A stretch of DNA of 64,000 nucleotides, from the NCBI GenBank assembly GCA_019359355.1, contig JAHHHM010000011.1, positions 62,001-126,000 of the forward strand, written 5' to 3'. The notes under the pieces are model-generated. The model saw only the letters and a list, made by a program, of their open reading frames with translations, was not told where the DNA came from and did no database searches. The stretch comes from Microcoleus vaginatus WJT46-NPBG5. GTDB lineage: Bacteria > Cyanobacteriota > Cyanobacteriia > Cyanobacteriales > Oscillatoriaceae. Of the stretch, positions 1 through 64,000 are shown piece after piece. Positions within the stretch are counted from its first letter, which is position 1. Each line of letters begins with the position of its first letter. The translations under genes were made by a program, and so were the position numbers.

Positions 1-37
1 GCGTTGATTGCCGCTCACTTTCTCTGATTGCACAGAT

Positions 38-235
38 TTATTCAGAATCTTTCTTTTTCACCTGCTTGCCGCGCCGGCTTGCCCAGTCTTCTGCTTTAGC
101 AATCGCAATCGGAATGGCTTTGCCTTCTTCGTAGTCCTCTTCTAGCAAAGCATTGGCAATTTCAATCGCTTTTTCCCTCACTTCAGTGGTGAGGTTTTTC
201 ATGGAATCGGGATAATTGTTTTTACTCCAAGGCAT
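38..235 (-). CDS. small conserved soluble protein, YdaT-N-terminus-like
   Basis: A 65-residue, charged, soluble protein starting MPWSKNNYP. The pattern MPWSxxxYPxSxKNL, then VRxKAIEIANALLEE and EGKAIPIAIAKAEDWA, is one I associate with a small bacterial family that includes the N-terminal half of B. subtilis YdaT; its function is unknown to me. The reading frame can be extended 14 codons upstream, but I start at 235 because GGAAG lies about 8 bases before that ATG and the family begins with MPW. No signal peptide or membrane segment. The next gene upstream on this strand encodes a stress-type membrane protein, so a general stress role is possible but unproven. Confidence 0.75.
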   Translation of the reverse strand: MPWSKNNYPDSMKNLTTEVREKAIEIANALLEEDYEEGKAIPIAIAKAEDWASRRGKQVKKKDSE

Positions 236-308
236 TGTTATCGCTTCCTTCGTTTCAAGGGAAAACAATTTTCTCAAAAAAATAAATCAGTTTGCTCTAA
301 AAACAAAC

Positions 309-335
309 AATCCCCCAACGGCAAGCTGGAGGATT
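309..335 (-). terminator. hairpin terminator after the GlsB-like gene
   Basis: AATCCCCCA (309-317) pairs with TGGAGGATT (327-335) with one mismatch and a 9-base loop. On the minus strand the stem is followed by a T-rich run (complement of 298-308), so it fits an intrinsic terminator for the gene at 373-636. Confidence 0.6.
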
Positions 336-372
336 GAGACGAATTAAACCACCCATTGAAGATTTGAAGCAA

Positions 373-636
373 TTACGCAGCGCGTTGAGTTACTAAACCC
401 CAGATGAAGAGAAGGAGGATTGCGCCTAAAACTGCAAAAGCAATACTGGGGATTGATAGAGAAGCATAGCCTGCGCTTGTTCCCAAGAACATACTACCTA
501 AATAACCACCAACAACTGCACCCAAAATCCCTAACGCTGTTGTTGCTAGAAATCCACCGCCTTGATGCCCTGGGTAAATGGCTTTTGCAAGTGCGCCGGC
601 GATCAAACCTAAAACAACCCAAGCTAGAATTCCCAT
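373..636 (-). CDS. GlsB/YeaQ/YmgE-family membrane protein
   Basis: An 87-residue protein of about three hydrophobic helices with the family's glycine pattern: an N-terminal MGILAWVVLGLIAGALAK segment, a short loop with YPGHQGGGF, then GILGAVVGGYLG, and a last helix FAVLGAILLLFIWGL. This is the transglycosylase-associated (GlsB/YeaQ/YmgE) family, inner-membrane proteins often induced by stress whose biochemical role is unsettled. The length is typical. AAGGAG lies 8 bases before the ATG at 636, so the start is secure. It has its own terminator at 309-335 and looks monocistronic. Confidence 0.9.
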   Translation of the reverse strand: MGILAWVVLGLIAGALAKAIYPGHQGGGFLATTALGILGAVVGGYLGSMFLGTSAGYASLSIPSIAFAVLGAILLLFIWGLVTQRAA

Positions 637-1081
637 GTCATTTTCTCCTTGAAAGATAAACTCTTTTTTTCTTTGCGTCTTATCTTTCCTAAGAATATCA
701 ATTGATTAATAGAGATTCCCTCTATCATAGGGAAGAAACACTAGGAATAGAAATTTTTGAGTTTGTTCGCTAGGCTTAATTTTTGTCAATCGGTCAAAAG
801 ATAGATTAAAGGTTTGTATTTGTTAAAAATTCTGAGTAGTTGAGAATTTAAAGCAGTCTTCTATGGCTTTTATCTTAAACGCTTCAGCTCCTTTGTGGGA
901 AGCGAGTTACCAAAAGTAGTAGTGTGTTTTAGGCAAGTATGCCGGCAGACTCAAGCGGCTCGGATCTGTTTCAGGATATCAGAGTTTTGCTGCTCGTCCG
1001 GTACCGCTCAAACGCTTGCAATTTGGTAGCTTGAGCCTGAATGCCGGCAAGCGAAAATCCTGAAGCATAAAACTGGAGAAT
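637..1081. other. intergenic region, no gene recognised
   Basis: About 445 bases between two minus-strand genes. It must hold the promoter of the GlsB-like gene near 650-750. I see no convincing ORF, RNA gene or strong terminator; the segment 941-1060 has several GCCGGC sites. Confidence 0.5.
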
Positions 1082-2701
1082 CTATATATACCATTCCAAC
1101 TTACTATGCACCTCGTTTCGGTTATCTAGGGCTAATTGAAAATCGGGCTTAAGTTGAATCGCTTGATTAAAGGAGGCAATGGCTTCAGGGTAGCGCTGCA
1201 AGTTATCTAACGCTACGCCTCGGTTATTCCAAGCTTGATAGTAATCTGGCTTGAGTTGAATCGCTTTGTCATAACAGGCAATGGCTTCTGAGTAGCGTTG
1301 CAAGTTATCAAACGCCAAGCCTCGGCTATTCCAAGCTTGAGGGTAATCTGGCTTGAGTTGAATCGCTTTGTCATAACAAGCAATGGCTTCTTCATAGCGC
1401 TGCAATTCCTCAAACGCCGAACCTCGATTAAACCAAGCTGCCTCAAAATCGGGCTTGATAGAAATCACTTGTTCATACGCAGCGATTGCCTCTTCGTAGC
1501 GCTGTAAACTAAAAAGCGCAAAGCCTCGGTTATTCCAAGCTTGATAGTAATCTGGCTTGAGTTGAATCGCTTTGTCTGAGGCAAAAATTGCTTCTTCGTA
1601 GCGCTGTAAACTAAAGAGTGCTCTGCTCCGGTTGTTCCAAACTTCAGGAAAGTTAGGTTTAATTTGAATAGCTTTGTCATACGATGTTAGTGCTTCGTGA
1701 TGCCGGCCTAATTCATAAAGTGCATTGCCGAGGGTATCCCAAGCTTCATAAAAATCAGATTTAATTGAAATTGCTTGCTCACAGGCAGCAATTGCTTCCT
1801 CATAACGTTTAGCTTGATACAGCACTTTGCTGTGTTTTAACCAAGCTTTGGCTTTATTGGGGACAATTGAAATGGGTGAAGTTTCCAAGCCGGCTAATGC
1901 TTGTAATGCCTCAGTTGCAGAGGGGTAGCGCTGCCGGAAGTCGTAACGCACCATTTTGTCTAAAATATCTGCCAGGTTTTCGCGCACCGGCACTAGGTTT
2001 CGCCAGCAAATTTCACCCGTCTCAGGATCGTCTTGTAGTTCATCCGGAAAGATGCCGGTGAGTGCTTGAATCGCGATCATGCCCAAAGCATAAATATCAC
2101 TACTTAATTTTGGCCGGCCTTGGGCTTGTTCGCTGGGCATATAGCCAAAAGTGCCAATTTGCACCGTCGATCTCGTCATTCCTTGACTATTGACCACCTT
2201 AGTTCTAATTTGTTTAACTGCACCAAAATCAATCAGAATCAGTTTGCCATCTGCTTCTCGTCGCATCAGGTTGGATGGCTTAATATCGCGGTGGATGACT
2301 TGCTGCTGGTGAACAAATTCCAAGACTTTGAGCGTGTTTTGCAAAAGCGCAAGGGTATAAGATTCACTCAATTGTTTGCCGGCAGTTAGTTCGTAGCTCA
2401 GATCGTGACCTTTGATGAATTCTTGAACTAAATAGAATTCTCGATTTTCTTCAAAATGAGCTAAAAGTCGGGGAATTTGCTCATGGGGTCCAAGCTGCTG
2501 GAGGATTTCTGCTTCTGTGTGAAATAAGCGTCTCGCTTCCTCTAAAGTTCGGGGATCTGTGCTGGCGGGTTTGAGTTGTTTAACGGCACAGACGGGGTTG
2601 CCGGGTAAATGCCGGTCTTCTGCGAGGTAAGTTTTGCCAAATGCCCCTTCTCCCAATTCGCTGATCAGAGAGTAGCGCCCACCGATGGTTTGTCCGAGCA
2701 T
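1082..2701 (-). CDS. Ser/Thr protein kinase with C-terminal TPR array
   Basis: A 539-residue Hanks-type kinase. Residues about 10-270 form the catalytic domain: glycine loop GEGAFGKTY (18-25), the ATP-binding lysine K41 in AVKQL, HRDIKPSN with the catalytic Asp (137-144), DFG (158-160) and an activation-segment SEQAQG near 190. Residues 284-521 are seven 34-residue TPRs plus a partial eighth, several almost identical in protein and DNA. There is no membrane segment, so a cytosolic kinase that uses its TPRs to bind targets is likely. Start at 2699-2701 (ATG); the upstream Shine-Dalgarno is weak. It stands alone, with about 480 bases of non-coding DNA upstream. Substrates cannot be inferred from the context. 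Confidence 0.93.
   Translation of the reverse strand: MLGQTIGGRYSLISELGEGAFGKTYLAEDRHLPGNPVCAVKQLKPASTDPRTLEEARRLFHTEAEILQQLGPHEQIPRLLAHFEENREFYLVQEFIKGHDLSYELTAGKQLSESYTLALLQNTLKVLEFVHQQQVIHRDIKPSNLMRREADGKLILIDFGAVKQIRTKVVNSQGMTRSTVQIGTFGYMPSEQAQGRPKLSSDIYALGMIAIQALTGIFPDELQDDPETGEICWRNLVPVRENLADILDKMVRYDFRQRYPSATEALQALAGLETSPISIVPNKAKAWLKHSKVLYQAKRYEEAIAACEQAISIKSDFYEAWDTLGNALYELGRHHEALTSYDKAIQIKPNFPEVWNNRSRALFSLQRYEEAIFASDKAIQLKPDYYQAWNNRGFALFSLQRYEEAIAAYEQVISIKPDFEAAWFNRGSAFEELQRYEEAIACYDKAIQLKPDYPQAWNSRGLAFDNLQRYSEAIACYDKAIQLKPDYYQAWNNRGVALDNLQRYPEAIASFNQAIQLKPDFQLALDNRNEVHSKLEWYI
1139..1852 (-). repeat. seven tandem 102-bp TPR-coding repeats
   Basis: The C-terminal part of the kinase gene consists of seven consecutive 102-bp units encoding TPRs. 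Phrases such as AGCGCTGYAA and GTAATCTGGCTTGAGTTGAATCGC recur at the same register, for example near 1251, 1350 and 1550. The similarity at DNA level suggests recent expansion. Confidence 0.85.
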
Positions 2702-3182
2702 GAGTTTTATCCGGTGTGGTTGAAGGAAAGCCGGTGATCGGCTTTGTTATCGATTTCGATCTTGGCACAAAGTCTGGTTGGGATTTTCAGCTTTGGGAAA
2801 AAATGCAAGGGAGGGGCGGGGTGGAATGTTGAAAATTGTGAGTCAAGTGATGATCCAGTATCCGATTTTTTTAGACATTGTACTAATTTTTTAGGTCTAG
2901 AAAAGATAGCGCTTCTCAATAGACGGAAAAACTGTGGGAAGTCAGAAAGACCTTGGGGGGAAGCCCCCCCAAACCCCCTCCAAAAGCAGGGCTAATTCAT
3001 TGTGATAAGAGAAAATTAGGGCCGGCAGAAGCTAGTAGTCCGCCATAGCGAATTTGACGAGTAGCTCCTCTCAGGAGTAAACTGCTTTCATCCCAGCTAT
3101 TGCGGTCAAAGCGAAGAAATATATAGTGAATTTGAGTTAAAAAGAAACAAGCTGGGTTTCTAAAGTAAATCTCACTCGTTAA
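2702..3182. other. intergenic region with a G/C palindrome
   Basis: About 480 bases between the divergent kinase and ADP-ribosylglycohydrolase genes, so it should hold both promoters. TTGGGGGG (2953-2960) and CCCCCCAA (2965-2972) form a perfect 8-bp stem with a 4-base loop, a motif type often dispersed in cyanobacterial genomes. No gene recognised; an open frame around 2744-2995 runs through this palindrome and has no family features. Confidence 0.5.
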
Positions 3183-4247
3183 ATGCTGTTTCCAACTTCC
3201 AACTCAATCATTGGCTGTTTACTGGGAACCGCAGTCGGTGATGCCATTGGGCTTCCCTACGAAGGCTTATCGAAACATCGGCAACGTCGTCTGTATTTGA
3301 GTGTGAATGGGCACCAGTTCCTCTTTGGCAGAGGCATGGTTTCTGATGATACAGAACACATCTGCATGGTAGCTCAAGCCTTAATTGTTTCGTCTGGGCA
3401 CGTCCAGACATTCAAAAAAGATTTAGCAAAGCGATTACGTTTTTGGTTACTCGGTTTGCCGGCAGGCATTGGATACGCCACTCTCAAAGCTATCTTAAGG
3501 TTGTGGTTAGGATTTAAACCTGACCACTCTGGTATTTTCTCTGCTGGCAACGGACCAGCCATGAGAAGCGCTATTATCGGTGTTTGTTATGGCGATGACT
3601 TCCAAAAGTTACGCGAATTAGTCAGAGCATCTACAAGACTTACACATACTGATCCTAAAGCGGAATTTGGAGCTTTAGCTGTGGCGATTGCTGCCCACCT
3701 ATCGAGCCACCAATCAAATATTTCTCCCCAAAACTACTATCATACTCTCCAAGAAATTCTAGGAGCACAAGCCAGTGAATTTTTGCAACTAATCAAGAAA
3801 GCTTGCAACAGCGTAAACGCTCAACAAACTACAGAATCATTTGCCGCTGAGTTAGGACTTGCGCGAGGTGTTAGCGGCTATATTTATCACACGGTTCCAG
3901 TTGTCATTCACGCTTGGTTGAGACATCAGCAAGATTACCCAGGAGCCATCCTGGAAATTATTCGTTGTGGCGGTGATACAGATACCACTGCGGCAATTTT
4001 AGGAGGCATTATTGGGGCATCTGTAAGTCAAGAAGGTATTCCCACTCCTTGGCTTGAGGATTTGTGGGAATGGCCCAGAACTGTCAAGTGGATAAAATTG
4101 CTAGGAACGAGATTGGCTAATGTTTGTCATCAAGATGCCCCTTGCACCCCTTTAGAACTTCCGATATATAAACTTTTCTGGCGGAATCTTTTGTTTTTGA
4201 TTGTGGTCATTGTTCATGGCTTCCGTAGAATGTTGCCGCCATATTGA
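3183..4247 (+). CDS. ADP-ribosylglycohydrolase family protein (DraG-like)
   Basis: A 354-residue protein of the ADP-ribosyl-glycohydrolase fold, enzymes that remove ADP-ribose from proteins or small molecules with two Mg ions. Metal-site motifs are present: GDAIGLPYEG (19-28), SDDTEH (54-59) and GDTDTTA (264-270). Length fits the family core of about 300, but the last 25 residues are strongly hydrophobic (LLFLIVVIV) and unusual. A degraded IS630 transposase, on the other strand, abuts and overlaps this 3' end, so the tail may have been altered by insertion. No ADP-ribosyltransferase or nitrogenase gene is near, so the target is unknown; DraG's classical role in nitrogenase control should not be assumed. 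Confidence 0.88.
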   Translation: MLFPTSNSIIGCLLGTAVGDAIGLPYEGLSKHRQRRLYLSVNGHQFLFGRGMVSDDTEHICMVAQALIVSSGHVQTFKKDLAKRLRFWLLGLPAGIGYATLKAILRLWLGFKPDHSGIFSAGNGPAMRSAIIGVCYGDDFQKLRELVRASTRLTHTDPKAEFGALAVAIAAHLSSHQSNISPQNYYHTLQEILGAQASEFLQLIKKACNSVNAQQTTESFAAELGLARGVSGYIYHTVPVVIHAWLRHQQDYPGAILEIIRCGGDTDTTAAILGGIIGASVSQEGIPTPWLEDLWEWPRTVKWIKLLGTRLANVCHQDAPCTPLELPIYKLFWRNLLFLIVVIVHGFRRMLPPY

Positions 4248-4290
4248 GCAACTTCGTGCCGCTTGCCTGCGAAGAGTCCACGCCGGATAA

Positions 4291-4545
4291 CTGCAATGGG
4301 TACAACCGCTTAAGCTTCGTGGGTGCCGTTTCTGCGGTAAAGCGCCATTCAACTTTGACCCGTCCAAGATTGTGCGGTTCCTCCCAGGCAGCAATTTCTC
4401 GCTTTAAGGTTTGTGGATCTGCAATGCGTCTTTCTAGACATTTGGGGTGTAAATGTTGAGATTATCTATCACTATTTGAATTAGGCCGGCATTGGGTAAA
4501 TGCACATCCACCAATTTCGCGGATCGCTCCCAATCAGCACAGGAG
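4291..4545 (-). pseudogene. IS630-family transposase remnant
   Basis: On the minus strand two pieces in different frames match IS630-type DDE transposases. The upstream piece (about 4545 to 4440) reads ADWERSAKLVD, then an LIQIVIDNLNIYTP stretch with the second catalytic Asp in DNLN. The downstream piece (about 4440 to 4291) reads CLERRIADPQTLKREIAAW and ends KLKRLYPLQ, the usual C terminus. The segment normally between them, with the catalytic Glu, is missing, and the frame shifts at 4438-4448, so the gene is dead through an internal deletion. No terminal inverted repeats or target duplication could be identified. Boundaries are approximate. Confidence 0.8.
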
Positions 4546-4612
4546 TTATGGTGGGGTGGGTTTACCTCTAAAATGACAGCGATGCTTTTAAGTTTGGGAG
4601 TGCCGGCACAAA

Positions 4613-5824
4613 ATGAAACTGAGCCTTTGCGCGATTGTGAAAAATGAGGAGGCGGCGCTGCCTAGCTGTCTCGATAGTGTTAAAGATGTGGTAGATGAGA
4701 TCGTGGTGCTTGACACCGGCTCAACGGATCGCACACCTGAAATTGCTCGTGAATTTGGGGCAACCGTTTATAACTTTGAATGGTGCGATGACTATTCGGC
4801 GGCGCGAAATGAATCGCTTAAATATGCGACGGGTGACTGGATTTTAGTCTTAGATGCCGATGAAATGCTGGTGCCAGAGGTTGTGCCGCAGCTCAAAGAG
4901 GCAATTCAGAATGAGGACTACCTCTTAATTAACTTGATGCGTCAAGAGGTGGGTGCCGCACAATCTCCTTACTCTCTCGTATCCAGGCTGTTTCGCAATC
5001 ACCCATATATTTATTTCTCCCATCCTTATCATTCGATGGTGGATGACAGCGTTGCCAACCTGCTGAAAACTTCTCAGGGATGGCAGGTGGTTAATTTAGC
5101 GCCGGTGGCGATTTTACATGAAGGCTATAAACCGGGGACGATTGCTGCGTTAGACAAATTTACCAGAGCGCGGCAGGCGATGGAAAGCTATCTCGCCCAG
5201 CACCCATCTGATCCTTACACTTGCAGCAAGTTGGGGGCTTTGTATGTACAAATGGGTGAGGTAGAACGGGGCATTCAATTGCTCGAGGTGGGATTAAAGG
5301 GGGTGCCTAGCTGGGGTGAAGCAAAATCGGTTGAGGTGCCGGTGCTGTACGAACTTCACTACCATTTAGGCATTGCTTACGCGCGCCGGCAACAAATTTC
5401 TAAAGCCAAATCCCACTATCGGGCTGCCCTTGAGCAGGAACTCTTGCCTCAACTGAAACTTGGCGCTTATAACAATTTTGGTAATTTGTTGCTGGAAACC
5501 GGCGATCTGACGGGGGCTAAAAGCGCTTACGAGACTGCTTTGCAAATAGAACCCAATCTAGCCACCGCTCATTTTAATTTAGGCATTGCCTTGAAAGAGA
5601 AGGGACGCTTAAAGGAGGCGATCGCATCTTACCGGCAAGCGATTGAACTTAATCCCAATTATGCCGAAGCTCACCAAAATTTGGGCGTGGCTTTGCTCAA
5701 AGCCGGCAATGTGGTGGAAAGTTTAGACACGTTTCGTCAGGCGATCTCACTTTACGAGCAGCGTCAGTCGCCGGCAGCTAGTCAGTTGCGCCAAAGTTTG
5801 AAGGATATGGGAATGCGGGTTTAA
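4613..5824 (+). CDS. family 2 glycosyltransferase with TPR tail
   Basis: A 403-residue cytosolic protein. Residues 1-95 are a GT-A domain: LCAIVKNEE at the N terminus, VVLDTGSTDRT, then DWILVLDADEML with the metal-binding DxD. This resembles the WaaE/SunS-like group of GT2 enzymes that transfer sugars to lipid or protein acceptors. From about 200 on there are TPRs, with three clear units at 275-385 (YNNFGNLLLETGDLTGAK; FNLGIALKEKGRLKEA; HQNLGVALLKAGNVVES). GT2-TPR fusions are common in cyanobacteria; acceptor unknown. Upstream is the transposase relic; a perfect hairpin follows the stop, so it is probably monocistronic. Confidence 0.9.
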   Translation: MKLSLCAIVKNEEAALPSCLDSVKDVVDEIVVLDTGSTDRTPEIAREFGATVYNFEWCDDYSAARNESLKYATGDWILVLDADEMLVPEVVPQLKEAIQNEDYLLINLMRQEVGAAQSPYSLVSRLFRNHPYIYFSHPYHSMVDDSVANLLKTSQGWQVVNLAPVAILHEGYKPGTIAALDKFTRARQAMESYLAQHPSDPYTCSKLGALYVQMGEVERGIQLLEVGLKGVPSWGEAKSVEVPVLYELHYHLGIAYARRQQISKAKSHYRAALEQELLPQLKLGAYNNFGNLLLETGDLTGAKSAYETALQIEPNLATAHFNLGIALKEKGRLKEAIASYRQAIELNPNYAEAHQNLGVALLKAGNVVESLDTFRQAISLYEQRQSPAASQLRQSLKDMGMRV

Positions 5825-5839
5825 TTTCAAGTTTAGGTT

Positions 5840-5861
5840 GAGACGCGCTCAGTCGCGTCTC
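5840..5861 (+). terminator. perfect hairpin after the glycosyltransferase gene
   Basis: GAGACGCG (5840-5847) and CGCGTCTC (5854-5861) pair perfectly around a 6-base loop, 16 bases after the stop codon. There is no long T run, so it could also be one of the dispersed GAGACGCG palindromes of cyanobacteria. Confidence 0.55.
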
Positions 5862-6312
5862 CAATTGCTACCTGGCTGCATTTCCTTGTTGCGTTTTTAA
5901 TCCAGCTAAAGCTCAATCCACTCTAAAATCGATTCTTAATTAGAAGCACAACTTTTATATTTATAAATAAATGTAAAAATAAATTCATCTCTTATGAAAA
6001 GTTAATGATTTCTTTCTGGCTTTTTGAGTAACAGGCCGGGCATAAGCAAACTCAACAATTAATGCCAGCATTGATCTATGACGGGGATCACTGACACAGA
6101 AGGCGATCCCCGCAATCCTAAAATTGACACTCGGCATTATTACTGACATAATAAAAGATAATGTTGAAAAGACTTGACTCGCTTATTCGTCACTGAATAA
6201 ATCGAGTTGCTAAGTTTTGTTGAGTGTTTTTTGGAACTGTAACTGTTGCTACGTTCTACCCCATTTTTTTTCAGATTGTTTCATGTATACGTCTAAAGAT
6301 AGAGAGTTTAAT
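5862..6312. other. AT-rich intergenic region
   Basis: About 450 bases upstream of the zinc-ribbon gene. CGGGGATC (6082-6089) and GATCCCCG (6105-6112) can pair around a 15-base loop. No gene recognised. Confidence 0.45.
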
Positions 6313-6492
6313 ATGCAGATAAAAATGACAATTCACTGTCCAAACTGTGGCAGCCATGCTGAGCGCCACTACCTTTTAGTGAGTCAATTGACGCGGACAC
6401 AATGCCCCGCCTGTGACTATTTCATGATTACCTGTTCTGACACCGGCAGAGTGGTAGAAGCGTACGCCCCTGGCATCTACGCCCCCCAATAA
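6313..6492 (+). CDS. small zinc-ribbon protein
   Basis: A 59-residue protein with two CxxC knuckles, HCPNCGS and QCPACDY, spaced as in a zinc ribbon, then a conserved tail TGRVVEAYAPGI. Homologues are short cyanobacterial proteins that, as I recall, are sometimes labelled PriA-like; this is far too short to be the PriA helicase, so I do not use that name. The frame extends upstream to 6217, but the N-terminal extension is Cys/Phe-rich and unlike the family. I choose ATG 6313 (an alternative ATG is at 6283). Zinc binding is expected; partner and role unknown. Confidence 0.75.
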   Translation: MQIKMTIHCPNCGSHAERHYLLVSQLTRTQCPACDYFMITCSDTGRVVEAYAPGIYAPQ

Positions 6493-6654
6493 ACCTTCCC
6501 TCCCTAAATTGTCACCCCCAAACGTGCCTTTACCGGCACCCAAAATTCAAGGATAAATTAGCTATAAAAATGCTAGAGAAAAACTATCAGGGGAATTTTA
6601 GGGAATAGCGTTTTTGACTAAACTATCCATTCGCCTGGTCAGTAATCTTTAATT

Positions 6655-6697
6655 AAAGAGGGATGCAGAGAAAAAATGAATTTCTGCATCCCTCTTT
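6655..6697. terminator. bidirectional terminator between convergent genes
   Basis: AAAGAGGGATGCAGA (6655-6669) pairs perfectly with TCTGCATCCCTCTTT (6683-6697), a 15-bp stem with a 13-base loop. It lies between the plus-strand zinc-ribbon gene and the minus-strand rlmN and can serve both. Confidence 0.85.
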
Positions 6698-6765
6698 AGT
6701 GGTAAATATTCGGGCGAGAAACTGAGATTAGGAAATGCTCACCGTAGAAGTTAGCCGAAGAATTG

Positions 6766-7797
6766 TTAACTCTGAGAAGCTCGAAGTTGCCCACACGCAG
6801 CATCCGCTTCTAAACCGCGAGAATAACGCACACTCACTGCAACTTTGCGATCTTGCAATGCCTTCACAAATGTTTGAATTCGCTGCTGGCTGGGACGCTG
6901 ATAACCGGCTTCACTGATCGGATTGTAGGGAATCAAATTGACATGACATTGAAATCCCCGCATTAACTCCGCCAGTTCAATCGCGTGTTCCGGCAAGTCA
7001 TTCATGCCGGCCAGCAAAATATATTCAAAGCTGAGCCGGCGGCCCGTTGTCTTGACATATTCCCGACATTCTGATATAAGCTCTGGCAAAGGATACCGCA
7101 GCGCACTCGGAATTAGCTGTTCGCGCAACTCTTGATTAGACGCGTGGAGGCTAACCGCTAGGGTAACTTGGAGTTTATGTTCAGCCAGTTGGCGGATGCG
7201 ATTTTGGATTCCCACCGTAGAAACCGTGATATTTCGCTGTCCGATGCCCACATCTTCGTTGAGCGATCGCAAGGCAGCCAGAACATTATCCGTATTCAGC
7301 AACGGTTCGCCCATGCCCATAAAGACAATATGACTGACGCGCCGGTTAAAGTCTTCTTGAACCGTTAAAACCTGATCAACAATTTCATGGGTGGCGAGAT
7401 TGCGCTTGAAACCGCCCTTGCCGGTGGCGCAGAAATCGCACCCCATCGGACAACCCACCTGGGAAGACACGCAAACTGTAAGGCGCTTTTCTGTGGGAAT
7501 GCCAACCGTTTCGATAATTTGACCGTCTGCCAGCGTCAGGAGATACTTAACCGTATCATCTGGGGCAACTGAGCGGTAGTGAATGGTTGACCGGCCTATT
7601 GGGAAATCTGCAACTGTTTCACGCCACTGTTTAGAAAATACCGTAATTTCAGAAAGTGATCGTGCCCCTTTTTGATAAATCCATTGATACAACTGTTGCC
7701 CCCGATAAGCCGGTTGCCCCTGTTGCTGAACCCATTCGGTTAACTCTGCCAAAGAAGCCCCTAACAGGGGAGTTTTAGAGGTTGAAACTGCTAACAT
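6766..7797 (-). CDS. rlmN: 23S rRNA (adenine2503-C2)-methyltransferase RlmN
   Basis: A 343-residue radical-SAM enzyme that methylates C2 of A2503 in 23S rRNA and A37 of some tRNAs. The 4Fe-4S cluster cysteines C116, C120 and C123 are in CPMGCDFC. C109, seven residues before, and C335 (AACGQL) correspond to the two conserved cysteines of E. coli RlmN, including the one that carries the methyl in the ping-pong mechanism. GEPLLN and the S-adenosylmethionine-binding MGMGEP motif are present. Full length. The convergent terminator at 6655-6697 ends it. The Shine-Dalgarno at the ATG (7797) is weak. Confidence 0.97.
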
Positions 7798-7853
7798 AAA
7801 AAATTGCCGGCTGATGCTGTATTTCCATCATGACATTTTCAGCCGGAAAGCGG

Positions 7854-10757
7854 TTAATTCTCGCGCTGCTTTCGCTGCTGCGTCAGCGGAATTTCGATGA
7901 TAAACTCTGCCCCTCCTCCGGGTTCCGATACACACTCTAGCCGGCCTCCATGTTTGTCTACAATAATTTGATAGCTAATCGATAATCCTAAGCCGGTGCC
8001 TTCTCCCACAGGTTTTGTGGTAAAGAACGGATCAAATATTCGTTTACGAACCATTTCGCTTATTCCCGGCCCATTATCTTTAAAGCTAATCCCCACGCAA
8101 TTATTGGCTAATAGCCGTGTTTGAATAGTAATGCTACTGGGTTGTTCTTGAATTTGTTGAATGGTTCGTTCTCTATCAGATTTATGTAGGGCATCAATGG
8201 CATTGCTGAGGATATTCATAAAGACTTGATTGAGTTGGCCGGCATAACATTCAACCAAAGGTAAATCATCATAATTTTTAATCATTGTAATCGCGGGCAG
8301 CTCCGGTTTGGCTTTGAAGCGCCCCTGCAAAATCAAAAGTGTACTCTCCAACCCTTCATGAATGTTAACGCGCTTCATTTCAGCTTCGTCTAGCCGAGAG
8401 AAATTCCGCAACGTTAAAACAATTTCTCGAATGCGATTCGCCCCAACTTTCATCGAAGACACCATTTTAGGTAAATCTTCTACTAAATAGTTAAGGTCAA
8501 TTTCTTCAATAAGGGTTTGAATTTCTGGGTCACTATGACGATAACCCTGCTGGTAAAGGTGAATTAAACTCAGAAAATCTTCTGTGTACTCACTAACATG
8601 GGCGAGATTTCCGTAGATAAAATTAACTGGATTATTAATCTCGTGAGCAACACCGGCAACCAACTGACCCAGGCTAGACATTTTCTCGGTTTGAATTAAT
8701 TGTGCTTGGGTGCGCCGTAAATCTTGCAAGGTCAGTTCTAGTTGGGTGGCTTGTTGTCTGGCCGTTTCTTCCGAGTTCCGCAAAGCCGCCTCAGAGAGTT
8801 TGCGATCAGTTATATCGCGCAGAATCACAATATATTCTGATAGATCCCGATTCGCACGTTGAGAGATCGTGAATTCAATAAAACGTAAGCCACGATTACC
8901 ACAATCCAGTGTTTGTTCGTTCCGATTAGGCCACAAATCTGGAGTGAGTGGTAACTGTGGAAAGAAACGATTTAGAGGACGATCAATTAATTCAATGGTT
9001 TTTAAGTCAAAGAGTTGCTCAGCGGCTGGGTTGGCTTGACGGAGCGCACCATTGCTATCAATAACTAGAACCGTATCGGGAACAGTATCAAGCGCCGTAA
9101 TAAAGCGACTTTCAGCAATTTCTCGCGCTTCGGCAATCGCTGCAACTTGAGGCAAACTTGTCCAGCAAGCGATGGCGATTCCGACAAAGGCAATCATCAT
9201 CAGGAAAATGATAAATAGATCGTTGCTAGCAGCTGCGACATTCCCATCCAATCTCGCCTTAATAAACCAACTGGCAGAGGCTGCGCCACAAACCAGAAAG
9301 AGCAGGACTAGCACCTGAACTGCGACAAAATCTTTGAAATGGCCTTGAGGCTTGATTTGATCGCGTTTAATCCACCAGTTGGGATGGAATGGCGCAAAGG
9401 GAATCCGGCGAATTGCGGCATCCACTCCCAAAAGAGCAACGGGAAGGAGAAGTCCCAAGAGAATATCTTGCCAGCTGATTGCTAAGCCGGCGACAACCAA
9501 AACAACAGCCTCTACGACAAATAAACCCAGCCAGCACCAAGATGTAACAGCTTCACGCCAGTTGCGCCAACCTGCCGTTGGCCGACTTCGACGCAGCCAC
9601 AGCCCCAGAAACAAAATCAGGGTACAGGCAAATCCACCCGTCCCCGTCACGAGCACGATGCGGGTGATGTCTCCCCAAATTAAACAAACTAGACTGAGTA
9701 AAAGGCCAAATACCAAGCTTGGCCCTAAGACACCCCGTCGGGAAAGCACTGCAAAAACTGGTGACATCTGCCCATCTTTGGCCAGTTGATATAAGATGCG
9801 GGGCGTGTTAGAAACGACTGTCGCACAGCCGAGAAGGCAGCCAGAACTAATCAAGAGTGTCACCAGAAAAGAGGCTGAGGTGCCCCAAAAAGGTTTGGCG
9901 GCTGCTAACAAGATGGCAAAAGGGTTGTCACTAATTTCTGATTCGGTAGCTAGACGAATCAGTACCCAAGTACCACCCAGATACAGCACAGGAATTAACC
10001 AAGCTGCAAAGGTTAGAAAACGCAGCGTTTCCCCCGGACGACGGCTATCAGCAACAAACGAGGAAGCGCTTTCACAGCCACAGGTCGCCCAGAGTGCGAA
10101 GAAAAACCACTGTAACCAATCTTTGATTTGGAAAGATGCGACACTGCTAGTTGGTTCAGAAGGGAAAAATCCGGGAGAGGCGGGAGAAAAAGCTAACCAG
10201 CCGAGACCTTGCAGGCAATAGGTAAATAGGAATGCGATCGCCGGCAGGATAAAAAATAAGTGCAGGATGGCTAAAGCACGGGTGCCGCTAAAGGCCAAAA
10301 TAAAGGGGATTACCGTAAAGCCAATTTTGAGAATTGTCTCCGGACAGGCAATGCCCATTGTTTCCAAATTGGCTTTGATTAGTTCCGTCAGACCAATGGC
10401 GTTGATCGGCAAAAAGGCTGTCCAAGCACTCCAGTATCCAATGGCTGCATAGCGACCCAGGCCGGGATAGTTCTTGAGTAGCCGAGCGGTATAATTGGGC
10501 GTTCCCCCAGCGATGTCTGGCCAACGTTCACCTAAGTGCTTTACTTGGAAGTTGAGCAGCATCCCCACAATGACTGCCGGTAAAAACACAAAAATCGCAG
10601 ATGGCCCTAGGGCTACAGCGATGGTCGGGACGCTGAAAAGCCATGAGAGATGACCTGTGAGACCGAATCCCCAAGTTTCTAGAACGCTCAAGGTTCGGGG
10701 TAGGGGCATTGCGGTAGGGTGATCGCCGGCTACACCCAGGATAGGCTGCGTAGACAT
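7854..10757 (-). CDS. APC-type permease fused to PAS-histidine kinase (paralogue A)
   Basis: A 967-residue membrane sensor kinase. Residues about 25-450 are a 12-helix APC-superfamily permease-like domain (LETWGFGLTGHL, GGTPNYTARLL, SFVADSRRPGETLRF). Two further helices lie at 478-498 and 513-531. A PAS domain follows (about 550-650, ending VILRDITDRK), then a coiled coil and the kinase core: phospho-acceptor H705 in AHEINNP, N box with N852 (SNAIDAL), G1 box DNGPG (894-898), F box FDPFF, G2 box GEGTGLG. All catalytic motifs are intact. It is the third member of a same-strand run of three paralogues. No receiver domain or response regulator is nearby. Uptake activity is unproven: the permease could be a transporter, or a sensor of substrate occupancy as proposed for CbrA-type SSS-kinase fusions. 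Confidence 0.92.
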   Translation of the reverse strand: MSTQPILGVAGDHPTAMPLPRTLSVLETWGFGLTGHLSWLFSVPTIAVALGPSAIFVFLPAVIVGMLLNFQVKHLGERWPDIAGGTPNYTARLLKNYPGLGRYAAIGYWSAWTAFLPINAIGLTELIKANLETMGIACPETILKIGFTVIPFILAFSGTRALAILHLFFILPAIAFLFTYCLQGLGWLAFSPASPGFFPSEPTSSVASFQIKDWLQWFFFALWATCGCESASSFVADSRRPGETLRFLTFAAWLIPVLYLGGTWVLIRLATESEISDNPFAILLAAAKPFWGTSASFLVTLLISSGCLLGCATVVSNTPRILYQLAKDGQMSPVFAVLSRRGVLGPSLVFGLLLSLVCLIWGDITRIVLVTGTGGFACTLILFLGLWLRRSRPTAGWRNWREAVTSWCWLGLFVVEAVVLVVAGLAISWQDILLGLLLPVALLGVDAAIRRIPFAPFHPNWWIKRDQIKPQGHFKDFVAVQVLVLLFLVCGAASASWFIKARLDGNVAAASNDLFIIFLMMIAFVGIAIACWTSLPQVAAIAEAREIAESRFITALDTVPDTVLVIDSNGALRQANPAAEQLFDLKTIELIDRPLNRFFPQLPLTPDLWPNRNEQTLDCGNRGLRFIEFTISQRANRDLSEYIVILRDITDRKLSEAALRNSEETARQQATQLELTLQDLRRTQAQLIQTEKMSSLGQLVAGVAHEINNPVNFIYGNLAHVSEYTEDFLSLIHLYQQGYRHSDPEIQTLIEEIDLNYLVEDLPKMVSSMKVGANRIREIVLTLRNFSRLDEAEMKRVNIHEGLESTLLILQGRFKAKPELPAITMIKNYDDLPLVECYAGQLNQVFMNILSNAIDALHKSDRERTIQQIQEQPSSITIQTRLLANNCVGISFKDNGPGISEMVRKRIFDPFFTTKPVGEGTGLGLSISYQIIVDKHGGRLECVSEPGGGAEFIIEIPLTQQRKQREN

Positions 10758-11073
10758 TATTATTTTTTAGGCGTTAAAAGCTAGATACCTTTGACTACAC
10801 CATTATAAAGTTTGAAACATTTATATAATATTTTTGATTATTTTGTGATTTTTTATACAACTTCTCTGAATAACTTTATCAATATTTATAAATTTTTTAT
10901 AAGCAGTCATATTTCGGCTCGAAAGCTTTATCGTAAAGCCTCCTAGCAACAAAAAGTTTACTTTTATTGGCACGACAGCTTATGACATCAGGCCATTAGG
11001 TTCTCGAAGTCTCTGTCAAGGAAAATAGTTATTTTGTATAGAGCCGGCTAGACTCAATGATCTCCATAAATAA
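10758..11073. other. AT-rich gap between permease-kinase paralogues
   Basis: 316 bases, very AT-rich at 10790-10910. Long enough to carry a separate promoter for paralogue A. No gene or clear hairpin recognised. Confidence 0.45.
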
Positions 11074-14000
11074 TTAATCGATCTTCATCTTTGCACAAGC
11101 GCTTTGCCTGATCGGAATCTCAATAATAAACTCTGCCCCCGCGCCCGGTTGGGAGATACACTTCATCTGTCCACCATGTTTATCTGCAATAATTTGATAA
11201 CTAATCGATAATCCCAAGCCGGTGCCTTCTCCCACAGGTTTGGTTGTGAAAAACGGGTCAAATACTCGTTTTTGAATGTTTTCTGTCATTCCCGGCCCAT
11301 TATCTTTAAACCGAATTTCTACGCGATTGCTGTCAAGAACCCGGCTACTAATTGCAATGGTACTGGGGTTATTTTTAATTTGTTCAGGTGTTCGGGCTTC
11401 GTCATGTTTGTGCAGCGCGTCAATCCCATTGCTAAGGATATTCATAAAGACTTGATTGAGCTGGCCGGCATAACATTCAACTGCCGGCAACTGACCGTAT
11501 TCTTTAATAATTGTAATACCCGGTAATTCCGGTTTTGCTTTCAAGCGATTTTGCAAAATCAAAAGGGTACTGTCAAGACCTTCATGAATATCCACCGGCT
11601 TCATTTCTGCTTCGTCTAACCGGGAGAAATTTCGTAAGGTTAAAACAATTTCTCGAATGCGATTTGCTCCCATTTTCATTGAAGATACTGTCTTCGGCAA
11701 ATCTTCTAGCAAAAACTCAAGATCAATCTCTTCAATAATGTCTTGAATTTTGGGGTCAGTATGGGAATAACCTTCTTGATAAAGGTTGATTAATGTCATG
11801 AGTGCCTGAGTATAATCATTAACATACGTGAGGTTGCCATAAATAAAATTAACCGGATTATTAATCTCGTGCGCCACACCGGCAACCAACTGACCGAGAG
11901 AAGACATTTTCTCACTTTGAACAAGTTGAGCTTGGGCTTGTTGAAGCTGTTGCAGCGCTTGTTCTAGTTTCTGCGCTTGAGCAGTTGCTGTTTGAACGGC
12001 AGAACAGCTTTGTTGATAGAGTTCGGCTTGCTGAATCGCAATTGCTGCTTGGTTCGCTAATTGTTGCAGCAATTCAATTTCTGCCGGCTGCCAAACCCTA
12101 GGCGCGGCACATTCATGAGCAATCAGTAATCCCCACAAATAATAATCAATGCGAATTGGTACAACCAAATTGGCTTTAATGTTAAGTTCTAGCAAAAACT
12201 TTTTATGACAGGGATTTAAATCTGACTCAGCAATATTATCAACGGCTCTAACGCGTCCGTAACTGTAAAGGCGAGCATAATCTGTAGGAAAACATTCATC
12301 CGCATACTCTTCCCCCTGAAGTAATTGCCACTCACCGCTGGCAGCTTCTACAACGATTTTGCCTTGCCAGTCTTGCGTGAATTGGTAAATAACGACCCGA
12401 TCTGTGTGAAGTAACGCAAGGACTTCTCGCACAATTGTTTCTAGAATCGTTTTTAAATCTAAAGTTCTACGAATTTGGTCTGTAACGTGCGTTAAAACCC
12501 GGTCAGATTCTACAGATTGAAGCAACCGCTCTTGAGTTTGCCGCAATTCCTGAAGCGCTCCTTCTAATTGTTCGGCTTGATCAGTTGCCGTGGCAGCAAG
12601 TTGTTCTTTAAGTTGTAATGTTTCCCGCAATTCTAACTCAACCTGCTTGCGATCAGTCACATCGCGCAAAATCACAATATATTCTTGCAGCTTTCGATTC
12701 GCTCGGTGTGAAATAGTTGCTTCAAGCGTGCGTAAGTTGTCTTCACTCCGCTTTAATATCAGTTCGCTTCGGCTTTGCCCTAACTCTGGTTCCAACGTTA
12801 TTGCCGGCAGAAAATCGTAAAGATGACGCCCAAGTAGCTCAACAGTGTCGATGTCAAAAAGTGCGGATGCGGCTGGGTTAGTTTGCAGAATCACGCCGTT
12901 TTTACCCACGACGAGAATAGTATCCGGAACGGTATCAAGGGCAGTAATAAACAAGTTTTCTGCTTGTTCCCGTGCTTTCGCAATGGAAGCAACTTGGGGC
13001 AAGCTTGTCCAGCAAGCAATTGCAATCGCAAAAAAGGCAACTATTATCAATAAAACGATTAAAAGATCGTTGCCGGCACTTTCAGCGCTTCTATCTAATA
13101 TTGCCCTGAGCGCCCAGCCTATAACCGTAGCGCTACAAACTAAGACAAGTAGGGTAACGACCTGAAGCACTAGAAAATCTTTAAACTTGCTATTGAAGGG
13201 CACAACGGTTCGCCTCACCCACCACTGTGGCGAGAAGGGGGGCAAGGAAACACGGCGGATCACGGCATCTGCTGCTACAATCGCCACCGGCAATAACAAC
13301 CCGATTGCTAAATTTTGCCACCCCCATCCGGCGCCAACCATCACCAGCACCAGGGTATCAAAGGCGAAAAAGCCAAGGGACAACCGCCCCCACCGTATTT
13401 CTGGCTGAACCCGACGTAGCCACAGCCCTAGATGCAGTGCCATGAACGTTACCATCGCCGGCGCACAGGTTAGCACGACAAGTTGGGCTAAATCTCCCCA
13501 ACCCAACGCGATCAGACTAATTAAAAGGGAGAAAACAAGGGCCGGCTGCAGAACGCCTTCTGGAGAGACGATGCTGAACACAGGTGAAATGTATCCGTCT
13601 AGCGCGAGTTGGTATAAAACGCGAGGCGCGTTGGCTACGGAAGTTGCGGCAATCACGAGACAGCTTGAGGCAAGCAGGAGTGTTACCGGCAAGGTTGCCC
13701 AAGCGCCCCAAAACATCGTGGCAGCGGTTACCAAGAGCGAGTAGGAGTTGTCATTCACGCCTGGAGAGGCTGCTAACCGCGCCAGTACCCAGGAACCCCC
13801 CAGACAGACGGGAGGAATCAGCCAAGCTGCCAAGGACAGAAATCGCAGGGTTTCACCGGGACGCCGGCTGTCTGCAACAAAAGAAGAAGCGGTTTCGCAG
13901 GCACAACTGCTCATGATTGCGAATAAAGACCACTTGCCCCAATCAATCCAGGTTAAGTGCGGCCAACTGGTGGGGAAAAATCCGGGACTGTTGGGAGAGA

Positions 14001-14568
14001 AGGCTAACCAGCCAAGACCTTGAACGCAAAAGACTAGCAAAAATCCAATGGCTGGGAAGATAAAAAATGCTTGTAAGATTGCTAAGGTGCGGGTGCCGCT
14101 CAACGCCACAATATAAACGATGAGGGTAAATGCAATTTTTAGAATCAGTTCGGGAGAAGCAATGCCAAAGGGTTCTAAGTTGGCTTTGACAATTTCTGTA
14201 AGGATGATGGCGCTTGCCGGCGGAAAGGTGGCCCAAGCTAGGAAATAGGCGATTGCAGCATAACGGCCCACAGCGGGATAGTTACTCAGCAGTCTGGTTA
14301 TATAATTGGGCGTTCCGCCTGACATTTCTGGCCACTGTTCCCCTAAGCGTTTCACTTGCAGGTTCAGCAGCACTCCTACGAATACTGCCGGCAACCAAAC
14401 GAAAATGGCAGCCGGTCCCAGCGCCATGTGGATTGCCGGTGCATTGGTAACCCATCCTAAATGGCCCGTGAGTCCGAACCCCCAAGTTTCCAGCGCACTC
14501 AAGCTACGGGGTAAGCGCGTGGAGTCGCGCTGAGGATTATCCACACCTGTAAAAGGCTGCGTAGGCAT
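11074..14568 (-). CDS. APC-type permease fused to PAS, cyanobacteriochrome-like GAF and histidine kinase (paralogue B)
   Basis: 1164 residues. The 12-helix permease-like domain (25-440), two extra helices (465-488, 500-520) and PAS (540-640) align with paralogues A and C. Unlike them it has a GAF domain at about 690-848 before the kinase (H900 in AHEINNP, then intact N, G1, F and G2 boxes). This GAF resembles bilin-binding domains: DECF at 757-760 (Cys759), GRVRAVDNI, then NPCHKKF with Cys787-His788, KANLVVPI and LWGLLIAHEC. Cys759 and Cys787 are 28 residues apart, the spacing of the two chromophore-linking cysteines of DXCF cyanobacteriochromes such as TePixJ. So a light-responsive member of the family is a reasonable inference, not shown. 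Gap to paralogue C upstream is 118 bases, so co-transcription is possible. Confidence 0.92.
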   Translation of the reverse strand: MPTQPFTGVDNPQRDSTRLPRSLSALETWGFGLTGHLGWVTNAPAIHMALGPAAIFVWLPAVFVGVLLNLQVKRLGEQWPEMSGGTPNYITRLLSNYPAVGRYAAIAYFLAWATFPPASAIILTEIVKANLEPFGIASPELILKIAFTLIVYIVALSGTRTLAILQAFFIFPAIGFLLVFCVQGLGWLAFSPNSPGFFPTSWPHLTWIDWGKWSLFAIMSSCACETASSFVADSRRPGETLRFLSLAAWLIPPVCLGGSWVLARLAASPGVNDNSYSLLVTAATMFWGAWATLPVTLLLASSCLVIAATSVANAPRVLYQLALDGYISPVFSIVSPEGVLQPALVFSLLISLIALGWGDLAQLVVLTCAPAMVTFMALHLGLWLRRVQPEIRWGRLSLGFFAFDTLVLVMVGAGWGWQNLAIGLLLPVAIVAADAVIRRVSLPPFSPQWWVRRTVVPFNSKFKDFLVLQVVTLLVLVCSATVIGWALRAILDRSAESAGNDLLIVLLIIVAFFAIAIACWTSLPQVASIAKAREQAENLFITALDTVPDTILVVGKNGVILQTNPAASALFDIDTVELLGRHLYDFLPAITLEPELGQSRSELILKRSEDNLRTLEATISHRANRKLQEYIVILRDVTDRKQVELELRETLQLKEQLAATATDQAEQLEGALQELRQTQERLLQSVESDRVLTHVTDQIRRTLDLKTILETIVREVLALLHTDRVVIYQFTQDWQGKIVVEAASGEWQLLQGEEYADECFPTDYARLYSYGRVRAVDNIAESDLNPCHKKFLLELNIKANLVVPIRIDYYLWGLLIAHECAAPRVWQPAEIELLQQLANQAAIAIQQAELYQQSCSAVQTATAQAQKLEQALQQLQQAQAQLVQSEKMSSLGQLVAGVAHEINNPVNFIYGNLTYVNDYTQALMTLINLYQEGYSHTDPKIQDIIEEIDLEFLLEDLPKTVSSMKMGANRIREIVLTLRNFSRLDEAEMKPVDIHEGLDSTLLILQNRLKAKPELPGITIIKEYGQLPAVECYAGQLNQVFMNILSNGIDALHKHDEARTPEQIKNNPSTIAISSRVLDSNRVEIRFKDNGPGMTENIQKRVFDPFFTTKPVGEGTGLGLSISYQIIADKHGGQMKCISQPGAGAEFIIEIPIRQSACAKMKID

Positions 14569-14686
14569 TTTTACTTAAATTTTAATTAGAAGTTGAATGA
14601 TTATTTGAGCTTTTTAGCTAGTGGATGCACCGGCTCGCTTCTGCGAATTTGAACTTAGCTATCAAGTGCGCTTGTTTAACTCCCAC

Positions 14687-17600
14687 TCAGCTTTGCCTAA
14701 TGGGAATTTCAATCCAAAACTCTGCGCCTTCTCCGGGTTCCGAATGACATTCTAGCCGGCCTCTATGCTTGTCAGCGATAATTTGATAACTAATCGATAA
14801 TCCCAAGCCGGTGCCTTCGCCAACAGGTTTCGTTGTAAAAAACGGATCAAATATTCGCACTCGGACGTTTTCGCTCAATCCCGGCCCATTGTCTTTAAAC
14901 CGAATTCCTACGCGATTGTTGCCAAGCACTTGCGTGTGAATTGTAATTTGACTGGGGTTCTCTTTGATCTGCTCAGGCGTGCGCTCTTTGTCATGCTTAT
15001 GCAGGGCGTCTATGGCGTTGGTAAGGATGTTCATAAACACCTGATTCAGCTGGCCGGCATAACATTCAACGAGGGGTAACTCTTCATACTTCTTAATAAT
15101 TTCTATGCCGGGAGAATCCGGTTTATTCTTCAGCGCATTCTGCAAAATTAACAGCGTACTTTCGATGCCCTCATGAATGTCAACCGGCTTCATATCTGAT
15201 TCGTCAAGCCGGGAGAAATTTCGCAACGTCAGCACAATATTTCGGATGCGTTCAGCCCCCACTTTCATAGAAGACAGGGTTTTTGGCAGATCCTCAATAA
15301 TAAAATCAAGTTCCATCTCTTCAATGCAATTTTGAGTTTCAGGATCGCTGTAGCGATAACCTTCCTCAAAAAGGTTGATTAATTTCAGCAGATCTTGAGC
15401 GTATTCGCTGACGTGAGTGATGTTGCCATAAATAAAGTTAACCGGATTGTTAATTTCGTGAGCCACCCCGGCAACTAACTGACCCAGACCTGACATTTTC
15501 TCTGTCTGGATCAGTTGAGTTTGAGTTCTTTGTAAATCTTGCAGCGTTTGTTCTAGCTGCGTTGCTTGCTCTCTTAAACGAGCTTCTGATGTTTGTAGTG
15601 CTTCTTCCGCTTGCTTGCGCTCAGTGATATCGCGGAAGTAAACAGAAAGTCCATCTTCACCCGGATAGGCGCGGACTTCAAACCAATTATTAAAACGCGG
15701 AGAGTAGCTCTCAAAGGCTACAGGAATTTGTTGAGTAACTGCTTTATGATATTGATGGTAAAAGAGCGAATCACTGGCTTGCGGATATTCCTCCCAAATA
15801 TTCTTGCCAAGGAGTTCTTCGTGTGTGCTTCTTTGTAAAACATCAAGTGCTTGTTGGTTAATATAAGTAAAGCGCCACTGATGATCTAAAGCCAAAAAGG
15901 CATCGGTGATACTTTCTAAAATATTGACAGTTCGCCTGTTAGAGGCGCGTAAGGCTGACTCAATCTGCTTGCGTTCAGTAATGTCAATACAGGAGCCAAT
16001 GTAGCCAGTAAAGCTGCCATCTGGTAAAAACCGGGGATTTCCTGTATCCAAAATCCAGCGATATTCGCCGTCAGCACGCCGCAAGCGATATTCTATGCGG
16101 AAGCTTTGGCGAGCGTTAAATGCAGTGGTATAGCTATTTAAACAGTGCTGTTTATCTTCAGGATGAACGCCTTCAGTCCAGCCATGCTCGGCTTCTTCTT
16201 CCATTGTTTTACCAGTAAATTCTAGCCAAACTTTATTGAAGTAATGACAGCGTTTATCAGTGCCGGCCAGCCAAATTAGAACCGGCGCGGTATCTGCCAT
16301 CAAGCGAAATCGTTCTTCGCTTTCGTGCAAAACTGCCTCAGCGTGCTTGCGCTCTGTAATGTCGCGCAGGATGACAATATATTCTGGAAGATTGCGATTT
16401 GATCGCGCTGAAACCGTCGCCTCAATGATGCGTAAGCCTTGATAGCGTTCCAATGCTTGTTCGCTTTGGTTTGACCACTGAGCCGGTGAATGTCCTAAAC
16501 CAGGCAAAAGCGTGTTCAAATTTTCCCCCAGCAACTCATGGGCATTTAAGCCGAAGAGTGCCTCAGCGGCTGGGTTGGCCTGATCAATTTCCCCGTTTTC
16601 ACCGACCACAAGAATCGTATCTGGAACCGTGTCAAGGGCAGCAATAAAAAGATTTTCAGCGTGTTGACGGGCCTCATCAATCGCAGCAACCTGAGGCAAG
16701 CTTGTCCAGCAGGCAACAGCGATCGCCACAAATGCGATCGTCAGCAGCAAAATCACTAAAAGATTGTTGGTGCCATGAGGATTGAGCTGCTCCAAGGGAT
16801 CGATCTGCTCGAACTTGTCTCGAATTACCCAGGTAATGACAGTGGCACTACAAACCAATCCCAGTAGAATGAGCACCTGAGAGGCAACAAAATCTTTGAA
16901 CGGACGACTCCGTCGGCGGTCACGCTCAATCCACCAGGATGGATGAAACGGTGGAAAGGCAATGCGCCGGCTAACGGCATCCACGCTCAAAATGGCGACA
17001 GGAAACAGCAGCCCGATTAGCACGTCTTGCCAACTCCAAGCAACGCCTCCCACCAGCAGGACAAGTGCCTCAATGATGCAGAAGCCTAGCGACCACTTGC
17101 CCCATCGTACTTCTGGCCGGCCTCGGCGTAGCCACAGTCCCAGATGAACGAGCATTATTGCTGCGAGATAGCCGCTGCTGGTGACGACCACGATCCGGGA
17201 GATATCTCCCCAAACCAAATAAATCAGGCTGATGAACAGGGAAAAAATTAGGGCCGGTTGCAGAACACCTTGTCGGGAGACAATGGTGAAGACGGGTGAA
17301 AGGTGTCCGTCTAAAGCAAGTTGGTACAAGATGCGGGGAGAGTTGGAAACCGCAGTGGCACAGGCGAGAAGGCTGCTGGAGGCAATTAGTAGCGTGACGA
17401 TCAAAGCGGCTGACTCACCCCAGAATGGCTTTGCTGCGGCGAACATATTTAGATATGTATCCTCGCCCAACCCCGGTGCTGTTGCCAAACGCATCAATAC
17501 CCAAGATCCGCCCAGAAGAACAATCGGCATTAGCCAAGCAGCTAGCTTCAGAAATCGCAATGTCTCTCCGGGACGCCGGCTGTCAGCGATAAATGAGGAA

Positions 17601-18313
17601 GATGTTTCGCACGCATAAGCGATGTAGATGGCAAAGAAGAACCACTTCGCCCAGTCAGTAAAGGTTAAGGGCGAGAAACTGCTGGGCAACAGTCCCGGAC
17701 TTGCCGGCGAAAAGGCTAACCAGCCTAAGCCTTGAACGCAAAAGACTAACAAGAATCCCAAGGCTGGAAAAATGAAAAAAGTGTGCAAAATTCCCAAGGT
17801 GCGGGTGCCGCTCAACGCCACAATATAGGCGATTAGCGTGAATCCGATTTTGAGAGCGGTTTCCGGACAAGCAATGCCCAAGGGTTCCAGGTTGGCTTTA
17901 ATCAGCGCGGTGAGGATAATCGGGTTGATCGGCAGATAGCCGGCCCAGCCGATGAAGTATGCGATCGCCATATAGCGACCCAGCCCTGGATACTTCGAGA
18001 GCAGCCTGGTTGCATAATTAGGGGTTCCACCCGATACATCTGGCCACTCTTCCCCTAAGCGCTTCACCTGCAAGTTCAGTAACACCCCCACAACTAGGGC
18101 CGGCAACCACACGAAAATCGCAGAGGGTCCAAGCGCAGCGTGCATCAGCGGTGCGGTGCCAATCCATGCCAAGTGACCTGTCAGACCAAACCCCCAAGTT
18201 TCAAGGGCGCTGAGGCTGCGGGGTAGCCGCATCGCTGAGGGCTGATTTATCGTTGCATTTTTTTGGTTAAAACTAACCTTAACAGGTGAAGCGCTTGACA
18301 TGATGTTAGCCAT
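14687..18313 (-). CDS. APC-type permease fused to triple-PAS histidine kinase (paralogue C)
   Basis: 1208 residues. Permease-like domain at about 35-450, extra helices at 475-497 and 517-536, then three PAS domains: 555-655 (shared with A and B), 665-785 (ERFRLMADTAPVLIW; ends IGSCIDITERK, a PAS/PAC of the S-box type), and 792-900 (ends VYFRDITERK). The kinase core has H952 in AHEINNP and intact N, G1, F and G2 boxes. It is the first gene of the triplet. ATG at 18313 is used; another ATG four codons on (18301) is equally possible because neither has a good Shine-Dalgarno. A minus-strand terminator lies about 360 bases upstream. The cognate regulator is not in the window. Confidence 0.92.
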   Translation of the reverse strand: MANIMSSASPVKVSFNQKNATINQPSAMRLPRSLSALETWGFGLTGHLAWIGTAPLMHAALGPSAIFVWLPALVVGVLLNLQVKRLGEEWPDVSGGTPNYATRLLSKYPGLGRYMAIAYFIGWAGYLPINPIILTALIKANLEPLGIACPETALKIGFTLIAYIVALSGTRTLGILHTFFIFPALGFLLVFCVQGLGWLAFSPASPGLLPSSFSPLTFTDWAKWFFFAIYIAYACETSSSFIADSRRPGETLRFLKLAAWLMPIVLLGGSWVLMRLATAPGLGEDTYLNMFAAAKPFWGESAALIVTLLIASSSLLACATAVSNSPRILYQLALDGHLSPVFTIVSRQGVLQPALIFSLFISLIYLVWGDISRIVVVTSSGYLAAIMLVHLGLWLRRGRPEVRWGKWSLGFCIIEALVLLVGGVAWSWQDVLIGLLFPVAILSVDAVSRRIAFPPFHPSWWIERDRRRSRPFKDFVASQVLILLGLVCSATVITWVIRDKFEQIDPLEQLNPHGTNNLLVILLLTIAFVAIAVACWTSLPQVAAIDEARQHAENLFIAALDTVPDTILVVGENGEIDQANPAAEALFGLNAHELLGENLNTLLPGLGHSPAQWSNQSEQALERYQGLRIIEATVSARSNRNLPEYIVILRDITERKHAEAVLHESEERFRLMADTAPVLIWLAGTDKRCHYFNKVWLEFTGKTMEEEAEHGWTEGVHPEDKQHCLNSYTTAFNARQSFRIEYRLRRADGEYRWILDTGNPRFLPDGSFTGYIGSCIDITERKQIESALRASNRRTVNILESITDAFLALDHQWRFTYINQQALDVLQRSTHEELLGKNIWEEYPQASDSLFYHQYHKAVTQQIPVAFESYSPRFNNWFEVRAYPGEDGLSVYFRDITERKQAEEALQTSEARLREQATQLEQTLQDLQRTQTQLIQTEKMSGLGQLVAGVAHEINNPVNFIYGNITHVSEYAQDLLKLINLFEEGYRYSDPETQNCIEEMELDFIIEDLPKTLSSMKVGAERIRNIVLTLRNFSRLDESDMKPVDIHEGIESTLLILQNALKNKPDSPGIEIIKKYEELPLVECYAGQLNQVFMNILTNAIDALHKHDKERTPEQIKENPSQITIHTQVLGNNRVGIRFKDNGPGLSENVRVRIFDPFFTTKPVGEGTGLGLSISYQIIADKHRGRLECHSEPGEGAEFWIEIPIRQS

Positions 18314-18917
18314 TTACACGAAGTAATGGCAGTGATATTGCTTAATTCTTCTTTTACCACTTAAGTGGATTATTTAGATTGTGCTTCATTAAAACTTCAC
18401 GCAAAAGTGAAACATCTTGCTATAGAGGATTGCAATACTTTGCCTAAAAACACGTTAATATAAGCTTTTTTTCAAGGTTGGAGAAAATCAGATATTTAGA
18501 AAATCAGTAGGATCATCATTAGTATTCATCCGTGAATTTATTGAGATTTATCTGGGTAATTTTCCGGATCAGTATTTTGTGTAAATCTTCGTACTTAGGA
18601 TGCGCTGCGAAACACTACTTGTATTAACTCACTATTTCAATGCAATTTATAATTTACTCTTTTCAGATGAAAAAAAAGGCAGAACTCAACTGCCTGCCTT
18701 CAATTTTGAAGATTAAGTTTTAGAGTTGGAATTGCTTAATTTAAACAATCAAGGAAATTTTGAGATTAAAACTCATGCAAGTTTTGAGCAAAAATCTAGA
18801 TAAATACTGAAGTGATAATTTAAGTTTTTCCTGCTGTCTTACTGAATGCAGATATGTTGCACTCATGCTTTGCTCAACTGTGCGATCATAGACAGCGACG
18901 TTGCATCTCGACAAACC
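18314..18917. other. long intergenic region upstream of the permease-kinase triplet
   Basis: About 600 AT-rich bases between divergent genes. It contains a strong minus-strand terminator (18671-18696) and presumably the triplet's promoter between that terminator and 18313. No protein gene recognised; a minus-strand frame at 18741-19019 overlaps the HAD gene and has no family features. Confidence 0.5.
18671..18696 (-). terminator. intrinsic terminator on the minus strand with no assigned gene
   Basis: On the minus strand AGGCAG, a 7-base loop, CTGCCT and an unbroken run of eight T form a textbook Rho-independent terminator. It has no minus-strand protein gene upstream. It may end a short RNA starting at 18700-18850, or act as an attenuator in a long leader of the permease-kinase genes. 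Confidence 0.7.
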
Positions 18918-19700
18918 ATGCCGGCGAACGCTCCCACACTTCTCGCACTTGACTTTGATGGCGTCCTTTGTGATGGACTGCTTGAGTATTTCCAAGCTGC
19001 GTGGCGCACCTACTGTCAAATTTGGCCGCCGGCAGACACTACAGCGCCGGCAGAGTTAGCCCCCATCTTTTACCGGCTGCGACCTGTGATCGAAACCGGC
19101 TGGGAGATGCCGGTGCTGATCCGCGCCTTGCTCTTAGGCATTTCTGAAGAGAAAATCTTACTAGATTGGCAAACAATTGCCCCGCAGCTATTGTTAGACG
19201 AAGGACTCCAACCTTCAGACACCGGCACAAAACTCGACCAACTGCGAGATGAATGGATCGCCACCGATGTAGAGGACTGGCTGAGTTATCACCGATTTTA
19301 TCCAGGCGTTATCGAAAGATTGCGGCAACTGCAACAGATGCCGGTGCGTTTAGTAATTATTACCACCAAAGAAGGGCGCTTCGTTCGGCATCTGTTGCGC
19401 CAACAAGACATCGAACTGCCAGATGCCTGTATCTTTGGCAAAGAAGTGCAGCGTCCTAAGCACTTTATTCTGCGAGAATTATTGCAAACGCCGGCTGATG
19501 AGCCGGTCATTTGGTTTGTAGAAGATCGGCTCAAAACATTGCAAATCGTGCAGCAACAGCCAGACCTCACCCAGGTTAGGCTTTTTCTGGCAGATTGGGG
19601 TTACAATACAGCTCTTGAGCGGGAAGCTGCCGGTCAAACTCCACATATCCATCTGTTATCTCTTTCGCAATTTGCCGGAGATTTTGCTGCGTGGCTTTAA
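18918..19700 (+). CDS. HAD-superfamily hydrolase
   Basis: A 260-residue soluble protein with HAD motif I near the N terminus (LALDFDGVLCDG; nucleophile and acid/base Asp12 and Asp14 from this start), motif II as VIITTKEG, and a late EDR motif (WFVEDRLKTL) for the Mg site. It is a phosphatase-type HAD with a helical cap; the substrate is unknown. Similar cyanobacterial proteins are annotated only as HAD hydrolases. The frame is open 24 codons further upstream (18846), but that extension is unlike the family, so I start at ATG 18918. No clear Shine-Dalgarno for either. Confidence 0.85.
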   Translation: MPANAPTLLALDFDGVLCDGLLEYFQAAWRTYCQIWPPADTTAPAELAPIFYRLRPVIETGWEMPVLIRALLLGISEEKILLDWQTIAPQLLLDEGLQPSDTGTKLDQLRDEWIATDVEDWLSYHRFYPGVIERLRQLQQMPVRLVIITTKEGRFVRHLLRQQDIELPDACIFGKEVQRPKHFILRELLQTPADEPVIWFVEDRLKTLQIVQQQPDLTQVRLFLADWGYNTALEREAAGQTPHIHLLSLSQFAGDFAAWL

Positions 19701-19925
19701 GCGGATCAGTCTGAGATTTTCTAAAAGGTAAAGAAAAAGAGAGTGGGAGATGGGGAGGTATTTTAACCGGCACCCATTGGTAAGTTAGATGATCATTGAC
19801 TTAACTATCTAAAAGTCCATCCCATTTTGCTTTGAAATTGCATAAAATCATGAGACAGGTTAGTAGTTGGGAAAAGTCGTGATGAGAAAACTACTAACGA
19901 ACATCTAATGACTAACTCTTAAATT

Positions 19926-21140
19926 ATGCTTGATCTCACACAACTCGCACGGCAACTTCCCGGCATCAGCAAGCACCTCACCCAAGAAGCCCATGCAAGC
20001 CGCCACCGCTTAGACTTAGCTCAGCAACTGATGCAGAGAGCCGAAGCTCATTATGCGGAATTAGTTACAAAACAACAAGCTTGGCGAAATCGCCTGATCT
20101 TTACCGCTGCTGAGCCGGTTGAGGAATTACAAACTCGCGCCTACATTGCGCCGGCACCACCCGTCCACACCGTCATCGCCACAGATGGCTCTCAAATTGC
20201 CCCGAACCACCATGAAATCGCTTACTGCTATTTAATTAACGTCGGCAGGGTGGTGTTGCACTATGGCGAAAGCCGGCATCCCCTTTTAGACAGCCTTCCC
20301 GAAGTATTCTACCGGCCCGAAGATTTGTATGAATCCCGCCAATGGGGAATTCGCACAGAAGAGTGGATGGGCTACCGGCGCACGGCATCGGAGGCAACGA
20401 TATTAGCAGAACTTGCGTGTAATGTGTGGGCACCAGCTCCCGCGTTGCCGGTGCCAACCATCGCAATGGTAGACGGTTCACTAATTTACTGGTTTTTAGA
20501 ACCGTTGCCAACTGAAGCACGCGATCGCATCCTCTGCACGATTCTTGATGCTTGGGACAAGCTGCAAGCCGCTCAAATTCCCATTGTCGGCTATCTCAGC
20601 GCCTCCCGCAGTATTGAAGCGATCAACTTTCTGCGCTTGGAAGCTTGCCCTCACGAAGTTCCCAACTGCGTTACCCACTGCCCACCAACGATGCCCTTAG
20701 ACGCTGCCGGTAAACCGATCAAAGCACCTTGCCAGATTTTTGAACCCTTGCGAGATGCTGCCTTGTGGGCGTCCCTGCTAGAACCGGGGCAGCGTAGTCC
20801 CTTGTGGCGTAGTTCCGCCCCCATTTTGGATCAGTATGGCCCTCACACGATATATTTCTGCTATGTTCATGTCGGGACTGAAATTGCTCGCATAGAGGTG
20901 CCGGCGTGGGTGGCTGAAAACCCAGCCCTGTTAGACTCCACGCTGAGTTTAACCATCGCTCAAGTCCAAAAAGGCTATGGTTATCCTGTTGCACTTGCAG
21001 AAGCTCACAATCAAGCAGTGGTACGCGGAGGTGATCGTGCCCGTTTCTTTTCGCTGCTAGAACGAGAAATGATTCGATCCGGCTTGCAGAATGTGGGCAC
21101 CTCCTATAAAGAAGCCCGCAAGCGTGGCAGCATTGCTTAA
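19926..21140 (+). CDS. NurA-domain nuclease-like protein
   Basis: A 404-residue soluble protein of the NurA family, an RNase-H-like fold found in the archaeal HerA-NurA end-resection machine and in many cyanobacteria. The metal-binding aspartates are visible in VIATDGSQI (D87) and AMVDGSLI (D183), and the late motif AEAHNQAVV near residue 360 is typical. The first 55 residues are helical. The usual partner, a HerA-type ATPase, is not in the window; recA lies 1.4 kb further on the same strand, but between them are two opposite genes, so there is no operon. Start at 19926 (ATG). Confidence 0.85.
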   Translation: MLDLTQLARQLPGISKHLTQEAHASRHRLDLAQQLMQRAEAHYAELVTKQQAWRNRLIFTAAEPVEELQTRAYIAPAPPVHTVIATDGSQIAPNHHEIAYCYLINVGRVVLHYGESRHPLLDSLPEVFYRPEDLYESRQWGIRTEEWMGYRRTASEATILAELACNVWAPAPALPVPTIAMVDGSLIYWFLEPLPTEARDRILCTILDAWDKLQAAQIPIVGYLSASRSIEAINFLRLEACPHEVPNCVTHCPPTMPLDAAGKPIKAPCQIFEPLRDAALWASLLEPGQRSPLWRSSAPILDQYGPHTIYFCYVHVGTEIARIEVPAWVAENPALLDSTLSLTIAQVQKGYGYPVALAEAHNQAVVRGGDRARFFSLLEREMIRSGLQNVGTSYKEARKRGSIA

Positions 21141-21269
21141 ACGCTCAGCAGATCACCACATTTGGAGGAGGTTTGGGGCGCTTCCCTCCAAGCTCTTTTT
21201 GACTTTCCCCAGTTTTTAATCCAATTGAGAACTGCTATGTATAGAAAGTTTTAAAGCTTATTCAACAAC

Positions 21270-21623
21270 TCAAAATTGTGGCAAATCTGGATCTGTGCGA
21301 CAAGCATTTAATGGTAATATCTCACCACTTTGAATCGTGAGAATTTTCCCCGTGTTGCTATCTGTTTCAACATCTAAGCAAGCGCAGCCATATCCATACA
21401 AACGATTAGTTTTAACATACTCCTGTGCATTAAAATTGGGTATATTGTCAGTTCCCTCTGCTTGATATCCTCCTTGCCTTGAAATAATCCAATTGTTATC
21501 TCTATCTCTTAGAAGCCAGTTCCCCGGCGTGGGATTATGTAACCATCCACATCTAGTTTCCTCTGCGCTAACAGGAAGTGCGATTGAGACAAGGGCAAGT
21601 GTAATCAGCCAATTTCTTTTCAT
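21270..21623 (-). CDS. secreted DUF4087-type protein
   Basis: 117 residues beginning with a signal peptide (MKRNWLITLALVSIALPVSA, cleavage near Ala-Glu). The mature part shows the DUF4087 pattern: RCGWL, NPTPGNWLLRDRD, ISRQGGYQA, then YGYGCACL and a C-terminal CR. The four cysteines probably form disulfides in the periplasm. Function unknown. The frame can start at TTG 21650 or ATG 21635, but only ATG 21623 puts the basic residues directly before the hydrophobic core. Next to another small secreted protein gene on the same strand. Confidence 0.78.
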   Translation of the reverse strand: MKRNWLITLALVSIALPVSAEETRCGWLHNPTPGNWLLRDRDNNWIISRQGGYQAEGTDNIPNFNAQEYVKTNRLYGYGCACLDVETDSNTGKILTIQSGEILPLNACRTDPDLPQF

Positions 21624-21746
21624 TGCTTTACCCATTAAACGTTTATTCAATTATTTTCCCTGAGATTAGGGAAAATTCATATGCCAAAATCAGCAGAAAT
21701 CGAGTGTTAAAGACGCAGTCCAACTCACTGGAATTGGAAGATGAAC

Positions 21747-22052
21747 TCACTGGTTGTAGCAGCTAATAAACTCTCTAATAACCCAACCCCATGAGTAGTA
21801 TCCTTCCTCGGAATCTCTGCCTACTTTAACCCAAGGACGCCCTTGGTCGTCGGTCACTGACTCTTCAATGTAGACCCTGACACCGTTGGGGAGAGTCGCT
21901 ATAACTTCACCGTTTGGTCGATTACGCACATTAAGTGGAGTTCCTGTTGGGTCTGTTACTTTGCACACTCTTTCAGCTTTAGCGGGTAACGCTACAGCAA
22001 GAGAAGAAGCTAAGACAGCTAAAATCATTAGAAGCGGCGACTTTGTTTTCAT
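21747..22052 (-). CDS. secreted bacterial SH3-like domain protein
   Basis: 101 residues: a signal peptide (MKTKSPLLMILAVLASSLAVA then LPAKA) and one SH3-like domain with VTDPTGTPLNVRNRPNGEV, IATLPNGVRVYIEE and WVKVGRD. The LNVRxxPNG pattern is typical of SH3b domains that bind cell-wall peptides or act as scaffolds. The reading frame extends 67 codons upstream without family features; ATG 22052 gives the correct signal peptide, so the longer form is rejected. About 100 bases before the DUF4087 gene; a small secreted-protein pair is likely. Confidence 0.8.
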   Translation of the reverse strand: MKTKSPLLMILAVLASSLAVALPAKAERVCKVTDPTGTPLNVRNRPNGEVIATLPNGVRVYIEESVTDDQGRPWVKVGRDSEEGYYSWGWVIREFISCYNQ

Positions 22053-22587
22053 AGTTAGAGCAGTTAATTCTCTTTTTAGTATTGAGGGTAAGGTAACTGC
22101 TAGCGACCGGGAAATCACGGAATTATTCTTGTGCGTGAGATTTTCAACGGGCTTAAATGATACAAAAATTAGCACAAAGGGATAATAGGACACCAGGTAG
22201 TGTGAGCGCCGGTATATTCTGAGCGATAAAGACCCTAAAAGTCTAACCGGCATCTGGTTTCGGAACCTGAACTATGGTTTTGGCAAAAATTTGTCACCGA
22301 TGCTGAAGTGCCGGCAAAAGAGGAGACAAGCGCGGCAGAAATACTTAGTCAGCTTCGGTGCCGCCACGAAAATTAAAATGCTTAACAAAAATTTAAACAA
22401 CGCCGGAACCAGACTCCAGCTTGCTTTTGCCCCCATGCCCCATGCCCTATGCCCTATGCCCCATGCCCCATGCCCCTACTCCCTTTCTTCTTCGGTATTT
22501 CCCAGCACCCCACCCCCCCAGCGAAACGTTAAAATAAAACTCTCAACCAAATCCTAACGACCCACAATTCTCACCTTGAGGCGAGGC
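22053..22587. other. intergenic region before recA
   Basis: About 535 bases between divergent genes. Holds an STRR heptamer array (22431-22477) and presumably the recA promoter after it. A frame at 22291-22557 runs through the repeat and is not credible as a gene. Confidence 0.5.
22431..22477. repeat. STRR heptanucleotide array (CCCATGC/CCCTATG)
   Basis: Six to seven copies of a 7-bp unit, CCCATGC with the variant CCCTATG, in direct tandem. This is the short tandemly repeated repetitive class typical of filamentous cyanobacteria. Related units occur at 50677-50705 and 63255-63319. Confidence 0.9.
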
Positions 22588-23670
22588 ATGGCAACAACAG
22601 AATCCACTGATAAAGCCCAAAAGCAAAAAGCTTTGGACATGGTGCTCAACCAAATTGAGCGCAGCTTTGGCAAAGGGTCAATTATGCGACTTGGAGATGC
22701 CACCCGCATGAAGGTGGAGACCATCCCCAGTGGCGCACTCACTTTAGACTTAGCCTTGGGCGGAGGCTTGCCCAAGGGACGGGTTATTGAAATTTATGGG
22801 CCTGAGAGTTCTGGGAAAACGACACTGGCGCTGCACGCGATCGCAGAAGTGCAAAAAGCCGGTGGGATTGCTGCCTTCGTCGATGCGGAACACGCGCTAG
22901 ATCCTACCTATGCCGCCGCGCTGAATGTCGATATTGCAAATCTGCTGGTTTCCCAACCAGATACGGGTGAGATGGGGCTGGAAATTGTCGATCAGCTTGT
23001 CCGTTCTGTTGCGGTTGATATTGTCGTGGTTGACTCTGTTGCCGCGCTCGTTCCCCGCGCTGAAATTGAAGGCGATATGGGCGACTCCCACATGGGCTTA
23101 CAAGCTCGTTTGATGAGCCAAGCGCTGCGGAAGATCACCGGCAATATCGGTAAATCTGGCTGTACGGTTATTTTCCTTAACCAGTTGCGCCAAAAGATTG
23201 GCGTTACCTACGGCAACCCAGAAACCACAACAGGCGGTAATGCTCTCAAATTCTACGCCTCGGTGCGCCTAGATATTCGTCGGGCGCAAACTCTGAAAAA
23301 AGGCACCGAAGAATTTGGTATCCGCGCCAAAGTCAAAGTGGCTAAAAACAAGGTTGCCCCGCCTTTCCGGATTGCCGAGTTTGATATTTTGTTTGGCAAA
23401 GGCATTTCCCGCGTCGGCTGTATGCTGGATATTGCCGAGGAAACCGCTGTGATTGTCCGCAAGGGCGCTTGGTATAGCTACAACGGTGATAACATCGGTC
23501 AAGGACGCGACAATACGATTAAGTATCTAGAAGACAATCCAGCTGTTGCAGACGAAGTTGAGAAGCTCGTCCGTCAAAAACTGGAACTCGGTGCTGTGGT
23601 TTCAGCAAACTCCGTTACGCAGATTGAGTCTGAAGATGAGGAAGATGACGCCTATATTGAGGAAGACTAA
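22588..23670 (+). CDS. recA: recombinase RecA
   Basis: 360 residues, full-length RecA, the ATP-dependent strand-exchange protein. Walker [10 protein letters not shown], Walker [10 protein letters not shown], the L1/L2 DNA-binding loops ([41 protein letters not shown]) and an acidic tail ending DDAYIEED are all present. The frame begins at TTG 22576, but ATG 22588 starts the usual MATTES-like N terminus and has GAGG upstream, so I use it. Single gene, closed by the terminator at 23726-23776. I did not find a convincing LexA box. Confidence 0.98.
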
Positions 23671-23725
23671 CGGCTATCTTGCCGGCACTTGAGGTTTTAA
23701 TTGAGCTGCCGGTGAGTGGTTAAAT

Positions 23726-23776
23726 AAACCCGCAGGATGAAGTAATTTCAGGCTTCGTCATGCGGGTTTTGTGTTT
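23726..23776 (+). terminator. recA terminator
   Basis: AACCCGCA (23727-23734) pairs with TGCGGGTT (23761-23768), extended by a partly paired GATGAAG/CTTCGTC, and followed by TTTTGTGTTTTT. Starts 56 bases after the recA stop. Confidence 0.85.
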
Positions 23777-24264
23777 TTCGGTGCTGTGACATCGCAAAAT
23801 TGACCTGGGGTGCCGGCCTTTTATTCGCGTTCCCTGTTTCTCTCGGATGTTTAGCAATTGTGCTTGTCTTCTTTGACATCAAAAAAAGCTTCTCTATTTA
23901 TTCTTTTTCTTGAATAACTTATAGTTTTTCTGTTTAAGAAAGATTTTATCTAACAATTCTGTCCCGGCAAGTTGTGACAGTTTAAAAATAGTCTCTTCAG
24001 GGTGGTTGCTATCTTATTCTTGCGCTATAAGCAGGAGCCTCAGGAATAATTCACTCTATAATATGCCGTTCCAATAGTTTACCTCGGTTGCTGCACAAGG
24101 AAACGAAAATGGTAAATATTACTGGGAACTTTAGAGATGATCAGAAGTCTTTCTAGTGATTTTTGTCAAGATACTTCTGAAAAATTATTGGAACTTTCAA
24201 ACTTGAGAAAACGACTTTAAAGGTATGTAAACGCAATCATAATTCAAGAATTGGAGAGAATACT
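23777..24264. other. intergenic region before the outer-membrane protein gene
   Basis: About 490 AT-rich bases. A 15-codon frame (24109-24156, MVNITGNF start) has a passable Shine-Dalgarno but no other support. No RNA gene recognised. Confidence 0.4.
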
Positions 24265-24795
24265 ATGAAATTTTCTTTGAAGTCTATCCTAACAATTTCT
24301 GCTTTGTCCGCTCTGATTTTTGCCCCCCTTTTGGGAGCTGCCGGCAAAGCATCTGCTCAGCTTGAACCCCATAAATTCAGCTATATTGGTGCCGGCCTTT
24401 CTGCTGGCGTCACGAATGGTGGTCAAGATGGTGATGCGGCTACATTGGGCGGAAATATTCAAGGGCGTTATGCACTTCCAAATGTGCCGGTGTCTCTGCG
24501 TGGCGCTGTGCTTTTCAGTAATGAAACAAGCGCAATTATGCCAATTGTTTCTTACGATTTAGCTGTTAACAATAACACGAATCTTTATGCCGGCGTTGGC
24601 TACTCTTTTGTAGAAGCTAATGGAAAACCCACGCCTGCCGGCAATAAAGATGCAGTCGTGTTAACAACCGGCGTAGAAGCGAAAGTAGCGAAAAGCATTG
24701 TTGTTTACTCAGATGCCAAGCTAGGAATTAATGCTTATCAAAATAGTCCGGCTTCTGCTCTTAGCTTCCAATTCGGTGCCGGTTATCACTTCTAA
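24265..24795 (+). CDS. small outer-membrane beta-barrel protein
   Basis: 176 residues with a clear signal peptide ending GKASA-Q (cleavage near residue 31). The mature part is about 145 residues of alternating strands with aromatic ends (FSYIGAGLSAGV, IQGRYALPNV, LYAGVGYSFV, VVYSDAKLGI) and ends with FQFGAGYHF, whose terminal Phe is the usual barrel-assembly signal. It resembles small 8-strand OmpA/OmpW-like barrels. Role unknown; a pore or surface protein is likely. GGAGAG lies before the ATG. Monocistronic, with a hairpin following. Confidence 0.85.
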   Translation: MKFSLKSILTISALSALIFAPLLGAAGKASAQLEPHKFSYIGAGLSAGVTNGGQDGDAATLGGNIQGRYALPNVPVSLRGAVLFSNETSAIMPIVSYDLAVNNNTNLYAGVGYSFVEANGKPTPAGNKDAVVLTTGVEAKVAKSIVVYSDAKLGINAYQNSPASALSFQFGAGYHF

Positions 24796-24870
24796 TCATT
24801 TCCAAAAAACTTGAAATAGCTTGTAGAAAACCAAGTAGGCACGTCTGTAAAGGTTTCTCAGCTTCTTATC

Positions 24871-24897
24871 AGTAGGGTGGGCGATGCTCACCCTACT
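24871..24897 (+). terminator. AGTAGGGTG palindrome after the barrel gene
   Basis: AGTAGGGTG (24871-24879) pairs perfectly with CACCCTACT (24889-24897). Works as a terminator for the barrel gene; also a member of the GTAGGGTG-type palindromes that recur here (33326, 52268). Confidence 0.7.
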
Positions 24898-25215
24898 TGC
24901 TTTATGAAAATATAATTAAATTTGTTGAAAGACTGCTCAACACGTCTTAATGTCGGTCAATCCCCTCTGCTTAGGACTAAACATTTACTCATAATTTATA
25001 AAAAAGTCCCTGTAAAGGACAGGCAATGATAAACTTAGAGTATTCATCACAATTCCGACCGGATTTCCGTTGTTCGTATTCTCAGAGTTAGGCGTCTGTA
25101 GATTTTTGTTTCCTTAGCAAGTCTCTATCGTGCGCGGCCTGACGAAATCATCGCACGTACAGAGACACCCTGTTCCACTCCTTGCCCTTTTGCCAACTTC
25201 TACTGCATCGTTCTC
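24898..25215. other. intergenic region before the sulfite reductase gene
   Basis: About 320 bases that should hold the sulfite-reductase promoter. No gene recognised. Confidence 0.4.
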
Positions 25216-27225
25216 ATGGTTAAAACTCCCATCCCCACTCCCACTGAACGCAAACCTTCCAAAGTGGAAGGTCTTAAGGAACGCAGCAATTTCTTGCGCG
25301 AACCTGTTGCGAGCGAATTACTAGAAGATACGACTCATTTCACTGAAGATGCGATTCAAATTCTCAAATTTCATGGGTCGTATCAACAAGACAACCGGGA
25401 TAATCGGGTTAAGGGGCAGGAGAAGGACTACCAGTTCATGCTGCGTACCCGCAACCCCGGTGGTTTCACTCCGCCGCAGTTGTATCTCGCGCTAGACCGG
25501 CTATCTGACGAGTACGGCAACCACACGCTTCGCGTCACCACTCGCCAAGGCGTTCAACTGCACGGCATTTTAAAGAAAAACCTCAAAGCGGCTTTCTCCT
25601 CCATTATCAAAAACATGGGGTCAACTTTAGGCGCTTGCGGCGACGTCAACCGTAACGTGATGGGACCACCGGCACCGTACAGAAACCGCCGTGACTATCA
25701 GTATGCTTTCGAGTACGCCAACAACATCGCCGACCTGCTGACCCCGCAAACCGGCGCATATTATGAAATTTGGTTGGATGGCGAAAAAGTTATTTCTGCT
25801 GAAGAAAACCCAGAAGTTGTCGCAGCAAGACAGCGTAACGGCAACGGCACCATCTTCCACGACTCAGTGGAGCCGATCTACGGCACTCATTATATGCCGC
25901 GCAAGTTCAAATGCGCTGTTACTGTACCGGGCGATAACTCAGTAGACCTCTTTTCCCAGGATCTGAGCTTGGTGGTAATGACCAATGAAGCCGGGGAATT
26001 AGAAGGATTTAACGTGTTTGCCGGCGGTGGTTTAGGCCGCACTCATAATAAAGAAGAAACCTTTGCACGTTTAGCCGACCCGATCGGCTATGTTGCCAAA
26101 GAAGATGTCTACGACTTGGTGAAAGCCATTGTCGCGACGCAGCGCGATTACGGCGACCGCACCGACCGGCGTCATTCGCGAATGAAATATCTCCTTGAGG
26201 AATGGGGGGTTGAGAAGTTCCGCAGCCGCGTTGAAGGGTACTTTGGCAAATCGATCCAGCCCTTAAAACCGCTGCCAGAGTGGAAGTATTTAGACTTCTT
26301 AGGATGGCACGAACAGGGAGATGGCAAACTGTTTGTGGGCATTTCCGTGGAAAATGGCCGGATTAAAGATGAAGACCAATTCCAGCTAAAAACTGCCCTG
26401 CGGGAAATTGTACAGAAGTTCAACGTGCCGATGCTGCTGACGCCCCATCAAAACGTTCTGCTGTATGATATTGACCCAGCCAGCCAAGGCGAAATTCAAG
26501 AGATTCTTAACCGCTGCGGCATTCAACAGCTCAAAGAAATCGATCCCTTGCTACGCTTGTCAATGGCGTGTCCAGCTTTGCCTACCTGTGGCTTGGCCAC
26601 GACCGAATCAGAGCGGGCGATGCCTGGTATACTGGATCGGATTCGGGCGCTGTTGGACAAGCTGGGCATGGAACAAGAGCATTTTGTCGTGCGGATGACC
26701 GGCTGCCCAAATGGCTGCGCTCGTCCTTACATGGCGGAATTAGGGTTTGTTGGCCGTGCCCCGGAAACCTATCAGGTTTGGCTGGGGGGTTCTCCCAACC
26801 AGACGCGGCTAGCCCAAACCTACGACGACCGGCTGCATATCAATGACCTAGAAACTTTTCTAGAGCCGATTTTTGTTTATTTCAAAAAAGAACGGCAACC
26901 CGCAGAAAGTTTTGGGGATTTTTGTGATCGGGCCGGTTTTCAAGCCATCCGTCAATTTACCACCACCTACTCAGCTGCTTCCACGATGACTACCGAGACT
27001 ACCGACACTAACAACCAAGAGATTACCTCCACCAGCGAGGAAAACGGCCAAGTTGAAACTTCTGCAGATGCCCCCGCAGATGCGAATATCCGGCATCGCG
27101 TTAGCCTTCGTCATGAGGTTTACACAGAGCTAAAAGCAGAGGCAAAGCGTCAGGCTAAGCCCCTGGTTCAACTGGCTACTGAGATCATCGAATCTTACCT
27201 GAAAACTGCCAAGGGAGAGGGGTAA
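25216..27225 (+). CDS. sir: ferredoxin-sulfite reductase with RHH-like C-terminal tail
   Basis: 669 residues. Residues about 35-580 are a siroheme/4Fe-4S sulfite (or nitrite) reductase that reduces sulfite to sulfide with ferredoxin electrons. The cluster ligands are C452 and C458 ([10 protein letters not shown]) and C497 and C501 (TGCPNGC). The N-terminal half has the two ferredoxin-like repeats with [10 protein letters not shown]. The sequence fits sulfite rather than nitrite reductase (length, [11 protein letters not shown]). An extra tail follows: a Thr/Glu-rich linker (590-625) and residues 626-663, [13 protein letters not shown] to EIIESYLK, which match a CopG/Arc-like ribbon-helix-helix. 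That tail is not part of the usual enzyme. Single gene. Confidence 0.92.
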
Positions 27226-27295
27226 GAGGGGCAGGAACTAGGGACTATGGGCTAGGGAGAAGAGAACGGGAGAAATCCCCATTCCCTATTCCCCT

Positions 27296-27321
27296 ACCTT
27301 GAGGTTGGCGCGGCCTTGCCC
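27296..27321. repeat. dispersed repeat with AGGTTGGCG core (copy 1)
   Basis: ACCTTGAGGTTGGCGCGG then CCTTGCCC, nearly the same as 63269-63294. Both copies sit in short G/C-biased direct repeats just downstream of a gene. Confidence 0.7.
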
Positions 27322-27381
27322 TCTTCCCTTATTGCTCATTCCAGGGCTAAAGGCTAGTGCTTTTCTTGTATCCTTTATCCT

Positions 27382-28164
27382 GTGTCCTGTGTTCTCAATT
27401 TTTCATTGGCTCAACTACAACGGCTAGCGATCAGTCCCTCTCAACTCCATAACCAGCAAATTCTCCTGAGTGCTGAACAACAGCATTACTTGGGGCGTGT
27501 CTTGCGGTTGCGGGGGGGTGATCGCTTTGTGGCGATGGAACCACAGGGGCAATGGTGGCTGGCTGAACTCATCTCGCCCCAGTCAGCGCAAATTTTAGAG
27601 CCGCTGCCGCCGGCGCAAACTGAGCTGCCGGTGGAGGTGACGTTGATGGTTGCGCTGCCGAAAGGCAATGGCTTTGATGAGATCGTGCGTCACTGTACAG
27701 AGATAGGGGTGAGTTACATGATGCCGGTGTTGAGTGAGCGCACTCTGCTTAACCCCAGTTTGCAGAAGCTTGAACGCTGGCGGCGCATTGCCCAAGAGGC
27801 GGCTGAGCAATCAGAACGCCAAATTATTCCTACTATTCAAGAAGTAAATGAATTTACAACAGGCTTGTCATTTGTCAAGAGTTCTTTTGTAAAAGAAACA
27901 GACCGGCAATATATCTGTGTCGCTCGTGGTGAGTCTCCCCATTTACTGGATTGTATGTTAGAGGAAAAGCCTCAAATTTCTAATTTAAAATCTAAAATTG
28001 TGATTGCCACCGGCCCTGAAGGCGGGTGGACGCCGGCAGAGGTAGAAGCAGCGATTGCAGCCGGTTTTCAACCTGTGTCTTTAGGGCGTCGTATTCTTAG
28101 AGCTGTGACTGCGCCGGTTGTTGCTTTGTCGCTCGTGGCAGCTGCTTGGGAATTAAAGAATTAA
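27382..28164 (+). CDS. rsmE: 16S rRNA (uracil1498-N3)-methyltransferase RsmE
   Basis: 260 residues. An N-terminal PUA-like part (QQHYLGRVLRLRGGD) precedes a SPOUT methyltransferase domain with the trefoil-knot motifs ATGPEGGWTPAEV and SLGRRILRAVTAPV. It methylates N3 of U1498 in 16S rRNA. The start is uncertain: GTG 27382 gives MSCVLNFSLAQLQRL, while TTG 27406 gives MAQLQRL; neither has a clear Shine-Dalgarno. Residues 145-175 (near KSSFVKET) are less conserved than the rest. Single gene, 156 bases after the sulfite reductase gene on the same strand. Confidence 0.93.
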   Translation: MSCVLNFSLAQLQRLAISPSQLHNQQILLSAEQQHYLGRVLRLRGGDRFVAMEPQGQWWLAELISPQSAQILEPLPPAQTELPVEVTLMVALPKGNGFDEIVRHCTEIGVSYMMPVLSERTLLNPSLQKLERWRRIAQEAAEQSERQIIPTIQEVNEFTTGLSFVKSSFVKETDRQYICVARGESPHLLDCMLEEKPQISNLKSKIVIATGPEGGWTPAEVEAAIAAGFQPVSLGRRILRAVTAPVVALSLVAAAWELKN

Positions 28165-28493
28165 TACGTTTCTTTTGTGTAGAGTTGGGGAAAATTTTTT
28201 TAACCACATCAGATAAACACAAATGATAGCGTAGCGTGCCGTTAGGCATAGGCGCACCGTGCAGGCAGGCATACAATGATGAAGGCGGATGATAGCGCCG
28301 GCAGACACAGACGAGTTATCTTTATTTTTTTTTGATGAAGCACTGTTAAAAAAGGGGGGAAACTTAACTACCTGTTTCACGATTAAGTTAAATTGGTATA
28401 AACAATTAACAATTAGTCACTAAAAATTAAGAATACCTCTGTTTAATTATCGTTTTAAGCATTTAATTCTCCACCCGAACTGGGCAAACCTTT
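28165..28493. other. intergenic region with dispersed-repeat fragments
   Basis: About 330 bases. 28203-28226 (AACCACATCAGATAAACACA) resembles, in reverse, 36551-36575, a widespread cyanobacterial motif of the form AACCGCAGATAAACACAGAT. 28227-28262 has GTAGCGTGCCGTTAGGCATAGG, also typical repeated DNA. No gene recognised. Confidence 0.5.
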
Positions 28494-29594
28494 ATGAGCG
28501 ATATTGATCGAGTTGCCGAAGCTCTTGAGCGCAAAGACTACCGAACGGCAGCAGGTTTACTTAAACAGCTACTCAACGAGTCGCCGAATGATCCTTGGGT
28601 GCAGTTTTATGTCGGGCGCTTGCATGAAGGCACCGGCAAACCACAAATGGCAGAAAAAGTTTACCGGCAATTACTACGCGGCACCACGATTCCCAAGGTT
28701 TTAGTCCAAGCGCGTCAGGGGTTGCAGCGTCTTGAAGAAATGGAAAAAGACCAGCACGCTCAAGCGATTGCTCAAGCGAAAGCTGACCCTCAAAATGCGG
28801 AACCGGGGTTACTCGTCTTAGAACCGATTAGTGCAGAAGCAAAAACAAAAGCGGCTCAGAATTTTGCCCGAATTATGAAGCTTGACCCCTATACGGCGCG
28901 GTTGCACTTGCCGAGTCGGGGTTGGAGAGCTTACCGCACCGGCACGATTGGAGAACTGAAAGTTTACTCTCAAGAACTGCTTGGCGGCGGCATTCCCAAT
29001 TTTTGGGCATCCTTAGCGGATATTGAGAAAATTCATGTCTTTCGCGTTAGTCATTTCCAATCCGTTTCCCCCCAACCAATTGTTGTCTGCAAAGATGAAA
29101 ATGATCGGCTCGGTGCCTTAACTTTTCAATGGTCGGAAGTCAGTCAGCGTGCGGAAGGACTATTGCCGATTTTTGAACAAATTGTGGAGTATAACGTGAG
29201 CCGCAACGAAGTGGAGCGGAAAGAAGCGACTCAGGATTATGCACTCTTTTGCGATCTGCATTTACCAGGCAGACGCTGCATTCTCCGATTTTGCGATTTT
29301 AGTTATGACTTCCAGCAGGGGGTTGAGTTAGCGCAAACTCAGAAAAATGTCCCTCAAGCCGGTCAAGTGACGAATCGTTTTAACTGGAATGCTTTGCTCG
29401 ATTTATTCAATCGCAATCTATCTCAAGTGCCGGTGTGGGCTAATTTCAACTTTTTTGGAGAAACGGCTCAAGATTATCCCGAAATGTTGGGACGGATCAA
29501 GCCTTACATCGATTTGTTTCGCCGAGAGCCGAGTCATTGGGATGCGGCTTTTCATTTGTATAGTTGCTTAGTTTTTCTCAAAAATAGAGGCTAA
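28494..29594 (+). CDS. TPR-containing cyanobacterial protein of unknown function
   Basis: 366 residues, soluble. The N terminus is helical-repeat like (MSDIDRVAEALERKDYRTAAGLLKQLL, then DPWVQFYVGRLHEGTGKPQMAEKVY), i.e. one to two TPRs, followed by a coiled-coil-like segment (80-100) and a folded domain (120-366) with conserved-looking LPSRGWRAYRTG, CKDENDRLGALTF and CDLHLPGRRCILRFCDF. I do not recognise the C-terminal domain. It looks like a conserved cyanobacterial family of unknown role. Start ATG 28494; no close same-strand neighbour. Confidence 0.75.
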   Translation: MSDIDRVAEALERKDYRTAAGLLKQLLNESPNDPWVQFYVGRLHEGTGKPQMAEKVYRQLLRGTTIPKVLVQARQGLQRLEEMEKDQHAQAIAQAKADPQNAEPGLLVLEPISAEAKTKAAQNFARIMKLDPYTARLHLPSRGWRAYRTGTIGELKVYSQELLGGGIPNFWASLADIEKIHVFRVSHFQSVSPQPIVVCKDENDRLGALTFQWSEVSQRAEGLLPIFEQIVEYNVSRNEVERKEATQDYALFCDLHLPGRRCILRFCDFSYDFQQGVELAQTQKNVPQAGQVTNRFNWNALLDLFNRNLSQVPVWANFNFFGETAQDYPEMLGRIKPYIDLFRREPSHWDAAFHLYSCLVFLKNRG

Positions 29595-29775
29595 GCAGAT
29601 TTTAGATTTTGAATTTTAAATTGGTTGGCAATCGAAAATCCAAAATCTAAAATCCAGGCATCAATTCAATGTAGGAGTTTCAGCAAAGAGTCAGAACACT
29701 GAGGAAGGTTTATCCCTTTCTCTCTTTCTCCCCCTCTATTCTATTCAGGGTTGAAATCTCTGATTCTTGAATATC

Positions 29776-30234
29776 CTACCGGGCTGTGTTTACTTGACGT
29801 GCCATGTCGAGGAAGGAACTCATATTCGCACCGGGACGGCGGCGGGTTGAGGTTGCAGTTGGCGTCAAGTAGCGAGTGGCAAAACCACCAACCGGCTCAG
29901 GAGATTTAGCCGGCTCGGCTTTGGGGGCTGGGGCTGGGGCTTTGGCTGCCGGTTTGGACTCTTTTGCTGGGGCTTGCTTTTTAGATTTAGCCGGCTCTGC
30001 TTTTTTAGCCGGCTCTGCTTTCGCTTCTGAGGTGCTGGCTTTCGCCGGCTCCTTCAGTTTGCCGGTTGCGGTTGCGACGATTTTTTTCTGAGCAGAGGCG
30101 TCTTGTTTTGCTGGCGCTGATTTTTCGCCTTTTGCCGGTTCAAATTCTAAGGCGTATTCAGACTTTTTCAAGCCCAAAACTTTACCAATGAAGCCGAAAA
30201 TGCCGCCGAACAAGTTTTTGATAAAACCGAACAT
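29776..30234 (-). CDS. Ala/Lys/Pro-rich cyanobacterial protein with conserved ends
   Basis: 152 residues in three parts: an N-terminal amphipathic/hydrophobic segment (MFGFIKNLFGGIFGFIGKVLG) likely to contact membranes, a long low-complexity middle of Ala, Lys, Pro and Glu (45-125), and a conserved tail (GGFATRYLTP, RRRPGANMSSFLDMARQV). The two ends resemble a small conserved cyanobacterial family of unknown role. The start is set at ATG 30234, with AGGAG 9 bases before; a longer frame to 30294 lacks this. Single gene. Confidence 0.8.
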   Translation of the reverse strand: MFGFIKNLFGGIFGFIGKVLGLKKSEYALEFEPAKGEKSAPAKQDASAQKKIVATATGKLKEPAKASTSEAKAEPAKKAEPAKSKKQAPAKESKPAAKAPAPAPKAEPAKSPEPVGGFATRYLTPTATSTRRRPGANMSSFLDMARQVNTAR

Positions 30235-30593
30235 GGTAATGACTCCTAAAGTTGATGCTAATGAACGCAACTGAAGCCCAGACAGCTCATGCAATATCTA
30301 GCCGGACTGGTATCAAGACCCGCTGACGCTGTGAAATGCCGGTGAAATATAAATGGATGCAGGCTTAATTATGAAGTTCTGATAAGCCCCTTTACAAGAT
30401 TTAGCGAGATTTTTTAATAAAATTTAACGACTTAGTGAGCGCAAACCCCTATTTTTCGTAGCCGGCAGTAAAAGGCAACGGATTTTACTTTGCACTAATC
30501 TACAAAAAATTAAGAATTTAAAACCCTTGAAAAACTTAAAGAGCGCAGGAATCGGGGACAATTAAATGACACTTCCCCCTTAGCGCCCAAAAA
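30235..30593. other. intergenic region
   Basis: About 360 bases between two minus-strand genes; AT-rich at 30400-30540. No gene or clear hairpin recognised. Confidence 0.4.
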
Positions 30594-31895
30594 TTACTTG
30601 CGATGGGTTCTCCTAGAGCTTTCCCCAACATCAGGATTTTGAGAATGGGATCGGCGTTTGTGGGTTGCGTTGCGCCGGAACAAACCAGCTAAGCCCTGCC
30701 ACAGTTTCACGGCAACCCCTGAAGGCATTTGCGATAACCAATCACACGCAACCTGGAAGCGATGGCGAAACGTTGGCATTCGCAGCAGGTAAACCCACTG
30801 TCTGATTACACCGGCTACCGGCCCGGAAAGATTAATGCCAAAACTAGAAATTGCCGAGGCATTAATTCCCAAAGTTATCATCTCGCCAATGTGCCAGTAG
30901 CGGAATGCCCGCAGAGTTCTGCCGGTTAGAGAAGCTCGGATATTTTGCGCGGCAATTTTAGCTTGTTGAAAAGCTGCTTGAGCCGTTGCCGGTGCCCAGT
31001 GTTCGCTGTCGTTAGAGGCGGCAATGTCTCCCAATGCAAAAACTTCGGGATGCTTTATTAATTGCAGTGTCGGAAGAACCAGAAATTCTCCTTTCTCATT
31101 TTGAATGTTTGTAATGTTTGGCACCCAATCTGCGACTCGTGTGCCAATAGTCCAAAGTACCAAATCGACTGGATGAGTGCGCCGCTGATCTTGATGAACC
31201 AGGGTGATTGAATCAGAATCAACAGACTCAACCGTTGTTGAAAGCTCCAACTGGACACGCCGCCTCCTTAGTGCTTTGAGCGCAGCTTTTTGGCTAGAAC
31301 CGGCAAAATTTTTGAGTATTTTATCGCCTCGGTTAATTAGCAGTAAACGTCCTCGTTCTTTTAAGCGATCCGCGATTTTGCAGGCTAATTCCACCCCATT
31401 CGGGCCGGCACCCACAACTGCCACCCGAATTTGTGACAAATCGCTTAATTCTAACAATCGCAACTGTTCCTTAAGTCGGTTAACATCCGCTAAACTACGG
31501 AAAGGTAGAGCATTGCCGGCAGCACCCGGAACCACATCCAAAAGTGTTTCCTTGCCAATTCCAATCACGAGCCGGTCATAACTCAAAACTTTCCCACCAG
31601 AGAGTATCACCCGGCGCATATCGAGATCGACACTTTCAACTGTTCCTTGTTCAAGATGAATATCAGTGCCGGCTAAAAGCTTTGCAAAATGGGGTGCGAT
31701 GTGCCATGTTTGCAATTCCCCAGTCACCAACTCATAAAGCAATGGCGTGAATAAAAAATGATCTTTGCGCTCAACCAAAGTGATTTGAGGTCTTGTCTGC
31801 CAGCGGTAACGATTCAGCTCCAAAGCCGTGTAAAGGCCCCCAAAACCCCCACCAAGAATACAAATTTGACTCTGACTTTGACTCATTGTACTCAA
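30594..31895 (-). CDS. ndbB: NdbB-type NAD(P)H quinone oxidoreductase
   Basis: 433 residues with two dinucleotide folds: FAD-binding ILGGGFGGLYTAL at the N terminus, NAD(P)-binding VAVVGAGPNGVELA near residue 160, and the late FALGDIA FAD motif. LFTPLLYELVTGELQTWHIAP is characteristic of the cyanobacterial NdbB/plant NDC1 branch of type II NADH dehydrogenases. NDC1 and NdbB reduce the quinone intermediate needed for the last methylation of phylloquinone. The family assignment is strong; specific substrate inferred. The last 30 residues are a basic, Ser/Arg-rich tail. Single gene. Confidence 0.87.
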   Translation of the reverse strand: MSTMSQSQSQICILGGGFGGLYTALELNRYRWQTRPQITLVERKDHFLFTPLLYELVTGELQTWHIAPHFAKLLAGTDIHLEQGTVESVDLDMRRVILSGGKVLSYDRLVIGIGKETLLDVVPGAAGNALPFRSLADVNRLKEQLRLLELSDLSQIRVAVVGAGPNGVELACKIADRLKERGRLLLINRGDKILKNFAGSSQKAALKALRRRRVQLELSTTVESVDSDSITLVHQDQRRTHPVDLVLWTIGTRVADWVPNITNIQNEKGEFLVLPTLQLIKHPEVFALGDIAASNDSEHWAPATAQAAFQQAKIAAQNIRASLTGRTLRAFRYWHIGEMITLGINASAISSFGINLSGPVAGVIRQWVYLLRMPTFRHRFQVACDWLSQMPSGVAVKLWQGLAGLFRRNATHKRRSHSQNPDVGESSRRTHRK

Positions 31896-32085
31896 CCGCC
31901 TATCTATAAATGCGAGCTAAAAAAAACATTCAGTGGCAAAAATACATTTAATCTCTTAAAATTCTTATAATAATTTAAATCTTTATTCCTGTAAAATTTT
32001 TGGTGACAGGATAAAGACTTCCAAATCCCTGAATATCGGCCCAATTAACCGAAGTCCCAAATCAACCAATATCCAAAGAGGCAAA

Positions 32086-32499
32086 ATGCAAAAATACGTT
32101 CCCTTGCTAGCGCGGATATTTCTCTCAATCATCTTTATTAAAGCCGGCATCGATAAACTGTTTGATCCAGGCAGCACCGTCCAACAGATGGCATCAAAAG
32201 GAATTCCCTTACCCGGATTGCTCATCATTCCCACCATCATCCTTTTAATTGCTGGCGGACTTTCAGTATTACTCGGCTTTAAAGCTCGTTACGGAGCGTT
32301 AGGATTGATCGGTTTCTTAATTCCCACGACCTTAATTTTTCACACAAACTTTGCTGAACCCATGCAACAAATTCAGTTCCTAAAAAATCTGGGGCTGATA
32401 GGTGGTTTACTGATGGTAGTGGCATTTGGATCAGGCGCACTCAGCTTAGATGAGCGTCTCGGATCGCCTGGAATCTCATCACCTTCTGAGAGATTTTAA
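32086..32499 (+). CDS. DoxX-family membrane protein
   Basis: 137 residues with four predicted helices: LLARIFLSIIFIKAGIDKL, LLIIPTIILLIAGGLSVLLG, YGALGLIGFLIPTTLIFH and LGLIGGLLMVVAFG. The ARIFLSxIFIxAGxxKL start is the DoxX/DUF417-like signature. Members act in redox or detoxification contexts, but no function is established for this type. Divergent from the NdbB-type gene with a 190-base spacer, so shared regulation is possible but not shown. Confidence 0.87.
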   Translation: MQKYVPLLARIFLSIIFIKAGIDKLFDPGSTVQQMASKGIPLPGLLIIPTIILLIAGGLSVLLGFKARYGALGLIGFLIPTTLIFHTNFAEPMQQIQFLKNLGLIGGLLMVVAFGSGALSLDERLGSPGISSPSERF

Positions 32500-32654
32500 A
32501 TCATACTCAACAGTTCCATCCATCCTTTCCTGATCCCGGCATCATTTCAATTTTAAACTCCTGCGTTCCAGATGATGAGCTGTCATATCCTGAAATCGGA
32601 TAGCTAATGTACCAATCTAAGCTTGTAATAGATAGGTAAGAGAATGAAGGCAAG

Positions 32655-33287
32655 ATGAACAGTTCAAACACCCGCAATCCAGTCTTACTAATTCACGGTA
32701 TTTGGGACACGAGCGCCCTTTTTAACACAATGACAACCTACTTGACGAAGCTAGGTTGGCCGGTGTATAGCTTGGATTTGATTCCAAATAATTGTGATAT
32801 TGGTCTGGATGAATTAGCTAAGCAAGTTGCGGATTACGCAGCCAATATATTTGAGGCTTCCCAACCGTTTGATCTGATTGGGTTTAGCATGGGTGGAATT
32901 GTGAGCCGGTATTATGTGCAGCGGTTAGGAGGCATCAACCGGGTGCAGCGATTTATTACGATTTCTTCGCCGCATCAGGGAACTTGGCTAGCGCACAGCA
33001 GCAGGCGTCCGGGATACTTGCAAATGTGTCCGAGAAGTGAATTTTTACGAGATTTAGATCGAGATGTGCAGATGCTAGAGCAGCTAAATTTTACCTCGAT
33101 TTGGACACCGTTTGATTTGATGATTGTGCCGGCACACAGTTCAAAAATGCCGGTGGGTAAAGAGGTGGTAGTGCCGGTTCCCCTTCATGCCCAGATGGTG
33201 ACAGATCCCCGGAGTTTGAAGGTGGTTGCGGAAGCGTTAATGTCACCAATTAAAGTTAAGACAGCCCCTGAAACGACAGATAGATAA
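32655..33287 (+). CDS. lipase-like alpha/beta hydrolase, copy 1
   Basis: 210 residues. An N-terminal oxyanion motif HGIW (VLLIHGIWD) and nucleophile elbow GFSMGG around Ser98 mark an alpha/beta hydrolase of the triacylglycerol-lipase (EstA/LipA) group; ISSPHQGTW follows. An acid (VPAHSSKMP region) and a late His (PLHAQMV) could complete the triad. No signal peptide, so it is probably cytosolic. The paralogue at 33494-34159 is clearly related over the whole length, so the pair is a tandem duplication. Substrate unknown. Confidence 0.88.
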   Translation: MNSSNTRNPVLLIHGIWDTSALFNTMTTYLTKLGWPVYSLDLIPNNCDIGLDELAKQVADYAANIFEASQPFDLIGFSMGGIVSRYYVQRLGGINRVQRFITISSPHQGTWLAHSSRRPGYLQMCPRSEFLRDLDRDVQMLEQLNFTSIWTPFDLMIVPAHSSKMPVGKEVVVPVPLHAQMVTDPRSLKVVAEALMSPIKVKTAPETTDR

Positions 33288-33323
33288 ACAAAAATTGTAG
33301 CTGCCGGTTAGAAACAGTGATAG

Positions 33324-33459
33324 AAGTAGGGTGTGTGATACCAAATCCGGTTATGACAGACACGCTACAGATTGACCAAATCCTGTTGGAGCAAAGGTTT
33401 TGGCTTAGGTGAAAGGAGTTATACCAAAAAGGATTTGGTATGAGTCACGCACTCTACTT
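33324..33459. mobile_element. MITE-like inverted-repeat element between the duplicated lipase genes
   Basis: Left arm 33324-33348 (AAGTAGGGTGTGTGATACCA plus AATCC) and right arm 33431-33459, whose complement reads AAGTAGAGTGCGTGACTCAT then ACCAAATCC, form long imperfect terminal inverted repeats around about 80 bases of non-coding DNA. A second small hairpin (ATACCAAA / TTTGGTAT) lies in the right half. No transposase inside. Such structure fits a miniature inverted-repeat element; the target duplication could not be defined. Confidence 0.55.
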
Positions 33460-33493
33460 AGGAATATAATTATTTTTAAAATCGGTATGACTT

Positions 33494-34159
33494 ATGAGCG
33501 GTGCGAAGAACCGAAACCCAGTTTTATTAGTTCATGGAATCTTTAGACAAGCGGGCGTTTTTAATAGAATGTCTGCTTATTTAAGCAAGCTGGGGTGGTC
33601 GGTTTATGCGCTGAATATGACTCTTAGTGATGCAGAACTAGGAATTGATCACTTAGCGGAAGAAGTGGCAGCGTATATTGATAAAACATTTGGTGCCGAA
33701 CAACCAATCGATTTAGTGGGTTTGAGTATGGGGGGTTTGGTGAGCCGGTATTATTTGCAGCGGTTGGGAGGAATTGAGCGAGTGCAGCGCTTTGTTACAA
33801 TTTCTTCTCCTCATAACGGCACATCAATGGCTTACCTTTTGCCGCAACCAACTTGTATTCAGATGCGTCCTGGCAGTGCTTTTATTGATGCTTTAAATGA
33901 GGATGCTGCAATACTAGAGCGAGTGAATTTTACTTCGATTTGGACACCTTGGGATTTTATTATTCTGCCGGCACATAGTTCGAGAATGGCGGTGGGCAAA
34001 GAAGTAAAAGTCCAGGTATTTGCCCACGCCGGCATGGTGATGAGTGTTAAAAGTTTGCAGGCGGTTGCTGAGGCTTTAAACGAGCCGGTTAAACCGCATC
34101 ACCGACTTGTGCGTACTCCTGAACCCCAAAAATTGCCTCAGAATGGCAATAATATTTAA
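33494..34159 (+). CDS. lipase-like alpha/beta hydrolase, copy 2
   Basis: 221 residues, a close paralogue of the preceding gene: VLLVHGIF, GLSMGGLVSRYYLQRLGG with the nucleophile Ser, ISSPHNGTSMAY, and FTSIWTPWD are shared in the same order. The late FAHAGMV supplies the likely catalytic His. The C terminus is longer by about ten residues and overlaps the opposite VOC gene by 71 bases. Probably cytosolic. Separated from copy 1 by a 206-base spacer holding the inverted-repeat element, so it likely has its own promoter. Confidence 0.88.
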   Translation: MSGAKNRNPVLLVHGIFRQAGVFNRMSAYLSKLGWSVYALNMTLSDAELGIDHLAEEVAAYIDKTFGAEQPIDLVGLSMGGLVSRYYLQRLGGIERVQRFVTISSPHNGTSMAYLLPQPTCIQMRPGSAFIDALNEDAAILERVNFTSIWTPWDFIILPAHSSRMAVGKEVKVQVFAHAGMVMSVKSLQAVAEALNEPVKPHHRLVRTPEPQKLPQNGNNI

Positions 34160-34520
34160 ATTCCAGCAAATTATGAAACGGATCTTCTAAAAAGAAGGTG
34201 CGGTGTTCGGTGGGTAAGCCGGTGAACCGGCGCTTTGGCTGCTCTCTAAAGAGTAGCTGTTTTTGTTGCGCTCGTTCTAGCAAAGCTTCCCAGTCGGCTT
34301 CTGCGGTGAAAACTAGCCCAAAATGGCGCGGGTAAATCGTTCTTTGGGGCGTTAGCGGTTCGCGGGTGACGTGGGCGACAATTTGATGACCGCAAAGATT
34401 GAGAATGATAGAATTCGGGGATTCTCGCCCAATTTCGCACCCCAAGCCATTACCGTAAAATTCTTTTGTTTGGGCAATATCGGTGACGGGAAAGGCAAGA
34501 TGAAATATAACTTGGTTCAT
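34089..34520 (-). CDS. VOC-family (glyoxalase/dioxygenase-like) protein
   Basis: 143 residues, one vicinal-oxygen-chelate module. FHLAFPVTDIAQTKEFY gives the first metal ligand (His7) and FYG strand, and HRTFFLEDPFHNLLEFK gives the typical second half with the late Glu ligand. Family members include glyoxalases, dioxygenases and resistance proteins; the specific reaction is unknown. The last 24 codons overlap, tail to tail, the end of the lipase copy 2 gene. Start ATG 34520 gives the usual N terminus. Confidence 0.87.
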   Translation of the reverse strand: MNQVIFHLAFPVTDIAQTKEFYGNGLGCEIGRESPNSIILNLCGHQIVAHVTREPLTPQRTIYPRHFGLVFTAEADWEALLERAQQKQLLFREQPKRRFTGLPTEHRTFFLEDPFHNLLEFKYYCHSEAIFGVQEYAQVGDAV

Positions 34521-34548
34521 AATTTGGGTATTGTCAGAGGTTAGTTAA

Positions 34549-35334
34549 ATGTTATCTACAGTTTATTCTCTGAATCCTTGGTTGGTGGCAGTTGTATTAA
34601 ATGCGGTTCTGCTGTCGATTGCCTATTTTGCACCGAAAAAGTTACTCACACCGGCAGGCTTGTTGCACGCTTGGGTGTTGGGGGTGATCATTTGGGGGAC
34701 TTTGGGGTGGCGCGGCTATGCGGTGGTGATGTTTTATTTTCTCGTGGGTTCTGCCGTCACGCGCATCGGTATGGCAGAGAAAGAGGCTGCCGGCATTGCT
34801 GAAAAGCGATCCGGTGCCAGAGGGCCGGAAAATGTTTGGGGTTCGGCACTCACCGGCACTCTTTGCGCCTTGGCAACGCTGCTGCCGGTTTCCCCCTCTG
34901 CCGGTTTCCCCCTCACCTCACTTCTGCTCTTGGGGTATGTGGCAAGTTTTAGCACAAAGTTATCGGATACGAGTGCAAGTGAGGTTGGTAAAGTATATGG
35001 AAAGCGGACATTTTTGATTACCACCTTGCAGCCGGTGGAACGCGGAACCGAAGGCGCAGTAAGTTTGGAAGGAACGCTTGCCGGCATCGTAGCATCTGCG
35101 CTGATCGCCTTGGTTGCTTGGGGTGTTGGGATGATTAATTTGACAGGGGTTATCTTGTGTGTAATTGCGGCGTTTATTGCAACCAATTTAGAAAGTGTGA
35201 TTGGGGCAACGTTGCAATCAAAATTTGATTGGCTGACGAATGAAGTGGTGAATATTATTAATACGTTGATTGGTGCCGGTGTGGCGATTTTGTTAGCTTT
35301 GGCGTGGAGTTATTGGTTGCCGGTGTCTGTTTAA
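34549..35334 (+). CDS. DUF92 membrane protein, VTE6-like
   Basis: 261 residues with six to seven predicted helices. Conserved DUF92 features are AGLLHAWVLGVIIWGTLGW, a cytosolic SGARGPENVWGSA loop, SFSTKLSDTSASEVGKVYGK and EGTLAG. Plant VTE6 and its cyanobacterial relatives, in this family, are phytyl-phosphate kinases that recycle phytol for tocopherol and phylloquinone. The family call is firm; the enzymatic role is inferred. Divergent from the VOC gene with a 28-base gap, and a small ORF follows 24 bases after the stop. Confidence 0.87.
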   Translation: MLSTVYSLNPWLVAVVLNAVLLSIAYFAPKKLLTPAGLLHAWVLGVIIWGTLGWRGYAVVMFYFLVGSAVTRIGMAEKEAAGIAEKRSGARGPENVWGSALTGTLCALATLLPVSPSAGFPLTSLLLLGYVASFSTKLSDTSASEVGKVYGKRTFLITTLQPVERGTEGAVSLEGTLAGIVASALIALVAWGVGMINLTGVILCVIAAFIATNLESVIGATLQSKFDWLTNEVVNIINTLIGAGVAILLALAWSYWLPVSV

Positions 35335-35358
35335 GAGTTGAAGTTCCGGTTACGATTT

Positions 35359-35535
35359 ATGACGAACCCGACACTGCGGCGAGAAGCTGAACTTTATATC
35401 AGCCGGCAATCCCAAACTGTCGGTTACAGAAATTTAGTCCCAACTAACTTGCAAGAAGCATCAGACTTAGCTGTTGCCAACCTCTTTTGGTACTTCAAAT
35501 TACGAGATGAATCAGAGGAAGGCGTGCCGGCATAA
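35359..35535 (+). CDS. small conserved cyanobacterial-type protein
   Basis: 58 residues, soluble and charged (MTNPTLRREAELYISRQSQT; then LVPTNLQEASDLAVANLFWYFKLRDE). I do not recognise a functional family, but the composition and the ordered LFWYFKLR segment look like a genuine protein. The frame could open at TTG 35338; ATG 35359 is preferred. It follows the DUF92 gene by 24 bases and ends at a hairpin shared with the opposite gene, so it is probably co-transcribed with DUF92. Confidence 0.65.
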   Translation: MTNPTLRREAELYISRQSQTVGYRNLVPTNLQEASDLAVANLFWYFKLRDESEEGVPA

Positions 35536-35568
35536 AACTAAAAAAGCCGGTCTTTAAGGTTTTCCTGT

Positions 35569-35590
35569 GGGGTGGCAAGATGTCCACCCC
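35569..35590. terminator. hairpin between convergent genes
   Basis: GGGGTGG (35569-35575) pairs with CCACCCC (35584-35590), 8-base loop. Lies between the plus-strand small gene and the minus-strand NmrA-like gene. No long T run on either side. Confidence 0.6.
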
Positions 35591-35598
35591 CTCTCAAA

Positions 35599-36483
35599 TT
35601 AAACTCCCATATAACGCTCGATAAAACGCTCCAAAGACTCCATCTTGATATCAAACAGTGACTCTAACCGCGCAATTTCTTCCGGCTTACAGAAATACTC
35701 ATTTGCCAATAAAACCCGCAGTGTTCCTAACGATTTTTGCAACTGAGGATTCAGCAACCCTAACGTATTTCGCAACCCATCAAACGCTAGTAGCGGCGGA
35801 TTGAGAATGATTGGCTCTCGCTTAAAAATACGGCCAAAAATGCGCGGCACATCCTCTCGTGTGAGAATTTCTGGCCCGCCAACCGGCAGAATTTGATTTT
35901 TTGCTGCCTCAACTGTCACGGAATCTACGGCAATTTTTGCCAAATCATCCGTACTAACAATCGAAGTACGATTTCTTGGATCACCGATTAGCAAATAAAT
36001 GCCGGTTTGCCGAAACCGTTCCGCCAGTGGCAGCAAATTCGAGGAAAACCCAGAGGGACGCAAAATCGTGTAATTTAAGCCACTCGCCTGCAAATATTTT
36101 TCCACTTCCCGCTTCGCCTTAAACACCGGCGCATCTTCATAGCCGCGATCAACCCCCAATACCGAGGTGAACACAAAATGCTCAACCCCCGCTTCCTTGG
36201 CAGCGTCAATCAAGTCTATATTCGCTCGGTATTCTATCGCCTGAGCACTGCCGCTGCTTTCATTCGCGCCGTGAGCGGTGATCACGTATTGTACGCCTTG
36301 ACACGCTTTCTGAATATCCCGTTCTCGCTGCAAATCTCCGATGAAAATATCCGCGCCGCGCTGTTCTAGTTCTCCGTAGCGAGATGTGAGACGCACAAAC
36401 GCTCTCACCTGCTTTTGCTGCTCACGCAACACTCGCACAATTCGCCGGCCTAATCCGCCGGGTGCTCCTGTAACTAAAAACAT
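35599..36483 (-). CDS. NmrA-like SDR family NAD(P)-binding protein
   Basis: 294 residues, atypical short-chain dehydrogenase. Glycine motif TGAPGGLGRRI at the N terminus for the dinucleotide, FVRLTSRYGEL typical for NADP preference, and VFTSVLGVDRG in place of the usual YxxxK active site, as in NmrA/HSCARG-type sensors. LRPSGFSSN and a C-terminal IFKREPII segment follow. Members sense redox state or reduce small substrates; the role here is unknown. Single gene with a promoter in 36484-36599, which also contains a GCAGATAGACGCAGATA dispersed-repeat fragment. Confidence 0.87.
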   Translation of the reverse strand: MFLVTGAPGGLGRRIVRVLREQQKQVRAFVRLTSRYGELEQRGADIFIGDLQRERDIQKACQGVQYVITAHGANESSGSAQAIEYRANIDLIDAAKEAGVEHFVFTSVLGVDRGYEDAPVFKAKREVEKYLQASGLNYTILRPSGFSSNLLPLAERFRQTGIYLLIGDPRNRTSIVSTDDLAKIAVDSVTVEAAKNQILPVGGPEILTREDVPRIFGRIFKREPIILNPPLLAFDGLRNTLGLLNPQLQKSLGTLRVLLANEYFCKPEEIARLESLFDIKMESLERFIERYMGV

Positions 36484-36599
36484 AGCGTTATTTCCTGTTT
36501 TAATTTAAGATTTTGAACAGCAAAACCAATACAGATAATCATCCAATCGATTTGTGTGTATCTGCGTCTATCTGCGGTTCTAAATTACGCATTTAAAAC

Positions 36600-37382
36600 T
36601 TAAATTTCAACAATCACCGGCGTATGATCACTCGGTTTCACTAACTTTCTCGGAGATGTGTCAATCGTACAGCTCACGGATTGCTCATAAAGAGCCGGTG
36701 TTAAATAAAGATGATCGATGCGCCAACCTCGATTCCGCGCAAACCCGCCGGCACGATAATCCCACCAGCTAAAGTGGCCGGTTTCTTCTGTAAACTTACG
36801 AAAGGCATCCCCTAACCCCAATTCTAACACCGCCCGTAATGCTTGACGCTCCAAGTCAGAAGCCATAATTTGATTCTTAAAAGCTTTGGGGTTGTGAATA
36901 TCTCGATCCTCTAAAGCAATATTAAAATCTCCGCAAACGCACAACTGATTGTTGCTGTCAATTGCTCTTTTTAAATATTCCTGCAACAGCTTTAGCCAAC
37001 TGAGCTTATAGAGATATTTATCGCTGCCAACTTCTGAACCATTAGGGACATAAACATTAACAATTCGGACACCATTGAGAGTGCCGGCAATCAACCGCTT
37101 TTGGTCATCCAAATCCCCCACTTCTGTGCCTAACACCGGCACAAATCCCATGCTAACATCTGACATCGGCTGCCGACTAAAAATCGCCACTCCGTTGTAG
37201 GATTTCTGCCCGTAAATATAGACGTGATAACCTAGCTTTTCAAAATCTAAACGCGGAAAATCTGCGTCTACAACTTTAGTTTCTTGTAGGCATAAAACAT
37301 CAACTGCACTCTCCTGCAACCAAGCACTTACCTGCTCTAATCGGCTGCGAATCGAGTTAACATTCCAAGTCGCAATTTTCAT
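36600..37382 (-). CDS. xth: exodeoxyribonuclease III
   Basis: 260 residues, full-length exonuclease III/AP endonuclease that cuts abasic sites and removes 3' blocks in base-excision repair. The active-site motifs are present in order: ATWNVNSIR (Asn7), LCLQETK (Glu34), VYVPNGSEVG, CGDFNIALEDRDIHNP, WWDYRAGGF and the final SDHTPVIVEI with the catalytic Asp-His. ATG 37382 gives the family start MKIATWNVNS. No operon partners; 205 bases separate it from the ThDP gene end. Confidence 0.97.
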   Translation of the reverse strand: MKIATWNVNSIRSRLEQVSAWLQESAVDVLCLQETKVVDADFPRLDFEKLGYHVYIYGQKSYNGVAIFSRQPMSDVSMGFVPVLGTEVGDLDDQKRLIAGTLNGVRIVNVYVPNGSEVGSDKYLYKLSWLKLLQEYLKRAIDSNNQLCVCGDFNIALEDRDIHNPKAFKNQIMASDLERQALRAVLELGLGDAFRKFTEETGHFSWWDYRAGGFARNRGWRIDHLYLTPALYEQSVSCTIDTSPRKLVKPSDHTPVIVEI

Positions 37383-37479
37383 TGATCTGGCTGTCGATTT
37401 ATAAAATTTATAGTGTATTTTTATGATCCACTCAATACAAAATTTTATTTACTAATCTCTTATTCCTAAAATCTACACA

Positions 37480-37520
37480 TTTAAACAAAACCCTCACTTT
37501 AAATGAGAGCTTTGTTTAAA
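37480..37520 (-). terminator. terminator after the ThDP enzyme gene
   Basis: TTTAAACAAA (37480-37489) pairs perfectly with TTTGTTTAAA (37511-37520), with an inner CTCA/TGAG stem. It lies 68 bases after the stop of the minus-strand gene at 37588. Confidence 0.65.
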
Positions 37521-37587
37521 TAGAATATACCATAAAAGTGGTTATTCCAAGGTGTAATTTTTAGTAACTACTTGCATTGAAACGAAT

Positions 37588-39234
37588 TTAGATTGCACAA
37601 GTTAGCTCTCCAGCTTTTTGAGTAAAGCGCAAATTTTCTCGGTAATCAACACGGCAGTCAATCACCGATGGCACAGATTGAGCTAAAGCTTCTTTCAGGG
37701 TGGGAATAAAGTCAGCAGTCGATTCAATTCGGTAGCCTTTCAACCCCATGCTCTCAGCAAATTTAACAAAATCAGGATTGCCAAATTTAACAAAATCTGA
37801 ATGACCTAATTGATTTTGTTGTTTCCACTCAATCAAGCCATAGCCACCATCATTAAAAATGATCGTAACAAAAGCCGTGCCAACGCGCAAAGCGGTTTCC
37901 AGTTCTTGGCAATTCATCATAAATCCCCCGTCTCCTGTCACAGCAACAACTTGCTGTTGGGGAGCCACTAATTTAGCTGCTATTGCGCCAGGAATTGCGA
38001 TTCCCATCGCTGCAAACCCATTAGAAATCAAGCAAGTATTGGGGCGTTCGCAATGATAATGCCGTGCCATCCACATTTTGTGAGCGCCCACATCACAGAT
38101 CACAATATCTTCTGGACCCATGACTTGCCGCAGGTCATAAATTAGTTTTTGGGGTTTAATGGGAAAGCTATCGTCATTGGCATATTGTTCGTAATCTGCC
38201 CGAATTTCTTCCCGCAATTCCAAGGCATAAGGTTCAGCTTTGCCTTGCCGGTTTGCCCGTGCCATAACCTCTTTCAGCGAATCCGAAATATCTCCCACAA
38301 CTTCAACTTTGGGAATGTAGCTGCTATCAACCTCAGCATGGATTGCTCCAATATGAATAATGGGAATCTTGCCTTCACGATTCCATTTTTTTGGCGAATA
38401 TTCAATCAAATCGTAACCAATGGCAATCACCAAATCGGTATTATCAAAGCCACAACTAATGTAATCTCGCAATTGCAAGCCCACCGACCATAGCGCCAAA
38501 GGATGAGTATAAGGAATCATTCCTTTACCCATAAAAGTATTCACGACAGGAATATTGAGTTGGGTCGCAAATTCCGTCAGCGCTTCACTAGCATTCGCTC
38601 GGATAGCTCCATTCCCGACTAAAATTAAAGGATTGGTCGCTTGGGAAATCAGCTCTGCTGCCTGCTCAATACTGTTAAATGAAGCGTAGGTTTTTTCTAA
38701 GTTTCCTTTACTCAGGGGTTCGCCAAGGGCCGGCATAGCGGCAATATTTTCCGGCACATCGATATGAACCGCACCGGGCTTTTCTGATTGTGCTCGCTTA
38801 AATGCCCGCCGCACAAGCTCGGGGGTGATGCTAGGGCGAACGATCTGGGCATTCCATTTCGTAACGGGTGCAAACATTGCCACCAGATCGAGATACTGGT
38901 GGGATTCAATGTGCATTCGATCCGTTCCCACTTGGCCGGTAATTGCGACCAAGGGAGCACCGTCGAGGTTGGCATCCGCAACGCCGGTCATCAGGTTCGT
39001 CGCGCCTGGGCCAAGGGTGGAAAGACAAACGCCGGCTTGGCCGGTTAAGCGACCGTAGACATCGGCCATGAAGGCTGCGCCTTGCTCGTGGCGTGTGGTA
39101 ATAAATTGAATGGAAGAATCTCTCAGCGCTTCTAAAACGTGTATATTTTCTTCCCCTGGCAACCCGAAAATATAGCGCACTCCTTCGTTTTCTAAGCAGC
39201 GCACTAGCAATTGGGCGGTGTTCATCTCGGTCAT
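37588..39234 (-). CDS. ThDP-dependent decarboxylase, likely 2-oxoglutarate decarboxylase (acetolactate-synthase-like)
   Basis: 548 residues of the acetolactate-synthase/AlsS family. The cofactor-activating Glu50 is in TTRHEQGAAF and the ThDP/Mg motif starts at GDGGFMMN (434-441), with the central domain NPLILVGNGAI. By homology alone it would be called acetolactate synthase. However, the minus-strand neighbour is succinate-semialdehyde dehydrogenase, and this pairing matches the 2-oxoglutarate decarboxylase/SSADH pathway described in Synechococcus sp. PCC 7002, whose decarboxylase had been annotated as acetolactate synthase. No small regulatory IlvN subunit is nearby. So decarboxylation of 2-oxoglutarate to succinic semialdehyde is the favoured inference. 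Confidence 0.85.
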   Translation of the reverse strand: MTEMNTAQLLVRCLENEGVRYIFGLPGEENIHVLEALRDSSIQFITTRHEQGAAFMADVYGRLTGQAGVCLSTLGPGATNLMTGVADANLDGAPLVAITGQVGTDRMHIESHQYLDLVAMFAPVTKWNAQIVRPSITPELVRRAFKRAQSEKPGAVHIDVPENIAAMPALGEPLSKGNLEKTYASFNSIEQAAELISQATNPLILVGNGAIRANASEALTEFATQLNIPVVNTFMGKGMIPYTHPLALWSVGLQLRDYISCGFDNTDLVIAIGYDLIEYSPKKWNREGKIPIIHIGAIHAEVDSSYIPKVEVVGDISDSLKEVMARANRQGKAEPYALELREEIRADYEQYANDDSFPIKPQKLIYDLRQVMGPEDIVICDVGAHKMWMARHYHCERPNTCLISNGFAAMGIAIPGAIAAKLVAPQQQVVAVTGDGGFMMNCQELETALRVGTAFVTIIFNDGGYGLIEWKQQNQLGHSDFVKFGNPDFVKFAESMGLKGYRIESTADFIPTLKEALAQSVPSVIDCRVDYRENLRFTQKAGELTCAI

Positions 39235-39280
39235 GTAACCTTACCTCAACGATGATGTCGATCTTTGTGTGAATAGGGTT

Positions 39281-39538
39281 TTATTCCCCTACAACAGCCT
39301 GTGTTTCCGGTAATTTTGAGACTACCTTTGATGCTGATAAAATCTCAACGCGGACGATGTCACAATCATAACCAATATCTAAAATCACGCCCGGATATAC
39401 TTCATCGCTTTCTTTAATAGCAGTTTCTGGCTGGGTGATTGTCATTGAATCAGTTTCTTTGTCATAGGTTACTTTTATGGCTGGAGTGCTTCCAAATCTC
39501 TGGTAATTTGTGAAGTTTTGTACAAAGTAACCCCACAC
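39281..39538 (-). CDS. DUF2283-family small protein
   Basis: 85 residues in the open frame. The part from about residue 21 (IKVTYDKETDSMTI, then ESDEVYPGVILDIGYD and VRVEILSASKVV) is a clear DUF2283 domain, a small fold often seen beside DUF4258 proteins. The N terminus is uncertain: the open frame begins at GTG 39538 and no better start codon precedes the domain, so either that GTG is used or the gene has lost its proper start. It lies between the SSADH and ThDP genes on the same strand, 46 bases before the latter. Role unknown. Confidence 0.6.
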   Translation of the reverse strand: MWGYFVQNFTNYQRFGSTPAIKVTYDKETDSMTITQPETAIKESDEVYPGVILDIGYDCDIVRVEILSASKVVSKLPETQAVVGE

Positions 39539-39784
39539 ATTCTGTTGCAGTTTCTTCTACTACAATTGGCAGGAGCATTTCCTGCTGTCAACTTGTATCG
39601 AAGTAGCGCATCATGAATATTTGTGCTGCCGGCGCTGCTCGAACTGTAAATTCAGGTGCTTGCAGAGCGGCAGTATCCGCCTAGTGCCGGCTAATCTGGC
39701 GATCTGCAAGGTTTTAAAGGGCGTGAGCTATCCACCAAATCTGTTTCACCCATTTTCCTGAGCACTGTGAAGGATAAATCCCTA

Positions 39785-41152
39785 TTACTTCACCCAAACT
39801 GTTTTAATATTCACAAATTCGTGAATACCTTGGACGCTTAATTCCCGACCGTATCCCGAACGCTTGATGCCACCAAAAGGCAGCCGAGGATCGGATTTTA
39901 CCAAGCCGTTGATAAATACGGCACCGGCTTCTAATTCCTCAATAAAGCGTTCACGTTCGGCTGCATCTGATGTCCAGGCACTCGCACCCAGACCAAAAGA
40001 CGTGCTGTTCGCTAACTCAATGGCTTCATCAATACCGGCAACCCTGAACAGTAACGCCACCGGCCCAAAAAATTCCTCTTGGTATGCCGGTGAGCCTGGT
40101 GAGAAGTCGGTCAAAATTGTGGGGGGATAAAAATTACCCGGACGATCTGACAAGGGATGTCCCCCAGTTAAGACTTTTGCCCCTTTGACAATACAGTTTT
40201 GTACTTGGCTGTCCAAATCTTTGAGAATGTCAGGGGTAGCCAAGGGTCCTATATCTGTTGTAGCATCCATTGGATCGCCGATTCGCAATGCTTTAAATTT
40301 CTCTACGAATCGTTGCTCAAATTCATCGGCGATGCTGTTAGCAACAATAAAGCGTTTGCCGGCAATACAAGATTGGCCATTATTCAGCAGTCTTGCTGTT
40401 ACGGCAGTGGCTACAGCCGCTTCGAGATCGGCGCTTTCCAGGACAATAAAAGGGTCACTGCCGCCTAATTCCAACACAGTTTTTTTAATTTCTTTGCCGG
40501 CAACTGCGGCTAGACTGGCACCGGCGTGTTCACTGCCGGTTAAGGTGGCGGCTTTGACGCGATCATCAGCCATCAAGTTGGCCACTTTGTCTGAACCAAC
40601 GAGCAGGGTTTGAAAGACGCCTTCGGGAAAACCGGCTTGCAGAAAAATTTCCTCAATGGCTAAGGCGCACTGGGGGACATTGGACGCGTGTTTGAGTAAG
40701 CCAACGTTGCCGGCCATCAGTGCCGGTGCAGCGAAGCGAAACACCTGCCAAAAGGGAAAATTCCAGGGCATTACGGCCAAAACGGGGCCAAGTGGCTGGT
40801 ATCGAACAAAACTTTGGCTGGCATCGGTAGCTGCCGGCGCATCTGCCAAAAATTCAGCAGCATTGTCAGCATAATATCGGCAGACGAGGGCGCATTTTTC
40901 CACTTCTGCGATCGCAGATTTTAGTGTTTTCCCCATTTCCAGGGTCATGATTTTGCCAAACTCTTCGCGCCGGTTTTCCAAAATATCAGCAGCCGCCTTC
41001 AGCCAATCGGCTCTTTGCGCCATTGGTACGTGCCGGTATGCCTGGTATGCCTGTTGTGATTTTGTCAGTTTCGCCTCGATCTCCTTATCCGTTAGCGGCT
41101 CAAATGTTTTCAGTATTTCCCCGGTTGCAGGGTTGGTTGTTGCGATGGCCAT
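39785..41152 (-). CDS. gabD: succinate-semialdehyde dehydrogenase
   Basis: 455 residues, aldehyde dehydrogenase superfamily. Catalytic Cys262 in NNGQSCIAGKRF and general-base Glu228 in VLELGGSDPF are present, with the PWNFPFWQ nucleotide-site motif near 129. It oxidises succinic semialdehyde to succinate with NAD(P). The length is slightly shorter than E. coli GabD and closest in pattern to the cyanobacterial/Sad-like enzymes. With the ThDP enzyme downstream on the same strand it would complete the TCA cycle. 246 bases separate it from the DUF2283 gene, so shared transcription is possible but not assured. Confidence 0.9.
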   Translation of the reverse strand: MAIATTNPATGEILKTFEPLTDKEIEAKLTKSQQAYQAYRHVPMAQRADWLKAAADILENRREEFGKIMTLEMGKTLKSAIAEVEKCALVCRYYADNAAEFLADAPAATDASQSFVRYQPLGPVLAVMPWNFPFWQVFRFAAPALMAGNVGLLKHASNVPQCALAIEEIFLQAGFPEGVFQTLLVGSDKVANLMADDRVKAATLTGSEHAGASLAAVAGKEIKKTVLELGGSDPFIVLESADLEAAVATAVTARLLNNGQSCIAGKRFIVANSIADEFEQRFVEKFKALRIGDPMDATTDIGPLATPDILKDLDSQVQNCIVKGAKVLTGGHPLSDRPGNFYPPTILTDFSPGSPAYQEEFFGPVALLFRVAGIDEAIELANSTSFGLGASAWTSDAAERERFIEELEAGAVFINGLVKSDPRLPFGGIKRSGYGRELSVQGIHEFVNIKTVWVK

Positions 41153-41337
41153 TACCCGATCTCCCTTTCAAAAATGAACTAGGGTGGCCGGCTGCAAAAC
41201 AAACATCGGCACAGCCACCCGAAGCACTTATTCTTAAATTAATCTTGGAATCTGTCTGTTTTCTCTAAAATTTAGATATTTTAAACCTAACTCAATAAAG
41301 TAGTGTCGGCTACTATGTTCGGGTCAATTTTAAACAG

Positions 41338-41385
41338 AAAAAGGCAAAAGTAAAGATTTTTATCTCTTTTGACCTTTTGCCTTTT
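41338..41385 (-). terminator. terminator after the exopolysaccharide autokinase gene
   Basis: AAAAGGCAAAAG (41339-41350) pairs perfectly with CTTTTGCCTTTT (41374-41385) around a 23-base loop, 33 bases beyond the stop of the Wzc-like gene. Confidence 0.75.
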
Positions 41386-41417
41386 ATTTGATTTGAATTT
41401 TGTTATGGATTGAGCGA

Positions 41418-43751
41418 TTAGAGGACGACAGCATCCGGATCGGAGCGGCGCTCATCCTGATAGGCTGTGGGATAGCGCCGGTGGTCATAATAGGCGTTCA
41501 TCGGATAGCCGCTAGCCTTATTTGCCACCACCCCTAAAACTGGGGTGCCAGATGTGTGCAATCCGTCTAACGCTTGAGTCACTTCAGAGCGTTCTGTCTG
41601 GCCAATACCTACAACAAGCAAAATCCCATCTGTATGGCCGGCTAGTAAACTCGCATCTGCCAAACCCAGCAAAGGCGGTGCGTCATAGATAATCAAGTCA
41701 AACGCAGCTTGCCATTGCTCCATAAAACTCTGCATTTTCTTAGAGGAAAGGAGTCTCAGCGGGTCGGGAGAAATCGAGCCGGCTGTCAGGACAAACAGGT
41801 TTTCTTCCATTGGCGACTGCTGCATCACATCTGCCGGTGCTGCATTGGTCGTGATCGCTTCGGTTAATCCTGGGGTGTTTTTCAGACCCATTTTGCTACT
41901 AACCTGAGGCCAGCGCAGGTCTGTATCCACCAGTAATACCCGCTGTCCCATTGCCGCCGCCGCCTGCGCTAGATTGACAGCCACCGTCGATTTACCATCT
42001 GCCGGTGCGGCAGAGCTGATTACTATAGAGCGAATAGGATTGCCAGAGTTGAGGAGGCGCATATTAGCGTTGAGAGAGCGAAAAGCCTCCATCAACGGCG
42101 AAGCGCCGGCATAGTAGAAGTCAGCTTTGGTGGCTGAATCAGCCAGTACACGAGAGCGTGGAACTTCGATCGCTTGATCACTATAAGGAATGACTCCTAA
42201 CAGAGCCAATCGGGTAGTATCTTTCAATTCTTGGGGCGTGTGGAACACATTGTTGAGCCGCTCTGCAAGCAAAGCCGCCCCCAGTCCCAGCAGCAAGCCT
42301 CCAATGACTCCTATACCGAAGGTCTTTGAGACACTGGGTTCAGCCGGTATTAGTTTGCCCTTCTTGTTGCGTACGAGTTTAGGTTCGGAAATCAATTCCC
42401 AAGGTACATCCTGCTTCGCTGCCTCCACCCGCAACATTTCTCGTTGTCCTAAAAGTTGGTTAAGCGTAGCAGTCGCCACGCCCAATTCCCGCTGTAGATC
42501 CGTGTACTGGCGGATCATGACTGGAAACTGCTGAACTTGTTGATTGAAAAAACCTTGAGCTTCGCCAATCGCTTGATTGCGTACTTTTAAAAGCTCAATG
42601 TTGTTGGCTGTATCGATCAATTGGCTAGCTAAACCTAACCGAATCGAATCTTGGAACGGCGCTCGCAGTACTTGGGTATTGCTCTGCGAAATATTTTCAC
42701 CCAAAACTTCTTGGGCTTCTTGACGGATCAGAGGAAGTAAGTTTTGCTGTTGATCTCGTAACGCTTGAATACTAGGACTATTGTCTGTAAACCGAGCTTT
42801 CTCTGTCGCAATCTTTGTTTCTATTTCTCTCAGCTGATTGAGTAATTGCTGATAGCGCGGTGATTGCGTTAGCGCAGATGCTTTTAGCGCACTCTCTGGG
42901 TCTAGCCCAAGCCGCTGCTGCAAATTCCCATAAAGCATCTGTTGCTGAGCCAGTGAGGTTTGGGTTGCTAAACTATCTTGTTGGAGGGCCGTAATCTGCT
43001 CAGCCAGTTGTTCGCCTTGAACCTCAGGGTCAATCAAGTTGTATTGCTGGCGAAACTGCTGAAGTTGCTGCTGTAGCGTATCTACTCGCTGGCGTAACTG
43101 CGGCAGTTGGTCTTCAATAAATTGAATCCCTTGTCGGCTATCGCTCTTGCGGTCTTCCAGGCTGTACCTGAGATAACCTTGAGCTAATTGCTCTAAAACA
43201 AACTGAATTTTTTCTGGATCGGAATCTAGGTACTTGACTTCTAAAACCTTGGTTTTTTTTAATCGCTCAATCGATAAGGTTGGTTTTTGACCCATCCCAC
43301 CAAACAGAGAACGGTAATCAATTTTAGGATATCGGGATTGCAACTGCTGAATAATAGTAGCCATTTGTTTGGGGCTTTGCAAAACCTCCACTTGGCTCTC
43401 ATAATCCAAACCGAGCTTAGGCATAACTGAACCCATACCAATGGTTTGAAGTGCCGAAGAAACCCCAGTTAGTTGAGCTTGATCGCTGATAACCGGCTCA
43501 ACTAACAGATGAAATGTCCCTTTATACTTAGGAGTCTGACTGAGAGTCCAAGCCAAAGCAGCAGCCGCCACTACGGTGGTGATTCCCGCAATTAAAACGG
43601 CTCTACGACGGACAATCGTCCATATCTGTTCTAGATCCAGCTCATCGTCGTCAGGCTCTTGTAATTCAGCGGGGTAAAACGGCTGTAATTGCTGAAGTTG
43701 GCTAGCGTGGCTGTGCGGCGATGATGGCTGATAATTGTGTGCGGTCTCCAT
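41418..43751 (-). CDS. Wzc-like polysaccharide co-polymerase and tyrosine autokinase
   Basis: 777 residues. A Wzz domain with TM1 near 50-70 (AVLIAGITTVVAAAALAW), a long periplasmic coiled coil (about 190-440) and TM2 near 485-505 (TFGIGVIGGLLLGLGAALLA). The cytosolic BY-kinase follows: Walker A SSAAPADGKST from 579, Walker A' VDTDLRWP from 608, Walker B IIYDAPP near 688, and a C-terminal tyrosine cluster (Y749, Y754, Y755, Y760, Y764) that is the usual autophosphorylation site. It should control chain length and export of an exopolysaccharide through the Wza-like protein encoded just upstream. The final tail ends PDAVVL. Confidence 0.93.
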   Translation of the reverse strand: METAHNYQPSSPHSHASQLQQLQPFYPAELQEPDDDELDLEQIWTIVRRRAVLIAGITTVVAAAALAWTLSQTPKYKGTFHLLVEPVISDQAQLTGVSSALQTIGMGSVMPKLGLDYESQVEVLQSPKQMATIIQQLQSRYPKIDYRSLFGGMGQKPTLSIERLKKTKVLEVKYLDSDPEKIQFVLEQLAQGYLRYSLEDRKSDSRQGIQFIEDQLPQLRQRVDTLQQQLQQFRQQYNLIDPEVQGEQLAEQITALQQDSLATQTSLAQQQMLYGNLQQRLGLDPESALKASALTQSPRYQQLLNQLREIETKIATEKARFTDNSPSIQALRDQQQNLLPLIRQEAQEVLGENISQSNTQVLRAPFQDSIRLGLASQLIDTANNIELLKVRNQAIGEAQGFFNQQVQQFPVMIRQYTDLQRELGVATATLNQLLGQREMLRVEAAKQDVPWELISEPKLVRNKKGKLIPAEPSVSKTFGIGVIGGLLLGLGAALLAERLNNVFHTPQELKDTTRLALLGVIPYSDQAIEVPRSRVLADSATKADFYYAGASPLMEAFRSLNANMRLLNSGNPIRSIVISSAAPADGKSTVAVNLAQAAAAMGQRVLLVDTDLRWPQVSSKMGLKNTPGLTEAITTNAAPADVMQQSPMEENLFVLTAGSISPDPLRLLSSKKMQSFMEQWQAAFDLIIYDAPPLLGLADASLLAGHTDGILLVVGIGQTERSEVTQALDGLHTSGTPVLGVVANKASGYPMNAYYDHRRYPTAYQDERRSDPDAVVL

Positions 43752-43871
43752 CTTGACCCCTCTGTATGTTTTGTTAATTCGTATCCTAGACGAAAGTCTA
43801 TATTTATGTTGTTAGAACTCACCCTAATTCGGCTGTTTCTAAAGCAAAGACGCAGGTTTATCTCACCCAAA

Positions 43872-45413
43872 CTAGAACAAGACGTCGAAAATTCTGAACG
43901 CCCCGAACAAGTTAACAAACGGGCTAAGAATCGTGGTGATTGTATCTGCAGTTTTAGTAATGCCAGACCGGCCTACAACAATCACATCATTAGGACGCAG
44001 AGCGGGATTCGTTTCTTCATTCAGCTCTTGAGAAAAGTCCACCGGCACAACCCGGCGAGAAACAGTGCCGTTTGGGTTCAGGCGAACCAGTTCTACTTCT
44101 TGTCTGCGGGCTCGTATGTTATTAAAACCTCCGGCTGCCAGCAATGCTTGGTTTAAGGAAGTGTTGGGAGGCAGTGCTACCGCACCCGACCTCACTACTT
44201 CCCCTACAACATTGACTGTAATTGTTCCCGGAGAAAAACTGGCAGCGGCGACTTGCGGGGCTTCAGTTAGATCTATATTTTCAGCGGTCGGCACAACGAT
44301 GGTGTCTCCCTGATCGAGGATTACATCTTGGCTGAGATCGCCCGCTTGCAAAAGTTGCCAAAGATCTATATCAATCACTTGTTCTGTGCCAATTTTAGTA
44401 TTGCGGCGCACTTCGACCCGCCGAATATCTGCTAATTGTGTAATCCCTCCTGCTGTTTGAAGCGCTCTGGTAACAGTTACCAAACCAAGTTGTGCGCCTT
44501 GATCATTAACTCTTTGCATTGTGTAGGAACCGGGACGATTGACTTCTCCGACAACAGCTATATTGAGTGGTCGAGTCGAATCTCCAGAAAGTGTAGTTGT
44601 TGATAATTGAGAGGCTTCTGCCAGATTTACATTTGTTTGAGTCGGGATAAAAATTGTGTCTCCATCCCGCAGAGTTAAATCTTGACGCAAGTCACCTGTC
44701 TGCAATAATTCTTTAAGATCGAGATTGATAATTTGCTCCCCACCAGAGGGTTGGGGGCGACGTAACTGAACTCGCCGCAGATCTGCAGATTGCGTAATCC
44801 CACCAGCATTTTGAATAGCGCGTGTCACTGTTGGAACTTGAGCACCAGCCTCGGTGTTACTGGTTCCCAGAGCACCGAGGACGTAGGAGCCTGGACGGTT
44901 CACTTCTCCTGCCAACCCAATGCTCAGGGGACGCGCTTGCAGCAAGCTTACCGTAACGATAGGACGTGTAAGGTATTCAGCGTATAATTGAGAAAATTTT
45001 TGAGCTGCCACTTGCAAAGTTAAACCTTGGACATCTACACGGCCAATCAGGGGCAAGTTAAGTGAGCCATCCACCAAAACTTGGTATCGACCATTCTCGC
45101 CGCTATACTCTGGCACATTAAAGATATCGATCTGAATGACATCAGCCGGCCCTAAAATGTAAGCCTCTCGCAGTTGACTTGGGCCAACGAGTTGACTGGG
45201 TGTGGTATCACCGAAAACTCGCCCCTGAGCCAAGCTGGGCAAGGAGTGCGTCAGTATTATCAGAACCGAAACTGTTAAACCAATGAAAGGTTTGCTCAGG
45301 GGTTTGCTCGGCCAGTGGCGAGTGGCGAGCGGAGAATGTATTGATGTCGGATACCTAAAATCTATACGAACCATAGGGCTTCTAGAGTTTTTACAATACC
45401 TTAGCAGGGACAA
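43872..45413 (-). CDS. Wza-like polysaccharide export protein with SLBB domains
   Basis: 513 residues. A signal-like segment at 44-63 (IGLTVSVLIILTHSLPSLAQ) is followed by the poly-export domain (YILGPADVIQIDIFNVPEY, VDGSLNLPLIGRV) and three SLBB units marked AGEVNRPGSYV, VGEVNRPGSYTM and VGEVVRSGAV. This is an OPX outer-membrane or periplasm-spanning channel component. The C terminus ends in a hydrophobic FGAFRIFDVLF. The start may be 39 bases later (ATG 45374), which shortens the long basic N terminus. The Wzc-like gene follows after 120 bases on the same strand. Confidence 0.92.
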   Translation of the reverse strand: MSLLRYCKNSRSPMVRIDFRYPTSIHSPLATRHWPSKPLSKPFIGLTVSVLIILTHSLPSLAQGRVFGDTTPSQLVGPSQLREAYILGPADVIQIDIFNVPEYSGENGRYQVLVDGSLNLPLIGRVDVQGLTLQVAAQKFSQLYAEYLTRPIVTVSLLQARPLSIGLAGEVNRPGSYVLGALGTSNTEAGAQVPTVTRAIQNAGGITQSADLRRVQLRRPQPSGGEQIINLDLKELLQTGDLRQDLTLRDGDTIFIPTQTNVNLAEASQLSTTTLSGDSTRPLNIAVVGEVNRPGSYTMQRVNDQGAQLGLVTVTRALQTAGGITQLADIRRVEVRRNTKIGTEQVIDIDLWQLLQAGDLSQDVILDQGDTIVVPTAENIDLTEAPQVAAASFSPGTITVNVVGEVVRSGAVALPPNTSLNQALLAAGGFNNIRARRQEVELVRLNPNGTVSRRVVPVDFSQELNEETNPALRPNDVIVVGRSGITKTADTITTILSPFVNLFGAFRIFDVLF

Positions 45414-45578
45414 GACCTAAACGGTCAAAGTGAAGTCGTTTTCTAACGTCCAAAGGTTTGATCCGGTTCATCAATGGTTACTGAGCCATTGGGGAGATTC
45501 TACAGCTTTAGTGTTCATCTCGCGGAGGCCGCCTAGCATTCTCTATGAGATTGGCTTTCTCCTACCTGTACTTGTAGC

Positions 45579-47510
45579 CTAGTCTACAGAGACTGGGACT
45601 TTGGCAGACCTCGCTAGCTGGTCTACTGCCAGCTTATATTCTGGTACGAGACTCTGCAATTGGGCAATGACACCCGGATGGTCATCTCTTCGCGCTTTTG
45701 CAAGCAGCGCTTCTATGCGTGGGTGCAAAAATTCCCAAAGCATTTTAGCTTCATTCGCACAGAAAATTTTCGGATGTCTGGTCTGACTGACATTTGCACA
45801 ATCAATAAGTAATTCCTCGTGCAGCTTTTCTCCGGGTCGCAATCCAGTAATTTTGATGTCTATATCTTGGCCCGGTACTAAGCCGCTGAGTTGAATCATC
45901 TGCAATGCCAGATCGTAAATCCGCACAGGTTGACCCATATCTAATAGAAAAATTTCACCTCCCTTTCCTAAAGCGCCGGCTTGGATGACTAAACGAGCGG
46001 CTTCGGGAATAGACATGAAATAACGAGTGATATCCGGATGGGTTAGTGTAATTGGCTGGCCCTCGGCAATTTGTTTGCGGAAACGCGGTACAACTGAACC
46101 GCTGCTATCTAACACGTTGCCAAATCGAACCATCGTGAAACAGGTTGTCATTTCCGGTTGAGCTGCCAGTGCTTGTAAAATCAGCTCCGCCACCCGTTTT
46201 GTTGCTCCCATAACATTGGTGGGACGCACCGCTTTATCGGTGGAAATTAAGACGAAATTATTAACCCCACACTCAATGGCACAACGAGCGACTGTTAGGG
46301 TTCCTAAAACATTATTAATGACTCCCTGAGCGGGATTGGCTTCTACGATCGGAACGTGTTTGTAGGCAGCAGCATGATAAATCGTCTCTATCTTATATTT
46401 ATACAAAATAGCACTTAACTGCATTTGCTCTGTTACACTGCCCAAGCAGGCAACCTTATGAAGCTTGGGATAAGCTTCAGTTAATTCCATGTCAATGCTG
46501 TACAGGGCAAACTCGCTCTGCTCATACAGGATCAGGCATTTAGGTGCTTGCTGTGCGATCTGCCGGCATAACTCAGAGCCAATTGAGCCACCCGCACCCG
46601 TCACCAGAACCGCTCTTCCTGTGATATTCATTCGCAGCAAGTCTGGATCTGGTACAACTTCTTCTCGTCCTAGAAGATCAGCAATATCTATATCTCTGAT
46701 TTCACTGATAGAAACTTTGCCGCATAATATCTCCCCAATACCGGGTACAGTCTTCACCGGCACGGACAAACACTGCAACCTTTCTATGATTTGACGTTTG
46801 GCTGCCCGATCCACAGAGGGCATGGCTAGTAAGATAGTGTCAAAGCTTTTTTGGGCTAAAAGTTTAGGAAGGTCTTTCGGGGGGTAAACGGTAAGTCCCT
46901 GAATAATTTGCTTGTGAAGCGATACATCGTCATCCACGAAGGCTAGGAGGTGGTAGCCTTCATGGTAAGTTAAGGCTTGGGCGAGTTGAGAACCGGCTTC
47001 CCCCGCACCGTAAATCACCACCCGTTCTGGCGGGTTGCTGTAATTGGGCTGGTAGGTTAGATGGTATACAATCCAGCGCATAGACACCCGCACCCCAACC
47101 ACCAAAAGCAGGGTAAGCAAAGCATCGTTGAGCAGAACCGAGCGCGGCAGTTGTAAGAATTCTAGTAAATAGGCAAGAACAACAAATACACCACAGCTGA
47201 ACAACACTGCTCTAGCAGCGCTAAATAAAAATTCCAAGCCAGTGTAGCGCAGCACAGGGCGGTAGATGCCTAGTGCTAAAAACACGAAAAGTTTAATGAA
47301 AATCAGTAAGAAAATTAACCAAGTGTAGGGCAGAATTTCTGCAACGGGATCTAGAGTGCTAAAACGCAACCCAAACGCGCCGTAAATGGCTGCCAAAAAT
47401 AGTACGATATCAATGGCGATGAGCAGCCCGTGCTTTTGTGGCCTAGAGAGTGAGGCTGCAGCCTTCTGAATTGCATCTGCTAGGTGTTTGAGCAGTAATT
47501 GCTGGAACAT
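45579..47510 (-). CDS. CapD/WbpM-like nucleotide-sugar epimerase/dehydratase
   Basis: 643 residues. Four predicted helices in the first 150 residues anchor the protein in the inner membrane. A first Rossmann domain (VVIYGAGEAGSQL, 165-176) is followed by the catalytic SDR domain (VLVTGAGGSIGSEL, from 301) with STDKAVRPTNVMGATKR replacing the classical YxxxK. The type is a UDP-sugar 4,6-dehydratase used for amino-sugar or deoxy-sugar units in exopolysaccharides. It is the first gene of the exopolysaccharide block (three minus-strand genes: CapD-like, Wza-like, Wzc-like). Glycosyltransferases and flippase are not in the window. Confidence 0.93.
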   Translation of the reverse strand: MFQQLLLKHLADAIQKAAASLSRPQKHGLLIAIDIVLFLAAIYGAFGLRFSTLDPVAEILPYTWLIFLLIFIKLFVFLALGIYRPVLRYTGLEFLFSAARAVLFSCGVFVVLAYLLEFLQLPRSVLLNDALLTLLLVVGVRVSMRWIVYHLTYQPNYSNPPERVVIYGAGEAGSQLAQALTYHEGYHLLAFVDDDVSLHKQIIQGLTVYPPKDLPKLLAQKSFDTILLAMPSVDRAAKRQIIERLQCLSVPVKTVPGIGEILCGKVSISEIRDIDIADLLGREEVVPDPDLLRMNITGRAVLVTGAGGSIGSELCRQIAQQAPKCLILYEQSEFALYSIDMELTEAYPKLHKVACLGSVTEQMQLSAILYKYKIETIYHAAAYKHVPIVEANPAQGVINNVLGTLTVARCAIECGVNNFVLISTDKAVRPTNVMGATKRVAELILQALAAQPEMTTCFTMVRFGNVLDSSGSVVPRFRKQIAEGQPITLTHPDITRYFMSIPEAARLVIQAGALGKGGEIFLLDMGQPVRIYDLALQMIQLSGLVPGQDIDIKITGLRPGEKLHEELLIDCANVSQTRHPKIFCANEAKMLWEFLHPRIEALLAKARRDDHPGVIAQLQSLVPEYKLAVDQLARSAKVPVSVD

Positions 47511-48053
47511 GAGAATACTATAAACTCTACGAGGCAGGAAATGCTTGGAGTGTGTTTCCCCGAATTTTGCGGAAACACGTCACAAGCATCAAGAGTCCCA
47601 TAAAAGGGTTAGAGTTCCCCAATTCTCCCGGAAACAAGGGAAAGGACTAAGAAAGCAGCTAGTTTTGAAATCAAAATTCACAAGCTCTGCCGATACGAGC
47701 TTTCTACTGTCCTAAGGCCGGCTTTCAGAAAGTCGAGATGTCTGGACACTAAAGTTTGAACTCGATAGCGTCACCTCACTGAGCAAGCACTGCGGCAAAG
47801 TCTAGTAACTTTACAGAGCGTACTCATTTTTTCTGTATAAATTTTCCCACAATTTAAAGGTAACGTGTGATTCGTGGTTAAAAGTGTTCCGATAACGTCA
47901 AGAGGTGGCGCTAAGCAGTTGTTTTTGCTTTAGCGTCACCTCATTGGCTGCAAATTCCTCACAATTTTTGCTAAATCTTGGCCTAGATGGGAAGGAGTTG
48001 CTGAGTGATTGGATACTGGGGGAACCGAGGCAACCTTGGTATCGCGCCTCTCC
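47511..48053. other. intergenic region upstream of the exopolysaccharide block
   Basis: About 540 bases containing the likely promoter of the CapD-like gene and the 3' flank of the TPR gene. It has a strong inverted repeat (47902-47942) and another copy of its AGCGTCACCTCA core at 47767. No gene recognised. Confidence 0.5.
47902..47942. promoter_or_regulatory. inverted repeat with GAGGTGNCGCTAA arms, possible operator or leader hairpin
   Basis: GAGGTGGCGCTAAGCA (47902-47917) and TGCTTTAGCGTCACCTC (47926-47942) pair with one mismatch and one bulge around 8 bases. A third AGCGTCACCTCA copy, in the right-arm orientation, starts near 47767. It lies about 400 bases before the CapD-like start; function inferred only from symmetry. 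Confidence 0.4.
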
Positions 48054-49136
48054 CTAATTCCAATGCAATGCAGTTGCAGAAGGGGTGGAACAAGATTTTT
48101 GTTGAATTAACGCTTGAAATCGTCCATCTTCCCGAATTTCGTCAAAATCCGAGTCAGTTTTTGCCATCTCCACGTATTCGTCAGGATTGAGATTAATCGC
48201 TTGCTGTAAGTGTTCAATTGCTAAATCAATAAGACCGGAACCGGCATAACAGCAGGCTTTGTTGTACCAAGCTTTGTGTTTATCGGGTTGCAACTCGATC
48301 GCTTTATCGTAGCTGGCGAGTGCCCCATAATGGCAGTCTAGGTTATCCAACGCCTGACCCCGAAAGTACCAAGTATCGGCGTTATCAGGTTGAAGCACTA
48401 AGGCACGATCTAAGCTGGTAACTGCTTTTGCATAGTAACCCAAATTTAGAAGCGCCATTCCACGGTTATACCAAGCCCAGTGATAGTCTGGTTTTTCCTC
48501 TAAAGCTTTGTCATAGTTAATAATTGCCGCTTCGTAGCGTTGTAAGTCATATAGGGCATTTCCCCGATTGTGCCAAGCTTCGTGGAAGTCCGGTTTGATC
48601 TCAATGGCTTTGTCGTAGGAAGCAATCACTTTTTCTAACCGGCCTAAGTGTCTGAGGGCAATTCCCCGGTGATACCAAGCCCAATAGTAATTCGGTTGAA
48701 ATTCAATGGCTTTATCATAGCTGGTGAGTGCTTCTTCGTAGCGGCCCAGATTTTTGAGGGCAATGCCGCGATTGTTCCAAGCCCAGTAATAGTCAGTTTT
48801 AAATTTAATCGCTTTATCATAGCTGGCAATTGCTTCTTCATACTGGCCCATGTCATCTAGGGCATTGCCGCGATTGTTCCACGCTTCATGAAAGGCCGGC
48901 TTAAATTCAATCGCTTTATCATAGCTGGCAATTGCTTCCTCAAACCGGCGCAGGTGATACAGCGCATTGCCTCGGCTGTACCAGACATCGTGGTAGTCCG
49001 GTTGCAGTTCTAAGGCTTTATCATAGCTGGCAACTGCGTGGGCGTATTGCTCAGATCGGTTGAGGTGTAAACCTTTCTGGAAAAAAAACTCGACTTCCAG
49101 TTCCACCGCGACTGCATTACTCATAAGCTTTGACAT
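48054..49136 (-). CDS. TPR-repeat protein
   Basis: 360 residues, almost entirely TPRs: about nine 34-residue units from residue 17 (AVASYDKALELQPDYHDVWY, and the repeated EEAIASYDKAIEF) plus a closing segment YVEMAKTDSDFDEIREDGRF that ends many cyanobacterial TPR proteins. No kinase or other catalytic domain, no signal peptide. A cytosolic scaffold or partner-binding protein is likely. The DNA of several units is similar. Divergent from aspA across a 130-base gap with a pair of 41-base direct repeats; the first of these overlaps the translation start. Confidence 0.9.
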   Translation of the reverse strand: MSKLMSNAVAVELEVEFFFQKGLHLNRSEQYAHAVASYDKALELQPDYHDVWYSRGNALYHLRRFEEAIASYDKAIEFKPAFHEAWNNRGNALDDMGQYEEAIASYDKAIKFKTDYYWAWNNRGIALKNLGRYEEALTSYDKAIEFQPNYYWAWYHRGIALRHLGRLEKVIASYDKAIEIKPDFHEAWHNRGNALYDLQRYEAAIINYDKALEEKPDYHWAWYNRGMALLNLGYYAKAVTSLDRALVLQPDNADTWYFRGQALDNLDCHYGALASYDKAIELQPDKHKAWYNKACCYAGSGLIDLAIEHLQQAINLNPDEYVEMAKTDSDFDEIREDGRFQALIQQKSCSTPSATALHWN

Positions 49137-49258
49137 CTAACTTTAGGATGATTTTATCTAAAATACCCAAAATCAGCCCTGAACTCAACAACTTGACTGC
49201 CATCTGCACCAAGAATCTGGCATCTTACTTTAGGATGATTTTATTTAAAGTACCCAAA
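49131..49258. repeat. pair of 41-bp direct repeats between divergent genes
   Basis: Copy 1 (49131-49171) and copy 2 (49218-49258) share CTTTAGGATGATTTTATYTA then AARTACCCAAA; the offset is 87 bases. Both lie between the TPR gene start and the aspA start. Confidence 0.85.
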
Positions 49259-49266
49259 CCCACACC

Positions 49267-50685
49267 ATGAATCTACAATCAGGCGCAAATTCCCGGACAG
49301 AGCGAGATTCTATGGGGGAACGGCAAATCCCTGCCGATGCCTACTACGGCATTCAAACCCTGCGGGCCATTGAAAATTTCCCGATTAGTGGGATAAAACC
49401 TTTGCCCACGTATATCGATGCCTGTTTGCTGATTAAAAAAGCTACGGCGCTGGTTAATGGAGAACTTGGATGCATACCAACAGATATTAGTCAAGTGATT
49501 GTCCAGGCAACTGACGAAGTTCTCGCCGGCCAGTTCCGTGACCAGTTTGTGGTGGATATCTATCAAGCCGGTGCCGGCACCTCTCACCACATGAATATCA
49601 ATGAAGTGCTGGCGAACCGGGCGCTAGAAATTTTGGGTGATGAAAAAGGCAATTACAAGCGCGTTAGCCCCAACGATCACGTTAATTACGGTCAGTCTAC
49701 AAACGACGTAATCCCCACAGCAATTCGGATTGGAGGGCTGTTGGCTTTGGAGAGAACCTTTTACCCCGCGCTTTCAGGGGCGATCGCCGCTTTAGATAAC
49801 AAAGCTGAAGAATTCAAAGATATTGTTAAATCTGGCAGAACTCACTTGCAGGATGCGGTGCCGGTGCGCTTAGGGGAAAGCTTTCGGGCTTGGGCGCAAA
49901 TTCTCACCGAACACCTGATCCGAGTTGAAAAAGCATCCGAGGATTTGATGACGCTGGGGTTGGGCGGGAGTGCTGCCGGCACCGGCTTGAATACGCACCC
50001 GCAATATCGCCATCGTGTCGCCCAAATTTTATCAGAACTGATCGAGCAGCCATTGCGACCGGCCCCGCATTTGATGGCAGCAATGCAGAGTATGGCACCT
50101 TTTGTTAGCGTGTCCGGTGCATTACGGAACCTTGCCCAGGATTGCGTTAAAATTTCCCATGATTTGCGGCTGATGGATTCTGGGCCAAAAACAGGGTTCA
50201 AAGAAATTCAACTGCCGCCGGTGCAGCCTGGATCGTCAATTATGCCCGGAAAATATAACCCCGTTATGGCAGAAATGACCTCAATGGTTTGCTTTCAAGT
50301 CATGGGTTATGACAGTGCCATCGCCCTTGCCGCCCAAGCCGGCCAATTAGAATTAAACGTGATGATGCCGCTGATTGCCTATAACCTGATTCACAGTATT
50401 GAAATTTTGGGCAACACTTTGGCAGCCTTAACTCATCAATGCTTAGAAAGCATTAGCGCCAACCGTGATCGCTGCCTCGCTTATGCTGAAGGAAGCTTAG
50501 CCCTCGTTACCGCCCTGAACCCTCATATCGGCTATCTCAACGCCGCTGCCGTTGCCAAAGAATCTTTAGAAACCGGCAAATCTCTGCGGCAGATCGTCCT
50601 AGAACGGGGGCTAATGAGTGCTGAAGAACTGGCAAACGTTATAGACTTGGAAACAATGAGCGCACTGCCGCGTGAAGAGGGCTAG
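49267..50685 (+). CDS. aspA: aspartate ammonia-lyase
   Basis: 472 residues, fumarase/aspartase superfamily. ERDSMGERQIPADAYYGIQT at the N terminus, the substrate motif SGRTHLQDA, and the signature GSSIMPGKYNP with the catalytic Ser are present. AYYGIQT and GKYNPVMAE fit aspartase better than fumarase. It interconverts aspartate with fumarate and ammonia, feeding the same C4 pool as the SSADH pathway. Start ATG 49267, only 8 bases after the second copy of the direct repeat, so the repeat may hold its promoter or leader. The stop lies within a short tandem GGGGCTA repeat. Confidence 0.88.
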   Translation: MNLQSGANSRTERDSMGERQIPADAYYGIQTLRAIENFPISGIKPLPTYIDACLLIKKATALVNGELGCIPTDISQVIVQATDEVLAGQFRDQFVVDIYQAGAGTSHHMNINEVLANRALEILGDEKGNYKRVSPNDHVNYGQSTNDVIPTAIRIGGLLALERTFYPALSGAIAALDNKAEEFKDIVKSGRTHLQDAVPVRLGESFRAWAQILTEHLIRVEKASEDLMTLGLGGSAAGTGLNTHPQYRHRVAQILSELIEQPLRPAPHLMAAMQSMAPFVSVSGALRNLAQDCVKISHDLRLMDSGPKTGFKEIQLPPVQPGSSIMPGKYNPVMAEMTSMVCFQVMGYDSAIALAAQAGQLELNVMMPLIAYNLIHSIEILGNTLAALTHQCLESISANRDRCLAYAEGSLALVTALNPHIGYLNAAAVAKESLETGKSLRQIVLERGLMSAEELANVIDLETMSALPREEG

Positions 50686-50705
50686 GGGCTAGGGGCTTGT
50701 AGGGG
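50677..50705. repeat. GGGGCTA short tandem repeat
   Basis: GAGGGCTAGGGGCTAGGGGC then TTGTAGGGG: two to three copies of a 7-bp unit overlapping the aspA stop codon. Confidence 0.75.
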
Positions 50706-50786
50706 CGTACCGGCGTGTGCGCCTGCAAAAGTGTGTGCGCCCTCCTAATTTCAAAGGCCAAATTTTAAATCAGGAGATGATTGTCA

Positions 50787-51068
50787 ATGCCAAGTCAAGA
50801 CAGCACAACCCAAGTGACCTTTCATTACGTGCACGGTCAGAGCGAATCATTTAGTGTTACGAAAACGCCCCAAGAATTTTATCAGCAATTGCAAATTGCA
50901 TCCGAGCAAAATTGGATAACGTTGCATTTATCTGATCAAAGCGTTGTTATCCGTCTTGATAAGGTTGCAAAAGTAGAGGTGAAACCTCCATTCCCTGAGA
51001 TTGCCGGAGATGGTGTTTTCCCTGACGCTAAGCGGGTGACTGCCCTGACTCGTGGTGCCGCCCGGTAA
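50787..51068 (+). CDS. small protein of unknown function
   Basis: 93 residues, soluble. An N-terminal beta-rich part (QVTFHYVHGQSESFSV), a helix TPQEFYQQLQIASEQNW, then strands ITLHLSDQSVVIRLDKVAKVEV and a proline-rich tail with AKRVTALTRGAAR. I do not recognise the family; the pattern of a short beta/alpha fold with conserved hydrophobics looks real. AGGAG lies 10 bases before ATG 50787; the frame also opens at TTG 50781. About 100 bases after aspA, so possible co-transcription. Confidence 0.7.
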   Translation: MPSQDSTTQVTFHYVHGQSESFSVTKTPQEFYQQLQIASEQNWITLHLSDQSVVIRLDKVAKVEVKPPFPEIAGDGVFPDAKRVTALTRGAAR

Positions 51069-51288
51069 CAATTTCAGAAGGTTCTGTGCCTTTGTCATTT
51101 GTTGGAGTGCCGGCAGCAAATGACAAAGCGCTGTTTAAAAGACAAACTGATTCATTTTAACAAAAGTAATCCCTTAATGGCAAATTTTATAGATGTTTGT
51201 TATTTTTAAATAAAACTTACCAAAACGATCTGCATAGCTAGAGATAGTTCCAACTAACATCAGCTAAATTAGGATAAAAATCACCATC

Positions 51289-52248
51289 ATGTCTACCGTC
51301 AGTTTAATTCGCGCCGGCTCCTATGAGCGCAAAATTTTACGGGAATCTTTGGAAACACTGCTAGAACCTTTGGGAGGAATGGCAGCGATTGTTAAACCCG
51401 GAGATCGGGTGCTGCTCAAACCCAATTTGCTCACCGGATCACGTCCCACTAAAGAATGCGTGACGCGCCCAGAAATCGTTTACTGCGTCGCCAAGATGGT
51501 GATGGAAGTTGGGGGTAAACCGTTTATGGGAGATGGCCCCGCATTTGGCAGCGCTAGGGGTGTGGCTGTGGCAAATGGATATCAGCCGATTCTAGAAGAA
51601 TTGAATTTGCCGGTTGTAGAATTTCACGGAAAGCGCTACGAAACTATGAGCAAAGAATTTAACCATTTGCTACTGAGTAAAGAAACAATGGAAGCAGATG
51701 TGGTGATTAATTTGCCAAAGGTAAAATCCCACGTTCAATTAACGATGACAATGGGCGTTAAAAACTTATTTGGCTGTGTGCCGGGAAAAATGAAAGCCTG
51801 GTGGCACATGGAAGCCGGCAAAGATGCGAGCCGGTTTGGTCAAATGTTAGCGGAAACCGCACGAGCAGTTAACCCCAATTTGACAATTTTGGATGGAATC
51901 ATTGGTCACGAAGGCAACGGACCCAGCGGTGGTGAACCTCGTAATTTGGGTATTTTAGGTGCTTCTCAAGATGTTTTTGCTCTGGATCGGGCGATCTTAG
52001 AAATCCTGAATGTTGACCCAAGCATTGTGCCGACAGTTGCCGCATCAATGAGATTGGGGTTGTGTCCAGAACTGGCAGAAATTAACTTCCCATTGCAACA
52101 GCCGGCAGACTTACAAATTTCTGATTGGAAACTTCCTGCCGCCCTCGTTCCTATCGACTTTGGAATGCCTCGTGTAATTAAATCGACCTTCAGGCATTTG
52201 TATATTCGGTTTATTAAAGAACCAATGAAAGCGTATGCCGGCAGATAA
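51289..52248 (+). CDS. DUF362-family protein
   Basis: 319 residues. The DUF362 signatures are present: GDRVLLKPNLL, the acid-rich turn GDGPAFGSARG, DVVINLPKVKSH, MGVKNLFGCVPG, and GIIGHEGNGPSGGE. Many family members carry C-terminal ferredoxin cysteines; this one does not, so it is the cluster-free form. A cytosolic protein of unknown enzymatic function. Start ATG 51289. It ends 19 bases before a TAGGGTGCGTGA palindrome shared with the opposite operon. Confidence 0.87.
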   Translation: MSTVSLIRAGSYERKILRESLETLLEPLGGMAAIVKPGDRVLLKPNLLTGSRPTKECVTRPEIVYCVAKMVMEVGGKPFMGDGPAFGSARGVAVANGYQPILEELNLPVVEFHGKRYETMSKEFNHLLLSKETMEADVVINLPKVKSHVQLTMTMGVKNLFGCVPGKMKAWWHMEAGKDASRFGQMLAETARAVNPNLTILDGIIGHEGNGPSGGEPRNLGILGASQDVFALDRAILEILNVDPSIVPTVAASMRLGLCPELAEINFPLQQPADLQISDWKLPAALVPIDFGMPRVIKSTFRHLYIRFIKEPMKAYAGR

Positions 52249-52267
52249 TTTTTGACTTTCTTGCTAA

Positions 52268-52292
52268 TAGGGTGCGTGAGTCACGTACCCTA
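52268..52292. terminator. TAGGGTGCGTGA palindrome between convergent genes
   Basis: TAGGGTGCGTGA (52268-52279) pairs with TCACGTACCCTA (52281-52292), one mismatch, single-base loop. Overlaps the stop codon of the CHAT gene and lies just after the DUF362 gene. Fits a bidirectional terminator or dispersed palindrome. Confidence 0.6.
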
Positions 52293-54755
52293 CGAATTCT
52301 TTTTTAAACGGGCAGATTGTTCAACTTCTTCAATTAATTTGAATTCATACTTGCCGGCAGAACCACTGGGTTGAACTTGAACCAAGACGGGATTTCCCCC
52401 GACGCGATCTCCCCACTGGTGAAACTGCACTTCATCGAAGGCACCCGGAACTGAAAACCCCGGACTTGATAACACTCGCTGTAACTGTTGTCGAGAACCA
52501 TCGCTTTGCTTTACTGCCGCTACAACGGCTTGCGTGGCGTCGTAAGCGCTGGGAGTTCGCCAAGTTAGTGTTTCTAAACTGCCCCACAAGTTTTTAACAC
52601 CTGCGATAAATGGATGATTGGCAGACATCGCTGCTGGATGTGAGAAAACAGGAATCACCAAATTATTAACATCAGCTTGTCCTTCTAGTGTTTTTGCAGT
52701 TTGCAACGTTGGACTACTAAATAAAGCCAACTGTCCCCGATTCGTCTTAGCAATGTCCAACGCGTTGGAGAGGCGATCAATATGGGGAGACAAAAGTATG
52801 GCATCAGCCCCATGATTTTTAGCACGGGAAATTGCCACCTCGGCATTGAAATCTGGGGCACCAAAATTGCAGCGAATATCGATCAGCGTACCGCCATCTT
52901 CTCGGATCGCGCTATCCATCACCGCCGCAAATTCATAGCGGAAGGATTGATTATCGACAGAATCAATATCAAAACACATGGCAATGCGAGTTTTGTTTGC
53001 CGTTTTGATGGCGTAGCGAGCCAGTTTATTGGCTGCTAAACTCAAGCTAGGAACTGTGCGAAACAAAAAGTTATGGTTAGCACGCCCTCCTAGCTCAACC
53101 AAACCTTTAGAAAAACTGGTGGGTGTAATCATCACCAACTTGCCCTGATAAACGGCTCCACCGGCAGCGGAGGCATCGCTGGCGTTATGTCCAATGACAG
53201 CGACAATATTGCTGTCTTCCACAAACACTTCAGCAAGGCGTTTGGCGAGGTTGGGATTATTGTCGTCGTTGGCAATTTTAACTTTTAAAGGTTTCCCGTT
53301 GATGCCGCCGGCACGATTCACCTCTTCCTGTACCTGTGCTACACCGCGCAGAATTTCCTGAGTGACATTGGAATTAGTCCCGATGGGGACAGCCGCACCA
53401 ATTGTTATGGCAGGATGCAAGCCGGCTTTGGCATTATTCAGATAAATCCGCGTTTCCGGATCATTTTGATGGATTTTTAAGGATGTTTGGAAGTGGGAAA
53501 TTGCCCGAGGGAAATCCTTAGCTGCAAAAGCTTTAACACCGGCTTCCTTCTCTGGTGTTTTAACAGATTTGATTAAAATTTCTTCGCCTAAACTGATCCG
53601 ACGTTGCAAAGCATTCCATTCATAAACTTTCCAACCGGCAAATAAAGCAAGGGGAATTGCCAAAATGCCGGTTAGCAATGCAAGCTGACGATAGGGAGAG
53701 CGCGGTTTACACCAAATAGGTAGCGGTTTCGCTGGATTTGGACATAACACCGGCAGCCAAGAAGCTCCCGGAAACTTGTCTTCCATTCCCTGAAGTTTTG
53801 CTCGCGCTTGCCATACTGAGCGGTACAAAGATTGCCCTTGAGCGAATGCTTCAAAAAAGTAGCGTAAAAAGGCATGAGCTACTGGATCTGAAACAGGTTC
53901 CCGCATGACAATCACATGGGGAATTTGTAAATCTGCGGCATTTTGCGCGAGTCCTAAGCCATCACAGGAATTAAAAATTGCCAGCGTTAAGCCTTTTTGC
54001 ACCGCTGCGTGTAAGGCGAGTCGCAAGTCATTGAGGGACAAACATTCTGTTTCATTCAGATAAATCTGTCCCCCTTTCCCCTCAGTATGACTAAAACTAT
54101 GGCCGGCAAAAAAAAGAATATCCCAATGTTGTTTGAGCAGCGTCTCAATCAGTTGACTACGGTGCGGCATCTGCAACAGCGTTACCTTAGCAGCCGGTAG
54201 CTGCTGCAAAACTTGCAAATCGGCTTGAGTATCAATGCCTTCATCACTGCCCAAAACTGCCAAAATTCGCACCGGGTTTGGTAGTCGCTTCCACGCCGGC
54301 TGAGTGCTAGGAAGATCCTGAAAATTAACGCATAGTTCGCTATCCGGGCGATGCTCGACTAAATTCCACAGATGCCAGGGAAGCCGGCGCAACGCAGGAT
54401 CTTGAGTTTGCAGAATAATCTGAGCCGGCTCGGAAAACTGTTGCAGAGGTAAGCAATCGAACCACTGCTTTAGACTGGTTTTAAGATCCTCTGCCAATTC
54501 ACTACAATCCTTTGAATAGGAAACGTTCGTTGTTTGGTTCGCAGGAAGCTTGATCCGCTGCAGTTTATGCCGCACCTTGTCTAGAGAGCAATAAGCCTGT
54601 TGCCAATGGTCATACTGGTGCAGAATTTCCGCTGCAGGAGGTAGGTGTCCCGTAATCGTAAATGCAGTTTGTCCAGCTTCTCGAATCTGAAACTCTACGG
54701 GAAATCCCTGCTCAAAGCTGCCATTACCAATTGTGAAGATAATCTGCTTTCCCAT
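52290..54755 (-). CDS. CHAT protease domain fused to a periplasmic-binding-protein domain
   Basis: 821 residues. Residues about 150-345 are a CHAT (caspase-like) domain with the catalytic dyad His219 in FFAGHSF and Cys264 in IFNSCDG. A single membrane helix (358-375, LALLTGILAIPLALFAGW) follows, then a TPR-like hairpin (405-435) and a type-1 periplasmic-binding-protein domain (about 450-805), recognisable from ITIGAAVPIG, EVNRAGGINGKPL, VAVIGHNAS and AYDATQAVVAAV. The predicted topology is CHAT inside, ligand domain outside, so extracytoplasmic ligand might control proteolysis; this is inference. Last gene of the six-gene run, 19 bases after the DUF1822 gene. Confidence 0.88.
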   Translation of the reverse strand: MGKQIIFTIGNGSFEQGFPVEFQIREAGQTAFTITGHLPPAAEILHQYDHWQQAYCSLDKVRHKLQRIKLPANQTTNVSYSKDCSELAEDLKTSLKQWFDCLPLQQFSEPAQIILQTQDPALRRLPWHLWNLVEHRPDSELCVNFQDLPSTQPAWKRLPNPVRILAVLGSDEGIDTQADLQVLQQLPAAKVTLLQMPHRSQLIETLLKQHWDILFFAGHSFSHTEGKGGQIYLNETECLSLNDLRLALHAAVQKGLTLAIFNSCDGLGLAQNAADLQIPHVIVMREPVSDPVAHAFLRYFFEAFAQGQSLYRSVWQARAKLQGMEDKFPGASWLPVLCPNPAKPLPIWCKPRSPYRQLALLTGILAIPLALFAGWKVYEWNALQRRISLGEEILIKSVKTPEKEAGVKAFAAKDFPRAISHFQTSLKIHQNDPETRIYLNNAKAGLHPAITIGAAVPIGTNSNVTQEILRGVAQVQEEVNRAGGINGKPLKVKIANDDNNPNLAKRLAEVFVEDSNIVAVIGHNASDASAAGGAVYQGKLVMITPTSFSKGLVELGGRANHNFLFRTVPSLSLAANKLARYAIKTANKTRIAMCFDIDSVDNQSFRYEFAAVMDSAIREDGGTLIDIRCNFGAPDFNAEVAISRAKNHGADAILLSPHIDRLSNALDIAKTNRGQLALFSSPTLQTAKTLEGQADVNNLVIPVFSHPAAMSANHPFIAGVKNLWGSLETLTWRTPSAYDATQAVVAAVKQSDGSRQQLQRVLSSPGFSVPGAFDEVQFHQWGDRVGGNPVLVQVQPSGSAGKYEFKLIEEVEQSARLKKNS

Positions 54756-54774
54756 CGCTTATTCGCGCTTGGCG

Positions 54775-55881
54775 TTAGACCATAAAGTGTTCTTCAAAGC
54801 GGGCATTGTCCAACTTGAGGGCAACACTGAACCGATCTCCCGGTTCTGCAATTAACTTTAGCTGAATATAGTCATCACTTTCTCTGGCAATTACATTTTC
54901 TTTGACTGGATTACCCAATTCATCCTGTCCCCTTACTTCCAGTTGCAAGCCGGCTGGCAAATACGATTGATAGTGCAGGGGATAGACTCGCAATAGTAGC
55001 GCACAAGTTTGATCAGCCTTTGGTAAAATTGCCACCATTAAAGCGCCGGCATAACCGGCTAATTGGCTTCTCAAGTCAGTAACGCGTCGAATGCCGGCTA
55101 GAGGGTTTTCCGGGGCAAGATCCCACAACAGTTCAGCGGCTTTCCAGCGTACTTCTTCGTCTTCAGTCATCTGAACTAAATAACTCAGTGCGTCGCTGGG
55201 CGCAAAATGCTCATCCTGCAAAATAGCAGCTTGTTGATTAGAATACAACTGTTCAATCGGTTGCCAAACACTCACAGACTCAGCCTGTCGCGTGCGGAAT
55301 GCCCAGGATCGCTGCTGAGAAATTAATTCCTCAAAACCCTGCCAAGCCGGCTCAAATACTTGATGCAACCACAGGTTTAAGCGGACAAATCCGAGTGAGG
55401 GAACCAGTGCCGGTGTAGAATGCAGTGTTTCTAGCAATGTGTCAAGTGGTTGTAATTGTGAGCGGGAAATGGTGGGTGAGGCAAGTTGAACAAATCCTAA
55501 AATCGTTCCTTCTTCACAACTTTCATCTATCTCCACAACGATGTAACCCAGTCGATCTGCCCAAACTTCTGGAGGAATGGCACAGATTGCTTCTCCTAGA
55601 TGAATGGGACGGCATTCTAATCGCCCTTTTCCAGGTAAATATAAATCGGCAATATCTGCACCAATACGACAGCCGGCGTTCCAGCTATAACTCGTTTTGA
55701 GATCGACAGAAATATCAAGCATTCGCAAATAGTAATAGACGACCAAAACAGCCAAACTATTGCAATAAACCTGAGTGGCTTTTTCGGCAGTAGGTTGCTC
55801 CCCTGCAAATTGTTCCGCAGTGTAGCGATCTTTTGGAGCAAGAGGAACGCTAAAGGTACTCAAGGAAGTTAAGTCTTTCAT
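54775..55881 (-). CDS. DUF1822-family protein
   Basis: 368 residues, soluble. It begins with the DUF1822 pattern: FSVPLAPKDRYTAEQFA, KATQVYCNSLAVLVVYYYL, and later ADLYLPGKGRLECRPI, AICAIPPEVWADRLGYIVVEI and ILGFV. The family is essentially cyanobacterial and its function unknown; members commonly lie between sigma-factor-like and CHAT genes. Here the gene starts 14 bases after the sigma-like gene and ends 19 bases before the CHAT fusion, which supports one operon. It could be the CHAT substrate or an anti-sigma-type partner; that is inference only. Confidence 0.87.
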   Translation of the reverse strand: MKDLTSLSTFSVPLAPKDRYTAEQFAGEQPTAEKATQVYCNSLAVLVVYYYLRMLDISVDLKTSYSWNAGCRIGADIADLYLPGKGRLECRPIHLGEAICAIPPEVWADRLGYIVVEIDESCEEGTILGFVQLASPTISRSQLQPLDTLLETLHSTPALVPSLGFVRLNLWLHQVFEPAWQGFEELISQQRSWAFRTRQAESVSVWQPIEQLYSNQQAAILQDEHFAPSDALSYLVQMTEDEEVRWKAAELLWDLAPENPLAGIRRVTDLRSQLAGYAGALMVAILPKADQTCALLLRVYPLHYQSYLPAGLQLEVRGQDELGNPVKENVIARESDDYIQLKLIAEPGDRFSVALKLDNARFEEHFMV

Positions 55882-55895
55882 GATTAATCGTTACG

Positions 55896-56522
55896 TCAAG
55901 AATGGTAGCCGCTTTCTCTGGCAAATCTTTGTAGCTGAGTAATACACTCGCGTTGATAGAAACCGCTCAATGTCGGAACGGCAGCCTTCAGTTCTTTAGA
56001 AAGCGTTTCCCAAGGAATGGGTTCTGGCGGCAACCGACAGCGGATCAAAATATAGCAGTTCACATCTGGAGAATTTCTGACATGAATTCGTTTAAGTTCT
56101 TTTTTGTTTTTCTCCAACCATTCAAGGAGGTCTTCCATAAGGGTTGAAGGTTCAGGCCGGCTGTCTGGAATATTCCACACGGGGGGTGCTTCATCTTTAT
56201 TCAAAGGGTGTTCTAAATCAATGAAGTTGGCTTTTTCTTTTTTGATTTCTTGCCAGCGATTGAGAATTTTAAACCTTAAGTTATTGTTGAACCAAGTCAT
56301 GACGCCGGCTTTGCTGGGATCGTAACGATCAAGATTTTCACAAAACCATAACCAAGTTTGTTGCAGTGCCTCCTGATAGTCATCTCTTGGCACATTAGGG
56401 GCTTTCCAAATTTGAGTCGAGCGCTGCATATTCGCAATAATTAAATTCAGCCTTTTTTGGCGCTCCAAGGTGCCATGTGGATAGCGACAGGTTTCTAACA
56501 CGAGTTCATTTAAGTCACACAT
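55896..56522 (-). CDS. sigma-70-like factor
   Basis: 208 residues. A region-2-like helix set (about 46-95: YQEALQQTWLWFCENLDRYD then AGVMTWFNNNLRFKILNRW) is the core-RNA-polymerase-binding and minus-10 region. A C-terminal helical segment (IPWETLSKELKAAVPTLSGFY) could act as region 4. It is divergent from housekeeping sigma factors and belongs to the sigma-like type that sits beside DUF1822 and CHAT genes in cyanobacteria. No anti-sigma membrane protein is obvious. ATG 56522; 44 bases after the kinase stop. Promoter specificity unknown. Confidence 0.8.
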   Translation of the reverse strand: MCDLNELVLETCRYPHGTLERQKRLNLIIANMQRSTQIWKAPNVPRDDYQEALQQTWLWFCENLDRYDPSKAGVMTWFNNNLRFKILNRWQEIKKEKANFIDLEHPLNKDEAPPVWNIPDSRPEPSTLMEDLLEWLEKNKKELKRIHVRNSPDVNCYILIRCRLPPEPIPWETLSKELKAAVPTLSGFYQRECITQLQRFARESGYHS

Positions 56523-56566
56523 AAAGTAAGGTAAATTAGGAAGCCAATTTCAAACGAAAACATCAT

Positions 56567-58027
56567 TTAGCTAGTAGATTTTACTGTATGTACTTGGCGA
56601 ATTTCGATAGGTAACTCTAACCACTCGCTCAGTTCATAAGCCAACCAATCCAGTTCTGGCTCTGTCAAATATTTTAGTTCATATTGCTGGGTGCCGGCCC
56701 AAATCGCAATTGAGCTGGGGACAAGATTAGATGAATAACTATCTGGGCTTTCTGTAATTTTTATATAAGGACAGATTCGCTCAATTTTGATAATATCTTT
56801 TCTCAATGATGGAGTAATTATTTGAAGTCCGAAATTTGTTTGATAAAAGTAAATATTATCTTGATTTATGCGTAATCGAACCTTGTAAAATAATTTATGA
56901 ATAACAGCAAGAAACAAACAACCTAGTATTAACCAGCCTGCCAGAGGAAAAAAATGAAAGCCAGCCGCTAAAAACGCGATAAACATCCAACCAAAAAAAA
57001 CAATAAAAAGTCCAAATGAAACTATTTTTTCAATTATGAAACGTAAACTATTCAACATTTTTTTTATAATGAGTGACAATGACCACTTGAAATTAGATAA
57101 ATTAGATATTTGTACTTGTAAAAATGATGGGATAATAATTTGCAGTTCGGCTGCACTCTTGGTAAGTAATAGCTTGCTGCCTGCCGGCTTTCTAGGTATC
57201 AACGGGGCAGAATCAAGGAAAGCGGGTTGTTTCAACGCTTGCAAAGCTAACTTAGCCGAACTAAACCGTCTATCTAAACTCGGTTCTACTATCTTTCTCA
57301 ACCAGCGACTGAATTCTAAACTTAACTCAGTTACTTGTTCAAATTGAATGCGAAAATCCTTTTGTGGCAAATCAGAGGGATGCACTCTTGTCATTAAATA
57401 AATTAACGTTGCCCCTAGACTATACAAATCGGAAGCCGGTACTGCTCGTCCACCAAATTGTTCCACCGGCATATAACCGTAGGTGCCTACAACTGTAAAA
57501 GTTCCTCCTTCCACCGCTGCCAAATTCTGCACAGAACCAAAATCAACCAAATACACGTTTCCCACATTATTACCTGAACGGTTATTCAGTAGAATATTGC
57601 TGGGTTTGATATCTCGATGAATAATCGGTGGCTTTTGTTCGTGTAAGTAAATCAGGATTTTTAAGAGCTTTTCAGCAAGTTGTTTCACCTCTGCCTCGCT
57701 GAAGGTACGCCCAGCTTTTAAATGGGTTTCTAATGACATGGCTTTGATGTAAGTTTGAACTAAAACAAATCCTTTGCAATTGGGTAAATCGAGGTCAAAC
57801 CCATTGAGGTATTTAGGAATTGCCGGCAGCGATAGGGTTTGTAAGATTTGAGCTTCTCGCTCAAATAATTTCAGGTGATCCCATTCCAAGTCTCCACCAA
57901 ATTTTAGAATTTTGATAACCACGAGTTCCTGCGTTACGAGATCACACGCCAGAAAGGTTTCTCGTCCGGGTTTTTTACTGAGTTGCTGCTGAATCTGGTA
58001 ACGCTCGCCTAAAACCTGACTAATCAT
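56567..58027 (-). CDS. membrane Ser/Thr kinase with degenerate glycine loop
   Basis: 486 residues. Kinase domain at about 1-270 with K39 in VVIKIL, HRDIKPSN (137-144), VDFGSVQN (161-168) and MPVEQFGG. The glycine loop is degenerate: LSKKPGRETF in place of GxGxFG. Two helices follow at about 337-383 (FGLFIVFFGWMFIAFLAAGF and LAGWLILGCLFLAVI), then a beta-rich cytosolic domain ending near PIEIRQVHTV. So it is a membrane-anchored kinase or kinase-like scaffold. It is the third gene of the run, 24 bases after a small gene whose leader is nearly identical to its own. Confidence 0.9.
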   Translation of the reverse strand: MISQVLGERYQIQQQLSKKPGRETFLACDLVTQELVVIKILKFGGDLEWDHLKLFEREAQILQTLSLPAIPKYLNGFDLDLPNCKGFVLVQTYIKAMSLETHLKAGRTFSEAEVKQLAEKLLKILIYLHEQKPPIIHRDIKPSNILLNNRSGNNVGNVYLVDFGSVQNLAAVEGGTFTVVGTYGYMPVEQFGGRAVPASDLYSLGATLIYLMTRVHPSDLPQKDFRIQFEQVTELSLEFSRWLRKIVEPSLDRRFSSAKLALQALKQPAFLDSAPLIPRKPAGSKLLLTKSAAELQIIIPSFLQVQISNLSNFKWSLSLIIKKMLNSLRFIIEKIVSFGLFIVFFGWMFIAFLAAGFHFFPLAGWLILGCLFLAVIHKLFYKVRLRINQDNIYFYQTNFGLQIITPSLRKDIIKIERICPYIKITESPDSYSSNLVPSSIAIWAGTQQYELKYLTEPELDWLAYELSEWLELPIEIRQVHTVKSTS

Positions 58028-58414
58028 ATCCTCACCTCATCAATTATTTGCTTATAGGGGTTTATTGACTTCGGTTATCTCAATAGTTGAAAAGCCCTGC
58101 CTTTTTTTGATGAGTTCCTGCTTTCCCCACATGAAATGCGTACCATCTTCATAAACTAAAACATGGCATAAAGCGAGTTCGTAACCGGTTTCGCGATTTA
58201 TGACTAACTCTTTCGCTTTCTGCCGTGCTTCTTTAAAGGTTTTGAACTGCATTGCCCTCATGATGAAAGGACTCCATTCCCACAGTTTCGCCCCATCTGT
58301 CCCTTCTACCAAAGACAAAAAATCTTCAGTTTGAGGCTCAAGCAAAACGAAAAATTCGGGAGTGCCGGCGAACGAACTCATCATATCCTCACCTCATCAG
58401 CCATCTGCTTATGG
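58023..58414. repeat. duplicated leader sequence upstream of the kinase and the 110-residue gene
   Basis: 58023-58057 and 58380-58414 share ATCATATCCTCACCTCATCA then ATYTGCTTATRG. Each begins at the start codon of one of the two genes and includes its Shine-Dalgarno (GAGGTGAGGAT on the minus strand). The span given covers both copies. Confidence 0.8.
58052..58384 (-). CDS. small protein of unknown function
   Basis: 110 residues, soluble, mixed alpha/beta (FFVLLEPQTEDFLSLVEG, FKTFKEARQKAKELVINRET, HVLVYEDGTHFMWGKQELI). I recognise no family. It starts at ATG 58384 or the adjacent ATG 58381, with GTGAGG immediately before. It ends 24 bases before the kinase gene, so it is part of the same run; a regulatory partner of that kinase is possible but not shown. 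Confidence 0.65.
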   Translation of the reverse strand: MMSSFAGTPEFFVLLEPQTEDFLSLVEGTDGAKLWEWSPFIMRAMQFKTFKEARQKAKELVINRETGYELALCHVLVYEDGTHFMWGKQELIKKRQGFSTIEITEVNKPL

Positions 58415-58537
58415 CCATTTATCTAATACATTTATCTGGATGGTTACGAAACTTTACAGAAGCCGGCAATCCTACAACACAAGGGACTGCATCCAATCTG
58501 GCGAATTGCTAGAACTGACTCATCTTCAAATCATGTT

Positions 58538-60010
58538 TTAGCCACCGCAGCCACCGCAGCCACCACAGCCACCGCAGCCGCCACCACAGCCACCACCATC
58601 ACCGCCGCCGCAGCCACTATCACCGCCACCGGCATTACCGCCGCTACTACTAACAGCCACAGAAGGAATGAAAACTTCCTTTAAATCGGCAACTGTACTG
58701 CCGACTAATACGCCAGCGCCCAGCACAGCAAACGCCCTTGGCAGTTGCGGATCTGTGCTGTTAAAAACTGTATTACGTCCCAATTGACTTTCAATGTTTG
58801 CAAGAACACGATCACCTAGCCGGCTACGAAAGGGCGGTACACATAGAAAACACCAGCCAATGAAAGCGGTGACAATACACAGAAATAGGAGAAAAATCAC
58901 CGGCCTGCCGTGAGAGATTCCCACTAAAATTTTGGTAACGCCGAGTGCAAACAAAGCGAAAATAGGGAGTGCTGAAAAGATCCGAACAAAATCAGCTTGC
59001 TTTTGATTCAGCAGCAGTTGCAAATGTTGTAAGCGGTGGCGAATTTGCTCAACCGCAGTATTAGCCGCAGTCGCTGTTCTCACCTGAGAAAAATTTCCAT
59101 AGATTTCAATGGCTGCGGCAACTGCTCGTTCTAGTGGGTGATCAATTTGTTCTAAGGGTGCTTTAAGGACAAGCTGGCGTCCTGTATCCGGTTCCACTTG
59201 TTCGCGCTGTACAAGGCTAGCGATTGCCGTTTCCACAGTGCGGTTTTGCCCGCCGCTGAGGTAGGCAGTTTCGTACAAATCCAGTTCAACAACAGAGTTA
59301 CCTGCCGGCAGCCGCAGGTGATGGCGCAGAACAATTGCCAACAATATCGCGGCAATCCCTAAAAACAGGTAGAGTGCCAAAAATTCTGGCCCCGTTAGGT
59401 TAAGCGGATTCGGGAAATTGCCGGATTGCACGGAAGACGCACAGCCGCTTACAGCAAGCGTTAAAACAAATAGCGCTGCCGTAATTGCCGGCTGATTCCA
59501 GTCAATTTTGGGCAGCAAATTCAAACTTGGCTTCGGCACAATCCAATTCTGTTGCCGGTTAACTCGCACGAATTGCTCGCTGTGATTGACATGAACGTGC
59601 AAGGGAGGCCAAATATCGCTAGGGGGTGCATCCCCAAAGAAACGCTCGTAACTCGCAAGGGTTTTGCTGTACCAATCGTTATATTTATCGCGTTCCTGGC
59701 TACCCCCGCGAGAAGGTTCATGATGCAGCGGCATTTGCAAAATCTGAGGACAAAATTCTTGCCAGTAGGATTGCGTGTAAGTTAAATGCAAATGCCAGAC
59801 TAGATCAACCGGCTCAGAGGGTGAAACGGGATGTCCCGCCGCGACTGCCAGAAAGGCAAACTTTTTGTATTCTGCAATCACGCGCTGAGTGTAGCGATCA
59901 CTCCAGCTATTTTCTTTTGCCAGTCGCCGGCTAAAACACCATCTCGCATCAGGATCATCGAGGGAAAATGCTTGGATTTGTTGATAAAGTTTGCTTTGCT
60001 GCGGGTTCAT
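58538..60010 (-). CDS. TIGR04222/glycine-rich-domain membrane protein with Gly/Cys tail
   Basis: 490 residues. The N terminus (LDDPDARWCFSRRLAKENSW and LVWHLHLTYTQSYWQEFCP) matches the glycine-rich-domain (GRDP-like) family. Predicted helices occur near 178-200 (AALFVLTLAVSGC), 215-235 (LALYLFLGIAAILLAIVL), and two around 360-400. The C terminus is a run of Gly, Cys, Ser and Asp ending in repeated GGC units, about 40 residues long. This resembles TIGR04222 membrane proteins with Gly-rich tails. ATG 60010 gives the usual MNPQQSKLYQQ start; the frame extends to 60043. First gene of the six-gene run, 153 bases before the next. Confidence 0.82.
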   Translation of the reverse strand: MNPQQSKLYQQIQAFSLDDPDARWCFSRRLAKENSWSDRYTQRVIAEYKKFAFLAVAAGHPVSPSEPVDLVWHLHLTYTQSYWQEFCPQILQMPLHHEPSRGGSQERDKYNDWYSKTLASYERFFGDAPPSDIWPPLHVHVNHSEQFVRVNRQQNWIVPKPSLNLLPKIDWNQPAITAALFVLTLAVSGCASSVQSGNFPNPLNLTGPEFLALYLFLGIAAILLAIVLRHHLRLPAGNSVVELDLYETAYLSGGQNRTVETAIASLVQREQVEPDTGRQLVLKAPLEQIDHPLERAVAAAIEIYGNFSQVRTATAANTAVEQIRHRLQHLQLLLNQKQADFVRIFSALPIFALFALGVTKILVGISHGRPVIFLLFLCIVTAFIGWCFLCVPPFRSRLGDRVLANIESQLGRNTVFNSTDPQLPRAFAVLGAGVLVGSTVADLKEVFIPSVAVSSSGGNAGGGDSGCGGGDGGGCGGGCGGCGGCGGCGG

Positions 60011-60242
60011 AACTGTAACCTGCCGGTGAACGCTATATTTCATGAGGAATGAAATTGCTTAAACGGCTTATGTCGGTTGACCCCGTGGAATTTTTTGGAT
60101 TGTTACAAAACTTTACAAGCGACAATTTTGAACTTTCCACTTACTTAGCTGCCGGTTGTACAAGCCGGGAAAGCAGTCAAGTCGCGTTAAGCTTAAGTCA
60201 TTTAGACTCAGATGTTAATTTCACAGTGTGAGGAGCTTATCA

Positions 60243-61826
60243 ATGCGAGTTTTGCTAGTCTATCCTCTATTTCCCAAAACGTTCTGGTCTTACGAGAAAA
60301 TCCTAGAACTTGTGAATCGCAAGGTTTTGCTGCCGCCTTTAGGTTTAGTGACAGTGGCGGCAATCTTGCCTCAGGAGTGGGAATTTAAGCTGGTTGATCG
60401 CAACATTCGCTTTGTCACCGAGGAAGATTGGGCATGGGCGGATCTGGTCATTCTTTCTGCCATGATTGTCCAGAAAGTAGATTTGCTCGAACAAATTCGT
60501 GAAGCCAAGCGGCGCGGCAAGCGTGTGGCAGTCGGTGGTCCTTATCCAACTTCGGTTCCCTGTGAAGCCACAGAAGCCGGTGCGGATTATCTGATTTTGG
60601 ATGAAGGGGAAATCACGCTGCCGATGTTTGTCGAGGCGATTCAAAAAGGTGAGACGCAAGGAATTTTCCGATCTGGCGGTGAGAAGCCGGATGTGACAAG
60701 CACTCCCATCCCGCGTTTCGATTTGCTAGAATTCGACGCTTATGATTCCATGTCGGTTCAGTTCTCTCGCGGCTGTCCGTTCCAGTGTGAATTCTGCGAC
60801 ATTATTGTACTTTACGGTCGCAAACCCCGCACCAAAACACCGGCACAGTTGCTAGCCGAGTTAGATTATCTCTATGAATTAGGGTGGCGGCGCAGTGTGT
60901 TTATGGTAGATGACAACTTTATTGGCAACAAACGTAATGTGAAGTTGTTGCTGAAAGAGTTAAAAGTCTGGCAAGCAGAACATAAATATCCCTTCCGATT
61001 TAATACAGAAGCCTCCATTGACCTTGCAGAAGACCCGGAACTGATGCAGTTGATGTTAGAGTGCTATTTTGATGCGGTGTTTGTAGGAATTGAAACGCCG
61101 GATGAAGAAAGTTTACAGCTAACCAAGAAATTTCAAAATACGCGCAGTTCGCTGATTGATGCGGTGCAAACAATTATGCGGGCTGGGTTGCGGCCAATGG
61201 CTGGGTTTATTATTGGCTTTGATGGGGAAAAATCGGGTGCCGGTGATCGGATTGTGCGATTTGCCGAACTGGCAGCCATTCCGAGTACAACGTTTGCCAT
61301 GTTGCAAGCGCTGCCCCATACCGCACTGTGGAACCGGCTCGAAAAAGAAGGACGGATGCGGAATAAAGACGGCAACATCAATCAAACTACATTGATGAAT
61401 TTTATTCCCACTCGGCCTTTGGAAGAGATTGCCAGGGAATATGTGGAAGCGTTCTGGCAACTGTACGATCCGAAGCTATTTCTGGATCGCACCTATCGCT
61501 GTTTCTTGATGATGGGTGCGCCGGTGTGCAAACTTCCGTTTAAATGGCCCAGTTGGGTGGATGTACGCGCTTTCTTGATTGTCTGCTGGCGTCAAGGTTT
61601 CAAACGCAATACTCGCTGGATATTCTGGCATCACCTATTTAGCATCATTAAGCGTAATCCGGCGGTGTGGGAGCATTACCTGACGGTATGCGCTCATAAT
61701 GAGCATTTCTTAGAATACCGGCAGATTGTGCGCGATGAAATTGAAGCGCAGGTGGCTGAGTTTCTGGCAAATGAGGCAGAACACAAACTTAAGGAAGCCG
61801 AGGTGCCGGCGAAACTAGCAAGTTAA
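60243..61826 (+). CDS. B12-binding-domain radical SAM protein (DUF4070 type)
   Basis: 527 residues. An N-terminal cobalamin-binding-like domain (MRVLLVYPLFPKTFW, VGGPYPTS near 98) precedes the radical-SAM domain with cluster cysteines C178, C182 and C185 in RGCPFQCEFC. GIETPDEESL and GFIIGFDGE lie further on, and the last 150 residues are the DUF4070 part with several Trp. This resembles BchE/HpnJ-like enzymes that alter lipids, hopanoids or tetrapyrroles; the substrate is not deducible. ATG 60243 has GAGGAG 8 bases before, so it is chosen over GTG 60228. Single gene, terminated at 61840-61869. Confidence 0.9.
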   Translation: MRVLLVYPLFPKTFWSYEKILELVNRKVLLPPLGLVTVAAILPQEWEFKLVDRNIRFVTEEDWAWADLVILSAMIVQKVDLLEQIREAKRRGKRVAVGGPYPTSVPCEATEAGADYLILDEGEITLPMFVEAIQKGETQGIFRSGGEKPDVTSTPIPRFDLLEFDAYDSMSVQFSRGCPFQCEFCDIIVLYGRKPRTKTPAQLLAELDYLYELGWRRSVFMVDDNFIGNKRNVKLLLKELKVWQAEHKYPFRFNTEASIDLAEDPELMQLMLECYFDAVFVGIETPDEESLQLTKKFQNTRSSLIDAVQTIMRAGLRPMAGFIIGFDGEKSGAGDRIVRFAELAAIPSTTFAMLQALPHTALWNRLEKEGRMRNKDGNINQTTLMNFIPTRPLEEIAREYVEAFWQLYDPKLFLDRTYRCFLMMGAPVCKLPFKWPSWVDVRAFLIVCWRQGFKRNTRWIFWHHLFSIIKRNPAVWEHYLTVCAHNEHFLEYRQIVRDEIEAQVAEFLANEAEHKLKEAEVPAKLAS

Positions 61827-61839
61827 CTCAGAGATTCTT

Positions 61840-61869
61840 CTCGTTCCCAGGCAATTGCTTGGGAACGAG
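61840..61869. terminator. bidirectional hairpin between radical-SAM gene and petL
   Basis: CTCGTTCCCA (61840-61849) pairs perfectly with TGGGAACGAG (61860-61869), 10-base loop. It lies 14 bases past the radical SAM stop and 10 bases past the petL stop on the other strand. The CTCGTTCCCA sequence also recurs widely in cyanobacteria. Confidence 0.75.
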
Positions 61870-61879
61870 AACCTAGCGC

Positions 61880-61981
61880 CTAAATCAGTTTGACAGCTCT
61901 CAAGCCAAACAGCAGCACAACAGCAGTTCCAAACGCACCGCCTAAAAGCAGAAAATAAGACAAGGCTGCATCTACGCTCAT
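61880..61981 (-). CDS. petL: cytochrome b6f complex subunit PetL (33 residues)
   Basis: A 33-codon gene too short for standard gene finders: MSVDAALSYFLLLGGAFGTA followed by VVLLFGLRAVKLI. A single membrane helix with the end GLRAVKLI is the PetL pattern (the small b6f subunit, usually about 31-33 residues, needed for stability of the dimer). GGAG lies 8 bases before the ATG (61981), and the stop is followed by a strong hairpin. All three facts support a real gene. PetM and PetN have different signatures, so PetL is preferred. Confidence 0.8.
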   Translation of the reverse strand: MSVDAALSYFLLLGGAFGTAVVLLFGLRAVKLI

Positions 61982-62144
61982 TTACATTTCTCCATCAAAA
62001 TCTAATAAGAACTATTGAAACATGGCGCGGGCTAGAATTCAGCATACTCAAGCGGGTTGCTACCGGCACGCTCGACTTTTGGTTAAGACTGCGGTAAAAA
62101 CTTACTAAGTGCAGTAACCTTAAAGATTGATCAGAGATTGAATT

Positions 62145-63239
62145 ATGGCTTCTGTCGTCCGCGTGAATCTACCGCAGCAGTCTTATGAGATTGCGATCGC
62201 CTGTGGCAGTTTAGGTGAAGTGGGCGCACAGATGCAACCGCTGCAACTCGGTAAGAAAGTTTTATTGGTATCGAACCCGGTGTTATATCGGCATTACGGA
62301 GAACAGGTAGAGGCATCCTTAAAAACCGCTGGGTTTGAAGTAGCTAGCTGCATTTTGCCTGCCGGTGAACAGTACAAAACCCTCAAATCGCTGCAAAAGA
62401 TTTACGATGCTGCCTTGGAAAACCGCTTAGAACGTTCGTCAACAATGGTAGCGCTCGGCGGTGGCGTCGTTGGCGATATGACCGGCTTTGCGGCGGCAAC
62501 TTGGCTGCGCGGGATTAATGTTGTGCAAGTGCCGACAACGCTTTTGGCAATGGTGGATGCTTCCATTGGCGGCAAAACCGGCGTTAACCATCCCCAAGGT
62601 AAAAATTTGATCGGTGCATTTCATCAACCTCGGTTGGTTTTCATTGATCCAGATGTGCTGAAAACGCTGCCGGCAAGGGAATTTCGAGCCGGCATGGCGG
62701 AAGTGATTAAGTACGGGGTGATCTGGGATGCCGAGTTGTTTGTCAAGCTGGAAGAGTGCAAGCGCTTGGATCAAATGCGCTATGTAAGTGCGGATTTATT
62801 GCTAGAAATTTTAAGCCGGTCTTGCCAAAGCAAAGCAGATGTGGTGAGCAAAGATGAAAAAGAATCAGGCTTACGGGCAATTTTAAATTACGGTCACACC
62901 ATTGGTCATGCGGTGGAAAGCCTCACCGGCTATAAAGTCGTCAATCATGGGGAAGCGGTTGGCATCGGCATGGTAGCAGCGAGTCAGCTAGCGGTTGAGT
63001 TGCAAATGTGGGATAAAGATTGCGATCACCGGCAGTTAGCGTTAATTAAAAAAGCCGGTTTACCCACTCAATTGCCGGCACCTTTGGATATTGACGAAAT
63101 TATAGAAAGCCTACAAACTGATAAAAAAGTCAAGGCAGGAAAAGTTCGGTTTGTACTCCCAGAAAAAATCGGTGCAGCAACCGTAACCGATCAAGTGCCG
63201 GCAGATGTAATTCGCCAAGTATTGCAGGGAATGCAGTAA
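62145..63239 (+). CDS. aroB: 3-dehydroquinate synthase
   Basis: 364 residues, full-length AroB, the NAD- and metal-dependent second step of the shikimate pathway. The NAD and substrate motifs are in order: [13 protein letters not shown] (near 66-78), [42 protein letters not shown] and [11 protein letters not shown], the last with the metal histidines. Start ATG 62145. Divergent from petL with a 163-base spacer. Followed by an STRR array rather than another gene. Confidence 0.97.
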
Positions 63240-63254
63240 GTTTTGAGCTTTGAG

Positions 63255-63319
63255 TGCCCAATGCCCATACCTTTAGGTTGGCGAAGCCTTGCCCAATGCC
63301 CAATGCCCAATGCCCCATT
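63255..63319. repeat. STRR heptamer array and AGGTTGGCG repeat (copy 2)
   Basis: TGCCCAA units flank a copy of the ACCTTTAGGTTGGCGAAGCC element (63269-63294, also at 27296-27321), followed by TGCCCAA in direct tandem (three) and TGCCCCA. The element is inserted within the heptamer tract. Confidence 0.85.
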
Positions 63320-63497
63320 CCAAAACCACCCTGTTTGAGCCGCAAAGCGCCAGAAAATAAATTATCACGGTTTTGAGACAAGTTTGTCACAAGAGCGTCA
63401 CATCCACTATCTAAATTAAAAAGAGTCAACTCTTGATGGCTGCTTTCGCTAAAGCCAAGAGCGCTTGATTCTGACGTCTTTGCAGCAGGTGATATAA

Positions 63498-64000
63498 ATG
63501 CAAACACAACCCCCCGATTTAAATAATTCTAGCCAGCCGAACAGCATCGACTTCAATGGTTCACGCTCTGGTTGGCAAAAGCCAGCTAGCTATCTGTCGG
63601 TGCTTTTGTTGGGTGCCGGCATGGCTCTATCAGCAGCGTATTTAACCTCTCAAAAAGTCCTCTCCTTGCAGCCGGCTACGTCTGTGGTGGCGCAGGTGCC
63701 GGCTCGTCCGATCGTTCAATCACGATTGCCAATATCGACCGAGTCTAATTTTATTACCTCAGTGGTTCAGAATGTTGGGCCGGCTGTTGTGCGGATCGAT
63801 GCTTCTCGCACTGTGACTTCCCAGATCCCAGATGCGTTGAATGATCCGTTTTTCCGTCGATTCTTTGGTTCTCAGGTTCCCATTCCACCTCAAACGCAAG
63901 TTCAAAGAGGTTCCGGTTCAGGTTTTATTATTAACTCCGACGGTAATATTCTGACCAACGCTCATGTCGTCGATGGTGCCGACACGGTAACAGTAACGCT
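63498..64000 (+). CDS. HtrA/Deg-type serine protease, 3' truncated by the window end
   Basis: The first 167 codons of a trypsin-like periplasmic protease (HtrA/DegP, cyanobacterial HhoA/HhoB/HtrA type). A Gln/Asn/Ser-rich cytosolic start precedes a single helix (YLSVLLLGAGMALSAAYLT, 32-50), which is a signal anchor. Then FITSVVQNVGPAVVRIDASR, a loop rich in Phe (NDPFFRRFFGS), and GSGSGFIINSDGNILTNAHV with the catalytic His. The Asp, Ser and PDZ domains lie beyond the window. ATG 63498 with AGGTG upstream. It handles misfolded envelope or photosynthesis-related proteins in other cyanobacteria. Confidence 0.88.
   Translation, partial: MQTQPPDLNNSSQPNSIDFNGSRSGWQKPASYLSVLLLGAGMALSAAYLTSQKVLSLQPATSVVAQVPARPIVQSRLPISTESNFITSVVQNVGPAVVRIDASRTVTSQIPDALNDPFFRRFFGSQVPIPPQTQVQRGSGSGFIINSDGNILTNAHVVDGADTVTVT

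Follow-up and report, generated by a model that had tools for sequence, protein, structure and literature searches.

A putative two-input histidine kinase of Microcoleus vaginatus combining a permease-like membrane module with a cyanobacteriochrome-type GAF domain

The window analysed here, the whole 64,000-nucleotide stretch taken from Microcoleus vaginatus WJT46-NPBG5, carries on its minus strand an open reading frame of 1164 aa (11074..14568) in which, according to the ORF list and Pfam, a permease-like part, a PAS domain, a cyanobacteriochrome-type GAF domain and a histidine kinase are joined in a single chain. The gene is the middle one of three tandem paralogues, the order along the minus strand being an upstream paralogue of 1208 aa (14687..18313; permease-like part, three PAS stretches, kinase), the GAF-bearing gene, a downstream paralogue of 967 aa (7854..10757; permease-like part, PAS, kinase) and rlmN. 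The three proteins differ chiefly between the first PAS domain and the kinase, and the middle one alone has a GAF domain, as the first-pass annotation had stated, with no GAF match returned by Pfam in 7854-10757 or 14687-18313. No response regulator was detected among ten nearby proteins scanned, namely kinase-TPR, ADP-ribosylglycohydrolase, glycosyltransferase-TPR, rlmN, HAD hydrolase, NurA-domain, RecA, outer-membrane-type, nitrite/sulphite reductase-type and TPR-like proteins. At two other loci with the GAF form (L110 and L112) an ORF of 343 aa, the length of rlmN, lies immediately downstream of it. Locus L112 (the G390 locus) additionally displays a kinase-like ORF of 454 aa between two permease kinases (L112:9027-10391).

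All parts of the 1164-aa protein lie on the minus strand. The N-terminal part (residues 1-535, 12964..14568) was assigned as an APC-superfamily permease-like membrane module with extra C-terminal helices on the basis of Pfam (AA_permease_2, residues 48-410, E 5.3e-14), AlphaFold2 and Foldseek, and is followed by a PAS domain (residues 544-641, 12646..12939; PAS_4, E 1.6e-7). A first linker (residues 641-690, 12499..12648), which appears coiled-coil-like by eye, leads to the GAF domain (residues 691-850, 12019..12498), assigned from sequence, fold and tree, with a Pfam core at residues 704-845 (E 2e-22). The interval 12026-12501 proposed in the first-pass annotation was indeed stop-free and corresponded to residues 690-847 of the permease-histidine kinase ORF. 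Beyond a second linker of similar appearance (residues 851-890, 11899..12018) lies the kinase (11077..11898), with the phospho-acceptor His900 (11869-11871) in the H-box AGVAHEINNP and an HATPase_c domain at residues 1036-1154 (E 2.5e-22). The Pfam HisKA match (residues 891-986, E 0.00019) fell under its cut-off, and identification as a kinase is based on the H-box histidine and the HATPase_c domain, both present.

Within the GAF domain, the motif DECF (residues 757-760, 12289..12300), containing the presumed second cysteine Cys759 (codon 12292-12294), and the pair Cys787-His788 (12205..12210), containing the presumed canonical bilin-attachment cysteine Cys787 (codon 12208-12210), were located as claimed earlier with the two cysteines 28 residues apart, and the segments KANLVVPI and LWGLLIAHEC were both found in the translation. 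The canonical ring-A cysteine of cyanobacteriochrome GAFs is followed by His or Tyr; here Cys787 is followed by His788. A phmmer search against PDB chains gave 6oap (9.3e-35), 8k9o (8.4e-32) and TePixJ 3vv4 (1.5e-29) as the best matches, and the suggested likeness to TePixJ was borne out in that the two cysteines aligned with DPCF and ECH of chain 3vv4. Counted along the same alignment, TePixJ D492, H523, Q526 and N535 correspond to D757, H788, F791 and N800. In TePixJ, C522 is described as linking to the ring A side chain of the bilin and C494 to its C10, with D492, H523, Q526 and N535 nearby (PMC6955287). An AlphaFold2 model of residues 680-868 (49 sequences) reached a mean pLDDT of 88.4, its weakest block being residues 750-759 (mean 68), which include Cys759. 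The top Foldseek matches of this model were bilin-binding GAFs (6oap with TMq 0.85, SyB-Cph1, TePixJ 4fof and others), and superposition on TePixJ 4glq gave an rmsd of 1.5 A. The structural model and alignment proposed as a check of the first-pass reading, therefore, both put the domain nearest to bilin-binding GAFs, in fold (Foldseek) as in sequence (phmmer).

Full-length GAF-bearing orthologues were found in G388 (93% identical overall), G389 (94%), G390 (71%) and G453 (63%), the last of which belongs to another family, so that the five orthologues, window protein included, span three genera and two families. The GAF form is also present in a named contig of Oscillatoria princeps RMCB-10 (L105), where it is the same protein as in L112. 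YADECFP and PCHK are identical across all five orthologues. Both cysteines were retained in each of the 29 loci fetched and used from a phylum-wide GAF search (41 matches were listed outside the genome itself). Of 15 further related GAFs encoded in the window's own genome, 11 have both cysteines and four lack one or both. In comparisons of the window protein with each of the four orthologues by a simple count, dN/dS was 0.039, 0.085, 0.066 and 0.138 for the GAF domain, 0.362, 0.257, 0.328 and 0.391 for the PAS domain, and 0.114, 0.123, 0.185 and 0.178 for the permease part, although the ratios are rough in two distant pairs, where dS exceeded 0.9 and was saturated or nearly so. The GAF value was thus lower than those of the PAS domain and the permease part in all four pairs. 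The kinase gave 0.181, 0.061, an undefined ratio (dS saturated) and 0.075; it was as low as the GAF domain or lower in three of four pairs, the third pair being undefined, and since the kinase is similarly constrained, the GAF domain is not singled out against every other part of the protein.

A tree was built from 53 GAFs, with loci L120 and L121 omitted because they repeat L127 and L136. Four permease GAFs were included, and these formed one clade (100/99) within a clade of 39 (99/98). TePixJ and 6oap fell outside the 39-member clade, TePixJ in the other main branch, although its position is unsure because it forms a long branch and is the sole characterised DXCF sequence included. All 39 clade members have both cysteines and the histidine, and 36 have the Phe after the second cysteine, while the Asp of the DXCF motif is found in nine: the four permease GAFs, L163, L132, L169, L134 and L155. 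The latter five are early branches or sit at open forks of the tree. On the simplest reading of this pattern, DXCF would be the older state and the Asp would have been lost in many GAFs of the clade. The claim of a DXCF cyanobacteriochrome stands as far as the letters D-x-C-F and the cyanobacteriochrome-like character of the domain are concerned; a placement with TePixJ is less certain, given the separate clade and the 30 of 39 members without the Asp. DXCF members are reported typically to convert phycocyanobilin (PCB) to phycoviolobilin (PVB), and in AM1_6305g1 the second cysteine is reported to be unnecessary for isomerisation to PVB (PMC11284453). The position of the clade apart from TePixJ and the frequent absence of the Asp mean that blue/green PVB photochemistry is not to be assumed, and AM1_6305g1 indicates that a retained cysteine is no proof of one chemistry; for both reasons, no colour pair is predicted for this GAF. 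A relationship to all2699g3, which belongs to a knotless-phytochrome kinase, was considered and dropped, all2699g3 being counted as red/green-type (PMC6121604). Members of the same clade also occur in three kinases with a phytochrome-like N-terminal part (L117:3017-5890, L118:3858-6707 and L119:4373-7225), whose GAFs have both cysteines but miss the DXCF Asp (GKCF, SECI).

As to chromophore supply, the genome gave one match to haem oxygenase and one to Fe_bilin_red, the latter identified by NCBIfam as phycocyanobilin:ferredoxin oxidoreductase (PcyA; 343 bits versus a cut-off of 206), which makes PCB the expected bilin. Judging from sequence and model, it is very likely that the GAF domain binds a bilin, and a two-cysteine photocycle of the DXCF type is plausible.

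In a signalling coiled coil, spacing is expected to be constant or to vary in heptad steps. From Trp812 (the Trp of LWGLL) to His900 there are 88 residues, and this distance was the same in all five orthologues (the window protein, L110, L111, L112 and L171). The pattern used to measure it matched 33 of 53 loci tried, representing 30 distinct proteins as three rows are repeats; the distance was 88 in 32 of the 33 rows of related GAF-kinases and 81, one heptad shorter, in the other (L148). Among permease kinases that lack the GAF domain, the PAS-to-His distance was 50, 57 or 64 (steps of seven) in 14 proteins, 47 in eight, 75 in nine and 59 in six, the last two groups having other kinase motifs; with such mixed values, the permease-kinase family is not on one series. 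The spacing from PAS to GAF could be followed in three distinct sequences, all of them orthologues. The near-constant distance between GAF and phospho-acceptor suggests that the GAF domain likely controls the kinase.

The two linkers flanking the GAF domain are alike, and both are similar to the one linker of the GAF-less downstream paralogue: linker 1 shows a 58% match to residues 665-690 of that protein, and linker 2 a 65% match to residues 664-700. This likeness is consistent with recombination at a repeated linker having brought in a linker-GAF unit, and we infer such an event for the origin of the gene. Acquisition of GAF and kinase as one block from a kinase of the L119 type was also considered and is disfavoured by the identities: the kinase part shares 75% identity with its counterparts in both neighbouring paralogues, while the GAF-kinase stretch is about 57-58% identical to L119, so that insertion of a linker-GAF unit fits better. 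Gene conversion between the paralogues may have followed later.

The permease part gave no match up to E 1 in a single-sequence search of the PDB. Its AlphaFold2 model (59 sequences, mean pLDDT 84.7) was matched best by Foldseek to y+LAT1, LAT1 and AdiC (E 4.7e-10 to 2.5e-9, about 15% identity, TMq 0.60-0.64), with KimA and NKCC1 lower, and the Pfam, model and Foldseek matches together support an APC fold. An SSF (SLC5) domain had no Pfam match up to E 0.001; AA_permease_2 was matched instead. An amino acid may be the ligand; besides amino-acid carriers, KimA and NKCC1 are among the model matches. Across 59 family members, E27 and F31 never vary and G32 hardly does; in the model the first helix is broken at residue 33, the place at which APC transporters unwind TM1.

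Matches to the permease query were obtained at E 1e-30 in 35 of 386 genomes of a phylum-wide sample, and at E 1e-120 in 104 of 388 genomes of the order. The order-level match spanned the GAF domain in five of the 104, a count based on the two best candidates per genome, by which the GAF form may be missed where copies are several. Viral contigs contained no relative of the permease part. In a scan of 59 proteins carrying the permease module, covering what lies C-terminal to the permease part, HATPase_c was present in 52, Response_reg in eight, GGDEF in six, EAL in six and GAF in four (the window protein, L110, L111 and L112), with close relatives favoured by 12 additions from the family search and from named contigs; before these additions, GAF was present in one of 47. 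The search of named genome contigs relied on six exact peptide patterns, which recover close relatives only, and yielded five loci, L105 being the one with the GAF form. Within these searches the proposed permease-photoreceptor combination is thus rare, the GAF form being found in one orthologous group only, but the underlying permease-PAS pairing is not rare in cyanobacteria. The permease module itself would seem to behave as a plug-in sensor, having several outputs as a sensory module would.

Taken as a whole, these sequence and model data point to what is probably a two-input histidine kinase, in which a cyanobacteriochrome has been inserted behind a permease-like sensor and light and a membrane signal would act on one output. 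The older input would be the APC-fold permease-like module with its PAS domain, common to a broad cyanobacterial family, beside whose kinase the cyanobacteriochrome GAF appears to have been inserted at the spacing used by related GAF-kinases. Cys787 would bind phycocyanobilin, light would isomerise the 15,16 double bond of the bilin, and Cys759 may add to C10, moving one photostate to a shorter wavelength. The GAF domain would then shift the coiled coil that begins at its last helix and thereby set autophosphorylation of His900, and the permease part would sense a ligand. As any signal from the permease and PAS domains would need to cross the GAF domain on its way to the kinase, light and the membrane signal would be merged in one output; integration of light with a permease-sensed signal is what we infer from this arrangement. 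A more specific version, which we put forward tentatively and regard as rather less probable, is a single-chain photo-chemical coincidence detector, in which the permease might signal whether an amino acid or a similar solute is bound, the cyanobacteriochrome might gate the passage of that signal to the kinase, and the state of the bilin might possibly alter the permease conformation in turn, so that binding or transport is tuned by light.

Several other readings of the GAF domain and of the gene bear on this proposal. PCB could be attached to Cys787 with no second thioether at Cys759, which would make the domain a cyanobacteriochrome of the single-linkage kind whose colour range differs; the position of TePixJ outside the 39-member clade, the absence of the Asp in 30 members that nevertheless retain the cysteine, and the AM1_6305g1 precedent (PMC11284453) all speak for it, but the equivalent of Cys759 is kept throughout the clade, nearly always followed by Phe, and the whole DXCF motif is retained in every orthologue, which leaves single linkage a real though lesser prospect. 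We regard it as improbable that the GAF domain has no bilin, or holds another small molecule or a metal, with the cysteines kept by descent or for other use: the four of 15 related same-genome GAFs that miss one or both cysteines would agree with such a reading, as would the many ligands that GAF domains bind, but both cysteines and His788 persist in the five orthologues and the 39 clade members, dN/dS is low, and haem oxygenase and PcyA are encoded. That the ORF arose as an artefact of chimeric assembly, or is a fusion in decay, as the rarity of the GAF form (5/104 matching genomes) might suggest, is hardly credible in view of the full-length architecture, repeated in five genomes that represent three genera and two families, and of a GAF dN well under dS in each pair.

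The role of the permease part is less firmly indicated. It could serve as a mere membrane anchor or dimeriser, leaving light as the sole input of the GAF-bearing member; the SLC5 domain of CbrA, for instance, is reported as non-essential for signal perception (PMC9100948), and the sequence of the permease part here reveals no substrate. The invariant E27 and F31, the nearly invariant G32, the break in helix 1 at residue 33 and the joining of the module to several outputs argue against a purely passive role, and we consider the anchor explanation doubtful, albeit not negligible. The two-input kinase remains the preferred reading.

Compared with known systems, the GAF domain has the fold of the TePixJ GAF (Foldseek; 3vv4, 4glq, 6pru) and both cysteines, Asp, Phe, His and Asn (TePixJ N535) in the same columns; it differs in belonging to a separate clade and in having Phe791 in place of Gln526, and its output is a kinase, whereas the name given to the TePixJ chain is methyl-accepting chemotaxis protein. 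The dual-sensor histidine kinase 6oap is the top match of the GAF domain in both sequence and fold, but has YF at the second-cysteine site where CF is found here, and the other input in our case is a permease-like membrane module. From a match of titles, 6oap is probably PPHK of Shin et al. 2019, in which, going by the title, the sensors reportedly act as a logic OR ahead of the kinase. The nearest GAF in the same genome (59%) belongs to the knotless-phytochrome-like kinase L119:4373-7225 (950 aa), which shares the GAF-to-His spacing but begins with GAF and PHY domains where the window protein has permease and PAS, and has a second-cysteine motif, SECI, without Asp or Phe. CbrA, CrbS and RpuS, SLC5/STAC transporter kinases described in proteobacteria, likewise have a transporter domain, PAS, coiled coil and kinase in a single chain, theirs being an SLC5 symporter with STAC as opposed to the APC fold and cyanobacteriochrome-type GAF of the cyanobacterial protein (PMC9100948). 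No bilin photoreceptor with a transporter-like domain in one chain was found described in the titles and abstract openings of the open-licence papers retrieved, nor was a fitting account of permease fusions found among the titles examined, and the main text of a two-component survey of 17 thermophilic cyanobacteria contains neither 'permease' nor 'transporter' in a term search (PMC9953108).

If functional, the protein would offer a compact natural test case for how light and a signal sensed at the membrane are integrated, and because the paralogues differ chiefly between the first PAS domain and the kinase, such integration can be tested by swapping one domain. The near-constant spacing of 88 residues, in turn, would supply a rule for building light-controlled kinases of the permease-kinase family.

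Other combinations were seen alongside the GAF form. In six of the 59 proteins (e.g. L056:2977-6354) the permease-PAS module is joined to GGDEF and EAL domains, an output of c-di-GMP type, an arrangement of which no account was found in a search of the open-licence literature; in eight (e.g. L077, L082, L058 and L106) it is joined to receiver domains. Searched with the query protein at E 0.001, the 6.5 Mb genome itself yielded 161 matches, of which many involve the kinase part; by this measure its kinase repertoire is very large.
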